From Hephaestia sp. MAHUQ-44 (GTDB taxonomy: Bacteria; Pseudomonadota; Alphaproteobacteria; Sphingomonadales; Sphingomonadaceae), in NCBI RefSeq assembly GCF_023806085.1, contig NZ_JAMSLX010000006.1, positions 7,501 through 71,500 of the forward strand: a stretch of 64,000 nt of DNA, written 5' to 3'. Within the stretch, counting starts at the first letter, position 1. Each line of letters begins with the position of its first letter. The position numbers and the translations under genes are program-made. Under the pieces are notes generated by a model. It had not been told where the DNA came from, did no database searches, and saw only the letters and a program-made list of their open reading frames with translations. This document shows positions 1 to 64,000 of the stretch, piece after piece.

Positions 1-174
1 GTGACGCTGCTGAAAGGCGTACTGCCGCCGCTGGCGCCAGTCGCCAATCTCGCGATCCTGGTGACGGCGGGCGCAGCGCTCTATGGCGCGTGGATGCTGC
101 TCTTCGCGCGCGACGCGGTCACCGAACTCACCGCACTGGTGTTCCGCAAGCGGCTCCCCGCTCAAACCGACTGA
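1..174 (+). CDS. C-terminal tail of a membrane protein, possibly a polysaccharide flippase (partial)
   Basis: The frame is open from base 1 and ends at TGA 172-174, so only the last 57 residues are visible. They hold one hydrophobic segment (about residues 9-35) followed by a short basic tail. This layout fits the last helix of a polysaccharide-export or lipopolysaccharide-biosynthesis membrane protein, but no diagnostic motif is present and the family call is a guess. The stop overlaps the converging CBS gene by 13 bases. Confidence 0.5.
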   Translation: MTLLKGVLPPLAPVANLAILVTAGAALYGAWMLLFARDAVTELTALVFRKRLPAQTD

Positions 175-590
175 ATATAGTCACGCATCGCAGCCGCATC
201 GGCCTCGATCTTGTCGATCCGATATTTCACGAGATCGCCGATCGAGACGAGGCCGACAAGGTGACCGCCATCAACCACCGGCAGATGGCGGATGCGCCGC
301 CGCGTCATCAGCGACAGCCCCGCCAGCGCGCGATCGCCCGGCGCCACGATGACCGCGGGGGTGGTCATCACCTCGCCGACGCTCTTGTCGAGCGCGCTGG
401 CGCCCTCGCGCGCGAGGCAGAGAATCACGTCGCGTTCGGAAAACACCCCCGCGACACCATCGTCGGCCATCACCGGGACCGCGCCGATCCGGCGATCGGC
501 AAGCACCGCCAGCGCGTCGGCAACCGAATGATCGGCGGTGACCGTCACCACCTCGTGCCCCTTGCCCGCCAGAATAGCTGCGATCGTCAT
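162..590 (-). CDS. Tandem CBS-domain protein
   Basis: A 142-residue protein consisting almost entirely of two CBS domains, about residues 8-60 and 75-130. The repeated pattern of a hydrophobic strand followed by VPVMADDGVAGVFSERD and LPVVDGGHLVGLVSIGDLV is typical of the family. Stand-alone CBS pairs bind adenosyl ligands (AMP, ATP, SAM) or NAD(H) and act as energy sensors, but the partner cannot be deduced here. The start at 590 is preceded by AAGGAGA at good spacing; longer readings upstream have no such site. No signal peptide or membrane segment, so it is probably cytoplasmic. It converges with the partial gene at the window edge and lies downstream of the DUF4167 terminator, so it is probably transcribed alone. 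Confidence 0.9.
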   Translation of the reverse strand: MTIAAILAGKGHEVVTVTADHSVADALAVLADRRIGAVPVMADDGVAGVFSERDVILCLAREGASALDKSVGEVMTTPAVIVAPGDRALAGLSLMTRRRIRHLPVVDGGHLVGLVSIGDLVKYRIDKIEADAAAMRDYIQSV

Positions 591-715
591 GGCTGGTCTC
601 CTTCCACTCATCCGAATCCGACGGCGAAGTCTCTCACGCGCGGACCGATATGGGAAGCGGGACGACACGGACAGGGCGCAATCGCCACAACCAGCCACCG
701 TGCGATCGCGGCAAT

Positions 716-750
716 GAAAAAGGGCCGGCTCCACGATGGCGCCGGCCCTT
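716..750 (-). terminator. Rho-independent terminator of the DUF4167 gene
   Basis: Read on the minus strand, AGGGCCGGC and GCCGGCCCT form a 9-bp GC stem around an 11-base loop, followed directly by a T run. It lies 23 bases past the DUF4167 stop codon. Confidence 0.85.
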
Positions 751-772
751 GATATCACCCTCGCGGGGCCGA

Positions 773-1519
773 TCACTCGGCGGCGAGCGCCTCGCTTGCA
801 GGCGGGCGGCCGCGGCGACGGCGCGGCTTTTCCTCGCCCTCGTCGGCGCCCAGCGCCGGCGGCAGGCGATCGGCATCGATCGCGGCGCTCTCCGCCGCTT
901 CGTTTGCCGGCGCAGCATCGGCAGCCTCGACGGTTTCGCGACGCGGACGCCCCCGGCGACGCGGCGCAGGCGGTGCATCGTCCTGCGCGGGCGCGACCAC
1001 GGGCTCAGCGGTCGCCGGCGCGGCGGCCTCCGGCTGCGCACGCTCGGCGCTCTCTTCGCGGTCACGCGCCCGGACCGGGCGGCGCTCCTGACGTTCGGGG
1101 CGATCGGCGCGTTCCTGACGGTCCGGCCGATCCGGGCGCTCGCCATCGTCGTCCTGCGCGCGGCGAGCGCTGCGGCGCTGCTGGTCGTCGCCGCGCTGCT
1201 CCTCGCCCTCGTCCTCGATATAGGATTCATCGTCCTGATCGTCGCGCCCACGGCGCTGGTTCTGGTTCTGATTCTCCTCGGCGCGCGACCGGCTCTCGTT
1301 CAGCACCCGGAAGTAGTGATCGGCAAATTGCAGATAATATTCGGTGTTGACGCGATCGCCCTGCATCTGCGCGTCACGCGCCAGATTCTTGTATTTCTCG
1401 TAGAGTTGATTCGCATTGCCTCGCGCGCGGTTGTCGATGCGATTGCCGCCTTGCGGATTGCCCTGCTGCGGACGCTGTCCGCCACGACCGCGACGGCGGC
1501 CGACCTGCCGATTGTTCAT
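773..1519 (-). CDS. DUF4167 domain-containing protein
   Basis: A 248-residue, very hydrophilic protein. The N-terminal third (about residues 20-90) carries the conserved alphaproteobacterial DUF4167 block with NANQLYEKYKNLARDAQ and the YYLQFADHYFR helix. The rest is low-complexity: alternating acidic and arginine-rich runs, alanine/proline linkers, and two AT-hook-like RRRGRP motifs near the C-terminus. This composition suggests nucleic-acid binding, but the biochemical role is unknown. It follows hisS-prfA-prmC on the same strand, an association with the translation-termination genes common in the order. The 260-bp gap before it (1520-1779) shows no gene. I chose ATG 1519 over the TTG one codon upstream. 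Confidence 0.85.
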   Translation of the reverse strand: MNNRQVGRRRGRGGQRPQQGNPQGGNRIDNRARGNANQLYEKYKNLARDAQMQGDRVNTEYYLQFADHYFRVLNESRSRAEENQNQNQRRGRDDQDDESYIEDEGEEQRGDDQQRRSARRAQDDDGERPDRPDRQERADRPERQERRPVRARDREESAERAQPEAAAPATAEPVVAPAQDDAPPAPRRRGRPRRETVEAADAAPANEAAESAAIDADRLPPALGADEGEEKPRRRRGRPPASEALAAE

Positions 1520-1779
1520 CAACGTCTAATGGTCCTTGTGTCCAGTGAACTAACCTGGTCCTGCGCAATCATCGGGATGCGCGTTTCCCGCATGAATCGC
1601 GCCTCTTAACGCAGCACGATCAAGCTGCCACGGCCGCCGGACGTCAGCGGCTTCATGACGGTGGTGTGGATCAACGGCCTCTATTCAACGACATGGTTGA
1701 AGGTGCCAGCCCCGCCTTCACCCTTAGCTCGCGCGGAACGGCTCGCCAAGAGGAAATATGGGGAGCGATCAACAAGCCT

Positions 1780-2623
1780 TCAAGTAACGATCGCGCGCGG
1801 CCTGCCCGCGAGATCGCGCCGCAATTGCCATGTCCGCCCCAGCCCGCCGACCAGCGCGCCGACGGCCTCGGCCTGTGCGTGCCCGATCTCGAGAATCGCG
1901 ACGCCGCCAGGCGCGATCAGCCGCGGCAGATCGGGAACGATCGCGCGATAGGCGTCGAGCCCGTCGGTGCCGGCATAGAGCGCGGCGGCGGGCTCATACT
2001 CGCGGACCTCTGCCGGCAGCGCCTCCACCGTGCCGATATAAGGCGGGTTGGCGAGGACGAGATCGAATGGACCGGCGATGCCCGTCGCCCAATCGCCCTC
2101 GGCGAACCGGGCGCGATCGGCGCTGCCCAGCCGCGTCGCATTGGCACGCGCCATCGCCAATGCCGCGCCGCTGCGATCGACGCCGAGCCCGGTCGCGTTC
2201 GGCCATTGATCGAGCGCCGCGAGCAGCAGGGTGCCGGGGCCGGTGCCGAGATCGAGGATCGTAGCAGGCGGGCGACGGGCGAAATGTTCAACCGCGGCCT
2301 CAATCAGCGTCTCACTGTCAGGCCGCGGGATCAGCGCGCCGGGGCCAACCGCAAGCTCGATCGTCCAGAATGCGCGGGTACCGGTGATGTAGGCGATCGG
2401 TTCATGCTGCAGGCGGCGCGCGAGGAGGGCCGCGAAGGCGGGCGGCACCGGATCGTCGAGTCGACCGAGCAGGAGCCGTTCACGCGTGATGCCGAGCGCG
2501 TGCGCCATCAGCAGTTCGGCATCGAGGCGGGGGCTATCCGAGACCGCGGCAAGATCGGCGGTGGCGCGTGCCAGCACGCGCCGCACAACACCCTCCCCCA
2601 AAAGCGGGGAGGATGCGAATTGC

Positions 2624-2631
<8 letters not shown>
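1780..2631 (-). CDS. prmC: Peptide chain release factor N5-glutamine methyltransferase PrmC
   Basis: PrmC methylates the glutamine of the GGQ motif of class I release factors using SAM. The 283-residue protein shows the helical N-terminal substrate domain (about 15-75), the SAM loop LDLGTGPG (127-134) and the catalytic NPPY tetrapeptide (195-198). The gene overlaps the start of prfA, its substrate gene, by 8 bases, so the two are probably co-translated. Oddity: the first 15 or so residues include SSPLLGEG, encoded by a GC-rich palindrome resembling the intergenic repeats elsewhere in this window. The native domain appears to begin near residue 16. Confidence 0.95.
2592..2612. repeat. Palindromic repeat inside the 5' end of prmC
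   Basis: CCTCCCC and GGGGAGG form a 7-bp inverted repeat around a short A-rich loop. It resembles the CCTCCCGC...GCGGGAGG repeats at 17704-17808 and encodes the SPLLGEG stretch of PrmC in frame. Confidence 0.55.
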
Positions 2632-3693
<1,062 letters not shown>

Positions 3694-3697
<4 letters not shown>

Positions 3698-5025
3698 GAT
3701 TTCGGCCGCAGCCCCACCTCGTGAAAGAACACGAGATCATTTTGCGAGCCAGAAATAGAATAGACGCTATCGACAGCGTTCTGAATTTCTTCCCTCAGGG
3801 TTCCACCAAGACCGACTCGATCCGGAATTTCCCTGAGTTTTGCTCGCGCGCATTCGTCGGTTGCCAACAAGTTCGCGTTCACAGAAAGAATGGCATTTGC
3901 CCCGAGCTTGACCGCCTTATCGTACCGCTTCCTGACCGATCCGGTCGCCACGATATCTACCGGCACCTTCAAACGGCGCCTAAACGCAGAGAGCAGCCGC
4001 GTGCCCACGTAGTTTAGATCGTCGTCTTCGACCACAACGACTAACCAAGGGGCCTCACGCTCCGGCGCGTCGATCAGCATCGCCAGCCGTTCGATCCCGG
4101 CCGCCCAGCCGACGCCCGGCGTGGGATGGCCGCCGAGGCTTTCGATCAGCCCGTCATAGCGCCCGCCCGCGAGCACGGTGCCTTGCGCGCCCAGCCGATC
4201 GGTGACGAATTCGAACGCGGTGTGGCGATAATAATCGAGCCCGCGCACCAGCCGGCTGTTGCGGGCCCAGGCGACGCCCGCAGCATCGAGCCCGCGCGTC
4301 ACCGCTTCGAAGAATGCGCCCGCCTCGCTGGTGAGGTGCGCATCGATATCGGGCGCGGCATCGGCAATCGGCCGATCGCGCGGGTCTTTCGAATCGAGGA
4401 TGCGCAACGGGTTCTTGTCGAGCCGCGCGAGGCTGTCTTCGGAAAGATCGCCGCGATGCGCCTCGAAATGCGCGACCAGCGCGCCGCGCCACGCCTCGCG
4501 CGTTGCGGCATCCCCCAGCGTATTGAGCTGGAGCGTCACCCCCTCGGCGATACCCAATTCGTGGAGCAATTGATCGGCGAGCGTCAGCAGTTCGACATCG
4601 GCTGCGGGCTCGGGCGCCCCGATGATCTCGGCGTCGAGCTGGTGAAACTGGCGGAAGCGGCCCTTTTGCGGGCGCTCGTACCGGAACACCGGCCCCGAGG
4701 TCGCGAGCTTGAGCGGGGCATATTGCTGCCAGCCCTCGGTGACGAAGGCGCGCGCGATGCCTGCGGTAAATTCGGGACGAAGCGTGATCGAATCGCCGCC
4801 GCGATCCTCGAAGGTATACATCTCTTTCGAGACCACATCGGTGGTCTCGCCGAGCGACCGGGCGAAGACCGCGGTCGATTCGAACACCGGGATTTCGAGC
4901 CGCTGGAAACAATAAAGCCGGCGGACGCGATCGAACGCCTCGACGACGCGCGCGAAACGCCGCTCGTCCTCGCCGAAAATATCCTGCGTGCCGCGGATGC
5001 GATTGGGGGTGTCGATGCGAGCCAT
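3694..5025 (-). CDS. hisS: Histidyl-tRNA synthetase
   Basis: Class II synthetase of 443 residues that charges tRNA-His. Motif 2 is visible around residues 114-133 ([16 protein letters not shown]), the histidine-binding [12 protein letters not shown] motif starts near 262, and motif 3 is [11 protein letters not shown]. The C-terminal anticodon-binding domain closes the protein. I use ATG 5025 because the sequence from there matches the usual family start; the upstream in-frame extension of 11 residues has no support. First gene of the hisS-prfA-prmC unit. The 207-bp divergent gap to the M61 gene (5026-5232) must hold both promoters. Confidence 0.97.
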
Positions 5026-5232
5026 AAGCGCGGCGTTCTCTATGCGAGGCGCCGTCAAATCGCCAGCTTTTCGTCACGCCGCCGCGGCCAGGCGTAGCGG
5101 ACACACCCGCTTGGGCGGCGCAAGGTGTTGGCATTACGCCACTGATCGCGGGAAAAGCACGGTTCGAGGGTTGCCGCCTAAGCGCACTGCATCCTAAGCC
5201 TGTCGCATCCTCCTTCTGCCGAAAGGCCTTCC

Positions 5233-7155
5233 ATGTCTCGTACTGTCCTTGTCGCGCTGGCGCTGCTTGCCTCGACCGCGGCCTTCCCCACCGCCGCGCA
5301 GGTCACCAATTCAAAGCCGCAGCCGGTACCGTTCGCCGACACCATCCCGGCCCCGGTCGACACGCCCTATCCGGGTACGATCACGCTCAACGTCGACGCC
5401 AGCGACCCCACGCAAGGGTTGTTCAAGGTGACGCAGCGCATCCCCGTGGCGAAGGCCGGGCCGACCACGCTGCTCTATCCGAAGTGGCTGCCGGGGCATC
5501 ACTCGCCCTCGGGCCCGGTCGACAAGGTTGCAGGGCTGGTGTTCCGCGCAAACGGCAAGGTGCTGCCGTGGACGCGCGACAAGGTGGATATGTACGCCTA
5601 TCATATCGACGTGCCCGAGGGTGCGGCGGCGATCGAGATCAGCTTCACCTATCTGTCGGCGACCAAGCCCAATCAGGGCCGCATCCAGATGACACCCGAG
5701 ATGCTGAGCCTGCAATGGAATACAGTGAGCTTCTATCCCGCGGGCTATTTCACGCGGGGCATCCCGGTTGCCGCGACGGTAAAGTACCCAACCGGGTGGA
5801 CCGCCTATTCGGGGCTGCCCGCAACCGCGACCGGCGCGACCTATGCCTATCAGCAAACCGATTATGAGACGCTGATCGATTCGCCGACGATTGCGGGCAA
5901 ATACACCAGGAGCTGGCCGCTGTCGGAACGCGTGTCGCTCGATGTCGTCGCCGACACGCCCGACGAACTCAAGGCCACCCCCGAGCAGATCGACGCGCAC
6001 AAACGACTGGTCACGCAGGCGGTGAAGACCTTCGGCGCGCAGCATTATGACAATTACCATTTTCTGCTGTCGATCTCGGACAATCTCGGCGGGATCGGGC
6101 TCGAGCATCACCGCAGTTCGGAAAACGGCGTCGACACCGGCTATTTCACCAACTGGAACAATCAGGTGCCCGCGCGCAACCTGCTGCCGCACGAATATAC
6201 GCATAGCTGGGACGGCAAATTCCGTCGCCCGGCCGAATTGTGGACCCCCAATTATTCGGTGCCGATGCGCGATTCGGGGCTGTGGGTCTATGAAGGCCAG
6301 ACGCAATTCTGGGGCTATGTGCTCCAGGCGCGCTCGGGGCTGGTGTCGAAGCAGGATACGCTCGACGCCTACGCCTATATCGCCGCGAATTACGACAATA
6401 CGCCGGGCCGCGCGTGGCGGCCGCTGATCGATACCACCAACGATCCGATCATCTCGCAGCGCCGGCCCAAGGGCTGGACCAATTATCAGCGCTCCGAAGA
6501 TTATTATAACGAGGGGCTGCTGGTGTGGATGGAGGTCGATTCGATCCTGCGCCAGCAATCCGGCGGCAAGAAATCGATCGACGATTTCGCCCGTGCGTTC
6601 TTCGGCGTGCGCGACGGTGACTGGGGCGTGCTGCCGTATACATTCGACGATGTGGTCGCGACGCTCGACGCCATCCAGCCCTATGACTGGCGCGGCCTGC
6701 TGACCGCCCGGCTCAACGACACCAGCGACCGCGCGCCGCTCAGCGGCTTCACCAACAATGGCTACAAACTGGTCTATACCGATCAGCCGACCAACTATCT
6801 GAAACAGATCCAGAAAAACTATGGTCGCATCGACGCGACCCACTCGCTCGGGCTCGGCACCGACGATAAGGGCGCGATTTCGACGGTGATCTGGAACAGC
6901 CCGGCGTTCAAGGCGGGGCTCGACGTGGGCGACGCGATCACGGCGGTGAACGGCGCCGCCTTCTCGGGTGACCGGCTAAACAATGCGATCCGCGACGCCA
7001 AGACGAACAAAACGCCGATCCGGCTGCTCGTGAAAGCCGGCGATCTCTACAAGGATATCGCCATCGACTATCACGAGGGCTTGCGCTATCCGCGCCTCGA
7101 AAAGACGGGCAAGGGAGAAACCGGGCTCGACCGGCTGCTCGCACCGCGCCCCTAA
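5233..7155 (+). CDS. Secreted M61 family metallopeptidase with PDZ domain
   Basis: A 640-residue protein with an N-terminal signal peptide (hydrophobic residues 4-21, cleavage probably after AAQ). A beta-rich N-terminal domain leads into the zinc site HEYTH at 320-324, with a likely third ligand, Glu354, in LWVYEGQTQ. A PDZ-like domain occupies about 520-610, with the typical AGLDVGDAITAVNG loop. M61 enzymes are glycyl aminopeptidases; in Sphingomonadales they are exported and process peptides in the periplasm. ATG 5233 is the natural start because the signal peptide follows it. Divergent from hisS and 83 bases ahead of ppa. Confidence 0.93.
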   Translation: MSRTVLVALALLASTAAFPTAAQVTNSKPQPVPFADTIPAPVDTPYPGTITLNVDASDPTQGLFKVTQRIPVAKAGPTTLLYPKWLPGHHSPSGPVDKVAGLVFRANGKVLPWTRDKVDMYAYHIDVPEGAAAIEISFTYLSATKPNQGRIQMTPEMLSLQWNTVSFYPAGYFTRGIPVAATVKYPTGWTAYSGLPATATGATYAYQQTDYETLIDSPTIAGKYTRSWPLSERVSLDVVADTPDELKATPEQIDAHKRLVTQAVKTFGAQHYDNYHFLLSISDNLGGIGLEHHRSSENGVDTGYFTNWNNQVPARNLLPHEYTHSWDGKFRRPAELWTPNYSVPMRDSGLWVYEGQTQFWGYVLQARSGLVSKQDTLDAYAYIAANYDNTPGRAWRPLIDTTNDPIISQRRPKGWTNYQRSEDYYNEGLLVWMEVDSILRQQSGGKKSIDDFARAFFGVRDGDWGVLPYTFDDVVATLDAIQPYDWRGLLTARLNDTSDRAPLSGFTNNGYKLVYTDQPTNYLKQIQKNYGRIDATHSLGLGTDDKGAISTVIWNSPAFKAGLDVGDAITAVNGAAFSGDRLNNAIRDAKTNKTPIRLLVKAGDLYKDIAIDYHEGLRYPRLEKTGKGETGLDRLLAPRP

Positions 7156-7238
7156 CGGGCCATTTCAGTCGTTATATTCGCGGCTCGCTCCTTGCGGGGA
7201 GCGGGCCGGTTATCGTGTGTGTTCAAAGAGGAAAACCA

Positions 7239-7778
7239 ATGCGTATCGACATGGTGCCGATCGGCGACAATCCCCCCGAAAGCCTCAACGTCATCATCGA
7301 AGTGCCCGTCGGCGGCGAGCCCGTGAAATACGAGTTCGACAAGAAATCCGGCGCGCTGTTCGTCGATCGCATCCTCCATACGCCGATGCGCTATCCGGCC
7401 AATTACGGCTTCGTGCCCCACACGCTGTCGCCCGATGGCGATCCGATCGACGCGCTGGTCGTCGCGCGCTCGCCGTTCGTGCCCGGCTGTGTCGTGCGCG
7501 CGCGCCCGATCGCGGTGCTCCACCTCGAGGACGAGCATGGCGGCGACGAGAAGCTGATCTGCGTCCCCGTCGATGCGACCTTCCCTTATTATACCGATGT
7601 TGGCGAGAAGGACGATCTGCCCGAGATCGTGTTCCAGCAGATCGAGCATTTCTTCACCCATTACAAAGACCTGGAGCCCGAAAAGTGGGTGCGGGTCGGC
7701 AAATGGGGCGATGCCGAGGAAGCCAAGCGGATCGTGCTCGAAGCGATCGAGCGCGCCAACGGCCAGAAGGCCGCCTGA
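7239..7778 (+). CDS. ppa: Inorganic pyrophosphatase, family I
   Basis: Cytoplasmic enzyme that hydrolyses pyrophosphate released by biosynthetic reactions. The 179-residue length and the metal-binding signature DGDPID (66-71) identify a soluble family I enzyme. ATG 7239 is preceded by AAAGAGGAAA; an upstream in-frame GTG would add residues not found in the family. The gene converges with the GNAT gene across only 21 bases. Confidence 0.97.
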   Translation: MRIDMVPIGDNPPESLNVIIEVPVGGEPVKYEFDKKSGALFVDRILHTPMRYPANYGFVPHTLSPDGDPIDALVVARSPFVPGCVVRARPIAVLHLEDEHGGDEKLICVPVDATFPYYTDVGEKDDLPEIVFQQIEHFFTHYKDLEPEKWVRVGKWGDAEEAKRIVLEAIERANGQKAA

Positions 7779-7788
7779 TTTTGTGAGT

Positions 7789-7813
7789 CGGGGCCGCGCT
7801 CAGCCGCGGCCCG
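7789..7813. terminator. GC hairpin between converging ppa and GNAT genes
   Basis: GGGCCGCG and CGCGGCCC form an 8-bp stem that spans the GNAT stop codon. It may terminate both genes. There is no T run, so this is tentative. Confidence 0.4.
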
Positions 7814-8282
7814 CAAGCCGGACGAGCGCGTCACCCGCCGCGCGTCCGATCCGCCATTCGTCGAGCAGCTCGGCACCCATCTGCGCGTAAAAGGCCTTGG
7901 CGGGTTGGTTCCAGTCGAGCACCGCCCATTCGAACCGGCCGCAGCCCCGATCGAGGGCGATCCCGGCGAGGTGCCGCAGCAAGGCGGTGCCGACGCCCGC
8001 GCCGCGTGCCTCGGGCGTGACGTAGAGATCCTCGAGATACAGCCCGCGCCGCCCCGTCCAGGTCGAGAAATTGTGGAAGAACAGCGCAAAGCCCTGCGCC
8101 ACGCCATCGCGCGTCGCGAGCACGGCTTCGGCGGCGGGATGCACACCGAACAGCGCCTCGGCGAGCATCGGCTCGGTGGCGTCCACCGCATCGGGTGCGC
8201 GCTCGAACACCGCCAGCTCGCGCACGAGTAGCAGGATCGTCGGTACGTCATCGGGGGTCGCGGGGCGGATCGTCAGCGTCAT
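7800..8282 (-). CDS. GNAT family N-acetyltransferase
   Basis: A 160-residue single GNAT domain. The acetyl-CoA-binding A motif VTPEARGAGVGTALL lies at about 88-102, preceded by the beta-strand motif LYLEDLYV; the protein resembles the diamine (spermidine/spermine-like) N-acetyltransferase subgroup. The acceptor cannot be deduced. ATG 8282 overlaps the ancestral stop of the EamA gene as ATGA, so it was probably co-translated with that transporter before the transporter was broken. Confidence 0.88.
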   Translation of the reverse strand: MTLTIRPATPDDVPTILLLVRELAVFERAPDAVDATEPMLAEALFGVHPAAEAVLATRDGVAQGFALFFHNFSTWTGRRGLYLEDLYVTPEARGAGVGTALLRHLAGIALDRGCGRFEWAVLDWNQPAKAFYAQMGAELLDEWRIGRAAGDALVRLAGRG

Positions 8283-9178
8283 GGCACCATCGGCTCGGGA
8301 TCGGCAAAGGCCTGGGGTCGGCGACGGGCGGCGGCGATGCAGCCGGCGACGATCAGCGCCGCACCGGCAATCGTCCACAGCGAGACCAGCTCCCCGAACA
8401 CCGTGTAGCCGAACAGCGTTGCTCACAGGAACGACGTATATTCGGTGGGCGCAAGGTAGCTCGCGGGCGCATGCGTATAGGCCCAGGCAAGCAGGCCGAG
8501 CGACGCGGTCGAGAGAAAGGCCGCGAGGATCAGCGCGGGCGCGTGATCGAGCGGCAGCGGCGAGGCCAGCCACGGCGCGGGCAGGGCCAGCAGCACCGCA
8601 ACGACAAGGCTCTGGAAGAAGATGATCTCGATCGGCGCGGCGGCGAGCGACTGCTGGCGCATCAGGATGATGTTCCACGCGTAACAGACCGCCGAGACGA
8701 GGATCGCGATCGCACCGACGAAGGCATCGTGCCCCAATGCCGCGCGCGACTGCCCGATCAGGATCAGCCCGACCCCGGCAAAGGCGATGAGCGACGCGCC
8801 GATCGCGGCCCGTGATACATGTTCGCGCAGCAACAGCGCCGCCAGCCCGAGCGCGACCAGTGGCGCGACATAGGTCAAGGCGATCGCCTGCGCCATCGGC
8901 ACGCGGGCCAACCCCCAGAAGAACAGCAGCGCCATCAGCGTGGAGACCGTACCGCGGATGAGGTGGAGGCGTAACGCCGTGCGGCTCGGCCGGCGCCGGT
9001 GCAGCGCGCACCACAGCGCGGCGGTGAACCCGGCCGCGATGATGCTGCGCCAGAACATCGTGTCGTACAGCCCGATCGCGATCACCAGCGCCTTCATCAG
9101 CGCGTCCATGCACGAGAAGACGGCGATGCCGAGCACGCCCACGGCAAAGGCGCGCGCAGGCGGTACGGGCGCGGTCAT
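8279..9178 (-). pseudogene. EamA/DMT-type transporter with an in-frame TGA
   Basis: This reads as a drug/metabolite-superfamily exporter with two EamA repeats and about ten hydrophobic segments from ATG 9178. At 8423-8425 the frame meets TGA where context (TSFL-x-ATLFGYTVFGE) calls for a residue in the ninth helix, very likely Trp (TGG to TGA, one transition). After the stop the same frame stays open for 47 codons of normal sequence (a TM10-like GAALIVAGCIAA, then a basic tail) and ends at TGA 8279-8281, in the expected ATGA overlap with the GNAT gene. Intact it would be 299 residues; now it ends after 251. Read-through or a sequencing error are alternatives to a true pseudogene. Confidence 0.85.
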
Positions 9179-9285
9179 GGCACGATGACTGACGGCAACA
9201 CATGCTCCTGCATCGTCATGGTGGGGGCCGCAGCCCCACGGCATCCGGCGGCAGGGCGCGTGGGGTTAGGATCTGATCGCGCGTG

Positions 9286-10503
9286 CTAGTTCTGGCCCAG
9301 CCCCTGTTCAAGGAAACGTTCGGCGATGGCGCAATGCATGGCGATGCCGCGCGCCATCACATCCTCTTCGATCGTCATCCGCGTGTTGTGGAGCGGCGGG
9401 TTGGTGAGCGGGTTGCTGCCCACGGGCGCGACGCCGATGAACGCCATCGCACCGGGTACCTTGCGGAGCACGTAGGAGAAATCCTCCGCACCCATCATCG
9501 GCGCCGGCATCCGGTGCCAGCCCTGCTCGCCGCCGAGATGCTCGGCCACGCCCTGCATCATCGCGGTGGCGCGCGCGTCGTTCATCGTCACCGGATAGCC
9601 CTGCTCGATCACCGACTCGCCCTCACAGCCGTGCGCGGCGGCGATATGGGTGACGATGCGCCTGAACGCCGCCTGTGCCTTGGCGCGCGTCTCCTCCGAC
9701 AGCGTGCGCAGCGTGCCGAGCAGCTTCGCTTCGCCGGGGATGATGTTGTGCGTCGAGCCCGCCTCGATCCTAGCGATCGTCAGCACCGCCGGATCGGTGA
9801 CGGGCACCTGCCGCGCGATATAGGTCTGGAGCGCGGTGACGATCTCGCAGGCCACGGGAATCGGATCGATACAATCGTGCGGCATCGCGGCGTGGCCACC
9901 CCGCCCCTTGATCGTCGCGATCAGCGTGTCGGCGGAAGCGAGCAAGGGGCCCGGCCGGCCGACGAACACGCCGGCGGGCGCATTGGGGGTGATGTGAAGC
10001 GCGAACGCGGCATCGGGCGCGGGATCGTCGAGCAGCCCGTCCTTGATCATGAACTCGGCGCCGTGATGCCCTTCCTCGCCGGGCTGGAACATGAACACGA
10101 CGGTACCGGCCAGATCGTCCTTGCGGGCGCACAAGGCCCGCGCCGCACCCACCAGCATCGCGCTGTGCGAATCGTGCCCGCACGCGTGCATCGCGCCCGG
10201 CACGGTTGAGGCATAAGGCAGCCCGGTTTCCTCCTGCATCGGCAGCGCATCCATGTCGCCGCGCAGCAGCACGGTGCGGCCGTTGTCGCTGCGCCCGCGC
10301 AGGATCGCGACGAAACCGGTGGTCGACGGGCCATCGCGAATCTCGAGCGGCAGATCGGCGATCGCGGCCTTGAGCTTGGCGGTGGTGCGCGGGCAATGGA
10401 GCCCGATCTCGGGCTCGGCATGGATCGCACGACGAAGCGCGATCACATCAGCGAGTTCGGCCTCGCCCGCGGCGCTCCAATCGGTGTTCAGTTCCGCGTT
10501 CAT
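9286..10503 (-). CDS. M20 family amidohydrolase
   Basis: A 405-residue zinc hydrolase of the M20D group (hippurate hydrolase, N-acetyl-amino-acid amidohydrolase, IAA-amino-acid hydrolase). Metal-site motifs are visible: LLRGDMDALPM, MHACGHDSH, and PGEEGHHGA with the general-base Glu. The dimerisation domain follows (GRGGHAAMPH), then the late MMGAEDFSY metal motif. No clear signal peptide, so probably cytoplasmic. I choose ATG 10503, which has GGGAG at correct spacing, over an in-frame TTG six codons upstream. The exact substrate is not inferable. Confidence 0.9.
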   Translation of the reverse strand: MNAELNTDWSAAGEAELADVIALRRAIHAEPEIGLHCPRTTAKLKAAIADLPLEIRDGPSTTGFVAILRGRSDNGRTVLLRGDMDALPMQEETGLPYASTVPGAMHACGHDSHSAMLVGAARALCARKDDLAGTVVFMFQPGEEGHHGAEFMIKDGLLDDPAPDAAFALHITPNAPAGVFVGRPGPLLASADTLIATIKGRGGHAAMPHDCIDPIPVACEIVTALQTYIARQVPVTDPAVLTIARIEAGSTHNIIPGEAKLLGTLRTLSEETRAKAQAAFRRIVTHIAAAHGCEGESVIEQGYPVTMNDARATAMMQGVAEHLGGEQGWHRMPAPMMGAEDFSYVLRKVPGAMAFIGVAPVGSNPLTNPPLHNTRMTIEEDVMARGIAMHCAIAERFLEQGLGQN

Positions 10504-10574
10504 CGCTTCGACTCCCGGCAAGCTGGTCTGTTGCCCGCGATGCTAGGCCGATCGAAGGGCCCACGCAAAGCGGT

Positions 10575-10838
10575 TCAATCGGGCAGCCCCCAGTGCCAGC
10601 CCCAGCCGCCGTCGGTCTTGCGCCAGCTGATGACGATGAAGGTCAGCGTCAGCACCACCGCGACGATGATGCGCGTCGTATCGCTGGGCAGCAGCCGGAT
10701 CGCGGCGATCAGCAGCACCACGAAACCGAGCGTCAACGCCCAGCCCTGCCACGTCACCGGAGTGGCGCCGATCCCGAACAATTTGGGGGCGAACCAATAA
10801 CCGTCGCGCACCGTGGCCCAACGTTTGAATGCACTCAT
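10575..10838 (-). CDS. Small membrane protein of the SPFH operon
   Basis: An 87-residue protein with two hydrophobic segments (about 29-48 and 55-72), a basic N-terminus and a tryptophan-rich C-terminus (GGWGWHWGLPD). Its ATG overlaps the stop of the ribbon-helix-helix gene by four bases, so it is the third gene of the SPFH operon. I do not recognise the family. A role at the membrane alongside the SPFH protein is inferred from context only. Confidence 0.75.
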   Translation of the reverse strand: MSAFKRWATVRDGYWFAPKLFGIGATPVTWQGWALTLGFVVLLIAAIRLLPSDTTRIIVAVVLTLTFIVISWRKTDGGWGWHWGLPD

Positions 10839-11044
10839 GCTTCCCGCTCCTGTTTGGGCGGACGGCCGCGCCGAGGAGGCCTGGGGTCCGCCAGTTTGAC
10901 GCCGCGCCGCGCCAGCGCCTCGCGCAGCAGGCATTCGACCTGCGCGTTGACGCTGCGCAGATCGGCCGCCGCCGTGCGCTCGATCGCCGCGTGGAGCGCG
11001 GGATCGAGACGCAGAGCAAACGCTTTTTTCGCCGGGACCGCCAC
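10835..11044 (-). CDS. Ribbon-helix-helix (Arc/HicB-like) DNA-binding protein
   Basis: A 69-residue basic protein. The KAFALRLDPALHAAIERTAAADLRS segment predicts one strand then two helices of the Arc/MetJ ribbon-helix-helix fold, and the tail PPRRGRPPKQ resembles an AT hook. Such proteins usually dimerise and bind short palindromes. It starts at GTG 11044, six bases after the SPFH stop, and overlaps the membrane-protein gene downstream. No toxin partner is present, so it is more likely an operon autoregulator than an antitoxin. Confidence 0.75.
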   Translation of the reverse strand: MAVPAKKAFALRLDPALHAAIERTAAADLRSVNAQVECLLREALARRGVKLADPRPPRRGRPPKQEREA

Positions 11045-11050
11045 GATTCG

Positions 11051-11947
11051 CTACTGATAGAGCGTGCCGGTGTTGACGACCGGCTGCGCGTCGCGGTCGC
11101 CGCACAGCACCACCATCAGGTTCGACACCATCGACGCGCGGCGCTCGTCGTCGAGTTCGACCACATCCTTCGCGGAAAGCTGCGCCAGCGCCATCTCGAC
11201 CATCCCGACCGCGCCTTCGACAAGCGTCTGGCGCGCCGCCACCACCGCCTGCGCCTGCTGACGGCGCAGCATCGCCCCGGCAATTTCGGGCGCATAGGCC
11301 AGGTGGGTGAAGCCGCATTCGTCAACGGTGATGCCCGCGACCTCGAGCCGGGCGATCAGTTCGTCGCGCAATTCGCCGCCGATCTGCTCATGATTGCCGC
11401 GCAGCGTGACTTCCTGATGCTCGAAATCGTCATAAGGGTAGCGCGAGCCGATCGTGCGCACCGCCGCCTCGATCTGGACGTTCACGAACGCCTTGTAATC
11501 ATCGACATCGAACAGCGCCTGCGCCGTATCGGTAACGCGCCACACCACTTGCGCGGCCATTTCGATCGGATTGCCGCGCAGATCGTTGACCTTGATCTTG
11601 TCCGAAATCACGTTGTTGGCGCGCACCGACATCTTCTTGCGCATCATCCATGGCAGCACCCAGCGCAGCCCCGAGGCGCGATCGGTGCCCTTATAGGCGC
11701 CGAACAAGGTGATCGCGACCGCCTGGTTGGGCTGGATCATGTAAAAGCCGATCAGGACGAACGCTGCCACCGCCACCGCGGCCGCGATGATACCGCCGCC
11801 GATCGCGGGCGCCGTTTGCAGCCAGGTCGCGCCGTACACGCCCGCGGCGATCGCCGCGACCTCGACCACCAACATGCCATAGCCGTTCGACGACGAGACG
11901 CGCTGCTCGGCCGAGCGATTGAGAATCTGGGACACCGCTTGCGTCAT
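11051..11947 (-). CDS. SPFH domain (band 7/stomatin-like) membrane protein
   Basis: A 298-residue protein with two adjacent hydrophobic segments (about 24-42 and 47-68), followed by an SPFH/band 7 domain and a helical region rich in alanine and glutamine (MLRRQQAQAVVAARQTLVEG). SPFH proteins oligomerise and organise membrane microdomains, often controlling proteases. ATG 11947 has AAGGGG eight bases upstream; the in-frame GTG at 11956 sits too close to it. First gene of a three-gene minus-strand operon that includes a probable DNA-binding regulator. Confidence 0.88.
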   Translation of the reverse strand: MTQAVSQILNRSAEQRVSSSNGYGMLVVEVAAIAAGVYGATWLQTAPAIGGGIIAAAVAVAAFVLIGFYMIQPNQAVAITLFGAYKGTDRASGLRWVLPWMMRKKMSVRANNVISDKIKVNDLRGNPIEMAAQVVWRVTDTAQALFDVDDYKAFVNVQIEAAVRTIGSRYPYDDFEHQEVTLRGNHEQIGGELRDELIARLEVAGITVDECGFTHLAYAPEIAGAMLRRQQAQAVVAARQTLVEGAVGMVEMALAQLSAKDVVELDDERRASMVSNLMVVLCGDRDAQPVVNTGTLYQ

Positions 11948-11965
11948 GATGATCACCCCTTAAAA

Positions 11966-12005
11966 GATGATATCATCATTATATTGTTTCGATGGCGCTG
12001 GCAAA
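11966..12005 (-). promoter_or_regulatory. Promoter of the SPFH operon with palindromic operator candidate
   Basis: On the minus strand a perfect TATAAT lies at 11978-11983, with a weak -35 (TTTGCC, 12000-12005) 16 bases upstream. Just downstream, at the expected transcription start, is the perfect 12-bp palindrome GATGATATCATC (11966-11977). The position suits repression by the ribbon-helix-helix protein encoded in the operon; that link is inferred. Confidence 0.55.
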
Positions 12006-12032
12006 CCGATTTTGTCGCAAGACCGCCCATAT

Positions 12033-12067
12033 GAAAACGCCGCCGGAACCCGTCGGTCCCGGCGGCG
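12033..12067 (-). terminator. Rho-independent terminator after pal
   Basis: On the minus strand a long GC stem (GCCGCCGGGACC with GGGTTCCGGCGGC) is followed by GTTTTC. It lies 28 bases past the pal stop codon and closes the tol-pal operon. Confidence 0.8.
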
Positions 12068-12094
12068 CCCTCTGGGAACGCAAAAGCGTTCGAA

Positions 12095-12619
12095 TCAGCC
12101 GATAACGACGGTTACCGCGCGCCGGTTCTGCGCCCAGCTCGCTTCGTCCGAACCCATCGCAACCGGACGTTCCTTGCCGTAGCTGACCGTGGTCAGCCGC
12201 GACGCGTCGACACCGCGCGACGCAAGATAGTTCTTGGCCGCGTTGGCGCGACGATCGCCCAGCGCGAGGTTGTACTCGCGCGTGCCGCGCTCGTCGCAAT
12301 GCCCTTCGATCGTCACGCGGACGTTGGGGTATTTCATCAGCCAGGCGGCCTGGCTGTCGAGGATCGCGCGCGATTCCGAATCGATGTCATATTGGTCGAG
12401 CCCGAAATGCACCGTATCCGCGGTCACCGACCGCTGGAAATCGGCCGCCGAGCCGGGCACGACGCCGCTCGTCGACGGGCCGGTCGGGCTCGTCGTGTCA
12501 GTGTACGATGGTGCCGTCTCGCTAGGTGCGGGCGGCAGCGTCTCGGGACGCTTCTTGGAACAACCGGCAACCGCGATAAGTGCGGTGCCGATAATGAGTG
12601 TGGTCGTCAGTCTGGCCAT
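12095..12619 (-). CDS. pal: Peptidoglycan-associated lipoprotein Pal
   Basis: A 174-residue outer-membrane lipoprotein of the Tol-Pal complex, which anchors the outer membrane to peptidoglycan during division. The signal peptide ends in a lipobox (AVAGC, Cys near residue 20). After a Ser/Thr/Pro linker comes the OmpA-like domain with the peptidoglycan-binding segment EGHCDERGTREYNLALGDRRA. ATG 12619 has GGGAGA upstream; a GTG directly before it is less likely. Last gene of the tol operon; no cpoB/ybgF homologue follows. Confidence 0.96.
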   Translation of the reverse strand: MARLTTTLIIGTALIAVAGCSKKRPETLPPAPSETAPSYTDTTSPTGPSTSGVVPGSAADFQRSVTADTVHFGLDQYDIDSESRAILDSQAAWLMKYPNVRVTIEGHCDERGTREYNLALGDRRANAAKNYLASRGVDASRLTTVSYGKERPVAMGSDEASWAQNRRAVTVVIG

Positions 12620-12702
12620 CACGATTCTCCCTCGATCTTGGTCGTTACGCCCCCGCTTCGATCGCGGAAGCCATTGCCTGTCACAAACTCTATGTCAACG
12701 CT

Positions 12703-14094
12703 TCAGGGGCGCAAGGGGCCCCATGCCGGATCCGATCCATCAAGCGGCGTCGGCACCTTACGTTCATTGACCCCGGTCAGGTCAACCGACCACAGGTCCG
12801 CGGTGCCGCGGCCGCCCTGACTGGTGCGAAAGAACATCAGCACGCGGCCGTTGGGCGACCAGCTCGGCCCTTCATCCTGCCAGCCGTCGGTGAGGATCTT
12901 TTCACCCCCGCCCGATGGCGACATGATGCCGACGCGGAAGGTGCCGCCCAATTTGGTAAACGCGATCAGATCGCCGCGCGGGCTCCACACCGGGGTCGCA
13001 TAGCGCCCGCCGCCGAAGCTGATCCGGCGCTGGTTGCCGCCATTGGCATCCATCACATAGACCTGCTGCCCGCCCGAGCGATCGCTTTCGAACACGATTT
13101 TGGAGCCGTCGGGCGAATAGCTGCCACCGGTATCGATTCCCGGCGAGGTCGTCAGCCGCTGCGGCTGGCCGCCCGATGCCGAGACCCGATAGATGTCGGT
13201 GTTGCCGCCAACCGCCATCGAAAACAGGATATATCGGCCATCGGGCGAGAAACGCGGCCCGAAGGTCAGGTTGGGCGTCGATACCACCAGCCGCTGACGG
13301 CCCGATCCGATGTCGTAGACGTAGATCGACTGCCGCCGATCGGCGAAACTCATATAGACGATCGACTGCTGGTTCGGCGCGAAACGCGGGGTCAGCACGA
13401 TCGACTGGCCATTGGTCAGAAAGCGGTGGTTGGCACCATCCTGATCCATGATCGCGAGCCGCTTGATCCGGTTGCCCTTGGGGCCGGTTTCCGAAACATA
13501 GACGACGCGGCTGTCGAAATAGGGGCCTTCGCCGGTGAGGCGGGTATAGACCATATCGGCGCATTTGTGTGCCGCGCGGCGCCAGTCCGCGGGGGCGACG
13601 ACAAAGCCCTGACGCGTCAGTTCGTTGCGCGCAAACACGTCGTAGAGATAGCAGCCGACCGTCAGCGTGCCGTCGCCATTGGCGCGGATATAGCCCTGGA
13701 CGAGCGCCTGCGCGCCCGAACCCGCCCAATAATCGAACGCCGGGGCGGTCACTTCGGGAAAGCCGATCGCGCGCAACGCATTGCGGCCAACGGGCGAGAA
13801 CAGCCCCGAATTGCGGAGATCGTCGGCGATCACATCGGCGAGCTTCTGCCCGAGCACGTCGGTAGTGCCGGCGGCCGTGCTGGCGACCTGCGGGGTCGGC
13901 AGCGGCGGGATCGCGATCGGCATCGGCGCCGAGATGCCGCCGGTGACGCTCACCTCCAGCGGGGCGCCACCCTGCTGATCCTGCTGAAACGCGGCGCTGG
14001 GCGGCGCAGCCGTCTGTTGCGCAGCGGCCGGTAGCGCGACGAGCGTGGCGCACATCGCGGCAAACAGGCGCCCAAATCGGAAATGGTGCTTCAT
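12703..14094 (-). CDS. tolB: Tol-Pal system protein TolB
   Basis: A 463-residue periplasmic beta-propeller that links TolA and Pal. It has a clear signal peptide (cleavage probably after AAA near residue 25), an N-terminal alpha/beta domain to about 170, and then repeated WD40-like blades with the motif FSPDG/WSPNG (RFSPDGRYILF, SYSPDGSKIVFESDRSGG, WSPNGRVLMFF). It sits between tolA and pal in the standard order. Confidence 0.96.
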   Translation of the reverse strand: MKHHFRFGRLFAAMCATLVALPAAAQQTAAPPSAAFQQDQQGGAPLEVSVTGGISAPMPIAIPPLPTPQVASTAAGTTDVLGQKLADVIADDLRNSGLFSPVGRNALRAIGFPEVTAPAFDYWAGSGAQALVQGYIRANGDGTLTVGCYLYDVFARNELTRQGFVVAPADWRRAAHKCADMVYTRLTGEGPYFDSRVVYVSETGPKGNRIKRLAIMDQDGANHRFLTNGQSIVLTPRFAPNQQSIVYMSFADRRQSIYVYDIGSGRQRLVVSTPNLTFGPRFSPDGRYILFSMAVGGNTDIYRVSASGGQPQRLTTSPGIDTGGSYSPDGSKIVFESDRSGGQQVYVMDANGGNQRRISFGGGRYATPVWSPRGDLIAFTKLGGTFRVGIMSPSGGGEKILTDGWQDEGPSWSPNGRVLMFFRTSQGGRGTADLWSVDLTGVNERKVPTPLDGSDPAWGPLRP

Positions 14095-14107
14095 GATCCC
14101 CTTCTCC

Positions 14108-14989
14108 TCAGCGGAGCTGCCAATGGTAGTTGAGATTGCTCCAGCCGCCGTTCGACGTCTGATAATATTCCTGAGGCAGCTTCAACGGTGAACAGCCCTT
14201 GAACGCTGCAATCCCCAAATCGATCACGCGCGGCCCATAACGCGCATTGCCCGAATTGACACCTTCCTGCCGGACCACGCGCGGCTCGGCCGTCAGCGTG
14301 CCGTTGCGGTTGAGCCGCAGGTTGAGCACGGTGACGATCTCGTTCGCGCCCGGCCCCGGATTGACCTGCCGATCGGCGCACGGCTGGATCTGCCGCCGGA
14401 TCGCGGCCTCGAGCCCGGCGAGCACCTGCGGGCTGACATTGGCGGCACTCGGCGTCTGCGATTTGCTGTCGGACGGCTGATCCGAAATACCCTTCAGGAA
14501 ATCATCCCCGAGCCGCGACCCGCGCGGACGATCGCGCGTCGACGCGCTGTCGCTGCCGGTCGCCTTGGCGGTCGACGGTTTCTTCGCGGGCGGTGCGGCC
14601 TCGCGCTTGGCCGGCGTCGGCTTGGCGGGCTCGGGCTTTTGCGGCGCGACCTTCTTGGGCGGCTGCGGCGTGGCGACCGGCGCCGGTTTGGGCGGCGGCG
14701 CGGCCTCGGGCTGCGGCGTCGGCGGCAAGGGTTGCGGTGCGGCCTCCGCCGGAGCGGGCGCCGCGGCGTCTTCGGGCGCACCGAGATCGGGCGCGACCGA
14801 TTCGGCCGGCGGCGTCGCCGTCGGCGCGCTCGATTCGAGCCCGATATTGTCGGTCAGCACGACATCCATCGGCGACGACGCGAGCTTCGACGGATTGGGG
14901 GTTGCCAGAAACCCGACCGAGAGCAGGCCGAACAGCACGGCATGCCCCGCAATCGCGACACCGAGCCCGGTTTTCTCCGCACGATCCAT
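14108..14989 (-). CDS. tolA: Cell envelope integrity protein TolA
   Basis: A 293-residue TonB-like protein. There is one N-terminal transmembrane helix (about 7-29), a long Pro/Ala/Lys-rich spacer (about 55-155) expected to cross the periplasm, and a C-terminal globular domain that starts with the helix VLAGLEAAIRRQIQPCAD and ends with the GNARYGPRVIDLGIAAFKGC region. It transmits proton-motive force from TolQR to TolB and Pal. Spacing to tolR and tolB is 16 and 13 bases. Confidence 0.92.
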   Translation of the reverse strand: MDRAEKTGLGVAIAGHAVLFGLLSVGFLATPNPSKLASSPMDVVLTDNIGLESSAPTATPPAESVAPDLGAPEDAAAPAPAEAAPQPLPPTPQPEAAPPPKPAPVATPQPPKKVAPQKPEPAKPTPAKREAAPPAKKPSTAKATGSDSASTRDRPRGSRLGDDFLKGISDQPSDSKSQTPSAANVSPQVLAGLEAAIRRQIQPCADRQVNPGPGANEIVTVLNLRLNRNGTLTAEPRVVRQEGVNSGNARYGPRVIDLGIAAFKGCSPLKLPQEYYQTSNGGWSNLNYHWQLR

Positions 14990-15005
14990 CAGGCCGTCCG
15001 TCCCG

Positions 15006-15449
15006 TCACTCGCGCTCCTCGCCCGTCGTCACCAAGGCGACGCGGTTGAGCCCGGCATGGTTCAATTCGCCCATCACGCGCATCACACGACCGTAATCGA
15101 GCGCACGATCGGCGCGCAGGAAGATCTGCGGCGGCTGATCGCCGGTAATCCCGGCGGCGATCTGCTGGAGCCGGCCCGGCAGCACGTCGGCGGGGATCTC
15201 ATCCTCGTCGATGAACACGCGTCCGCTCTGGTCGAGCGCGATCTGGATCGGCTGTTGATCCTGATCGAGCGGGTTGGCGCGGCTGTCTGGCAGGTTCACC
15301 GGCACGCCCGCGGTAAGCAGCGGCGCGGTGACCATGAAGATGATGAGCAGCACCAGCATCACGTCGACCAGCGGCGTGACGTTGATCTCCGACATCGGCC
15401 CGCTTTGGCGCCGCCGGCGGCCGCGCTGCGAGGGAAGGTTCGTCGCCAT
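15006..15449 (-). CDS. tolR: Biopolymer transporter TolR (ExbD family)
   Basis: A 147-residue inner-membrane protein with a short basic N-terminus, one transmembrane helix (about 24-46) carrying the conserved proton-channel Asp29 in TPLVDVMLVLL, and a periplasmic ExbD domain. It works with TolQ as the proton-driven motor. It starts three bases after the tolQ stop. Confidence 0.95.
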   Translation of the reverse strand: MATNLPSQRGRRRRQSGPMSEINVTPLVDVMLVLLIIFMVTAPLLTAGVPVNLPDSRANPLDQDQQPIQIALDQSGRVFIDEDEIPADVLPGRLQQIAAGITGDQPPQIFLRADRALDYGRVMRVMGELNHAGLNRVALVTTGEERE

Positions 15450-15452
15450 CGG

Positions 15453-16145
15453 CTAGCCTTGCCCCTCAAGCTGGCGGCTGAGCGTGGTGTGGAAACCATC
15501 GGCGAAGCGATTGAGCCGGGCCTCGACGCGGTTGATGCCGTGGCCGAAGCGGTTGTACGCGATCACCGCGGGGATCGCCGCGAACAGGCCGATCGCGGTC
15601 GCGAACAGCGCCTCGGCGATGCCGGGCGCCACCACCGCGAGGCTCGACGATTGCGCCTGCGCGATACCGGTGAAGGCGCGCATGATGCCCCAGACGGTGC
15701 CGAACAGCCCGACGAACGGCGCCACCGAGCCAACCGTCGCGAGCACGTTCAGCCGATCCGACAACCGATCAATCTCGGTTGCGATCGCCGCCCCCATCGC
15801 GGTGGCGAGCCGTTCGCGCGTGCCCGCACGGTCGATCGTCTTGCCCCCGGTCGAGCGGCGCCATTCGGAGACGCCGGCGCCGAACACCCGCGCGATCGGC
15901 AGCGTGCTGTCCTTATGCATCCGGTGGAAGGCATCGATGTCGTCGGCCTTCCAGAAATCGCTTTCGAACTTCTCGCTGGTCCGGCGCAACTGGCCGATGC
16001 GGCGGCCGAAACCGAAAATGATCGCCCAGACCCAGATGCTGGCGGCCAGCAGGCCGAACATCACGATTTTCACCACCCAATCGGCCTGGAGGAACAAGGC
16101 GATCGGCGACAGCGTGGCGGCGTCGGTATTGAAGAACAGGTTCAA
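15453..16145 (-). CDS. tolQ: Protein TolQ (MotA/TolQ/ExbB proton channel)
   Basis: A 230-residue channel subunit with three transmembrane segments (about 20-42, 125-150 and 160-185) and the family signature GLFGTVWGIMRAF. The start is TTG 16145: it overlaps the ybgC stop as TTGA, is preceded by AGAGGAAG at ideal spacing, and gives a family-like N-terminus (MNLFFNTDAATLSP). The upstream ATG at 16193 would force a 52-base overlap with ybgC and add 16 polar residues. Confidence 0.93.
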   Translation of the reverse strand: MNLFFNTDAATLSPIALFLQADWVVKIVMFGLLAASIWVWAIIFGFGRRIGQLRRTSEKFESDFWKADDIDAFHRMHKDSTLPIARVFGAGVSEWRRSTGGKTIDRAGTRERLATAMGAAIATEIDRLSDRLNVLATVGSVAPFVGLFGTVWGIMRAFTGIAQAQSSSLAVVAPGIAEALFATAIGLFAAIPAVIAYNRFGHGINRVEARLNRFADGFHTTLSRQLEGQG

Positions 16146-16609
16146 GGATTGTCTTCCTCTGCTGCGATCAGGCTCTCGAAAAGGTCGAGCCATTTTTTGG
16201 GTTGCCGGACCGGCCGACCGGAGGGTGCGACGAATGCCGCCACCACCGACGCATCCGCCAGTAACAGGGTATCGCGCCTTACTCGTTGATGAATGCGACA
16301 GGAAGCCGCGCCGTACGCGACGAGCCGAGAGACGACCACCAGTGCATCATCGAGCCGGGCGGGGGCGCGGTAGCGGATCGTGCATTCGCTGATCGCATAG
16401 GCGCCCAGCCCTTCTTCCCACGCCGCGCGCTGATCGACCCCGGCGAGCCGAAGCATGTCCGAGCGGGCGCGTTCCATATAGCGCAGGTAATTGGCGTGGT
16501 AGACGACCCCCGACAGATCGGTGTCCTCGAAATAGACGCGGCAGCCGAACCGGTGCTCGCGCCCGACGAAACGGCCCTGTGGGGGAATATCAGCAGCCGG
16601 ATTCACCAT
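16142..16609 (-). CDS. ybgC: YbgC-type acyl-CoA thioesterase
   Basis: A 155-residue single hot-dog-fold protein. The catalytic YFEDTDLSGVVYHANYL motif of the 4-hydroxybenzoyl-CoA thioesterase/YbgC group is near residue 27. YbgC enzymes hydrolyse short-chain acyl-CoA or act on acyl-ACP near the membrane and are typically the first gene of tol-pal operons, as here. ATG 16609 is chosen; the longer reading to 16648 adds non-conserved residues. Confidence 0.93.
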   Translation of the reverse strand: MVNPAADIPPQGRFVGREHRFGCRVYFEDTDLSGVVYHANYLRYMERARSDMLRLAGVDQRAAWEEGLGAYAISECTIRYRAPARLDDALVVVSRLVAYGAASCRIHQRVRRDTLLLADASVVAAFVAPSGRPVRQPKKWLDLFESLIAAEEDNP

Positions 16610-16664
16610 CGTCTCCGGCCTGTAGCGGTACGCAGCGCGGGCGTGCAAGCCGTGTTGGCCGCGC

Positions 16665-17699
16665 CTATTTGCCCGCCTGATCGAACAGGCCGTCCTGGCT
16701 GCCCTCGGGTGGGTTGAGGCCGAGATGCTTCCACCCCGCCGCGTTGAGGCAGCGGCCGCGCGCGGTGCGCGCGACGAGCCCCAATTGGATCAGATAGGGC
16801 TCGATCACTTCCTCGACCGTATCGCGCGGCTCGGACAGGCCGGCGGCGAGCGTTTCGACGCCGACCGGACCGCCGCGATAGATGTCGGCGATCATGTGGA
16901 GATAGCGGCGATCCATCGCGTCGAGCCCGAGGCTATCGACTTCGAGCCGGTTGAGCGCGGCATCGGCGGCTTTGGCATCGACGCTGGGGGTGCCCGCGAC
17001 ATTGGCGAAATCGCGCACCCGCCGCAGCAGCCGCCCGGCGATGCGCGGCGTGCCGCGCGCGCGACGGGCGATCTCGTGTGCGCCATCGGGAGCGATGTGG
17101 AGATCGAGCAGCCGCGCGGCGCGGGTGACGACGTGTTCGAGCTCATCCACCGTATAGAAATGGAGCCGCACCGGGATGCCGAAGCGGTCGCGCAGCGGCG
17201 TCGTCAGCAACCCCTGCCGCGTGGTCGCGCCGACCAGCGTGAAGCGCGGCAGATCGATCCGGACCGAGCGCGCCGACGGGCCTTCGCCGATCATCAGATC
17301 GAGCGCGCGATCCTCCATCGCCGGATAGAGCACTTCCTCGACCGCGGGCGCGAGGCGGTGGATCTCGTCGATGAACAGGACGTCGCCATCCTCGAGATTG
17401 GTGAGCAGCGCCGCGAGATCGCCCGATTTGGCGATGACGGGGCCCGAGGTGGCGCGAAAACCCACCCCCATCTCGCGCGCGATGATCTGCGCGAGCGTGG
17501 TCTTGCCGAGCCCCGGCGGGCCGAAGAAGAGCACATGATCGAGCGCATCGCCGCGCCGGCGCGCCGCCTCGATAAACACGCGCAGATTCTCGCGCGCGCC
17601 CTTTTGCCCAACGAATTCGTCGAGATTTTTGGGACGCAGCGCGGCATCCATATCCTCGGGCTTGCGCTCGGCGGTCAGGAGGCGATCGGTATCAGTCAC
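16665..17699 (-). CDS. ruvB: Holliday junction branch migration helicase RuvB
   Basis: A 344-residue AAA+ ATPase that drives branch migration with RuvA. Walker A ([12 protein letters not shown]) lies at about 61-72, Walker B DEIHRL near 113, then the sensor region [17 protein letters not shown] and the C-terminal winged helix. It starts at GTG 17699 behind GGAGGGG. It lies between ruvA and ybgC on the minus strand, separated from ruvA by a repeat-bearing 112-bp gap. Confidence 0.97.
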
Positions 17700-17703
17700 C
17701 CCG

Positions 17704-17808
17704 CCCCTCCCGCTTGTGGGAGAGGTCGGGGGAGAGCGTGTAGGCTAGACTTGGGCATCGCCGTCAAGGGCATGCCCTCCCCTAGCCCCTCCCGCAAGCG
17801 GGAGGGGG
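17704..17808. repeat. CCTCCCGC inverted-repeat pair between ruvA and ruvB
   Basis: Two palindromic blocks, at about 17704-17733 (CCTCCCGCTTGTGGGAGA) and 17786-17808 (CCTCCCGCAAGCGGGAGG), frame a short spacer. They look like REP-type intergenic repeats; a related palindrome lies within prmC. Confidence 0.6.
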
Positions 17809-17811
17809 ACA

Positions 17812-18405
17812 TCACTTCGCCGCCTTTCTGAGCGCCAGCCGGACCAGCGCGTCGAGCGTGGCACCATTGCCGAGTTCCTCCTCGGCGGCGGCGACGGCGG
17901 CGGTGGCTTCGGCGGGTTTGAAACCGAGGTTGAGCAGCGCCGAGACGGCATCGGCACCGGCGCCGGTGGGAGCCGCAGCGCCCGACGCGCCGCCGAGCGC
18001 GAGCCCGCCGGTCTTGTCCTTCAATTCGTTGACGATGCGCTGGGCGAGCTTGGGGCCGACGCCATTGGCGCGCGTGACCATCGCCTTGTCGCCTTTGGCG
18101 ATCGCGGCGTGGAGCTCGGCGGGCGCGAGCACCGAGAGGATCGCGAGCGCGACGCGCGCGCCGACGCCCTGCACCGTCGTCAGGAGCCGGAACCAGTCGC
18201 GTTCATCGGCATCGGCGAACCCCATCAGGCGGATCGCATCGGCCGATACCAGCATCTCGGTATGGATCGTCACCGCGCCGCCGACCGGGGGCAACGCCGA
18301 CAGCGTGCGCCCCGACGCGCCGACCAGATAGCCGACGCCGTTCACGTCGATCACCGCATGATCGAGCGACGCGCTGGCGAGCGTGCCGGTGAGGTGCGCG
18401 ATCAC
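17812..18405 (-). CDS. ruvA: Holliday junction branch migration protein RuvA
   Basis: A 197-residue protein that tetramerises on four-way junctions and loads RuvB. It has the N-terminal OB fold ([11 protein letters not shown] to about 62), two helix-hairpin-helix motifs ([17 protein letters not shown] and [18 protein letters not shown]), a flexible Gly/Ala linker, and the C-terminal RuvB-contact domain. GTG 18405 is chosen because it yields the conserved first residues. No ruvC is adjacent. Confidence 0.95.
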
Positions 18406-18710
18406 CGCAAAGGTTCCGAACGTTCCGGGAAAACGACAATGCGCGCTGCCCAACCGCGGGGAAGCGACGACACAAGCGAAGCATCAGGAGCGAAACCGGC
18501 CGGCATATCGGGTACGTAACAGGAACATGCGGCTGTAGGAAAGGGCTTTCGCGTTTTCGGCACGCGGCAGGTTCCGGTATCGACGCGCCTCGGACGGGAG
18601 CGCCCGTGGCGCGTTGCCCCCCAAAACGCGGCCGGGGTGACGGGGGAGTCGCGGTGGCACGCGCTTCTGGCGTACCAAGGGCGCCCGATTCGACGAAGGC
18701 ACGAGACACC
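18406..18710. other. Intergenic region between divergent ruvA and modA
   Basis: A 305-bp gap with no convincing gene. GTTCCGAACGTTC near the ruvA start resembles half of an alphaproteobacterial SOS box, but the half-site spacing is 5, not 7. A half copy of the CCGGGGTGACG repeat lies near 18636. Promoters for both genes must be here, but no clear consensus was found. Confidence 0.5.
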
Positions 18711-19478
18711 ATGCGGCAGCGGATTGCGATCGTCTTCACCGCCATGCTCGCGCTGGCCGGGCTCGGCACGGTGGCGGGATGCGCGCGCGAGGCCAGCGCG
18801 CCGCTGGTGCTTGCCGCCGCCAGCTTGCAGGAAGCGATGACCGATGCCGCCGATGCCTGGGCGGCCAGGGGGCATCCGCGCCCGGTGGTATCGTTCGCCG
18901 CCAGTTCCGCACTCGCGCGGCAGATCGAAGCGGGGGCGCCGGCCGATCTGTTCGTCTCCGCCGACGAGGCATGGATGGATGCGCTGCAACAGCGCGGGCT
19001 GATCGTGCCCGCAAGCCGTGCCACCTTCCTCGGCAACCGGCTGGTGATCGTGACGGCCGACCGGCATATCGCGAGGGGGCCGGTCTCCGCGCTGCGCGAC
19101 CGGCTGGCGTCGCAGCCGGTGGCGATGGCCGATACGAGCGCGGTGCCCGCGGGCCGATATGGCAAGGCTGCGCTGGAGCAGCTTGGGCTGTGGGAGGCGA
19201 CGCAACCGCAGGTCGTTGCCGCCGAGAATGTCCGCGCGGCGCTGGCACTGGTCGAGCGCGGCGCGGCGCCGCTCGGGATCGTCTATGCGACCGACGCACG
19301 CGCCTCGGCCAAGGTGCGCGTGGTGGCGGTGTTCCCCGAGGCGAGCCACCCGCCGATCACCTATCCGATCGCGCGGCTGACCGCCGCGACCAGCCCCGAT
19401 GCCGAGGGGTTCCGGCGGTTCCTCGTTTCGGCCGAAGGCAAGGCGATCTTCGCGCGCTACGGCTTCACGCCGCGTTGA
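18711..19478 (+). CDS. modA: Molybdate ABC transporter substrate-binding protein ModA
   Basis: A 255-residue periplasmic binding protein that captures molybdate or tungstate. The N-terminus is a lipoprotein signal (GTVAGC lipobox, Cys near residue 23), so it is probably membrane-tethered. Family features include LVLAAASLQEAM, FAASSALARQIEAGAPADLFVSAD and the GIVYATDA region. ATG 18711 puts the signal peptide at the terminus. First gene of modABC. Confidence 0.94.
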   Translation: MRQRIAIVFTAMLALAGLGTVAGCAREASAPLVLAAASLQEAMTDAADAWAARGHPRPVVSFAASSALARQIEAGAPADLFVSADEAWMDALQQRGLIVPASRATFLGNRLVIVTADRHIARGPVSALRDRLASQPVAMADTSAVPAGRYGKAALEQLGLWEATQPQVVAAENVRAALALVERGAAPLGIVYATDARASAKVRVVAVFPEASHPPITYPIARLTAATSPDAEGFRRFLVSAEGKAIFARYGFTPR

Positions 19479-19502
19479 CGACGATCGTCATATTGCCTTC
19501 AC

Positions 19503-19598
19503 CGTCATGCCGGACTTGTTCCGGCATCCAACGAGCGGCAAGAGGCGAGACGCCTTGATGTGTGGGACGTTGGACCCCGGAACACGTCCGGGGTGACG
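19503..19598. repeat. Inverted repeat between modA and modB
   Basis: CGTCATGCCGGACTTGTTCC and a related GGAACACGTCCGGGGTGACG at the other end form a long imperfect inverted repeat of a type common between sphingomonad genes. A half copy of the right arm lies near 18636. The gap has no gene. Confidence 0.6.
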
Positions 19599-19620
19599 CC
19601 GGGGGGAATATGACGCCGCC

Positions 19621-20313
19621 ATGACGCTCACGCCTGCCGAATGGACCGTCATCCTGCTGTCGCTCAAGGTCGGGGCGGTGGCGATGGCGGCAACGCTACC
19701 GGTGGCGTTCGCGCTGGCGTGGGTGCTCGCGCGCGCGCGGTTTCCCGGCAAAATCCTGCTCGACGCGCTGGTGCATCTGCCGCTGGTGCTGCCGCCGGTC
19801 GTCACCGGCTGGCTGCTGCTGATCGCGTTCGCCCCGACCGGGCCGCTGGGGGCGCTGCTCGCCGACTGGTTCGGCACCAGCGTGCTGTTCCGCTGGACAG
19901 GTGCTGCAATCGCGGCGGGGGTGATGGCACTGCCGCTGATGGTCCGCGCGATCCGACTGTCGATCGAGGCGGTCGACGGGCGGCTCGAGAGCGCGGCGCG
20001 CACGCTGGGCGCGCGCCCGGCGCGGGTGTTCTGGAGCGTGACCCTGCCGCTCAGCATCCCCGGCGTGCTCGCGGGGCTGGTGCTGGGCTTCGCGCGCTCG
20101 ATCGGCGAGTTCGGCGCGACGATCACCTTCGTCTCGAACGTGCCCGGCGAGACCCGCACGCTGCCGCTGGCGATCTATTCGGCGCTCCAGCGCCCCAGTG
20201 GCGATGCCGAGGTGTTCCGGCTGGCGATGATCGCGGTGGCGCTGTCGCTGGTCGCGCTGGTCGCGAGCGAGGCACTGGCGCGGCGTAGCGGGCGGGGCAC
20301 CCATGTCCTTTGA
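19621..20313 (+). CDS. modB: Molybdate ABC transporter permease ModB
   Basis: A 230-residue inner-membrane permease with five to six hydrophobic segments. The ABC-permease EAA loop is ESAARTLGARPARVFWSVTLPLSIPG (central part near residues 122-147), followed by SIGEFGATI, which is typical of ModB/CysT permeases. It overlaps modC by 11 bases and follows modA after a repeat-bearing spacer. Confidence 0.95.
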   Translation: MTLTPAEWTVILLSLKVGAVAMAATLPVAFALAWVLARARFPGKILLDALVHLPLVLPPVVTGWLLLIAFAPTGPLGALLADWFGTSVLFRWTGAAIAAGVMALPLMVRAIRLSIEAVDGRLESAARTLGARPARVFWSVTLPLSIPGVLAGLVLGFARSIGEFGATITFVSNVPGETRTLPLAIYSALQRPSGDAEVFRLAMIAVALSLVALVASEALARRSGRGTHVL

Positions 20314-20926
20314 GCCGCTATCGTTCGAGATCGACGTCACGCGCCGGCTGGGCGACGTCCAGATCGGCACGGTGTTCGCCGTGGACGGCGGGCTGACGGT
20401 GCTGTTCGGCCCCTCGGGCATCGGCAAGACGAGCGTGCTCAACATGATCGCGGGGCTGCTCCGGCCCGATTGGGGATATGTGCGCGTCAGCGGCAAGACC
20501 TTGTTCGACGCCGCGGCGGGGATCGACCTGCCCCCCGAGGCGCGCCGCGCGGGCTATGTCTTTCAGGAGGCGCGGCTGTTCCCACACAAAAGGGTGCGCG
20601 CGAACCTGCTCTATGGCTGCCACCCCGGCGCAAGGCTCGGCTTCGGCGATACCGTGGAATTCCTGGGCATCGGGCATCTGCTCGAACGCTGGCCGCGCAG
20701 CTTATCGGGCGGCGAGGCGCGGCGGGTGGCGATCGGCCGCGCCTTGCTGTCGGGCGCGCGCTTCCTGCTGCTCGACGAGCCGCTGTCGTCGCTCGACCGC
20801 GCGCGGCGCGAGGAGATCATGCGCGCGATCCTCCATATCCGCGACCATGTGCGGCTGCCGATCCTGATGGTGACGCACGACCCCGAGGAAGCCGAGCGGC
20901 TGGGGACGCGGATCGTGCGGATGTGA
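20303..20926 (+). CDS. modC: Molybdate ABC transporter ATPase ModC (short form)
   Basis: A 207-residue ABC ATPase with Walker A GPSGIGKTS (about 36-44), ABC signature LSGGEARRVAIGRALL, Walker B FLLLDEPLSSLD and the H-loop VTHDPEEAERLG. It powers ModB. Unlike many ModC proteins (about 350 residues) it lacks the C-terminal molybdate-binding MOP domain, so transport is probably not feedback-gated at the ATPase. An inverted repeat, then the rpoC terminator, lie downstream. Confidence 0.93.
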   Translation: MSFEPLSFEIDVTRRLGDVQIGTVFAVDGGLTVLFGPSGIGKTSVLNMIAGLLRPDWGYVRVSGKTLFDAAAGIDLPPEARRAGYVFQEARLFPHKRVRANLLYGCHPGARLGFGDTVEFLGIGHLLERWPRSLSGGEARRVAIGRALLSGARFLLLDEPLSSLDRARREEIMRAILHIRDHVRLPILMVTHDPEEAERLGTRIVRM

Positions 20927-20952
20927 GGCGGGTTCCCGCTGACGCCCTCTCC

Positions 20953-21040
20953 TCCGTTCGTGCTGAGCCTGTCGAAGCACCGTCCTGCGCTTTCCGGCCG
21001 AGAAGAAGGAGCGGCGCTTCGACAGGCTCAGGGCGAACGG
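20953..21040. repeat. CCGTTCG...CGAACGG inverted repeat after modC
   Basis: Left arm CCGTTCGTGCTGAGCCTGTC and right arm GACAGGCTCAGGGCGAACGG form a long near-perfect inverted repeat around about 48 bases. A second copy is at 35436-35519. This is a familiar short dispersed repeat of GC-rich proteobacteria. Confidence 0.75.
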
Positions 21041-21049
21041 AGTGCGCAT

Positions 21050-21088
21050 AAAAAAAGCCGCCGCCCGGACCATCCCGAACGGCGGCTC
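21050..21088 (-). terminator. Rho-independent terminator of rpoBC
   Basis: On the minus strand AGCCGCCG pairs with CGGCGGCT around a GC-rich loop, followed by seven T residues. It lies 33 bases past the rpoC stop. Confidence 0.88.
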
Positions 21089-21121
21089 CTTTGTTTCAGG
21101 CTGTGCTGAACGACCGGAGGA

Positions 21122-25399
<4,278 letters not shown>

Positions 25400-25493
25400 G
25401 GTTCAATTTCCTCTGAGGGAAAATCGCGGGACAAGAGCGCGGGACGTGGGGGCGATGATGAGCGCCGCCCCTTGAAGGGCAGCGCTCACCCGA

Positions 25494-29645
<4,152 letters not shown>

Positions 29646-29849
29646 GTGGAGATTCGCCCTCACAAAAAGAATCGTCGTGTCGCCGGCCCGATTCGCCGGC
29701 ACGCGTGCACGCGAAACGACGCCAAAAAAGCCACGCGCCTTCCTCGCCGGAAGACGGCAGCTTTCAAGCGTCGTATGAAACCGCGATCCCCTATCCGCCT
29801 GATGCGCTGCGCGACGGCGCATCATTTCCCGGAGATTGCGACGGCTGGC

Positions 29850-29878
29850 GATATAGGGACGCAGACCAAACGTGTCAA
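29850..29878 (-). promoter_or_regulatory. Near-consensus promoter for rpoBC
   Basis: On the minus strand TTGACA (29873-29878), a 17-base spacer and TATATC (29850-29855) form a strong sigma-70-type promoter, giving an untranslated leader of roughly 200 bases. The 361-bp divergent gap 29646-30006 holds no gene. The leader also contains the inverted repeat CGCCGGC/GCCGGCG shortly before the rpoB start. Confidence 0.75.
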
Positions 29879-30006
29879 TTGCGCCACATCGGCGCACGTT
29901 TCGGCGCGGCTTCGCCCCGTTCCGGCGCAGCCGCCGCCCTGCGCGCGCCGCAGTTGGCAAGCGTTCAGCTTGACGCGCCTAGGCGAGGCCGTTCACCGGG
30001 GATGTG

Positions 30007-31179
30007 ATGATTTCGCACCGATCGTTCGTGGCCACGGGCCTTGTCGGGCTGGCGCTCGCCGGCGGGCCGGCGCGTGCGCAGGACCAGGCCCAGACACCGC
30101 AGACCCCGCCGGCGGAAACCACGCTGCCGAACACCATTCCCGGCCTCGAGAATTTCAGCCTGCCGCCGTCGAACGATCGACTGCGCGCACCGCAAAACAC
30201 ACCCCGCACCGCGCCGACACCGCGCGCCAGCACGGCGCCCACCGCCACGCCGCCACCCGCCCCGACGCCCCGCGCGTCGCCGCTGATGATCCAGCCGCTG
30301 CCGACGCCGAGTGCGGCGCCGCTGCCACAGCGCACCCCGGCGCCGCGCGCGACCGCGGCCCCCATGCAGGCGCCGACCGCGACGCCTCCCCCCGAGCCGC
30401 AGGCCGAAGCGACGCCCGCCCCGATCCCGGTCGCCGCGCCGTCGCCCGTCGCCTCACCCGTGCCGACCCCTATCGCCACCGCGACACCGCTGGCCGACAC
30501 GCCCGACGGCCCGAACGGGCGATCGCTGCTGCCGCTGGTGCTGGTGTTGCTCGCGATCGTGGTGGTCGGGCTCGCCTGGTTGTGGCTGGCGCGCCGTCGC
30601 GCCGGCCCTGACGCCGAGGACGCGGCAGCCGATACCGCAGCCGAGCCGATCGCGCCGTTGCCGTCCCGCGCTGCCCAACGGCCCCGGCTCGATCTGGGCT
30701 TCCGTCCTCGGCGCGCGGGGATGAATGTGCTCAGCGCCGCGGTCGATTACGAACTGGTGGTGCGCAACCAGGGCGACGCTGCCGCGCGCGACGTGCGGAT
30801 TGCGTTGCAGCTTTTCACCGCGGGCGACCATCACGACGCCGAGTTGCGTGATTATCTCGACGACCCCGTCGAGGCGCCGATCGTCGCCGCGTTCGATCTT
30901 GCCGCCGGCGAAACCAGGACGGTGCGGGCGATCGCGCTGCTGCCCAAGGAAGCTGTCAACGTCGTCACCGTGCAGGGGCGGCCGATGTTCGTGCCGCTGG
31001 TCGCGATCAACGCGCTCTATCACTGGGGGACCGACCAGCACGGCCAGACCGCGACCAGCCATGTCGTCGGCATCGCCCAGCCGGGCTCCGCCAAGATGCA
31101 GCCCTTCTGGCTCGATGCCCCGGCCCGGATGTACGATCGCGTCGGCGAACATGCCCATGCGATTGCGTTGACGCGGTAG
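30007..31179 (+). CDS. Proline-rich single-pass membrane protein of unknown function
   Basis: 390 residues. A signal peptide (about 1-24, cleavage probably after ARA) is followed by about 130 residues of Pro/Ala/Thr-rich linker, one transmembrane helix (about 176-196, LPLVLVLLAIVVVGLAWLWL) and a C-terminal globular domain. That domain looks like a beta-sandwich of the CARDB/DUF11 sort (VDYELVVRNQGDAAARDVRI, then FDLAAGETRTVRAIALL). ATG 30007 follows GGGG; the overlapping GTG at 30004 is less likely. I do not recognise a named family. A family A repeat begins immediately after its TAG stop. Confidence 0.75.
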   Translation: MISHRSFVATGLVGLALAGGPARAQDQAQTPQTPPAETTLPNTIPGLENFSLPPSNDRLRAPQNTPRTAPTPRASTAPTATPPPAPTPRASPLMIQPLPTPSAAPLPQRTPAPRATAAPMQAPTATPPPEPQAEATPAPIPVAAPSPVASPVPTPIATATPLADTPDGPNGRSLLPLVLVLLAIVVVGLAWLWLARRRAGPDAEDAAADTAAEPIAPLPSRAAQRPRLDLGFRPRRAGMNVLSAAVDYELVVRNQGDAAARDVRIALQLFTAGDHHDAELRDYLDDPVEAPIVAAFDLAAGETRTVRAIALLPKEAVNVVTVQGRPMFVPLVAINALYHWGTDQHGQTATSHVVGIAQPGSAKMQPFWLDAPARMYDRVGEHAHAIALTR

Positions 31180-31277
31180 AGTGATTTCGAGCCAGATGGA
31201 ATCATCTGGCAACTCCGAAATTGCGACAAACAAAAGATAATCCAGTGACGCTCCGGTTCAATGAGAACCGGACCGAC
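31180..31277 (-). repeat. Family A hairpin-core-hairpin element, copy 1
   Basis: In minus orientation: hairpin CCGGTTC-N5-GAACCGG, a conserved core with GGATTATCTTTTGTTTG, then hairpin CCAGATGATTCCATCTGG. It matches the copies at 56779 and 57632 along almost its full length. It starts right behind the stop of the proline-rich gene, and its other end is fused to the transposase remnant, whose last codons read into it. Confidence 0.85.
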
Positions 31278-31743
31278 GCCAGTCATTCAGTTCCGGTATC
31301 TGGCGGATTGGATTGACGATGAAGCGTTCTGGCTCTGACGCCCAGGTTTTGACGATATATTCGTAGGGTGTGAGGCCGCTGAGCGTCTTGAGCCGGCGCG
31401 CAAAGTTGTAGGCCGCCAAAAAGTCGGCGAGGTGCACCCGTAATTCGCCATGGCTGGCGTAGTGGAAGCGTTTGACGGTTGCATCTTTGATCGTGCGGTT
31501 CATCCGCTCGACCTGCCCGTTGGTCCAAGGATGGCTTGGCTTGGTGAGCCGATGCTCGATGCCGACGAACAGGTAAAGCCTGCCTTCAGCGGTCTGGACC
31601 TCCGCGATATCCTCGTGAAAGTTGATCCCCAGTGCTCGGCTCACCGCCGCGAGCGACGCTTGCGATCGCTGTATTGCTGCTCGGACGGCGTGCATGGTCG
31701 TGGCGCTCCCGTGACATACCTGTCCTACAAGGCTTCCGCCCAT
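31258..31743 (-). pseudogene. IS481-type transposase remnant with internal deletions
   Basis: A 161-residue frame with strong resemblance to IS481/IS3-like transposases. The N-terminal helix-turn-helix start (GQVCHGSATTMHAVRAAIQR) runs to LGIN and then jumps to the first catalytic segment (DIAEVQTAEGRLYLFV). It then jumps again to the late region GIEHRLTKPSHPWTNGQVER, which carries the catalytic Glu. Members of the family are usually about 310 residues, so roughly half the protein is missing, including the middle catalytic Asp. Both joins keep the frame open. The C-terminus (about DWRRSGSH) is read from the adjoining family A repeat, so that end of the IS is also lost. It cannot transpose itself. 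Confidence 0.82.
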
Positions 31744-31797
31744 GCCAACGAAAGCAGCGCACCATCAAACCGTGGGATCAAACAGTTAGGCGCCGGT

Positions 31798-32172
31798 TTA
31801 CAGCGCGTCGCGGCGCAAGGCCTCTGCAAGCGCATCGCGGATCGCGCGCAACGGCGCGGCGTCGATCGCGGCGCCTGCCCCGCTATCGGCCGCGACCGCG
31901 GGCGTCGCAGCCTTGCTCGCAAGCAATTGCTGGACGCCCTTGATCGTATAGCCCTCGCGATTGAGCAACGCGTCGATCCGCCGTACCAGCGCGACATCGT
32001 CGGGCCGGTAATAACGGCGGTTGCCCGCCCGCTGGAGCGGACGCAACTGGGGAAAGCGCGTTTCCCAATAGCGCAGGATATGCTGGGGGAGCCCCGTTTC
32101 CCGCGAAAGCTCCCCGATCGTGCGGAATGCGGTGTCGGCCTTGTCGTGCGTGCCGGCCACCGTCCGGGTCAC
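31798..32172 (-). CDS. MerR family transcriptional regulator
   Basis: 124 residues. An N-terminal MerR winged helix ([27 protein letters not shown], then [18 protein letters not shown]) and a short C-terminal helix; no cysteine cluster or ligand domain is visible. It starts at GTG 32172, overlapping the ihfA stop as GTGA, so it is translationally coupled. The ihfA-merR pairing is frequent in Alphaproteobacteria. The target is unknown. Confidence 0.9.
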
Positions 32173-32468
32173 CCCGCCGCGACGATGCGGTCGCGCATCA
32201 TCTGGCTGGCCCGGAACGTCAGCACCCGGCGCGGTGCAATCGGCACCTCGACCCCGGTCTTGGGATTGCGGCCGATCCGTTCCCCCTTGTCGCGCAGCAC
32301 GAAAGTGCCGAATCCCGAAATCTTGACGTTCTCGCCACCGGCGAGCGCGTTGCACATCCGCCCCAGAATGTTTTCAACCATTCTGGCCGAATCGGCACGC
32401 GACAGGCCCACCTGCCGATGGATCGCATCGGCTAGATCGGCCCTGGTCATCGTTCCCGCATCACTCAT
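32169..32468 (-). CDS. ihfA: Integration host factor subunit alpha
   Basis: A 99-residue HU/IHF-family DNA-bending protein. The sequence [18 protein letters not shown], the [23 protein letters not shown] beta arm (Pro at the intercalating tip) and the C-terminal RVLTFRAS helix identify IHF alpha. ATG 32468. It probably pairs with an IhfB encoded elsewhere. Operon with merR; a 98-bp gap with a dyad lies upstream. Confidence 0.94.
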
Positions 32469-32493
32469 GACATCGCTTCTCCCCACCACCCTG

Positions 32494-32509
32494 GTGTTAT
32501 GAGTAACAC
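32494..32509. promoter_or_regulatory. Dyad symmetry upstream of ihfA-merR
   Basis: GTGTTATGAGTAACAC is a 6-bp inverted repeat with a 4-base centre, flanked by CCTG and AGG that partly extend it. It lies 26 bases before the ihfA start. MerR proteins bind such dyads, so it may be the autoregulatory site of the operon; this is inferred. Confidence 0.5.
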
Positions 32510-32566
32510 AGGCGACAAGCCTCGTGAAAGAGGCATTATTATGGTTAACGCGCGCAGTGCCCCGCG

Positions 32567-33538
32567 TCAGAAACGGACGACCGCCGCCCCCCAGGTGAAA
32601 CCGCCGCCCATCGCCTCGAGGACGATCACGTCGCCGGGCTTGATTCGGCCGTCGCGTACCGCCGTATCGAGCGCCAGCGGCACCGAAGCCGCCGACGTAT
32701 TGGCGTGATCGGCGACGGTAACGACCACCTTCTCGGGCGCCAGCCCGAGCTTGCGCGCGGTCGCATCGAGGATGCGGGCATTGGCCTGGTGCGGCACCAC
32801 CCAATCGACCTCGGCAGCGCCGAGCCCGGCGGCGGCGAGCGATTCCTCCATCACCGCGGCAAGGTTGACCACCGCGTGCCGGAACACTTCGCGCCCCTTC
32901 ATGCGGAGCTTGCCGACCGTCCCCGTGGTCGAGGGGCCGCCATCGACATAAAGCATGTCGTTGTAGCGGCCATCGGCATGGAGCCGGGTGGTCAAAATAC
33001 CGCGTCCGTCCGCATCGCCGGTATCCTGCGCCTCGAGCACGATCGCGCCCGCGCCGTCACCGAACAGCACGCAGGTGCCGCGATCTTCCCAATCGAGAAT
33101 CCGGCTGAAGGTTTCGGCACCGATCACCAGCGCACGGCGGTGAACCCCGGCGCGCAGCATCGAATCGGCAACCTGGATCGCATAGAGAAAGCCCGAGCAC
33201 ACCGCCGCGACATCGAACGCGACACAATCGGCGATGCCGAGCATCGCCTGGACCTTGGTCGCCGACGACGGAAAGGTCTGATCGGGGGTCGCGGTGGCGA
33301 GCACGATCAGATCGATATCGTGTGCGGCAACCCCCGACGCCGCGAGCGCCGCCTTGGCGGCATCGGCGGCGAGCGTTGCCGTGGTTTCGTCGGGGCCGGC
33401 GATGTGTCGGAATCGAATCCCCGTCCGCTCGACGATCCATTCGTCCGACGTATCGACGGTTTCGGCAAGCTCGGCGTTCGAGACGCGCCGCGCGGGCAGC
33501 GCCGAGCCGGTACCGATGATGACCGAGCGCAATGTCAT
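32567..33538 (-). CDS. fabH: 3-oxoacyl-ACP synthase III (FabH)
   Basis: A 323-residue condensing enzyme that starts fatty acid synthesis from acetyl-CoA and malonyl-ACP. The catalytic Cys is in [14 protein letters not shown] (near residue 111), the His in VPHQANARI and the Asn in [14 protein letters not shown] 33538 overlaps the plsX stop as ATGA, giving a plsX-fabH lipid-synthesis pair. Confidence 0.96.
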
Positions 33539-34566
33539 GCCGCCTCCGCCCGGATATTGCCGAGATCCTCGAGAATGCGACGGGCGAGATCGTCGCGCAC
33601 CATCTTGGCCGCCGCACCGATCGCGGTGGCGACGCCCAACTCGGTCGCGCCGCCGTGGCTTTTGACGACCAGCCCGTTGAGCCCGAGGAACACCGCACCA
33701 TTATGGCTGTTGGGATCGAGCCGGTTGCGCAGCAGATCGGTCGCGGGCTTCGAGATCAGGAAACCGATTTTCGAGCGCGTCGAACTGCTGAACGCGCGGC
33801 GCAGCAGATCGGCAACGAAGCGCGCGGTGCCTTCGGCGGTCTTGAGTGCGATATTGCCCGAAAAGCCGTCGCACACGATCACGTCGACTTCGCCGCGCGA
33901 CAGCCGGTCGCCTTCGATGAAGCCGGTGAAATTGAGCGGCAGATGATCGGCGCCGCGCAGCACGGCGGCGGCATCGCGGATCGTGTCGGTGCCCTTTTGA
34001 TCCTCGGTGCCGATGTTGAGCAGCGCGACGCGCGGCCGCGCGAGATCCATCGCGGTGCGCGCATAGGCCGCGCCCATCACCGCGAACTGGACAAGATTGC
34101 GCGCATCGCATTCGGTGTTGGCGCCGAGATCGAGCACCACGACATCATTGTCGCCCAGCGTCGGCAGCATCGCGGCGAGCGCGGGGCGATCGATCCCCGG
34201 CATGGTGCGCAGGCTGAGCTTGGCCATCGCCATCAGCGCGCCGGTATTGCCCGACGAGACGGCAGCGCCCGCGCGGCCCTGCTTCACCATATCGATGGCG
34301 ATTCCCATCGACGTGGTCTTGGCGCGGCGGATCGCCTGGCTCGGGCGCTCGCTCGACCCGATCATGTCGGGCGCATGGACGATTTCCGAATGCGCCGTCA
34401 GATTGGGGTGATTCTCGAGACCGGCACGAATCTTCTCCTCGTCACCGACGAGGATGAACTTCATGCCTTCGAATCGGCGACGCGCACGCGCAACACCAGC
34501 GAGCATCACCGCCAGCCCCTCGTCGCCGCCCATCGCATCGACGGCAATCCGGGAGTTGGTCGACAC
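33535..34566 (-). CDS. plsX: Phosphate acyltransferase PlsX
   Basis: A 343-residue enzyme that converts acyl-ACP to acyl-phosphate for phospholipid synthesis. Family motifs: [12 protein letters not shown] at the N-terminus, [14 protein letters not shown], and [18 protein letters not shown]. The start is GTG 34566 with AGGAGA upstream. It follows rpmF after 36 bases, the classic rpmF-plsX-fabH order. Confidence 0.96.
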
Positions 34567-34602
34567 GCGCGCTGGTCTCCTGTGTTGGCGTGGAAAGGCC
34601 GC

Positions 34603-34782
34603 TTAGCCTTCGACCGACAGAATCTCGCGGCCGTTATAATGGCCGCAGGCGCCACACAGATTGTGCGGCCGCTTGAGTTCGCCACAATTCGGGCATTCCT
34701 GGTACGCGTGCGGCGTCAGCGAATCGTGCGCACGGCGCATGCCGCGCTTCGAAGGAGAGGTCTTTCTCTTGGGGACGGCCAT
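34603..34782 (-). CDS. rpmF: 50S ribosomal protein L32
   Basis: A 59-residue ribosomal protein starting [20 protein letters not shown], with a zinc-ribbon pair CPNC (30-33) and CGAC (43-46), so the zinc-binding form. Transcribed toward plsX. The 205-bp divergent gap to the MAPEG gene holds its promoter. Confidence 0.95.
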
Positions 34783-34987
34783 TTCGGCACCTTATTTCGT
34801 GTAAATGCTACCGGGGCGCGATAGGCCCGAACGTGGCATGAAGCAACCAACGGCCCCGAAAGGCCGCGGTAAGGCACCACGGCCAGACGCATCGCGAAGC
34901 GTGGCGCTATACCGATTTTGAACAGCGTTGCAAGCCGCGCGGCGCCATGCGATCCCCCTGGGCGACAACATGGGGAGGGAAAACGGC

Positions 34988-35425
34988 ATGGCCCTGATCA
35001 TCTTGCCGGTGACATTGGTGACCGCGGGCGGCGCGGCGCTGATCAACGCCTGGCTCGCCTGGCGGATCGGCACGGTCCGTCGCACCGCCGCGGTCAGCAT
35101 CGGCGACGGCGGCAATCTGGCGCTGGCGACCCGGATGCGCGCGCAGGCCAATTTCGTCGAGAACGCGCCCTTTATCATCATCCTGATCGGCCTGATCGAG
35201 TTTGCGCAGGGATCGTCGATCTGGCTGTGGGCGGTCTCGGCGGTGTTCCTGATCGCACGGGTCGGGCATGCGCTGGGGATGGAAGGCCTGCGCTACGGCC
35301 GGATGGTCGGCACGATCGTCACGATGCTGCTGCTCGTGGTGCTCGGCATTTACGCGGTGCTGCTGCCCTTCCACGACGCCCCGCGCACGCAGATCGAGCT
35401 GCCGATCGAATCGCTGCGGGGGTGA
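34988..35425 (+). CDS. MAPEG family membrane protein
   Basis: 145 residues, four hydrophobic segments, with the MAPEG pattern (MRAQANFVENAPFIIILIGLIE, then ARVGHALGME). MAPEG proteins include microsomal glutathione transferases; bacterial short forms are uncharacterised. ATG 34988 sits behind GGGAGGGA, which favours it over the ATG 18 bases upstream. Confidence 0.9.
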   Translation: MALIILPVTLVTAGGAALINAWLAWRIGTVRRTAAVSIGDGGNLALATRMRAQANFVENAPFIIILIGLIEFAQGSSIWLWAVSAVFLIARVGHALGMEGLRYGRMVGTIVTMLLLVVLGIYAVLLPFHDAPRTQIELPIESLRG

Positions 35426-35432
35426 CCCTGCC

Positions 35433-35519
35433 CTTCCGTTCGCCCTGAGCTTGGCGAAGGGCCGCTCTCCTCACGCGCTGGGGAAAGATACGGTGCCTCG
35501 ACAAGCTCAGCACGAACGG
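35433..35519. repeat. CCGTTCG...CGAACGG inverted repeat, second copy
   Basis: Arms CCGTTCGCCCTGAGCTTGGC and CTCGACAAGCTCAGCACGAA (then CGG) surround about 50 bases. It matches the element after modC and lies in the convergent gap between the MAPEG and metallo-beta-lactamase genes. Confidence 0.72.
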
Positions 35520-35533
35520 CGCGCGCAAAAATC

Positions 35534-36193
35534 CTATCGCGCGATCGCCGCGTCGCTGACGAAGGGATTGTGGCGGCGTTCGTGCGCGAAGTTGCTCGAC
35601 GGGCCGTGGCCGGGGATGAACGCGGTGTCGTCGCCCAGCGGCCAGAGCTTTTCGACCACGGTGCGCAGCAATGTCTGGTGGTTGCCGAGCGGGAAATCGG
35701 TGCGGCCGATCGAGCCCGCGAACAGCACGTCGCCGACCAGCGCCAGCTTCGAGGGCGCGTGGTGGAAAATGACATGGCCCGGCGTGTGGCCGGGGGTGTG
35801 ATAGACGTCGAGCGTGAGATTGCCGACGGTCACCTGATCGCCGTCGTTCAACCAGCGGGCGGGCTCGAAGGGGACGCCGCGAATCCCGTAATTGCGGCCG
35901 TCCTCGTCGAGCCGCGCGATCCAGAAGCGGTCCTCCTCCTGCGGCCCTTCGATCGCCACGCCGAGATCGTCGGCGAGCGGCTTGGCCTCGCCGCAATGAT
36001 CGATATGGCCGTGGGTGAGCAGGATCTTCTCGACCGTGACGCCGTGCTGCTCGGCCGCCGCCTTGAGCTTGGGCAGATCACCGCCGGGATCGACGAAGGC
36101 GCCCTTCATCGTTTCGGTGCACCACAGCAATGTGCAATTCTGCTGGAGCGGGGTGACGGGGATGATCGCGGCGCGAAGCGGAGGCTGGGACAT
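35534..36193 (-). CDS. Metallo-beta-lactamase fold hydrolase (glyoxalase II-like)
   Basis: A 219-residue MBL-fold protein. The metal motif THGHIDHCG is near residue 61, with further ligands in HTPGHTPGHV, VGDVLFAGSIGRTDFP and the terminal GHGP. It resembles YcbL-type glyoxalase II or persulfide-dioxygenase-like hydrolases; the substrate is uncertain. ATG 36193 begins the conserved domain. Divergent from pabB. Confidence 0.9.
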   Translation of the reverse strand: MSQPPLRAAIIPVTPLQQNCTLLWCTETMKGAFVDPGGDLPKLKAAAEQHGVTVEKILLTHGHIDHCGEAKPLADDLGVAIEGPQEEDRFWIARLDEDGRNYGIRGVPFEPARWLNDGDQVTVGNLTLDVYHTPGHTPGHVIFHHAPSKLALVGDVLFAGSIGRTDFPLGNHQTLLRTVVEKLWPLGDDTAFIPGHGPSSNFAHERRHNPFVSDAAIAR

Positions 36194-36275
36194 CGCCGGG
36201 AAATAGGCACGCGCGACGATCATGCCAAGCACGAGACTTGCCCGACCCCACCCTTGGCGTGCATCTGGACCGACG

Positions 36276-38042
36276 ATGCTCGCCGACGCCCCCCCTCCGT
36301 TCGTCCTGCTCGACGACGCTGCCGATGGCGGCGCGACGCTATATCGCGCGCCCGTGAGGGTGATCGCGGCACGCCAGCTCGCCGATATTCGCCCCGCGCT
36401 GGAGGCGCTGCGCGCGGCGCGGGGCGACGGGCTGCACGCGGCGGGCTATCTCGCTTATGGCGCGGGCAGCGGGATCGAGCCGCGGATCGCGGCGGTCGGC
36501 GACGATCGCCTTTTGCTCTGGTTCGGGCTGTTCGAGCGGGCCGAGGCGATCGCGGCCGATCGGGTGGCCGGCCTGCTCCCCGATCCGGCGGCAGCGTGGT
36601 GCGCGGCGCCGCGGCCGACGATCAGCGACGCCGATTATGCGGCACGATTCGCGCGCGTGCTCGATTATATCCGCGCCGGCGATCTGTATCAGGCCAACCT
36701 CACCTTCGCTGCCGAGGTGGCGATTCTGGGCGATCCGCTGGCGCTCTATGCGCGGCTGCGCGCGCAGGCGCGGGCCCCCTATGGCGCGGTGGTGCATACC
36801 GGCGACACGTTGCTGCTGTCGCTGTCGCCCGAACTCTTCTTCCGGCTCGATGCGGGCAGGTTGCTGGCGCGGCCGATGAAGGGCACCGCGATACGCGGCG
36901 ATAGCGAGGCCGAGGATCGTGCGATCACCGAACGCCTCGCCGCCGACCCCAAGCAGCGCGCCGAAAACCTGATGATCGTCGATCTGCTGCGCAACGACCT
37001 GACCCGCGTCGCGCGGCCGGGGAGCGTCAAAGCACCACGGCTGTTCGCGGTCGAAACCTATCCGACGATCCACCAGATGGTGTCCGACGTCGCCGCCGAC
37101 CTTGCCGAGGGGCGCGACGCGGTCGACGTGATCGCGGCGCTGTTCCCGTGCGGATCGATCACCGGGGCACCCAAGATCCGCGCCAGCGAAGTGATCGCCG
37201 AGATCGAAGCGAGCCCCCGCGGCGCCTATACCGGCGCGATCGGCCGGATCGGCGCTGACGGCGACGCGATCTTCAACGTCGCGATCCGCACGCTCGACAT
37301 GGTGCCCGGCGGCGCAACCGCACGGTTGGGGCTGGGATCGGGGGTGGTCGCCGATTCGAATGCCGCCGAGGAATGGGCCGAATGCCTCGCCAAGGGCGCG
37401 TTCGTCACGGCCGGCCAGCGCCGGTTCGACCTGATCGAGACGATGGCGTTCGATCCGCACGCGGGGATCGCGCTGCTCGACCGGCATCTCGAACGATTGA
37501 AGGCAAGCGCGCAGGCATTCGGAATCACCTTCGATCGCCATGCGACACGCAACGAATTGCAGGCTGCAACCTTCCGGCTGCGCGAGGCGCGGCGTATCCG
37601 GCTGTTGCTCGCCCCCAGCGGCGCGATCGCGATCCAGATCTCGCGCCTGCCCGCCGCACCCGCCGGGCCGGTCGCGGTCGGCATCGTTCCCGCGCCGTTC
37701 GCGGCAACCGACGTGCGCTGCCGCCACAAGACCAGCGACCGCGCGGCCTATGACAGGCCACGCACCAACGCGGGCACGTTCGAAGTCGCGTTCGTCGATG
37801 CGCACGGCTTCCTCACCGAAGGCAGCTTTTCCAGCCTGTTCGTCGCGCGCGGCGACACGCTCGTCACGCCGCCGCTGGCGCGCGGGCTGCTGCCCGGCGT
37901 GCTGCGCGCCGAGCTGATCGATACCGGGCGCGCGATCGAGGGCGATCTGACCCCGGCCGACCTCGAAGGCGGCTTCTTTATCGGCAATGCGCTGCGCGGG
38001 CTCATTCCGGCGGTTGCAGTTGCGAACGAGGCAAGGCTATAG
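36276..38042 (+). CDS. pabB: Fused aminodeoxychorismate synthase component I and lyase (PabB-PabC)
   Basis: 588 residues in two domains. About 1-365 is the chorismate-binding PabB domain (YIRAGDLYQANLTF, AENLMIVDLLRNDL, LFPCGSITGAPKIRA). About 370-588 is a fold-type IV PLP lyase of the PabC kind, with the Schiff-base lysine in RHKTSDRAAYD and ending FFIGNALRGLIPA. Together the two steps turn chorismate into 4-aminobenzoate for folate; the glutaminase PabA must be encoded elsewhere. ATG 36276 is used; it is divergent from the MBL gene. Confidence 0.93.
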   Translation: MLADAPPPFVLLDDAADGGATLYRAPVRVIAARQLADIRPALEALRAARGDGLHAAGYLAYGAGSGIEPRIAAVGDDRLLLWFGLFERAEAIAADRVAGLLPDPAAAWCAAPRPTISDADYAARFARVLDYIRAGDLYQANLTFAAEVAILGDPLALYARLRAQARAPYGAVVHTGDTLLLSLSPELFFRLDAGRLLARPMKGTAIRGDSEAEDRAITERLAADPKQRAENLMIVDLLRNDLTRVARPGSVKAPRLFAVETYPTIHQMVSDVAADLAEGRDAVDVIAALFPCGSITGAPKIRASEVIAEIEASPRGAYTGAIGRIGADGDAIFNVAIRTLDMVPGGATARLGLGSGVVADSNAAEEWAECLAKGAFVTAGQRRFDLIETMAFDPHAGIALLDRHLERLKASAQAFGITFDRHATRNELQAATFRLREARRIRLLLAPSGAIAIQISRLPAAPAGPVAVGIVPAPFAATDVRCRHKTSDRAAYDRPRTNAGTFEVAFVDAHGFLTEGSFSSLFVARGDTLVTPPLARGLLPGVLRAELIDTGRAIEGDLTPADLEGGFFIGNALRGLIPAVAVANEARL

Positions 38043-39278
<1,236 letters not shown>

Positions 39279-39391
39279 TTCGAAGTCCGGCACCGGCCCG
39301 CTCCCCCCCAAAGTAATACTTTGTGGGGACCCCGTGGAGGAACGGGCCGGTACCGAACCATCCGAAAATCCGCCTTCGGCGGAATTTTCGG
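39279..39391. repeat. Family B element, copy 1 (after the aminotransferase)
   Basis: Outer arms CACCGGCCCGCTCCCCC and GGGCCGGTACCG enclose the near-perfect palindrome CCAAAGTAATACTTTG (about 39309-39325). A flanking hairpin CCGAAAAT...ATTTTCGG follows at 39362-39391. The copy is shorter than those at 43693 and 52501: the second inner hairpin is missing. The 276-bp gap 39279-39554 holds nothing else recognisable. Confidence 0.85.
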
Positions 39392-39554
39392 ATCAGACAC
39401 TCAGATGAACGGATCGCCCAGCGTGCGTTAAGCCGCCGGGCGACACACCGGTTGCCAGTATCGCGAGTCGGATTCTCCGATTCGCGATGGTCTTTGCCAC
39501 CGGCGCGTTCGCGGGCACCCGCGCGACGCAGGATGGATAGAAAAGGTAAGAACG

Positions 39555-39692
39555 ATGCGAACCATCCTGAAATCGGGCTTCCTCTGGCAGTTTCTTGGCG
39601 GGTTCGCGCTGGGCGCGGTTGGGCTGGCCGGGCTGCACCTCGCCAACCCCGCGAGCGCGCCCACCGAAGCGGCGGCCCCCGCCGCGCGCTGA
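39555..39692 (+). CDS. Small single-pass membrane protein (45 residues)
   Basis: MRTILKSGFLWQFLGGFALG begins a 45-residue frame with one hydrophobic helix (about 9-29) and an Ala/Pro-rich tail, ending TGA 39690-39692. AAAAGG lies seven bases before the ATG. Codon use resembles the neighbours. The topology and RBS support a real small protein; I do not recognise a family. Confidence 0.6.
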   Translation: MRTILKSGFLWQFLGGFALGAVGLAGLHLANPASAPTEAAAPAAR

Positions 39693-39779
39693 AGCGCGCA
39701 TAACGCCTCCGCAAATGTGCTAGAATAGGGGCTCGTCAGGCCAGCGGAGCGCCGAGTCGCGCGCCGCAGGAGGGTTCCC

Positions 39780-40439
39780 ATGCTGCGCCGCTTGATCGTG
39801 CTCGCGGGACTGGGCGGCCTCGCCGCCATCGCACTGCCGCTTGTTCCCGCCGCCGCCGAACACGCGGTGGCGATCCCTGCGCCCGCGCTCGATGTGCCAC
39901 GCACCCCACATCTCCAGACCGCGGTGCTTGCGGGCGGCTGTTTCTGGGGCATGGAAGCGGTGTTCGAACAGGTGAAAGGCGTGACCTCGGTGGTCAGCGG
40001 TTATGCCGGGGGCAGCAAGGCGACCGCGCATTATGGCGCGGTGAGCACCGAAGCGACCGGCCACGCCGAGGCGATCAGGATCATCTACGATCCCGCGCAG
40101 GTGAGCTACGGCACGTTGCTGCGCGTCTATTTCTCGGTCGCGCACGACCCCACGCAATTGAACCGCCAGGGCCCCGATCGCGGCCCGAGCTATCGCTCGG
40201 CGATCTTCGCGCAGACGCCACAGCAGCACAAGGTGGCGGCGGCCTACATCGCGCAACTGACGCGCGCGCACGCGTTCAAGGCGCCGATCGTGACGCGACT
40301 CGAGACCGGCGGCTTCTATCCGGCCGAGGCGGTTCATCAGGATTTCTTCCGCCGGAACCCGACCAACCCGTATATCGTGCGCTGGGACAAGCCCAAGGTC
40401 GCCGCCTTCCGCGCCGCGTTTCCGAAGCTGGCGGTGTAG
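39780..40439 (+). CDS. msrA: Peptide-methionine (S)-S-oxide reductase MsrA, exported
   Basis: 219 residues. A signal peptide (about 1-26, ending AAA) precedes an MsrA domain with the catalytic motif [18 protein letters not shown] (Cys near 54) and the [10 protein letters not shown] block. It reduces oxidised methionine, here in the periplasm. The ATG follows CAGGAGGG. A cytoplasmic MsrA would lack the leader. Confidence 0.94.
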
Positions 40440-40519
40440 TGCTGCGCCTACGCAGCGCGCTTCACCGCCGTGGATCAAACGCCGTTGCGGGCGCGGCCAA
40501 GAAGGCCTAAATCGCCGCG

Positions 40520-40747
40520 ATGAACATCTTTCTCGTCATCCTTCTTATCGCCGCGATGATCGCGACGGTGGTCGCGCTCATCCGCGGCATTGTCGCCTTC
40601 CTCAAGACGAGTCAGGCTGACCTCGACGGCACCCAGCCGAGCCCGTCGAGCCTGAAATCGAACCGGATGATGCAGTTTCGTATCTTTTTTCAGGCGCTGG
40701 CGATCATGATCGTCGTGGTGATCCTCTTCGCCGCCGGGCGTACCTGA
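40520..40747 (+). CDS. Twin transmembrane (HIG1-like) protein
   Basis: 75 residues with two transmembrane helices (about 4-28 and 52-72) separated by a polar loop with SLKSNRMMQFRIFFQAL, the pattern of the bacterial twin-transmembrane/HIG1-like family linked to respiratory-chain context in Alphaproteobacteria. ATG 40520. It is followed by a degenerate family B repeat and the cobalamin adenosyltransferase gene. Confidence 0.85.
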   Translation: MNIFLVILLIAAMIATVVALIRGIVAFLKTSQADLDGTQPSPSSLKSNRMMQFRIFFQALAIMIVVVILFAAGRT

Positions 40748-40770
40748 GCGTTTTTGGCAGGTATACCGCA

Positions 40771-40830
40771 CCGGCCCGCTCCCCCACCCGGCCACAAGAT
40801 GGCAGGGGTGGCCAGGCGGCAGCGCGGGCC
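40771..40830. repeat. Degenerate family B element
   Basis: The left arm CACCGGCCCGCTCCCCCACC is identical to family B, but the core is replaced by GGCCAC...GTGGCC (40790-40813), and the right arm is reduced to AGCGCGGGCC. It lies directly behind the twin-TM gene. Confidence 0.6.
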
Positions 40831-40849
40831 ACTACAGTAGCGAAAAGGG

Positions 40850-41425
40850 GTGGTCGCACTGGTCAAGCTCAACAAGATTTACACGCGCAAGGGCGATGAC
40901 GGGACCACGGGGCTGGTCGATGGCTCGCGCCGCGCCAAGAACGATCCGCGCATGATCGCGATCGGCGATGTCGACGAAACCAACAGCGCGATCGGCGTTG
41001 CGATCGTGGCGATGGCCGACAGCGCGCCGGATCTCGTCGCGGGGCTGATCCGTATCCAGAGCGACCTGTTCGACCTCGGTGCCGATCTCGCCACGCCGGG
41101 CGAGGATTTTACACCGTCGGAAATGGTCTTGCGGATCATCCCCTCGCAAGTCGCGCGGCTCGAGACCGAGATCGATGCGATGAACGGTGCGCTCGCGCCG
41201 CTGACCAGTTTCATCCTGCCCGGCGGCACCGCCGCGGCGGCCGCGCTCCACGTCGCGCGCGCGACCACGCGCCGGGCCGAACGCGCCGCGGTGACGGCGA
41301 TGCCGATCAACCCGCAGGCGCTCGCCTATCTCAACCGGCTGTCCGACTGGCTGTTCGTCGCGGCGCGGGTGATGAACAAAGCGGGCACCGAGGACGTTCT
41401 CTGGCAACCCGGCGCGACGCGCTAA
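40850..41425 (+). CDS. Cob(I)yrinic acid a,c-diamide adenosyltransferase (PduO type)
   Basis: 191 residues. It transfers the adenosyl group of ATP to cob(I)alamin, making coenzyme B12. The N-terminal ATP-binding KIYTRKGDDGTTGL motif, the GDVDETNSAIG segment and the late RRAERAAV...LNRLSDWLFVAAR block are diagnostic. The start is unclear: GTG 40850 abuts the GGGG, while a rare CTG at 40859 would give the family-typical MVKLNKIYTR with good spacing. The gene usually neighbours acyl-CoA metabolism genes. Confidence 0.92.
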   Translation: MVALVKLNKIYTRKGDDGTTGLVDGSRRAKNDPRMIAIGDVDETNSAIGVAIVAMADSAPDLVAGLIRIQSDLFDLGADLATPGEDFTPSEMVLRIIPSQVARLETEIDAMNGALAPLTSFILPGGTAAAAALHVARATTRRAERAAVTAMPINPQALAYLNRLSDWLFVAARVMNKAGTEDVLWQPGATR

Positions 41426-41451
41426 AGCAAGGATCACCTGCTCGCGAGACG

Positions 41452-42705
41452 ATGATCGACCCAGTTCCCTCCGCCGCCCCCCCTTCGCTTGCGACCCGGT
41501 TCGCGGCGATTCGCGCGCTCAGCCGCGCGCTGGTCGGGCCGCTGTCGGATGCGGACGCCACCGTCCAGTCGATGCCCGATGCCTCGCCTGCCAAATGGCA
41601 CCTCGCGCATACCACGTGGTTTTTCGAGACCTTCGTGCTGCGCGATGGCGTGCCGGGCTATGCGCCGTACGACGCGCGCTTTCCGTTCCTGTTCAACAGC
41701 TATTACGAAGCCGAGGGGCAGCGCCATGCGCGCGACCGCCGGGGCATGGTGACCCGCCCCAGCCTCGACGAGGTGCTCGCCTATCGCACCCATGTCGATG
41801 CGGCGCTGCTCGCCGCGCTGCCGGGGCTCGGGGCCGAGGCGCGCGATCTGGTGACGCTGGGCTGCCATCACGAGCAGCAGCATCAGGAATTGCTGCTGAC
41901 CGACATCCTTCATCTGTTCAGTCGCAACCCGATCGAACCGGCGCTGTGGCCGGCGACGCGCCAGCATCCGGTGCCGATGCCGGACGCGATCCGCTGGATC
42001 GACGGCGCCCAGGGCGTGGTTGAGATCGGGCATGACGGCGACGGGTTCGCCTTCGACTGCGAGGGACCGCGCCATAAAGCCTTGCTCCACCCCCATGCGC
42101 TTGCCGACCGCACGATCACCAACGGCGAGTGGCGCGCGTTCATCGCCGACGGTGGCTATGCCGAGCCACGCCACTGGCTGTCCGACGGCTGGGCATGGGT
42201 GCAGCGCGACGCGATCACCGCACCGCTTTATTGGGAACGACACGGCGACGGCTGGACGCGCTTCGGGCTCGACGGGCGGCACCCCATCGACCCCGCCGCG
42301 CCGGTGACGCATGTCAGCTTCTACGAGGCCGATGCCTATGCAAGCTGGGCCGGTGCGCGATTGCCGACCGAGGCCGAATGGGAGGCCGCCGCCGGAGGGC
42401 ATGATCCGGCAAGCGGCAACCAACTCGATACCGTCGGGCCGGTCGCACCGCGCGCCGGGGCCGCACCCGGCTTTTTCGGTGACGTCTGGGAATGGACCGG
42501 CAGCGCCTATCGCCCCTATCCCGGCTTTCGCCCCGCGCCGGGCGCGGTCGGCGAATATAACGGCAAGTTCATGAGCGGGCAGTTCGTGCTCAAGGGCGGC
42601 TCATGCGCGACCCCGCGCGGACACGTCCGCGCGAGCTATCGCAACTTCTTCTATCCGCATCAGCGCTGGCAATTCACCGGGGTGCGGCTGGCCAAGGACC
42701 TTTGA
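41452..42705 (+). CDS. egtB: Ergothioneine sulfoxide synthase EgtB
   Basis: A 417-residue non-haem iron enzyme. The N-terminal DinB-like domain supplies three iron ligands, His50 (KWHLAHTTWFFE), His140 and His144 (HHEQQHQE). The C-terminal formylglycine-generating-enzyme-like domain runs from about 180 to the end (WSDGWAWVQRD, EAEWEAAAG, GDVWEWTGSAY). It joins a sulfur donor to trimethylhistidine (hercynine), made by the next gene. Overlap with egtD is TTGA. Confidence 0.93.
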   Translation: MIDPVPSAAPPSLATRFAAIRALSRALVGPLSDADATVQSMPDASPAKWHLAHTTWFFETFVLRDGVPGYAPYDARFPFLFNSYYEAEGQRHARDRRGMVTRPSLDEVLAYRTHVDAALLAALPGLGAEARDLVTLGCHHEQQHQELLLTDILHLFSRNPIEPALWPATRQHPVPMPDAIRWIDGAQGVVEIGHDGDGFAFDCEGPRHKALLHPHALADRTITNGEWRAFIADGGYAEPRHWLSDGWAWVQRDAITAPLYWERHGDGWTRFGLDGRHPIDPAAPVTHVSFYEADAYASWAGARLPTEAEWEAAAGGHDPASGNQLDTVGPVAPRAGAAPGFFGDVWEWTGSAYRPYPGFRPAPGAVGEYNGKFMSGQFVLKGGSCATPRGHVRASYRNFFYPHQRWQFTGVRLAKDL

Positions 42706-43682
42706 CGGAGCAACGCACGATCGCGGACCACGAGACGATTGCAGCCGATCCGGCGTTCCGCGCCGATGTGCTCGCGGGGCTGGCGGCGCCGCAGCGCGCG
42801 GTGCCGGCGCGCTGGCTGTACGACCGGCGCGGCTCGGAATTGTTCGAGGCGATCACCGACCTGCCCGAATATTATCCGACCCGCACCGAAACGGGCATTC
42901 TCACCGCGAGCGGGCCCGACATTGCCGCCAAAGTGGGGCCGGGCCGCGCGGTGGTCGAGTTCGGATCGGGATCGTCGGCCAAGACCCCGCTGCTGCTGCG
43001 CGCGATCGCGCCCGCGGCCTATGTGCCGATCGACATTTCGGGCGATTTCCTGCGCGATTCGGCAGCCACGCTCGCGAAGGAATTCCCTGCGGTGCCGGTG
43101 ATCCCGGTCGAGGCCGATTTCATGGAGCCGATCACGCTGCCGCGCGCGATCCGCGCCCTGCCCAAGCTCGGCTTCTTTCCCGGCTCGACGATCGGCAACC
43201 TCGTGCCGCGCACCTCGGTCGATCTGTTGCGCGCGATGCGCGAATCGCTTGGCGACGACGCGTTGCTGCTGATCGGGATGGATCGGGTGAAAGGCGAGGA
43301 CGTGCTGGTGCCCGCCTATGACGACGCGGCCGGGATCACCGCGGCGTTCAACCTCAATTTGCTCGACCGGATCAACCGCGAGCTTGGGGGCACGATTCCG
43401 GTCGATGCCTTCCGCCACCGTGCGATCTGGAACGAGACGCTGACCCGGATCGAGATGCACCTCGAGGCGACGCGCGACGTCAATTTCACGATCGACGGGC
43501 ATGATTTCGCGATGACGGCAGGCGAGACGATCCACACCGAGAACAGCCACAAATACGGCCCCCGCGACGCACGGATGCTGCTGCTCGCGGGTGAATGGAC
43601 CCCGGTGGCCGAATGGACCGACGCCGACGATCGCTTCGCATTGCTGCTCGCCGAGGCGCGGCCCCGCAGGAAAGCGCCTTAG
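42702..43682 (+). CDS. egtD: L-histidine N-alpha-methyltransferase EgtD
   Basis: A 326-residue SAM methyltransferase that makes hercynine from histidine, the first step to ergothioneine. The SAM loop VVEFGSGSSAKTP is near residue 85, with the family motifs LYDRRGSELFEAI, FFPGSTIGN and IHTENSHKY. The start is TTG 42702, overlapping the egtB stop; no ATG gives a full N-terminus. EgtC and EgtE are not nearby, so other enzymes must complete the pathway. Confidence 0.92.
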   Translation: MTEQRTIADHETIAADPAFRADVLAGLAAPQRAVPARWLYDRRGSELFEAITDLPEYYPTRTETGILTASGPDIAAKVGPGRAVVEFGSGSSAKTPLLLRAIAPAAYVPIDISGDFLRDSAATLAKEFPAVPVIPVEADFMEPITLPRAIRALPKLGFFPGSTIGNLVPRTSVDLLRAMRESLGDDALLLIGMDRVKGEDVLVPAYDDAAGITAAFNLNLLDRINRELGGTIPVDAFRHRAIWNETLTRIEMHLEATRDVNFTIDGHDFAMTAGETIHTENSHKYGPRDARMLLLAGEWTPVAEWTDADDRFALLLAEARPRRKAP

Positions 43683-43692
43683 GGCGCGTTTG

Positions 43693-43869
43693 GCAATGCG
43701 CCTTCCGGCGCATTGCGGCGGCACCGGCCCGCTCCCCCACGGGGTCCCCACAAAGTAATACTTTGTGGGGTAACACCCCCACCCCACCTCCCAACGGCAG
43801 TATACTGAATGGGAGGTGGGGTGGGGGAGCGGGCCGGTGCCGCCTCGGAAATCGCTCTTCCGCGATTTC
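43693..43869. repeat. Family B element, fullest copy (convergent gap egtD/DUF1176)
   Basis: Order: hairpin GCAATGCGCC/GGCGCATTGC; outer arm GCACCGGCCCGCTCCCCCA; palindrome CACAAAGTAATACTTTGTG; second hairpin CCCACCTCCCA/TGGGAGGTGGG around TATACTGAA; outer arm GTGGGGGAGCGGGCCGGTGC; hairpin GAAATCGC/GCGATTTC. The element fills nearly all of the 199-bp convergent gap. Confidence 0.9.
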
Positions 43870-43881
43870 TCAAACAGACTC

Positions 43882-44997
43882 CTACCGCCGCACCACCTGC
43901 GTACGCCAGGTCGTCAGCAAATTGGGGTTGCCGCGACATTCGCCCATCGCCGCTTCCTGCGCGAGGCGGAACATGCGGCCATCCCAGACGAAATCCTGTT
44001 CGACCCCGCAATCACCCAGACCACGCCCTCTGGCGTAGCTCGACACCACGCCGCCCGAGACGCTGGGGTTGACGACCTCGGGCAGGTCGGCGGGCGCATC
44101 GGTTTCCGAAAAACCCGAGGCGGCATCGATCCGGGCGGGGGCAGGCTTGCCGTCCTTGAGCACGAACATGACCGAGCTGAAATTATAGGCGCCGCGGCTG
44201 CACGGCACGAGCACCAGCGTCGCGCCGTCGCCGAGCGGGTGCGCTTCGGGTTCGATATCGGCGACCAGCGTACCGTCGCAGCCCGCGCGCTGTTTCAGGT
44301 CGGCCGCCATCGTCGCGCCGATCTGCGCACTGCCGGTGGCGACGGGCGGCGCGACGATCACCGGCAGCGCAGGCGCCGCGGGCACCGCGCTCGCGGGCTG
44401 GTTGCCCTTGGCGACGATCGCGGTGACGGTGCCCGCGCGATGCTGCTCGGCATCGATATAGCGCAAACTCGCCGACGCCCCCGCGAGCGAGAGCGTGGCG
44501 AGCACCGCACCGTGCGAATCGCGCACCGTGAGTTGCTTGCCGTTGGCCAGCGCATAAGCGATCGCGGTGGCGGCATTGCCGGTCACGATCGTGCTGCCGT
44601 CTTTCACCGCCGGGAACGCATCGCCCACCGGGGTATTATCGACCACGAGCCTGGCCGGGATCACGCCATCCTGATTGACCATGAGCGCGACCGCGATCGT
44701 GCCGTCGGGCCCGGCCTCGCGGGTCAGCGCGAGGTTGACCGCGTAGAAATCGCCATCCTCGGGCGAGAGCGAGGCCATCGAGCATTCGCCGCCATTGTCG
44801 CACGCGACCGTCCAGTCGGCGAAGGTGCGCGGCGCGGCGGGACGCGGTGGGGCGTGGCTATCGGGCGCATCGGCGGGCGACGGCGCGGCGGCGGCGCCGG
44901 TGTCGGCCTTGGCCGTCGGCATGGCCTCGTTGCCGGGCGTGGAACCCGAACAGGCGGCGAGAGCGGACAGGAGAGCAAGCGCGGCGATCGATTTCAT
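43882..44997 (-). CDS. DUF1176 domain-containing lipoprotein
   Basis: 371 residues. A lipoprotein signal (LSALAACSG, Cys near 16) and a disordered Ala/Pro linker precede the DUF1176 domain, which has paired beta halves with conserved cysteines ([14 protein letters not shown] near 64, then [31 protein letters not shown]). The cysteines suggest disulfides in the periplasm. Function unknown. Divergent from the 3-hydroxybutyryl-CoA dehydrogenase gene. Confidence 0.87.
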
Positions 44998-45010
44998 GAT
45001 CTCGTCTTAT

Positions 45011-45067
45011 CTGTTTCAGTGTCGCTGAAACAGGGGCGGCGCCGGCGCCGCTTCCACGCCAGTGGAA
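45011..45067. repeat. Collapsed family B-type element upstream of 3-HB-CoA dehydrogenase
   Basis: Hairpin CTGTTTCAG/CTGAAACAG, the 16-bp palindrome GCGGCGCCGGCGCCGC, and hairpin TTCCAC/GTGGAA. Read in reverse, the same two hairpins in the same order flank the 52501 element, but the large core has shrunk to the 16-bp palindrome. Confidence 0.7.
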
Positions 45068-45120
45068 TAAACTCTAGAGCGCCTCCAGCAGGGAAGTTTT
45101 TGGATCAGGGGAACAGCGAG

Positions 45121-45990
45121 ATGCAGGCAGTCGGCGTAATCGGCGCGGGGCAGATGGGCGCGGGGATCGCGCAGGTTTCCGCACAGGCGGGGTATCATGT
45201 GCTCCTGACCGACATCTCGAAGGACCGCGCCGAGGCGGGCAAGGCCGGGATCGCGAAGCAGCTTGGCCGGCTGGTCGAGAAGGAAAAGATCGACGCGCAG
45301 GCGCGCGACGCGACGCTCGCCCGGATCGAGCCGATCGACGGCGTCACCGGCATGTCGACCTGCGGGCTGGTGATCGAGGCGGCGACCGAGCGCGAAGAAA
45401 TCAAGCGCGCGATCTTCGCCGATGTCGGCAAGGTACTCGGGCATCAGGCGGTGCTGGCATCGAACACCTCGTCGATCCCGATCACGCGGCTCGCGCAGGC
45501 CTCGCCCGATCCCAGGCGCTTCATCGGCGTGCATTTCTTCAACCCCGTGCCGCTGATGGGGCTGATCGAGGTGATCCGCGGGCTCGCCACCGCCGACGAC
45601 ACCGTCAAGATCGTCGAGACCTATGCCGCCGCGCTCGGCAAGCGCGTCGTCCACGCCAACGACGCGCCCGGCTTCATCGTCAACCGCGTGCTGATGCCGA
45701 TGCTCAACGAAGCGTGCTTCGCGCTCGGCGAGGGCGTGGCGACGATCGCCGATATCGACGCCGCGTGCCAATTGGGGCTCAACCATCCGATGGGGCCGTT
45801 CACGCTCGCCGATTTCATCGGGCTCGACACCTGTCTGGAGATCACCAAAGTGCTGTTCCACGGCACCGGCGACCCCAAATTCCGCCCCGCGCCGCTGCTC
45901 GTCAAATATGTCGAGGCGGGCTGGTACGGCCGCAAGACCAAGCGGGGCTTCTACGATTATGCGGGCGATACCCCGGTGCCGACGCGGTGA
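45121..45990 (+). CDS. 3-hydroxybutyryl-CoA dehydrogenase
   Basis: 289 residues. It interconverts acetoacetyl-CoA and 3-hydroxybutyryl-CoA with NAD(P)H. The dinucleotide-binding [13 protein letters not shown] starts at residue 5, the catalytic His138 lies in [13 protein letters not shown], and Asn, Pro and Gly of the C-terminal domain ([27 protein letters not shown]) are intact. ATG 45121, RBS AGGGG. With the phasin gene at 54626 it suggests polyhydroxybutyrate or short-chain acyl-CoA metabolism. Confidence 0.95.
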
Positions 45991-45994
45991 GTAT

Positions 45995-46345
45995 CTAGAG
46001 CCGCAGCCCGAACCGGGGGCCGACCCACATCATCGCCGCGTAAAGCGCGATGGTGAGGACGCAGCCGGCGAGCAGCGCGATCCAGAACGGTACGCCGTGC
46101 CGCAACAAGGCCGGTATCAGCAGGAACATCGGCAACGACGGCAACACGTACCAGAAGGTTGCGGCGGCGTGCTGGGCCATGTTCTCGGCGTCGGGCCGCG
46201 CGCGCCACAGCCAGATCATGCCCAGAATCGACACCAGCGGCAGCGAGGCAATCAGGGCGCCGAACGCCGGCTGCCGTTTCGCAATTTCCGAGACGAGCGC
46301 GATGATCACGCCCGATACCAATGCCTTGACGATCAGGAACAGCAC
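45995..46345 (-). CDS. DUF3147 family membrane protein
   Basis: 116 residues with four hydrophobic helices spanning almost the full length (KALVSGVIIALVSEIAKRQP, then ASLPLVSILGMIWLW). It starts at GTG 46345, four bases after the nucleoside transporter stop, so it is probably co-transcribed. Function unknown. It converges with the dehydrogenase gene across four bases. Confidence 0.85.
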   Translation of the reverse strand: MLFLIVKALVSGVIIALVSEIAKRQPAFGALIASLPLVSILGMIWLWRARPDAENMAQHAAATFWYVLPSLPMFLLIPALLRHGVPFWIALLAGCVLTIALYAAMMWVGPRFGLRL

Positions 46346-46349
46346 GACA

Positions 46350-47612
46350 TCACGCGATCAATAGCCCCGCGAGCGCGGCCGACATCAGATTGGCGAGGCT
46401 GCCCGCGATCAGCGCGCGGATGCCGAGCTTGGCGATCATCGGGCGCTGGTTGGGGGCGAGCCCGCCGGTCACCGCCATCTGGATCGCGATCGACGAGAAA
46501 TTGGCGAAGCCGCACAGCGCAAAGGTGACGACCGCGACGGTGCGCGGGCTGAGTGTATCCTGCACCTGCCCGAGATCGATATAGGCGACGAATTCGTTGA
46601 GCACGATCTTCTCGCCGAAGAAGCCGCCCGCCGCGCCCGCTTCGTGCCAGGGGATGTTGAGCAGGAACATGACCGGCTTGAACACCATGCCGAGCAGCCC
46701 CTGAAAGGTCAGCCCCGGCAGCCCCACCAGATTGCCCACCCCGGTGAGCAGCCCGTTGGCGAGCGCGACCAGCGCGACGAAGGCAAGCACCATCGCGCCG
46801 ACCGCGACCGCGAGCTTGACCCCGGTCTGCGCCCCTTGCGCGGCGGCCATGATGATGTTGGCGGGCTTTTCCTCATCGTGCGTCGCATCGGCCAGCGCGA
46901 TTTTTTCATCCTCGGGATGGTCGCCCAGCGGCAGCTCGCCATCGGTATCGGCGGGCGTATCGGGCATGATGAGCTTGGCCATCAGGATGCCGCCGGGCGC
47001 CGCCATGAACGAGGCGGCAAGCAGATAATCGATGCGGATGCCCATCGAGGCATAGGCCGCGAGGATCGTCCCCGCGACCCCGGCCATGCCGCTGGTCATC
47101 ACCGTGAACAATTGCGCTGGCGTGAGGCCGGCCAGATAGGGCCGAATGACGAGCGGCGATTCGCTTTGGCCGACGAAGATGTTGGCCGCCGCGCACAAGG
47201 ATTCGACCTTGGAGACGCCGATCACTTTCTCGATCCCGCCGCCGATCCAGCGCACGACGAGCTGCATGATCCCGAGATAATAGAGGATCGAGACGAGGCT
47301 CGCGAAGAAGATGATGACCGGCAGCGCGGCGATCGCGAAGCTGTTGCCGCCGATGTCGGGGCTCGCGAGCGGGCCGAAGATGAAATCGACCCCGGCCTTG
47401 GCATAGCCGAGCAGATTGGAGACCCCGCCCGACAGAAAGGCGAGCACCGATTTGCCCCACGGCACGTAGAGCACCAGCACCGCGATCCCGACCTGGAGCG
47501 CGAACGCGGCGCCGACGACGCGCAGGCGGATCGCGCGGCGATCGGTGGAGAGCGCGACGGCGATCCCGAGGATGAGCAGGATGCCGGCGATGCCGATCAG
47601 GATTCGTGTCAT
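46350..47612 (-). CDS. NupC/CNT family nucleoside transporter
   Basis: 420 residues, about ten transmembrane helices; concentrative nucleoside importer driven by protons or sodium. Family motifs: LYYLGIMQLVVRWIGGGIEK, FVGQSESPLVIRPYLAGLT and the late ALCGFANFSSIAIQMAVTGG. A longer polar loop lies at about 219-250 (DTPADTDGELPLGDHPEDEK), where family members vary. ATG 47612. Confidence 0.93.
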   Translation of the reverse strand: MTRILIGIAGILLILGIAVALSTDRRAIRLRVVGAAFALQVGIAVLVLYVPWGKSVLAFLSGGVSNLLGYAKAGVDFIFGPLASPDIGGNSFAIAALPVIIFFASLVSILYYLGIMQLVVRWIGGGIEKVIGVSKVESLCAAANIFVGQSESPLVIRPYLAGLTPAQLFTVMTSGMAGVAGTILAAYASMGIRIDYLLAASFMAAPGGILMAKLIMPDTPADTDGELPLGDHPEDEKIALADATHDEEKPANIIMAAAQGAQTGVKLAVAVGAMVLAFVALVALANGLLTGVGNLVGLPGLTFQGLLGMVFKPVMFLLNIPWHEAGAAGGFFGEKIVLNEFVAYIDLGQVQDTLSPRTVAVVTFALCGFANFSSIAIQMAVTGGLAPNQRPMIAKLGIRALIAGSLANLMSAALAGLLIA

Positions 47613-47785
47613 GCGATGGCAGTTCCGCGCTTACGATCAGGAGCACGCGGCCCCCGGCTGCGCGACGGCAACGATGACACGACGTTCGGCGCGACGCTAG
47701 ACCTATCGTGTGCTCGCCTCCCCCGTTTCCCCGCGGCGTACAAGGTGCTTTTGCATCGCGATTCTTTTGACTAGCATCGCGCGCC

Positions 47786-48475
47786 ATGAGCCAATCCGCG
47801 CCCGCGATCCCACGATCGCTTTTCGCTTTCTCGATCTTCTACGGCGGGATGGTCTGCATCGCAGGCGTGCTCGGCAACAAGCAGGTATCGCTGGGGCCGG
47901 TATCCGAACTGGGCAACCTGTTCGGCATCGGCCCGCTGGCGGTGGAAGCGGGGATCTTCGCGTTCCTGCTGCTCGTCGTCACCTCGAGCGCGGTCGCCGA
48001 GCTGCACGGGCGCACCCTCGCCAACCGGCTGGTGCTGATCGGCTTCGTGCCGCTGATCGTATCGATCATCCTGTCGGTGATCGTCCACGCGCTGCCCGCA
48101 TCGCCGGCGATGCAGCCCGAGAATCGCGACGCCATCCAGCGCATTCTGGGCGGCACCTGGCGCATCTGGACCGGCGGGATCGTCGCCTATGGGATTTCGC
48201 AGACGCTCAACGTCACGATCTTCTCGGCGCTCAAGGGGCACGAGGGCAGCCGGCTGCTGTGGCTGCGCGCCGCGCTCGCCAGCATCCTCAGCCAGATCGT
48301 CGACACGTTGCTGTTCGTCACGATTGCCTTTGCGGGCGTGTTCCCGATCGGCGAATTGCTCGCCGGGCAGATGCTCGCCAAGGTGGTGCTCTCCGCGGTG
48401 CTGGTGCCGCCGGTGATCTATCTGTTCGTCGCGATCGGACGGCGGCTCGATGGTTCTCCTCGGGTCGAAGCGTGA
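47786..48475 (+). CDS. Queuosine precursor transporter (YhhQ/VUT family)
   Basis: 229 residues, six or more hydrophobic helices. Family features: the early AGVLGNKQVSL segment, AELHGRTLANRLVLIGF and SQIVDTLLFVTIAFAG. VUT proteins import preQ0/preQ1 for tRNA queuosine. No preQ1 riboswitch could be recognised in the 173-bp leader, which otherwise appears empty. Confidence 0.88.
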   Translation: MSQSAPAIPRSLFAFSIFYGGMVCIAGVLGNKQVSLGPVSELGNLFGIGPLAVEAGIFAFLLLVVTSSAVAELHGRTLANRLVLIGFVPLIVSIILSVIVHALPASPAMQPENRDAIQRILGGTWRIWTGGIVAYGISQTLNVTIFSALKGHEGSRLLWLRAALASILSQIVDTLLFVTIAFAGVFPIGELLAGQMLAKVVLSAVLVPPVIYLFVAIGRRLDGSPRVEA

Positions 48476-48526
48476 CGCAAGCGCGGATGCTTTCGCTGGC
48501 GTGACCGCCACGCTATGGGAGCGCGC

Positions 48527-49426
48527 ATGACCGATCATACGCCCTCCCCCGCCTTGCTCGCCAAGGCCGAAACGCTCACCGAGGCGCTGCCCTATCTCCA
48601 GCGCTATGCGGGCGAGACCTTCGTCGTCAAATATGGCGGCCACGCGATGGGCGATCCCGAGGCGCAGCGCGATTTCGCCGAGGACGTGGTGCTGTTGAAG
48701 GCGGTCGGGATCAACCCGGTCGTGGTTCATGGCGGCGGGCCGCAGATCGGCGCGATGCTCAAGCGGCTGGGGGTCGAATCGCACTTCGTCGGCGGTCTCC
48801 GCGTCACCGACGCCGCCACTGCCGAGGTCGCCGAAATGGTGCTCGCCGGCAAGATCAACAAGGAGATCGTCGGCTGGATCGCGGCGCTGGGCGGGCGCGC
48901 GGTGGGGCTGTCGGGCAAGGACGCCAACCTCGTCATCGCCGAGAAGGTGCGGCGCACCGAGCCCGACCCCAATTCGGGGATCGAACGCCATGTCGATCTG
49001 GGCTTCGTCGGCGATCCGGTGCAGGTCGATCCGCGCATCCTGACCAATCTCGCGGCGGACAATTTCATTCCCGTGGTGGCGCCGGTGGCGCTGGGCGCGG
49101 ACGGCGCGACCTACAATATCAACGCCGACACGATGGCGGGCGCGATCGCGGGCGCGCTGGGGGCCAAGCGCTTCTTCCTGCTGACCGACGTCGCCGGCGT
49201 GCTCGACAAAGCGGGCGAATTGCTGACCGATCTCGACGAGGCGAAGATCGCCGCGCTCAAGGCCGACGGCACGATCTCGGGCGGGATGATCCCCAAGGTC
49301 GATACCTGCGTCGCCGCGGTCGAGGCGGGGGTCGAGGCCGCCGTCATCCTCGACGGGCGGATCCCGCACGGGATGCTGCTCGAAATCTTCACCCGCCGCG
49401 GCGCGGGTACCCTGATCGGGAAATAG
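48527..49426 (+). CDS. argB: Acetylglutamate kinase
   Basis: 299 residues. It phosphorylates N-acetylglutamate in arginine synthesis. The N-terminal [24 protein letters not shown] and the late [13 protein letters not shown] and [11 protein letters not shown] motifs are intact. ATG 48527 is preceded by GGGAG; the ATG 12 bases upstream is part of that site. Confidence 0.96.
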
Positions 49427-49506
49427 GCGTTGGGGCGGACAGGGGTTGTTGCCCCGCGCCGCTTTCCTGTAACCACTCCCCTTTCCTCATGCCTGCGGAG
49501 GCCCGC

Positions 49507-49812
49507 TTGATCGCCGTCTTTCAGATCCTGACGATTCTGCTCAACATCCTGTGGTGGATCATCATCGTCCAGGCGATCATGTCCTGGCTGATCGGGTTCA
49601 ACGTCATCAACCTCCACAACGAGCTCGTCCGCTCGGTGTGGTACGCGCTCGAAAAGATGACCGACCCGCTGTATCGCCCGATCCGCAAGATCATGCCCGA
49701 TTTCGGCGCGCTCGATCTGTCGCCGCTGGTCGTGCTGCTGATCATCTACATCCTGCAGGCGGTGGTGCTGCCCAATCTCGCGATGTCGCTGATCGCGCCC
49801 GTCACCTATTGA
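49507..49812 (+). CDS. YggT family membrane protein
   Basis: 101 residues with two hydrophobic helices and the YggT signature LEKMTDPLYRPIRKIMP between them. Start TTG 49507 is favoured by GGAGG at ideal spacing and a family-like first residue; ATG 49489 lacks an RBS. First gene of the yggT-DUF167-folD-marC run. Confidence 0.88.
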   Translation: MIAVFQILTILLNILWWIIIVQAIMSWLIGFNVINLHNELVRSVWYALEKMTDPLYRPIRKIMPDFGALDLSPLVVLLIIYILQAVVLPNLAMSLIAPVTY

Positions 49813-50111
49813 GCGGCTGGCGCGCGACCGAAGCGGGAATCGCGCTGGCGGTGCGCGCCACCCCGCGCGCATCGCGTGACGGCTGGGGCACGCACGGGCC
49901 CGACCATTTCGGCGTCCGCATCGCCGCCCCGCCGGTGGACGGCGCCGCCAACGAACGGCTGATCGCGTTCGTCGCCAAGGCGTTCAAGGTCGCCAAGCGC
50001 GACGTGGCGCTGATCGGCGGCGACACCGGGCGGCTCAAGCGGCTGGCGATCACGGGCGATCCCGACACGCTGGCGGGAATCGCCGCGAGCCTTTATGGGG
50101 CGCAGACATGA
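49809..50111 (+). CDS. DUF167 (YggU-like) protein
   Basis: A 100-residue small alpha/beta protein with the family core [30 protein letters not shown] and [14 protein letters not shown]. Start TTG 49809 overlaps the yggT stop as TTGA; its own stop overlaps folD as ATGA. Function unknown; the yggT-yggU pairing is conserved in proteobacteria. Confidence 0.88.
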
Positions 50112-50986
50112 CGGCAGAGATCATCGACGGAAAGGCATTCGCGCTGGGCTTGCGCGCGCGCGTGGGCGAACAGGCAGCGGCGTTCACCGCCAAGACCGGG
50201 CGCAAGCCGGGGCTTGCGGTGGTGCTCGTCGGCGAAGACCCGGCCTCGTCGGTCTATGTCCACTCCAAGGGCAAGGCGACCGCAGCGGCGGGGATGCAGG
50301 GGTTCGAGCACCGCCTGCCCGCGACCGCCAGCCAGGCCGAGCTGATCGCACTGGTCGATACGCTCAACGCCGATCCCGCGGTCGACGGCATCCTCGTCCA
50401 ATTGCCGCTGCCCAAGCACATCGACGACCGCGCGATCATCACGCGGATCGATCCCGACAAGGATGTCGACGGCTTCCACCCGGTCAATGCCGGGCGGCTC
50501 GCGACCGGGCTTGAGGGTTTCGTGCCGTGCACGCCGCTGGGCTGCCTGATACTGCTCAAGCACCAGCTCGGCGATCTCGCGGGCAAGGATGCGGTGGTCG
50601 TCGGCCGGTCGAACATCGTCGGCAAGCCGATGGCGGCGCTGCTGGTGAAGGAAAGCTGCACCGTCACGGTCGCGCATTCGCGCACCCGCGACCTCGCCGG
50701 CGTGATCCACCGCGCCGATATCGTCGTCGCCGCGGTCGGCGTGGCCCAGCTCGTCAAGGGCGAGTGGATCAAGCCGGGCGCGGTCGTGATCGATGTCGGC
50801 ATCAACCGCACCGAGGACGGGCTGGTGGGCGATGTCGATTTCGACGGCGCCGCGAGCCATGCGGCCGCGATCACCCCGGTGCCGGGCGGGGTCGGCCCGA
50901 TGACGATCGCGTGCCTGATGCGCAACACGCTGGTCTCGGCGTGCCGGCGCGAGGGCATCGCCTATGACCGGCACGCGCTGGGATGA
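50108..50986 (+). CDS. folD: Methylenetetrahydrofolate dehydrogenase/cyclohydrolase FolD
   Basis: A 292-residue bifunctional folate enzyme: NADP-dependent dehydrogenase plus cyclohydrolase. The catalytic Lys is in [15 protein letters not shown] (near 56). [31 protein letters not shown] and the [11 protein letters not shown]-terminal signature are intact. Coupled by four-base overlaps to the genes on both sides. Confidence 0.97.
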
Positions 50987-51624
50987 GCATCGCGGCGCTC
51001 ACCGAATTGTTCGTCTCGGCGCTGATCACCTTCTTCGTCGTTATCGATCCGCCGGGCTGCGCGCCGATCTATGCCGGGCTGACCGCGGGCGCGAGCGCAG
51101 CGCACCGGCGCGCGATGGCGATCCGCGCGGTCGGCGTCGCGGCGCTGATCCTGGTCGTGTTCGCGCTGTTCGGGCACGATATCCTGCGCGCGCTCGGCAT
51201 CAGCCTTGATAGTTTCCGCATCGCGGGCGGGATCATGCTGTTCCTGATCGCGCTCGAAATGGTGTTCGAGAAGCGCACCCAGCGCCGCGAGGATCGCGCG
51301 CAGAAGATCATCGATACCCCCGAGGTGGAGGACGTCTCGATCTTCCCGATGGCGATGCCGATGATCGCCGGGCCGGGATCGATCGCGAGCGTGATGCTGC
51401 TGATGTCGCAGGGGCAGGGTATCCCGCACACGCTGGTGATCCTCTCCGCGATGGGCGTGATCCTGCTGCTCACGCTCGCCGCGCTGCTGCTGGCTGGGCC
51501 GCTGATGCGCATCCTTGGCGCGAAAATCGAGGCGGTCATCACGCGACTGCTGGGCGTGTTGCTGGCCGCGCTGGCGGCACAATTCGTCATCGACGGCCTG
51601 ATCGCAAGCTTCGGCAACGCCTGA
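50983..51624 (+). CDS. MarC family membrane protein
   Basis: 213 residues, six hydrophobic helices. The N-terminal [17 protein letters not shown] and the central [20 protein letters not shown] motif define the MarC/UPF0056 family of inner-membrane proteins of unknown function. ATG overlaps folD. The last helix shows [20 protein letters not shown]. Confidence 0.93.
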
Positions 51625-51706
51625 CGCGGGCGGCCGCCCTCGCCTCGGCGGGCAAAAGAGTATATGATCGCCGGTGCGGGAGGGCTGGGCTTCGGGAGAG
51701 GCACCA

Positions 51707-52495
51707 ATGACGACGCTCGCTCAATCGACCCCCGCCCCCGATGCGGCGGAGACGCGCATCCACCAGATCGACGGCGACGACCTGCGCTGGGCGCTGCGTG
51801 AAGGCTGGAACGATTTCCGATCGATGCGCGGCGACATCCTGTTCGCGGCCTTGCTCTATCCGCTGATCGGGTTGATCGCGGCGGCGATCACGTTCGATTC
51901 GCGGCTGCTGCCGTTGTTCTTTCCGCTCGTCGCCGGGCTCTCGATCCTCGGGCCGATCGTCTCATCGGGCTTTTACGAACTCGCGCGCCGCCGCGAGGAA
52001 GGGCGCGAGGCGAACTGGACGCACTTCCTCGATCCGCTCCGCGAACGACGGCGCGGGATCGTCGAGCTGACGATCTGGCTCGTCATGCTTTTCCTGATCT
52101 GGCTCGGGGTCGCGTGGCTGGTCTACGATCTGACGCTGGGCGCGCTGGCGCCGGCCGATATCGGCAGCTTCCTCACCGCGCTGTTCACCACGCGCGAAGG
52201 CTGGACGATGATCGTTCTGGGCAATGTCGCGGGCGCCGTTCTCGCCGCGGTCACGATCGCGACGACGCTGGTCGCGGCGCCGATGGTGGTCGACAAGGCG
52301 GTCGAAGCCGACAGCGCGATCGCCGTGTCGCTGCGGGCAACGCGGGCCAATGCCGGCACGATCACCCGCTGGGGGCTGATCGTCGTCGCGCTGCTCGTGA
52401 TCGGCGCGATTCCGGTGTTCATCGGGCTGGCGGTGGTGCTGCCGGTGCTCGGCTACGCGACCTGGCACCTTTATACGCGGCTGGTGGAGCGGTGA
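51707..52495 (+). CDS. DUF2189 domain-containing membrane protein
   Basis: 262 residues, five or six hydrophobic helices after a hydrophilic N-terminus with DLRWALREGWNDFRSMRGDILFAALLYPLIG, typical of DUF2189. The function is unknown; in alphaproteobacteria such proteins are found alone. ATG 51707 has GGGAGAGG upstream. Confidence 0.86.
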   Translation: MTTLAQSTPAPDAAETRIHQIDGDDLRWALREGWNDFRSMRGDILFAALLYPLIGLIAAAITFDSRLLPLFFPLVAGLSILGPIVSSGFYELARRREEGREANWTHFLDPLRERRRGIVELTIWLVMLFLIWLGVAWLVYDLTLGALAPADIGSFLTALFTTREGWTMIVLGNVAGAVLAAVTIATTLVAAPMVVDKAVEADSAIAVSLRATRANAGTITRWGLIVVALLVIGAIPVFIGLAVVLPVLGYATWHLYTRLVER

Positions 52496-52500
52496 ACCGA

Positions 52501-52664
52501 TTCCACTGACGTGGAAGCGGCACCGGCCCGCTCCCCCACCGGGTCCCCACAAAGTAATACTTTGTGGGGTGCACCCCGCCCCGCCTCCCATTCAGCATAA
52601 TGTCTTGGGAGGTGGGGCGGGGGAGCGGGCCGGTGCCGCCGCTGTTTCAGAGGGCCCTGAAACA
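52501..52664. repeat. Family B element (convergent gap DUF2189/murA)
   Basis: Order: hairpin TTCCAC/GTGGAA; arm GCACCGGCCCGCTCCCCCA; palindrome CACAAAGTAATACTTTGTG; hairpin CCGCCTCCCA/TGGGAGGTGGGG; arm GGGGGAGCGGGCCGGTGC; hairpin TGTTTCAG/CTGAAACA. It occupies nearly all of the 183-bp gap between two stop codons. Confidence 0.9.
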
Positions 52665-52678
52665 ACGGCTATAAATCC

Positions 52679-53962
52679 TCAGCCGTCGGAGACGCGCTCG
52701 ATATCCGCGCCCACCGCGGAGAGCTTTTCCTCAAGCCGTTCGTAACCGCGATCGAGGTGATAGACGCGCTGGACGTGCGTCTCGCCCTCGGCCGCGAGCC
52801 CGGCGAGGATCAGGCTCATCGAGGCACGCAGATCGGTCGCCATCACCGGCGCGCCGACCAGTTTATCCACCCCGCGCACCACGGCGGTGCGGCCGCGGAC
52901 CTGAATATCGGCGCCCATGCGCGCAAGTTCGGGCACGTGCATATAGCGATTCTCGAAGATCGTCTCGGTGAGCACGCTCGCGCCGTCGGCCTTGCACAGC
53001 ATCGCCATGAACTGCGCCTGCATGTCGGTCGCGAAACCCGGATAAGGCGCGGTCGAGAGCGTCAGCGGGCCGAGCCCGCCCGCCGCTTCGACAAGGATGC
53101 CGTTCTTGTGCTCGGTGACGGTGACGCCCGCCTCGGTGAGCGTCTGGAGCGTCGCGCGCATATCGGCGGCATGCGCGCCGATCAGATCGAGGCTGCCGCC
53201 GGTGATCGCCGCCGCGCAGGCATAGCTGCCCGCCTCGATACGATCGGGCATCACGCTGTAGGTCGTGCCGTAGAGCCGGTCGCGGCCCTCGATCTCGAGC
53301 GTTTCGGAACCGATCCCGTCGATCGAGGCACCCATCGCGACGAGCATTTTACACAGATCGACGATCTCGGGCTCGCGCGCCGCATTTTCGATGCGGCTGC
53401 CGCCCCGGGCAGCGACAGCCGCCATCAGCGCATTCTCGGTCGCGCCGACCGACACCACGGGGAAGGTGACGCAGCCGCCCGCGAGCCGCCCGCCGGGTGC
53501 GATCGCCTTGACATAGCCCGCGGTGACCTCGATTTCGGCGCCCAATTCCGCGAGCGCTTTCAAATGGAGGTCGATCGGACGGTTGCCGATCGCGCAGCCG
53601 CCGGGAAGCGACACCGTCGCCTCACCCGCGCGCCCGATCAGCGGGCCGAGGACGAGGATCGAGGCGCGCATCTTGCGCACGATGTCATAGGGCGCGTGGG
53701 TCGCGGTGAGGCGCGCCGCGCGGATCGTCATCACCCGGCCGAAATCCTCGGGCCGCGCGCCCTCGGTATGGGTCGAGGCGCCGAGCTGGTTGAGCAGATG
53801 CCCGAAACTGTCGACATCGGCGAGGCGCGGCAGATTGCGCAGCGTCACCGGTTCCTCGGTAAGCAGCGCGCACGGCATCAGCGTCAGCGCGGCGTTCTTG
53901 GCACCCGAAATCGGGAGGCGGCCCTGGAGGCGATGGCCTCCGCGGATAAGGATGCGGTCCAT
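52679..53962 (-). CDS. murA: UDP-N-acetylglucosamine 1-carboxyvinyltransferase MurA
   Basis: A 427-residue first committed enzyme of peptidoglycan synthesis, joining PEP to UDP-GlcNAc. The N-terminal [17 protein letters not shown], the catalytic-Cys region [15 protein letters not shown] (near 113) with Cys, not the fosfomycin-resistant Asp, and the late [17 protein letters not shown] are intact. The start is ATG 53962, 63 bases after the clpS stop. Confidence 0.97.
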
Positions 53963-54025
53963 TGGCGGGCTTTAGAGCCTGTCCCGCCCAGCGGCAATGA
54001 CCGTGATGGACGCCTCAGGCGCGCA

Positions 54026-54391
54026 TCACGCCTTTTCGAGCGTGCATTGCAGCGGGTGCTGGTTCTCGCGCGCGAAATCCATCACCTGGCCAACCTTGGT
54101 CTCGGCGACCTCATAGGTGAACACGCCGCACACCCCCACCCCGCGCTGGTGGACGTGGAGCATCACCCGCGTCGCTTCCTCGATCGACATGCGGAAGAAG
54201 CGCTGGAGGCACAGAACGACGAATTCCATCGGCGTGTAATCGTCGTTGAGCATCAACACGCGATACGGCGTCGGCTGGCGCGTCCGCGTGAGCGTGCGCG
54301 TGGCAAGGCCGGTGCCTGAGCCGCCGTCCTCGTCATGGTCATCGTCGGGCGGCGACGCCATCGCCCGGGGGGTGTTGGAATGGTCGATCAT
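54026..54391 (-). CDS. clpS: ATP-dependent Clp protease adaptor ClpS
   Basis: About 121 residues. The conserved core begins at [20 protein letters not shown] and includes [14 protein letters not shown] and the [13 protein letters not shown] end, which matches full-length ClpS. ClpS delivers N-end-rule substrates to ClpAP. The N-terminus is acidic and disordered. ATG 54391 or 54361 are both possible; neither has a good RBS. Confidence 0.92.
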
Positions 54392-54512
54392 GCAGGCTGA
54401 AAATATGGCAAGCCGAGGCGGAAGGGCAAGGGGCAGTGGGCGACGTTCACCCTCTTTCGTCATTCCCGACGAAAAGGGCGACCGCCGATTCGGCAGCCGC
54501 CCTGAAGCGTCC

Positions 54513-54612
54513 CCGGCCCGTTCACCCACACCACCGGCCCAAACATTACGCGGGCGATGAGCAAGCGAACGGGCCGGAGCCGCGATCGGGCTCAGCGTAA
54601 GCCGAGCCCGAT
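54513..54612. repeat. Family B-like inverted repeat between clpS and the phasin gene
   Basis: CCGGCCCGTTC (54513) and GAACGGGCCGG (54567) are an 11-bp inverted repeat around 43 bases. An adjoining hairpin, ATCGGGCTC/GAGCCCGAT (54584-54612), follows. The layout is that of family B, with arms differing by one base and a different core. It fills most of the 234-bp gap 54392-54625. Confidence 0.6.
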
Positions 54613-54625
54613 ATCGGGAGACGGA

Positions 54626-55249
54626 TCAGGCGCCGAGCTTGATCTTCTCGGCGGCAACCGCGGCGCGGCTCGACAGCGGCTGGGCAACGTCGCCCGCCAG
54701 CTTGAGCACGGCCTCGGTCTTCTTCGAGGTTTCGGCCACCACCGCATCGAACGCCGAGCGGAGATAATCGCTCTGGAGCTTGAAGAATTCGGCCGGCGAC
54801 TTGACGGCGGCGAACTGCTTCAGCGTGGCGGTAGCGTCCTCGAACGACTTGCGGCCATATTCGGCGCTGTCCTGGCCGATCGCCTCGAAGCCCTTGGCGG
54901 CAATCTTCGACGATTCGACGATCGCCTCGATATTGCCCTTGGTGAAATCATTGACCTCTTCGAACAGCTTCGTGCTCTTCTCGACCGCTGCCTTGGCGCG
55001 ATCGTTGAAATCGGCGAACAGGGTCTGGGCCTGGGCGGTGGCGTTCTTCACGGTGTTTTCCATCGGTTCGGTTTCCTTGTGAGCGGCCGCGGTCGCGGGG
55101 AATACAGATGATTCGTTAGTCGTCGCGGCAACCGTGGGGAGCGATGTCGCCGGCGCGGGCACGGGGCGCTTATTGGGCGCCGACGCACGCTTTGCGGCCG
55201 GACGGGGTGCACCTGTGGTCTGCCTGGACGAGGGATCCTTGCGGGCCAT
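54626..55249 (-). CDS. Phasin family protein
   Basis: 207 residues. An Ala/Pro/Thr-rich, basic N-terminal 60 residues precedes a phasin domain (KNATAQAQTLFADFNDRAKAAVEKSTKLF...KSPAEFFKLQSDYLRSAFD) with amphipathic helices. Phasins coat polyhydroxyalkanoate granules. The start at 55249 is favoured by AAGGAGG; a shorter reading from the internal Met at 63 would be a bare phasin domain. A promoter with a possible PhaR site lies upstream. Confidence 0.93.
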   Translation of the reverse strand: MARKDPSSRQTTGAPRPAAKRASAPNKRPVPAPATSLPTVAATTNESSVFPATAAAHKETEPMENTVKNATAQAQTLFADFNDRAKAAVEKSTKLFEEVNDFTKGNIEAIVESSKIAAKGFEAIGQDSAEYGRKSFEDATATLKQFAAVKSPAEFFKLQSDYLRSAFDAVVAETSKKTEAVLKLAGDVAQPLSSRAAVAAEKIKLGA

Positions 55250-55271
55250 CGGGCCTCCTTCTCATCGATTG

Positions 55272-55309
55272 CTGCATTGCACAATAAGCATGCCGGAAAC
55301 ACTTTTCAA
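55272..55309 (-). promoter_or_regulatory. Phasin promoter with possible PhaR box
   Basis: On the minus strand TTGAAA (55304-55309), a 17-base spacer and TATTGT (55281-55286). Overlapping the -10 on the plus strand is CTGCATTGCAC (55272-55282), close to the CTGC-N3-GCAG type of site reported for the PhaR phasin repressor. The regulatory reading is inferred. Confidence 0.6.
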
Positions 55310-55355
55310 GCGAAAATTGTGCGTCGCAACAAGGCGCGAGGGATCTTGATCGCGC

Positions 55356-55378
55356 GCGGGGGCCGTACCGGCCCCGCC
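55356..55378 (-). terminator. GC hairpin after ung
   Basis: GCGGGGGCC and GGCCCCGCC form a strong 9-bp stem (one mismatch) just past the ung stop. There is no T run, so its role as a terminator is tentative. Confidence 0.4.
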
Positions 55379-55383
55379 TCAGT

Positions 55384-56103
55384 TCAACCGACGCTTTCGG
55401 GCAGTGCCCAGTCGATCGGCGGCTGACCGGTCGCTTCCAGGAAGGCATTGATCTTGGAAAACGGGCGCGAGCCGAAGAAGCCATTATGCGCCGATAGCGG
55501 CGACGGGTGCGGCGCCTTGAGCACCAGATGGCGGCCGCCTTTATCCACCGAATCGACGAACGCCGCCTTTTTCTGCGCATATGCCCCCCAGAGCAGGAAC
55601 GCGACCGGCGTCTCGCGCGCGTTGACCAGCCGGATCACCGTATCGGTGAAGCGTTCCCAGCCGCGCCCCTGATGCGAGGCGGCGCGGCCGGCCTCGACCG
55701 TCAGCACCGCATTGAGCAGCAGCACGCCCTGTTCGGCCCAATGTTCCAGAAAGCCATGGCGCGCACGGGCGATGCCGAGATCGGCCTCGAGCTCCTTGTA
55801 GATGTTGACGAGGCTGGGCGGCACGCGGACGCCGGGCTTGACCGAAAAGCACAGGCCATGCGCCTGGCCGGGGCCGTGATACGGGTCCTGACCGATGATG
55901 ACGACGCGGACGCGCTCGATCGGGGTCAGGTCGAGCGCGCGGAACCATTCGGACCCGCGCGGAAAGATGTGCTTGCCCGCCGCCTTCTCGGCGACGAGAA
56001 ACTGCCGGAGCGCCGCCATATACGGCTGGTCGAACTCGCTCGCGAGCGGCGCGAGCCAGCTCGGATGAAGGTTGATGCCACGTTCCGTCACGTTCAGGGG
56101 CAT
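55384..56103 (-). CDS. ung: Uracil-DNA glycosylase
   Basis: A 239-residue family 1 UDG that removes uracil from DNA. The catalytic GQDPYHG has Asp73, and the C-terminal [17 protein letters not shown] carries the catalytic His and the Leu wedge. Start ATG 56103. Divergent from the carbohydrate-binding-like gene. Confidence 0.97.
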
Positions 56104-56220
56104 GTCCGAAAGGCGCGGGTCGTGTCAACGCAGGGCGCACTGCTTGACCGTCGCGCTACACCGCCATAGCCTGCCTGCTTCGGCAGCGTCGCGAGAACGC
56201 GCCGGACCGAGGGGGTGCCC

Positions 56221-56778
56221 ATGAACGTCACGTTCGCCATGCTGGCGGCGCCCGTCGCATTGATCGCGGTGGCGCTGCCGGCGCAGGACCAGGCCGGCGA
56301 CATCGCCGACAAGATCATCAACAACCCGAACCCGCAGGCTTTCCAGGTCTATAACGCGCCCGAACCCGCACGCGTGGTGGCCGACAAGAAGGTGCAGGGA
56401 GGCCATGCGCTGCGCGTCCAGATTCCCGGTGGCAGCGCGCAGCCGTGGTCGATCTCGCTTTCCGACCCGATCGACAGACCGGTGGCGAAGGGTGATCGGC
56501 TGGTACTCGCTTTCTATGCGCGCGCCGCCAGAAGCGAGGCCGCCGGCGGCGGCGCGCATCTGCCCAACAACGGCGTCCAGCTCGCCAGGGCACCCTATAC
56601 CGGGATTTTCGGCGGTGCGGTCGACATCACGCCCGACTGGACGATGTATCATCTGCAAGGCGTCGCCGATCGCGATTACGCCGCCGGCGAGCTGGCGGTG
56701 TCGATGCACCTCGCCTCGGGCAAGCAGACACTCGAATTCGGGCCGATCTTCGTGCTCGATCTCGGCCCGCCCTCCTAG
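56221..56778 (+). CDS. Exported protein with carbohydrate-binding-like beta-sandwich
   Basis: 185 residues. A signal peptide (about 1-20) precedes one domain resembling a CBM4/9 or galactose-binding fold (GHALRVQIPGGSAQPWSISLSDPI, AKGDRLVLAFYARA, DWTMYHLQGVADRDY). This fold is found in front of xylanases, but here it stands alone with no catalytic domain. ATG 56221 has GAGGGGG upstream. A family A repeat begins at its stop codon. Confidence 0.7.
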   Translation: MNVTFAMLAAPVALIAVALPAQDQAGDIADKIINNPNPQAFQVYNAPEPARVVADKKVQGGHALRVQIPGGSAQPWSISLSDPIDRPVAKGDRLVLAFYARAARSEAAGGGAHLPNNGVQLARAPYTGIFGGAVDITPDWTMYHLQGVADRDYAAGELAVSMHLASGKQTLEFGPIFVLDLGPPS

Positions 56779-56880
56779 CGTCGATCCGGTTCTAAAGGAA
56801 CCGGATCGCCCCTGGATTATCTTTTGATTGCCGTTATTTCCGAGTCGCCAGATGATTCCATCTGGCTCGAAATCACTCTG
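56779..56880 (+). repeat. Family A hairpin-core-hairpin element, copy 2
   Basis: Begins at the base after the TAG of the preceding gene: hairpin CCGGTTC-N5-GAACCGG (with a GATC extension), core GGATTATCTTTTGATTGCC, hairpin CCAGATGATTCCATCTGG, then AAATCACTCT. Plus orientation, same as the copy at 57632. Confidence 0.88.
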
Positions 56881-56989
56881 ACCAACTGAGTGTTTCGAGG
56901 TCGCGGATGCCGAGCGCGCGCCGGCGGCTTGGAGCCCGCGCGCGGGTGTGCTTCACTGGCCTCCACTGGTGTCTGTGGAGTGCCGACCG

Positions 56990-57631
56990 ATGCTCGAACA
57001 TGTTCCCCGTTGGCTTGGTACGGCGATGCGGGGGATGCGCGCGGGCGCGGACAAGCTCGCGATCGTCCAGCTCAGCGACGGGGTGGAATTGGCGACGATC
57101 GACCTGATGAGCCCGGCCTTCGCCAATGAAGGCCGGCTACCGCCACGCTTCACCGCCGATGGTGCGGGGGTGTCGCCGCCGCTCGTCTGGGGCGCGCTGC
57201 CGCCCGCGACCGCGGCGATCGCGCTGATCGTCGAAGATGCCGACGCGCCGACGCCGGCGCCGCTCGTCCATGCGATCGTCTGGGATCTGCCGCCCGACGA
57301 ACACCGGATCGCCGAGGGCGCGATCACCGCCGACGGCGCGGGCGAAGCCGATGGCCGCGATGTCGGCCGGCATTCGTTCTTTGGGGAGGGCTGGCTGCCG
57401 CCCGATCCGCCGACCGGGCACGGCGAGCACCGTTATGCGTTCCAGCTCTTCGCGCTCGACGACGATACCCCCGATCCCGGCGAAACCCCGCGCCGTGCCG
57501 CGCTCGTCAAGGCGATGCGCGGGCACGTGCTGGCGGCGGGCTTGTTGATCGGCACCTATTCGCGCGGCGAACCGCGGCCGATCGGCACGTCGCCCGCGGT
57601 GACGGGGCTGGCCTCGGCGGGGCGCGGCTAA
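56990..57631 (+). CDS. YbhB/YbcL (PEBP) family protein
   Basis: 213 residues with a phosphatidylethanolamine-binding-protein fold (GRLPPRFTADGAGVSPPLVWGALPP, VEDADAPTPAPLVHAIVWDLPP, YAFQLFALDD). Bacterial PEBPs are small ligand-binding proteins of unknown role. There is no obvious signal peptide. ATG 56990 with GGAG nine bases upstream. It lies between two direct copies of family A. Confidence 0.88.
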   Translation: MLEHVPRWLGTAMRGMRAGADKLAIVQLSDGVELATIDLMSPAFANEGRLPPRFTADGAGVSPPLVWGALPPATAAIALIVEDADAPTPAPLVHAIVWDLPPDEHRIAEGAITADGAGEADGRDVGRHSFFGEGWLPPDPPTGHGEHRYAFQLFALDDDTPDPGETPRRAALVKAMRGHVLAAGLLIGTYSRGEPRPIGTSPAVTGLASAGRG

Positions 57632-57730
57632 CGTCGGTCCGGTTCCAACAGAATCGGACCGACTCTGGATGATCTTTTGTTTGCCGCGATTGCCGAGTCG
57701 CCAGATGATTCCATCTGGCTCGAAATCACG
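57632..57730 (+). repeat. Family A hairpin-core-hairpin element, copy 3
   Basis: Begins at the base after the PEBP stop: hairpin CCGGTTC-N5-GAATCGG, core GGATGATCTTTTGTTTGCC, hairpin CCAGATGATTCCATCTGG, AAATCAC. Its last base adjoins the stop codon (CTA) of a 29-residue frame on the other strand, so it fills a convergent gap exactly. Confidence 0.88.
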
Positions 57731-57820
57731 CTAGGCCAGACCGGTGATCCCGGCGGCGCAACCGGCGATCAGCAGGGTTGTCGCCGCAAACGAGGCGAAA
57801 GCGATCAGAAAACTACGCAT
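57731..57820 (-). CDS. Very small lipoprotein-like peptide (29 residues)
   Basis: MRSFLIAFASFAATTLLIAG followed by a Cys: a hydrophobic helix and lipobox-like LLIAGC, ending TAG 57731-57733. The RBS is weak. Its stop coincides with the family A element end, a relation also seen for copy 1, which supports it being a gene. Family unknown. Confidence 0.45.
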   Translation of the reverse strand: MRSFLIAFASFAATTLLIAGCAAGITGLA

Positions 57821-57848
57821 TTGAACACGTCCGGAAAAGCGTTCCGAT

Positions 57849-57959
57849 TCAGGCGATCGGCACGACGGGCACGGCAGCGCCGATCATCAGCGCGGCGAAG
57901 ACGAACGCACCGACCAGCGAGATGGCGAAGCGTTGCGCGGATTCGAGACGAAACATCAT
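57849..57959 (-). CDS. Very small membrane peptide (36 residues)
   Basis: Starts MMFRLESAQRFAISLVGAFV, one hydrophobic helix (about 13-33), stop TGA 57849-57851. AAGGAG lies eight bases before the ATG, among the best ribosome-binding sites in the window. Upstream of and in line with the 29-residue peptide. Function unknown. Confidence 0.6.
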   Translation of the reverse strand: MMFRLESAQRFAISLVGAFVFAALMIGAAVPVVPIA

Positions 57960-58119
57960 GATAATACTCCTTGCCTGGGCTCGATCGGAAAGGCCGATCG
58001 ATCATGCCCTGTTCATCGCAAGGGGTGTGCCAACTTCATAAGTTATTGAAATTACGTCGCACGAGATTCGGCATCGCGCCACATTGGCGCAGCGCGCCAG
58101 ATATGCGGTGTGAAATTCG

Positions 58120-59199
58120 CTATCTGTTGGCAATCTCGGTTGCCGCAGCGTGGACGCGATTGCGGCCCGCGGCCTTGGCGGCATAAAGCAGCCGGTCCGC
58201 GCGACCCAGCACGGTGCCCAGCGCCTCCCCGGCACCGGCGAGCGTGAGCCCGGCGGAAAAGGTGATCGCGCCCAGCGGCGCATCGCTTTCGCGCAGCAGA
58301 TAGCGCTTGCCGGCAACGCTGGCGCGGGCGCGATCGAGCAGCGCCTCTGCCTCGGCGAGCGACACGCCGGTGAACAACACCGCGAATTCCTCGCCGCCAT
58401 AACGTGTCACGAGATGATCGACACACACAGCGCTGAGCGCGGTGGCGATCGCCCGCAATACGCGATCGCCGACCGCGTGGCCGAACCGGTCGTTGACCTG
58501 CTTGAAATGATCGATGTCGCACATCGCGAGGCAAAGCGCCGGCCCGGTCTCACCGGGGGGCCGATAATGTTCCTCGAGCGCCCGCCGGTTGGGCAAAGCC
58601 GTCAACGGATCGCGCTGGGCATCGGCGCGCGCCTCCTCGAGCGCACAGCGCAGCACCTGCGCCTCGCGCGTCGCGTCGTCGAGCCGCGCTTCGGCGGCGC
58701 GCGTCCGCGCAACCATCGCGCGCGCGACCGCGACGATTTCGGTGACCGGGCTGACATCGCGTACCTCGCTGAGCGCATCGGCGCCGGCGGCAATCGTGGT
58801 GGCGAAGGCATTCGCCTCCGCCTGCACGGTGCGGACGATATGTTCGACGCCTTCGATCTGCAGTTGCGCGCGCGCCACCCATTCGTCGCCGGCGGGCGCC
58901 GCCGGGGGCGCCCCGCCCACCGATCCGCCCACCGATCCGCCGAGCGAGGCGATATCGGCCACGGTCAGCCGGACACCGCCGTCGACGAGCCCGGCCACCG
59001 CGCGCGCGAGCGGCCCCTGCGGCTCGTTCAGCACCCGATAGACGAAACTGTAGGTGACCGGATCGGCACCGAGCCGGTGGTTGTCGAGAAACGCCCCGAT
59101 CCGCCTGTACAAATCGCGCGACATCTCGGCGGGCGTGGCGCGCCCCACCGCGCCGTCCGCCGGTTGCTGCCGGCCGCTCCCCGACACATGCGATGCCAT
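58120..59199 (-). CDS. GGDEF domain diguanylate cyclase
   Basis: 359 residues. A helical N-terminal region (to about 190) of unknown type precedes a GGDEF domain with MCDIDHFKQVNDRFGHAVGD and the active-site YGGEEF, so it should make c-di-GMP. The expected inhibitory RxxD motif five residues before the active site is not seen. There is no transmembrane segment. A tandem 12-bp repeat encodes GGSVGGSVGG in the linker. ATG 59199 with a GGGGGTGGGA stretch upstream. Confidence 0.92.
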   Translation of the reverse strand: MASHVSGSGRQQPADGAVGRATPAEMSRDLYRRIGAFLDNHRLGADPVTYSFVYRVLNEPQGPLARAVAGLVDGGVRLTVADIASLGGSVGGSVGGAPPAAPAGDEWVARAQLQIEGVEHIVRTVQAEANAFATTIAAGADALSEVRDVSPVTEIVAVARAMVARTRAAEARLDDATREAQVLRCALEEARADAQRDPLTALPNRRALEEHYRPPGETGPALCLAMCDIDHFKQVNDRFGHAVGDRVLRAIATALSAVCVDHLVTRYGGEEFAVLFTGVSLAEAEALLDRARASVAGKRYLLRESDAPLGAITFSAGLTLAGAGEALGTVLGRADRLLYAAKAAGRNRVHAAATEIANR

Positions 59200-59259
59200 T
59201 CCCACCCCCCAGGCGTCAGGACAATCAACTACCGATACATCATTGAAATAAAAAGAATC

Positions 59260-59817
59260 TTACCGCGGATGTGCCGCCCGCCACGCCTTCACCGCCGCGA
59301 GCGTCCCGCTGATATGCCCGTCCGGCGCGGATTCGGAATGCGCGTAGATAATCCTGCCGTCGGGCGCGATCACATAACTCGTCCGGCTGGTGATCTGGCG
59401 CGGCGCCGCACCGTTGATCGCGACCTTTTTGCCGATATCGACATCATAGCCCGCCACGACGCGCGGCCCGGCGCTGGCGACCGCAAACTTGCCCGCGCAT
59501 TTCTGGGTCGAGAATTTGGCGAGCGTCTCGACATCATCCGCCGACATGCCGATCACCGTCGCGCCGGCGGCGGTGAAATCACCGATCCGCTCGGCAAAGG
59601 CATGCGCCTCGGCGTTGCACCCCGACGTGAACGCGGCCGGGAAAAAGTACAGCACGACCGGCCCCTTCTTGAGCTGATCGGCAAGGTGGATGGTGACGAC
59701 CTCACCCGCGATTGCGCCGCGAGTCGTGAAATCGGGGGCACGCGCCCCCGGATCGAGCGCGGCGCCGGCGGGAAACGCGACCAGCAATGCGGCCAGTGCT
59801 GCAACGGTAAAACGCAT
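59260..59817 (-). CDS. Exported peroxiredoxin (BCP/AhpC-TSA type)
   Basis: 185 residues. A signal peptide (about 1-20) precedes a thioredoxin-fold peroxiredoxin with the peroxidatic Cys in FTSGCNAEA (the usual form is TPGC) and a second Cys in TQKCAGKF five helical turns on. It should reduce peroxides in the periplasm. ATG 59817 with GGGAGAAG. It lies 60 bases upstream of the diguanylate cyclase gene on the same strand. Confidence 0.92.
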   Translation of the reverse strand: MRFTVAALAALLVAFPAGAALDPGARAPDFTTRGAIAGEVVTIHLADQLKKGPVVLYFFPAAFTSGCNAEAHAFAERIGDFTAAGATVIGMSADDVETLAKFSTQKCAGKFAVASAGPRVVAGYDVDIGKKVAINGAAPRQITSRTSYVIAPDGRIIYAHSESAPDGHISGTLAAVKAWRAAHPR

Positions 59818-60005
59818 CGGTTCTTCTCCCGGCAGGCCCCCGATCTCAATACGCTTCGTGCCCGTCTTGTTCAATCACCCCCCAAAGCGATTGGATAGAA
59901 GCGACATGCCGCAGCGCGGCGTCATCCGGCGCGATCCCCATCGCGCGAGTGCCTCGACCGCCGATGCCCATTGCCGTTTGGACGCCCCCTGCCTAGGGCA
60001 GCCCG

Positions 60006-60791
60006 ATGCGTGTAGCCGATGATGATATCGCCTTCGCCCACCGCCTTGCCGATGCGGCCGCGGTGGCGATCCGCCCCTATTTTCGCGCGCCCCACGGGCT
60101 CGAGATCAAGGACGACGCGTCGCCCGTGACGCTGGCCGATCGCGCCGGCGAAGCAGCGATGCGCGCGCTGATCGAGGCCGAGCGCCCCGCCGACGGGATC
60201 GTCGGTGAGGAATATGGCGTTCGCGCGGGCACCAGCGGGCGGCAATGGGTACTCGATCCGATCGACGGCACGCGCTCGTTCATCTCGGGCCGCCCGATCT
60301 TCGGCACGCTGATCGCGCTGGTGGCCGATGGCTGGCCGATGATCGGAGTGATCGACCAGCCGATCGCGCGCGAACGCTGGACCGGGGCGGTGGGCCGCGC
60401 GACGACGTTCAACGATGCCCCTGCCACAACGCGGGCGTGCGCCACGCTGGGCGATGCGCTGCTCGCCACCACCTCGCCGGCGCTGTTCGACGATGGCCAG
60501 CTCCACGCCTTCGAGCATCTCGATGCGGCGGTCCGCAGCACCGTGCTGGGCGGCGATTGCTACAATTACGCCTGCGTCGCGAGCGGCTGGCTCGACGTGG
60601 TGGTCGAAGCGGGGCTCAAGCTCCACGACTTTGCAGCGCTGGCACCGATCGTCGAGGGCGCGGGCGGGCGGATGTGCGACTGGCAGGGCGATCCGCTGAC
60701 CGCCGCCAGCAAGGGCGAAGTGATCGCCGTGGGTGATCCGGCACGGGTCGACGAGATCATCGACATGCTCGCCTGTCGCGGCCACGGCTGA
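60006..60791 (+). CDS. hisN: Histidinol-phosphatase, inositol monophosphatase family
   Basis: 261 residues. Metal-binding motifs GEEYG (near 68), DPIDGTRSFISGRP (near 82) and the late GGDCYNYACVASGWLDVVVEAGLKLHDFAAL match the HisN-type inositol-monophosphatase fold used for histidine synthesis in Alphaproteobacteria. An inositol or sugar phosphatase is possible but less likely. Confidence 0.9.
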   Translation: MRVADDDIAFAHRLADAAAVAIRPYFRAPHGLEIKDDASPVTLADRAGEAAMRALIEAERPADGIVGEEYGVRAGTSGRQWVLDPIDGTRSFISGRPIFGTLIALVADGWPMIGVIDQPIARERWTGAVGRATTFNDAPATTRACATLGDALLATTSPALFDDGQLHAFEHLDAAVRSTVLGGDCYNYACVASGWLDVVVEAGLKLHDFAALAPIVEGAGGRMCDWQGDPLTAASKGEVIAVGDPARVDEIIDMLACRGHG

Positions 60792-60802
60792 CACACAGAT
60801 AC

Positions 60803-60840
60803 GAAAAGGCCCGCCACCGTAACCGGGGCGGGCCTTGTGT
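60803..60840. terminator. Bidirectional terminator between hisN and the 100-residue gene
   Basis: AAGGCCCGCC and GGCGGGCCTT form a 10-bp stem, flanked by AAAA on one side and TGTGTT on the other. It serves converging genes; the minus-strand T run is better. Confidence 0.8.
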
Positions 60841-60861
60841 TGGTCGCCGATAATGCGCGCG

Positions 60862-61164
60862 TCAGCTAACGCGCGTGCCCGTCATCGGGAAGCTGCCGAA
60901 CGCGCCCGCGCCGACCGTGCCGGTCAGCGTGTCGCCGTCGATGGTCGCTTCGCAATCGAGCGTCATCGGCATCGGCACGGTCATGTTCATCGTCCACGCG
61001 ATCGTATTGCCGTTCACCGTGCCGTCGGTGATGTCGGCCGATCCGAGGCTCCCCGTATTGGTGCCGGTGAAGGTGCCACCGTCGCTCTTGACGGTGAGCG
61101 TCGATTTCTGATCGCCCAAAGGCGATTTGGTGACGCAATCCCAGGTGCCATCGACGTCCGCCAT
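60862..61164 (-). CDS. Small beta-rich protein of unknown family
   Basis: 100 residues without a signal peptide: MADVDGTWDCVTKSPLGDQK followed by alternating short strands rich in Thr and Gly, ending GAGAFGSFPMTGTRV. It resembles small lipocalin-like or calycin-type sandwiches; function unknown. RBS AGGAG upstream of ATG 61164. It follows the M16 peptidase gene by 18 bases, so they are probably co-transcribed. Confidence 0.78.
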   Translation of the reverse strand: MADVDGTWDCVTKSPLGDQKSTLTVKSDGGTFTGTNTGSLGSADITDGTVNGNTIAWTMNMTVPMPMTLDCEATIDGDTLTGTVGAGAFGSFPMTGTRVS

Positions 61165-61182
61165 TGAAGGTTTCTCCTGCTC

Positions 61183-64000
61183 TTACTGGCCGCCGGGCGC
61201 GGCCGGTGCCTTGACGACCTCAACCGGCAGACCGAGGCTGTCAAGCTGCGGCCGAACCTTGGCGGCATCGCCGACCACGACCCAGACGAACCTGTCCGGA
61301 TCGAGAACCCTGCGTGCCGCAGCGTCAAGCTGCCCGACACTGAGCGCACGGAAGCGCTCGGCCAGGGTCGCATAATAATCGTCGGGCCGGTCGTACAATT
61401 CGATATTCTGCATCGCACGCAGCACGTCGCTCGATGTTTCGAAGCCGCCCGCCAGCTCGCGAATCGTTCCCGTCACGGTGCGATCGAACTCGGCCTGCGT
61501 GACCCCGCGATCGGTGAGGAAGCCCTTCAGCTCGGTTTGCAGCGCTGCGATCGCGGGGCCGGTCTTGTCGGCCTGCACGGGCGCGTTGATGATATAGGGC
61601 GCGGCATGTTCGAGCGTCTGGAAGGTACCGCTCGCACCGTAGGACCAGCCCTTCGCCTCGCGCAGATCCATGTTGATCCGCGACAGGAAATTGCCGCCCA
61701 GCGTATCGTTGGCGGCGTTATAAGCGAGCATGTCGTCGGTGCCCTTGAGCCCGGTCAGTTCACCCGCGCGGATCAGCGATTGCGGCGAATCGGGCCGATC
61801 GATCAGCACGATTTTCGGCGCGGCTTGCGTGGCCGGCGAAGTGAAATCCTTCGTCCCCGGCGCGCCGGGCATCGTCCAGCGGCCGAAACGCCGGTCGAGC
61901 GCCGCCTTGACGGTCGCGAGCGGCGCCGAACTGACGACGAAGATCGTCGCCTTGTCGGGCCGCAGCCATGCCTGCTGGAAGGCGACCAGATCGTCGCGCG
62001 TCAGCTTGCCAACCGCGGCGGGGTCACCCGCACCCTGCTGCTTGGCATAGGGGTTCGCCGCGCCGAACACGAGCGGCGGCAGCGCGCGGGCGGCCAACCC
62101 TTGCGGGCTCGTCATTTCCTGCGCGATCGCCGCCAGTTGCTGGCCTTTGACGCGTTCGACCTCGGCCGGAGCGAAGGCCGGATTCTGGACGACGTCGGCG
62201 AACAGGTCGAGCGCGGGGGCGAGGTTGGCGGTCGGGGTGTAGATGCCGACATAGGTGCGATCGGCGCCCGCGCCGGTCGAGATGTCGGCGCCGAGCCGCT
62301 CCTGCGCTTCGGCGAGCCTTGTGGCGTCGAGGCTCGTGGTGCCTTCGTCCATCATCCCCAGCGTCAGCGCCTGCGTGCCGAGCGCTTGCGCCGGATCGGC
62401 CGCCATGCCGGCATCGAAGCTGATCGTCGCCAGCGTGATCGGCACCGCCTCGCGATGTGCGTAGACCAGCGGAATCCCGTTCGCGAGTTTGGCGTGCTCG
62501 ACGGTCGGGAACACCAGATCGGCGACCGTGCCGACATGGGGCAGCGCCCCGCGCGTCCCCTTGACCGTTTGCTGATCGCTATCGGCCTTGGCGGCGGTCT
62601 CGGCCGCGATCTTGGCGGGGGCGGTCGCCTCCTGATAGGCGTCGCGCGCGCCGGGTGCGATCGTCAGCGCATAAGCCGGGCGTGCCAGCCATTTGGCGGC
62701 GGCCGCCCGGACGGTCGCGGGGGTTTGCGCAGCCAGCTTTTCGAGATCCTTTTTGTAGGCACCGGGATCGTTCGCATAGAGCGCGCCCTGCGCCAGCGCG
62801 ACCGCCTTGCCGCCGAACCCGCCGACCGATTCGAGCCCCGCAATCGTCTCCGACACCTGCTGCGTGACGACGCGCCTGACCTCGTCTTCGGTCGGGCCGG
62901 TCTTGAGGAAATCGGCGACGATCTGATCGAGCCGTTTGCTCGTCGCCGCCACATCGGCGCCGGGCCGCACGATCACCTGGATCACGAAAATGCCGAGCTG
63001 CGCGAGCGACTGGTTATAGGCGCCGACCTGCACCGCGAGCTTTTCCTTGCGCACCAGCGCGTCGGTCAGCCGCGACGAATCGAGCCCGCCGAGCACCCCG
63101 GCAGCGACATCGAGCGGCGCCATATCGTCGCTGGTCACGCCGGGCACCGCCCACATCCGCGTGAGCATCGTCGCCGCGACGCGATCCTTCATCACCTCGT
63201 CCTTGCGCGCGGGCAGCGTGGGGATCGGGGCGCTCGGGTGCACATTCTGCGGCCCGCGCGGAATATCGCCGAAATATTTCTCGACCTTGGCGCGCGCGGT
63301 GGCGACGTCGATATCGCCGGCGAGCACGAGCACCGCATTGTTGGGCCCGTAATGATCGTGGAACCATTGCTTGACGTCGGCGAGGCTCGCCGCGTCGAGA
63401 TCGGCCATCGAGCCGATCGTGGTGTGGCCATAGGGATGGTCTGCGGGGAACAGCCCTTCGACCTGCTTGTAGCGGAACAGCCCGTAGGGCTGGTTGTCGC
63501 GCTGACGCTTCTCGTTCTGGACGACGCCGCGCTGCTCGTCGAGCACGGCCTGCGTGATCGCGCCGGTGAGATGCCCCATCCGATCGCTTTCGAGGAACAG
63601 CGCGCGATCGAGCGCGGGGGTGGGCACCGTCTCGAAATAATTGGTGCGATCGAAGCTGGTGGTACCGTTGGCATCGATCGCGCCGACTTCCTTCAGCGGC
63701 TTGAAGAAATCGCCCGGCGCATTTTCCGAGCCGTTGAACATCAGATGCTCGAACAGATGCGCGAAACCGGTCTTGCCCTGCGGTTCGTTCTTCGAGCCGA
63801 CGTCGTACCACACCGACACCGCGACGATCGGCGCCTTGCGATCGGTATGGACGATGACGTGCAGCCCGTTGGCGAGGGTGAAACTTTCATAGGGGATGTC
63901 GACCTGGGCGACGAGCGCCGAAACCGGCGCCGCGGCATCGACGGCGGGCGCGGTTTGCGCGGGGGCAACCGGCGCGGCCGTGGCGGGCAGCGTGAGCGCA
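61183..64000 (-). CDS. M16 (pitrilysin-like) zinc peptidase, N-terminus cut by window edge
   Basis: At least 938 residues remain, starting in the middle of an Ala/Pro-rich leader; the signal peptide lies beyond base 64000. The zinc motif HLFEH is in KTGFAHLFEHLMFNGSE, with the downstream Glu expected around NEKRQRDNQPYG. A second, inactive M16 repeat fills the C-terminal half. Such proteins are periplasmic or outer-membrane-associated peptidases, here of the double-domain type. Confidence 0.93.
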   Translation of the reverse strand, partial: ALTLPATAAPVAPAQTAPAVDAAAPVSALVAQVDIPYESFTLANGLHVIVHTDRKAPIVAVSVWYDVGSKNEPQGKTGFAHLFEHLMFNGSENAPGDFFKPLKEVGAIDANGTTSFDRTNYFETVPTPALDRALFLESDRMGHLTGAITQAVLDEQRGVVQNEKRQRDNQPYGLFRYKQVEGLFPADHPYGHTTIGSMADLDAASLADVKQWFHDHYGPNNAVLVLAGDIDVATARAKVEKYFGDIPRGPQNVHPSAPIPTLPARKDEVMKDRVAATMLTRMWAVPGVTSDDMAPLDVAAGVLGGLDSSRLTDALVRKEKLAVQVGAYNQSLAQLGIFVIQVIVRPGADVAATSKRLDQIVADFLKTGPTEDEVRRVVTQQVSETIAGLESVGGFGGKAVALAQGALYANDPGAYKKDLEKLAAQTPATVRAAAAKWLARPAYALTIAPGARDAYQEATAPAKIAAETAAKADSDQQTVKGTRGALPHVGTVADLVFPTVEHAKLANGIPLVYAHREAVPITLATISFDAGMAADPAQALGTQALTLGMMDEGTTSLDATRLAEAQERLGADISTGAGADRTYVGIYTPTANLAPALDLFADVVQNPAFAPAEVERVKGQQLAAIAQEMTSPQGLAARALPPLVFGAANPYAKQQGAGDPAAVGKLTRDDLVAFQQAWLRPDKATIFVVSSAPLATVKAALDRRFGRWTMPGAPGTKDFTSPATQAAPKIVLIDRPDSPQSLIRAGELTGLKGTDDMLAYNAANDTLGGNFLSRINMDLREAKGWSYGASGTFQTLEHAAPYIINAPVQADKTGPAIAALQTELKGFLTDRGVTQAEFDRTVTGTIRELAGGFETSSDVLRAMQNIELYDRPDDYYATLAERFRALSVGQLDAAARRVLDPDRFVWVVVGDAAKVRPQLDSLGLPVEVVKAPAAPGGQ

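Follow-up and report, generated by a model that had tools for sequence, protein, structure and literature searches.

Insertion sequences of the IS5 family include the IS1031 group, in which TNA is duplicated, and RIME (Rhizobium intergenic mosaic elements) are mosaics of palindromic motifs lying between genes in an alphaproteobacterium. The literature passages that we checked for IS5 target duplication do not contain the word TNA, and a table in one of them lists 2 bp for most IS427-group members. As described in excerpts of PMC3116915, REPINs are dispersed intergenic palindromic units, doublets of REP sequences that form hairpins and show compensatory changes. The pneumococcal SPRITE, RUP, and BOX are small elements, SPRITE with a terminator-like sequence, for which excerpts of PMC10969869 describe nested insertions. 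The units analyzed here share their small size with these pneumococcal elements, whose host is different, and share with RIME the mosaic of intergenic palindromes in an alphaproteobacterium, both comparisons being by description alone. Like REPINs, they are dispersed between genes and carry compensatory stem changes, but they differ in their unlike arms and TNA flanks. Like IS5-family MITEs, they lack coding capacity, and their GAG-type ends flanked by TNA are of the kind seen in the IS5 relatives that we scanned. Unlike such MITEs, they hold two dissimilar hairpins and a palindromic core inside the ends and combine at least two kinds of ends with the same core, and a PF13340 search found no autonomous partner in this genome.

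Our window is a stretch of 64,000 nt from Hephaestia sp. MAHUQ-44, and its features are collected in Table 1. They belong to a dispersed family, of which we tabulated 98 cores from this genome and from Hephaestia caeni, the nearest named relative. From a list of 92 candidate cores, 13 that were weak, nested, or odd were removed by hand. Each unit consists of a left hairpin, a palindromic core with a stem of about 30 bp, and a right hairpin, and contains no genes. Rfam gave 0 matches across the window at the gathering score. Searches of open-licence PubMed Central papers gave us no description of the family and, for intergenic repeats or MITEs in Sphingomonas or Sphingomonadaceae, no paper at all, a statement confined to that literature. 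With 43676-43885 as the query, 3 of 72,556 plasmid records matched; a search of phage records gave none. The family is probably mobile within sphingomonad genomes and sited just behind genes. We consider it likely that its units are non-autonomous, MITE-like elements that were moved by IS5-type transposases and later reshaped as palindromes.

Table 1. Family features in the window, with the composition of each and the evidence used
Feature	Position	Composition	Evidence or remark
Class D unit	39271..39400	ends GAGTCTGATTC / GGATCAGACAC; core 39288-39355; right arm TCCGAAA...TTTCGGA	TCA on both sides (39268-39270, 39401-39403)
Degenerate core (limits approximate)	40764..40836		upstream of cobalamin adenosyltransferase gene
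Class C unit	43682..43881	left end 43682-43695; ATGCGCC arm 43696-43713; long core 43719-43842; AAATCGC arm 43849-43868; right end TCTCAAACAGACTC 43868-43881	triplet TTA on one side and CTA, the stop of a minus-strand gene, on the other
Right arm hairpin, class A, small element	45011..45033	CTGTTTCAG-N5-CTGAAACAG (TGTTTCAG hairpin)	pattern counts, window and genome
Mini-core	45036..45051	GCGGCGCCGGCGCCGC	read as core-stem base remaining after internal deletion
Left arm hairpin, class A, small element	45052..45067	TTCCAC-N4-GTGGAA	pattern counts
Left arm hairpin, class A	52501..52516	TTCCAC-N4-GTGGAA	pattern counts, RNA fold
Long core	52518..52638	outer stem CGGCACCGGCCCGCTC.../...GAGCGGGCCGGTGCCG; beta inner stem and extra hairpin module	
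Extra-module hairpin	52545..52569	CCCCACAAAGTAATACTTTGTGGGG	mark of long cores
Right arm hairpin, class A	52643..52664	TGTTTCAG-N6-CTGAAACA	pattern counts, RNA fold
Degenerate core	54508..54582	ATCGGGCTC hairpin at its right	

The best-resolved arm class is class C, whose units end in GAGTCTGTTTGAGA beside TNA triplets. Both ends are present in 14 class C units, and a TNA triplet adjoins 12 of their left ends and 10 of their right ends on the outer side (22/28); of intergenic triplets, 3.4% are TNA. The two flanking triplets are identical in 5 of the 14 (permutation mean 2.1, p 0.039), two of these five, L008 and L181, being one orthologous insertion. Further matching triplets were recognized by eye at L230 (among the 14, once a one-base indel is allowed for), at L232 and L268, and at the class D unit 39271-39400, which is not present in H. 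caeni. In 9 of the 14, an in-frame stop codon lies directly at one end. Class A, to which 45011 and 52501 belong, showed at its ends neither a clear terminal repeat or duplication nor IS-like terminal repeats.

Similar ends occur on IS5-family loci of the same bacterial family. We scanned 24 of 30 retrieved IS loci, omitting six partial matches. GAG-type ends with identical TNA triplets were found at 10 of the 24, 904-957 bp apart, by a scan that scores identical TNA triplets favorably; the other 14 gave no such ends. At L280, the right end is weaker and the flanks are TGA/TGA, and the protein is an NF033580 IS5 family transposase with PF13340 and PF01609. The terminal inverted repeats of class C (GAGTCTGTTTGAGA) and class D (GAGTCTGATTC) resemble the IS ends GAGGCTGTTTGGGA (left end) and GAGCCTGATTCGAA. 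In neither genome did the PF13340 search find an IS5-type element bearing class C ends: its one match here has an internal stop, and its one match in H. caeni lies inside an IS with other ends. A genome scan with the class C end pattern, judged by eye, likewise gave no IS-sized pair. The stretch from the AAATCGC hairpin at C36:238306 to that at 241471 was considered as a transposon and rejected: judged by eye, it encodes a sigma factor and other genes of ordinary appearance, and no transposase was recognized.

These ends suggest that an IS5-type transposase may mobilize the units in trans, and class A units would move likewise. Each unit has short outer ends, a small hairpin within each, and the long palindromic core, and comes or goes as a single piece; the ends of classes C and D resemble those of IS5-family insertion sequences that lie between identical TNA triplets. 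Since TGA and TAA, two of the three stop codons, are TNA words, insertion there would regenerate the stop, and units would therefore be placed directly behind genes while leaving the genes unbroken. After insertion, the palindrome is probably reworked in the way usual for palindromes: the middle drops out, a stem arm is converted to match its partner, perhaps by template switching, the core flips relative to the arms, and parts of cores recombine between copies. If this reading is true, a large class of sphingomonad intergenic hairpins would be stop-codon-regenerating miniature transposons, and orthologous before/after pairs would provide a natural setting in which to study how palindromes shrink and how their stems are repaired. 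Paired stem changes would then not necessarily imply a functional RNA.

The units may also affect transcription. That selection keeps them as bidirectional terminators or 3′-end stabilizers, with mobility secondary or past, we regard as unlikely. Gene junctions fit it, as they do the mobile reading: among 30 elements, 20 are tandem, 10 convergent, and 0 divergent, a count taken from 32 elements after two "inside" cases (both among the 13 hand-removed cores) were left out, and with four of the 30 sites counted in both genomes. However, stop codons are already favored by TNA targeting. The predicted RNA fold of the 52501 unit is very stable (−128.1 kcal/mol, z −12.1), yet a consensus terminator scan made no calls inside 39271-39400, 43682-43881, or 52501-52664; a single call, 45088-45074 on the minus strand, reaches with its tail into the margin of the 45011 unit. 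A core lies upstream of cobO in four loci (by eye, the cores at L080, L082, and L100 are placed like that of 40764-40836), and both genomes have a core at C15:134853, whose stem shows paired changes. Such changes, however, can also be produced by template switching, according to excerpts of PMC8794818. Moreover, C-A/A-C and T-G/G-T stem mismatches are about equal in number (42 vs 45 cells, counted manually), and neither RNA strand is therefore favored. At least two end types flank the same core, the TNA type and CTAG at both ends (L026, L030). It is doubtful, though, that the core is a shared cargo of unrelated transposon ends (TNA, CTAG, the arms of other genera), picked up because it makes insertion harmless or useful. 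On that view it would serve as a mobile terminator cassette: inserting into a stop codon, it would restore the stop through its target duplication and halt transcription downstream of the gene.

Comparison with H. caeni bears on how the units come and go. By manual tally of 21 sites in collinear stretches, both genomes carry a unit at 8, this genome alone at another 8, and H. caeni alone at 5. Where a unit fills a site in just one genome (13 sites), the other genome lacks the arms along with the core, and no leftover arm pair was seen by eye at the unoccupied counterparts. Empty and filled sites, whose comparison the initial annotation had proposed, do exist as pairs, but for the whole unit and not for the core alone. 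At the 52501 site, a single base separates the two aligned gene ends in H. caeni. The counterpart of 43682-43881 is 10 unaligned bases, possibly a deletion scar; some absences, this one for example, may be losses. A 10-bp duplication considered at H. caeni C3:668700 was discarded: it includes some of the left end of the unit itself, and 3 bp (TAG/TAA) fits better. Shared sites display core shortening. The core at C37:236553-236630 (78 nt) and that at H. caeni C3:669536-669572 (37 nt) occupy one site, both stem arms with paired changes; C37:48086-48122 is a shortened core at a site where H. caeni has the full core C3:463585-463664; and C37:112084 is a half core at a shared site. Because full and shortened cores meet at these three sites, small cores are best read as shrunken.

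It had been suggested that cores are targeted into pre-existing hairpin pairs, or that arms and cores are exchanged as modules; we find an independently mobile core or free exchange improbable. The first proposal is not supported, given the 13 counterparts without an arm pair and the shared-site cores that have lost their middle or half. Modular exchange finds partial backing. Core subtypes cross arm families (A/B, 7 alpha and 27 beta; C, 23 alpha and 9 beta), no recognized arm stands at 30 of 98 cores, and other genera carry the same core between different arms. By eye, a 42-nt hairpin module is present in one and absent from the other of the orthologous copies L008 and L181, whose arms are identical, and L238 and L232 are arm hybrids. 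Nevertheless, arms occur mostly in fixed pairs in the 98-core table. The 34 both-armed cores include three odd pairs (L018, L025, and TCCAC/TCCAC), two of which are, by eye, misreadings: L018, with ATGCACC...GGTGCAT as its left arm, and L025, with TTTCAC...GTGAAA as an arm.

Pattern counts also argue against the independent core. In the window, each hairpin pattern of the 45011 and 52501 elements occurs twice; 100 shuffles gave 0.01 on average. Genome-wide, TTTCAGN{2,12}CTGAAA occurs at 8 places (0 in the control), every one of which, by eye, lies next to a core, mini-core, or core remnant. TTCCACN{2,10}GTGGAA is by itself not enriched, with 3 places here and 3 in the reversed control, and its third place, L031, adjoins merely a possible remnant. 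The other hairpins that the initial annotation listed (ATGCGCC, AAATCGC, TCCGAAA) exist; ATGCGCC and AAATCGC each form hairpins at 10 places (controls 0), and for each of these class C arms 9 of 10 adjoin core sequence or the partner arm by eye. Lone arms without a core, L051 and L054, resemble remnants rather than pairs, and no core-free arm pair was seen by eye among the genome's arm places. A REP/REPIN-type nature, with movement via single-stranded hairpins by a RAYT tyrosine transposase, is very improbable: the units are palindromic, intergenic, and of high copy number, and REPINs are likewise hairpin doublets with compensatory changes (PMC3116915, in excerpt), but class C flanks are TNA, as in IS5 relatives, and the two arms of one unit are unlike in sequence, inverted copies of one REP not being encountered.

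The elements 45011-45067 and 52501-52664 have a common hairpin pair around unlike cores, as originally noted and as the letters at both places confirm, and lie in opposite orientations; the loop of the TTTCAG hairpin, given as 6 nt in both, is 5 nt at 45011. In H. caeni, CGGCACCGGCCCGC is present at the position of the mini-core, and the TTTCAG arm is absent. Rather than an empty docking site, the 45011 element most likely represents a unit of the 52501 arm class that has shrunk. It sits between divergent genes, which counts against the favored reading. Farther along the window, the H. caeni site of 54508-54582 differs in content.

The hairpin units are best read as a miniature transposon family, ordinary in kind. 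Their build is unusual: a palindromic core sits between hairpins of mostly fixed pairing and is reshaped in place. The core is found with ends of more than one type, and the units land on stop codons. Each unit runs from an outer end through an arm hairpin, the core and a second arm hairpin to the other outer end. Among 98 cores from this genome (a 3.51-Mb draft) and Hephaestia caeni, recognised arms flank 34 on both sides, 34 on one side and 30 on neither. The both-armed cores carry ATGCGCC/AAATCGC (class C, n = 19), TCCAC/ATTCAGC (class B, n = 9), TCCAC/TTTCAG (class A, the arms of both window elements, n = 3), or the odd pairs TCCAC/TCCAC (n = 2) and TCCAC/AAATCGC (n = 1); two of these last three (L025 and L018) are, by eye, misreadings. 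By eye, two units look like hybrids: L238 joins an alpha/beta core to an ATGCGCC arm and a TCCAC remnant, and in L232 a class D end goes with an AAATCGC arm.

The initial annotation described both elements as the window sequence has them. To explain their different cores, it proposed either that modular units exchange arms and cores or that cores had been inserted, in a targeted way, at hairpin sites already present, and it looked to empty and filled sites between strains. H. caeni DSM 25527 is the closest named relative among the 80 loci listed (argB identity 98%). The comparison covered the window alignment and two collinear stretches, C15 ~39–152 kb and C37 ~31–244 kb, the latter less ~17 kb. 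Our manual tally counts 21 sites at which one or both genomes have a core stem. It leaves out C37:244491, which lies where the stretch ends, as well as a half core and a lone arm (C37:225692, 51458). One-sided sites do exist (13/21), but a core-free arm pair was seen at none of the 13, which argues against core insertion; these counts include an own-only site (C37:209058) whose downstream flank has no alignment, several absent sites occupied by other repeats, a counterpart of H. caeni 514980 that may contain a remnant, and a counterpart of window 43682 that is possibly a deletion scar.

Hairpin units, compared sites and neighbouring repeats
Feature	Coordinates	Observation
Element	window 52501-52664	predicted fold of 52496-52678, -128.1 kcal/mol, z -12.1
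Mini unit	window 45011-45067	predicted fold of 45005-45080, -30.1, z -2.9
Class D unit	window 39271-39400	one window unit with different arms
Core 5' of cobO	window 40764-40836	
Sites, this genome only	C15 46789, 51220, 60019, 137135; C37 73374, 148513, 196992, 209058	
Sites, H. caeni only	C2 514980, 565161; C3 458324, 535772, 668700	
Sites, both	C15 48267, 52552 (= window 45011), 62009, 134853; C37 48086, 112084, 119742, 236553	
Shared site	C37:236553	core 78 nt here vs 37 nt in H. caeni; paired stem changes
Shared site	C37:48086	core 37 nt here vs 80 nt in H. caeni; arms decayed differently
Shared site	C37:112084	half core here
IS in long core	L274 925-1890 (H. caeni C3)	PF13340 transposase, GGGTCGGGAC-type ends, inside AAAG hairpin
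Truncated core, then short reading frame	L032 (own C5:96741 onward)	frame presumably resembles start of IS3-type transposase; perhaps another insertion into a core
Tandem arms	L237 from 429 (H. caeni C1)	right of one core, two TCCAC-type arms and second core piece
~105-nt repeat	window 31178-31282, 56775-56879, 57628-57732	85-87% alike
199-nt stretch	C15:132167-132365	absent from H. caeni; resembles ~105-nt repeat by eye
REP-like inverted pairs	window 20952-21042, 35435-35519	CTCAGCACGAACGG or close variants
Similar REP-like pair	own C37:42744-42917	hairpin unit there in H. caeni

Change inside one inserted unit best accounts for the same arms enclosing different cores. Three shared sites have a full core in one genome and a shortened one in the other, and at site 45011 H. 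caeni retains part of one stem arm together with a TTCCAC side, the TTTCAG arm being missing. Beyond the compared stretches, the long-core L008 and the short-core L181 have, by eye, both flanks and both arms in common; thus, a 42-nt module was gained or lost within an inserted unit. In L049, a class C unit with TCA on both sides, the arms are only 21 nt apart. The inner stem of cores is of alpha or beta type, and long cores add the 42-nt hairpin module, flanked (by eye) by repeated CCCCCAC. Cores flip, as the loops of class A/B beta cores face either way relative to the arms (11:11, five unclassified) and the module can be on either side of the core. A perfect 30-bp stem is present in 34 of the 77 short cores; across the 77, stem cells are 95.4% Watson–Crick vs 87.6% with arms shuffled between copies, and 149 are altered on both sides.

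The 52495-52670 query has 127 matches genome-wide, many being overlapping readings of one palindrome. A 17-nt stem base (≤3 mismatches) gives 127 forward and 126 reverse matches, its reversed control 32 and 27. A 23-nt stem base occurs at least once in 80/199 genomes of the bacterial family and, by manual count, at least 30 times (both strands summed) in seven; such an uneven distribution fits a mobile element.

The class C end sequence is GAGTCTGTTTGAGA, and end statistics rest on 14 class C units passing at both ends. TNA, 3.4% of intergenic triplets, lies outside the left end in 12 and the right end in 10. Flanking triplets are identical in five (permutation mean 2.1, p 0.039), two of which (L008, L181) are a single orthologous insertion; allowing a one-base indel adds L230, also among the 14, as a sixth. 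By eye, identical triplets also flank the hybrid L232, a Novosphingobium plasmid copy (L268) and the class D unit. In 9/14, by coding score, one triplet is the neighbouring gene's in-frame stop, or 8/13 with the orthologous pair merged, two being TAG and so not TNA. Given that stop codons make up 12.7% of intergenic TNA sites in our gene calls, the chance of at least 8/13 is 4.7e-5; TGA/TAA stops alone give 6/13 (P 0.003). A uniform control (~1e-15) was discarded because it takes no account of TNA preference. CTAG, found 65 times in 49,882 intergenic nt, stands at both ends of 2/9 both-armed class B units (L026, L030). The class A ends show neither an evident terminal repeat nor a duplication.

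PF13340 is present in 9/10 genomes searched. In one genome, three loci (L272, L280, L294) have TNA and then GAG...GTTTGnGAA upstream of this domain; a right end, weak, was seen in L280 alone, with TGA flanking either end. The L280 protein is an IS5-family transposase with matches in 143/298 genomes of the bacterial family. Scanning 24 of 30 listed L280-type loci gave GAG ends with identical TNA triplets, 904–957 bp apart, in ten (L300, L303, L304, L305, L309, L313, L315, L316, L318, L320) and none in 14; since the scan rewards identical TNA triplets, 10/24 gives consistency rather than a rate. One of the 14, L323, has GAGCCCGATTC ends and no duplication listed. PF13340 and ends-pattern searches found no IS with class C ends in this genome or H. 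caeni, so the units may be orphaned of an autonomous partner in both.

Thirty elements occupy 20 tandem, 10 convergent and 0 divergent gene junctions (background junctions ≥30 nt: 325, 89 and 123). Four sites were counted in both genomes, leaving 26 distinct sites, for which zero divergent has a chance of ~0.001 by our arithmetic from background shares. The mini unit, outside this count, lies between divergent gene starts. The core 5' of cobO (cobalamin adenosyltransferase) recurs in H. caeni, Sphingomonas LY.26 and Sphingomonadaceae 3R27E2-A; its retention could reflect terminator use or slow decay. PMC8794818 offers template switching, beside selection, as a possible source of paired stem changes, so such changes do not decide the terminator question. 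By eye, another like-placed core occurs in L100 and in Sphingopyxis (L106).
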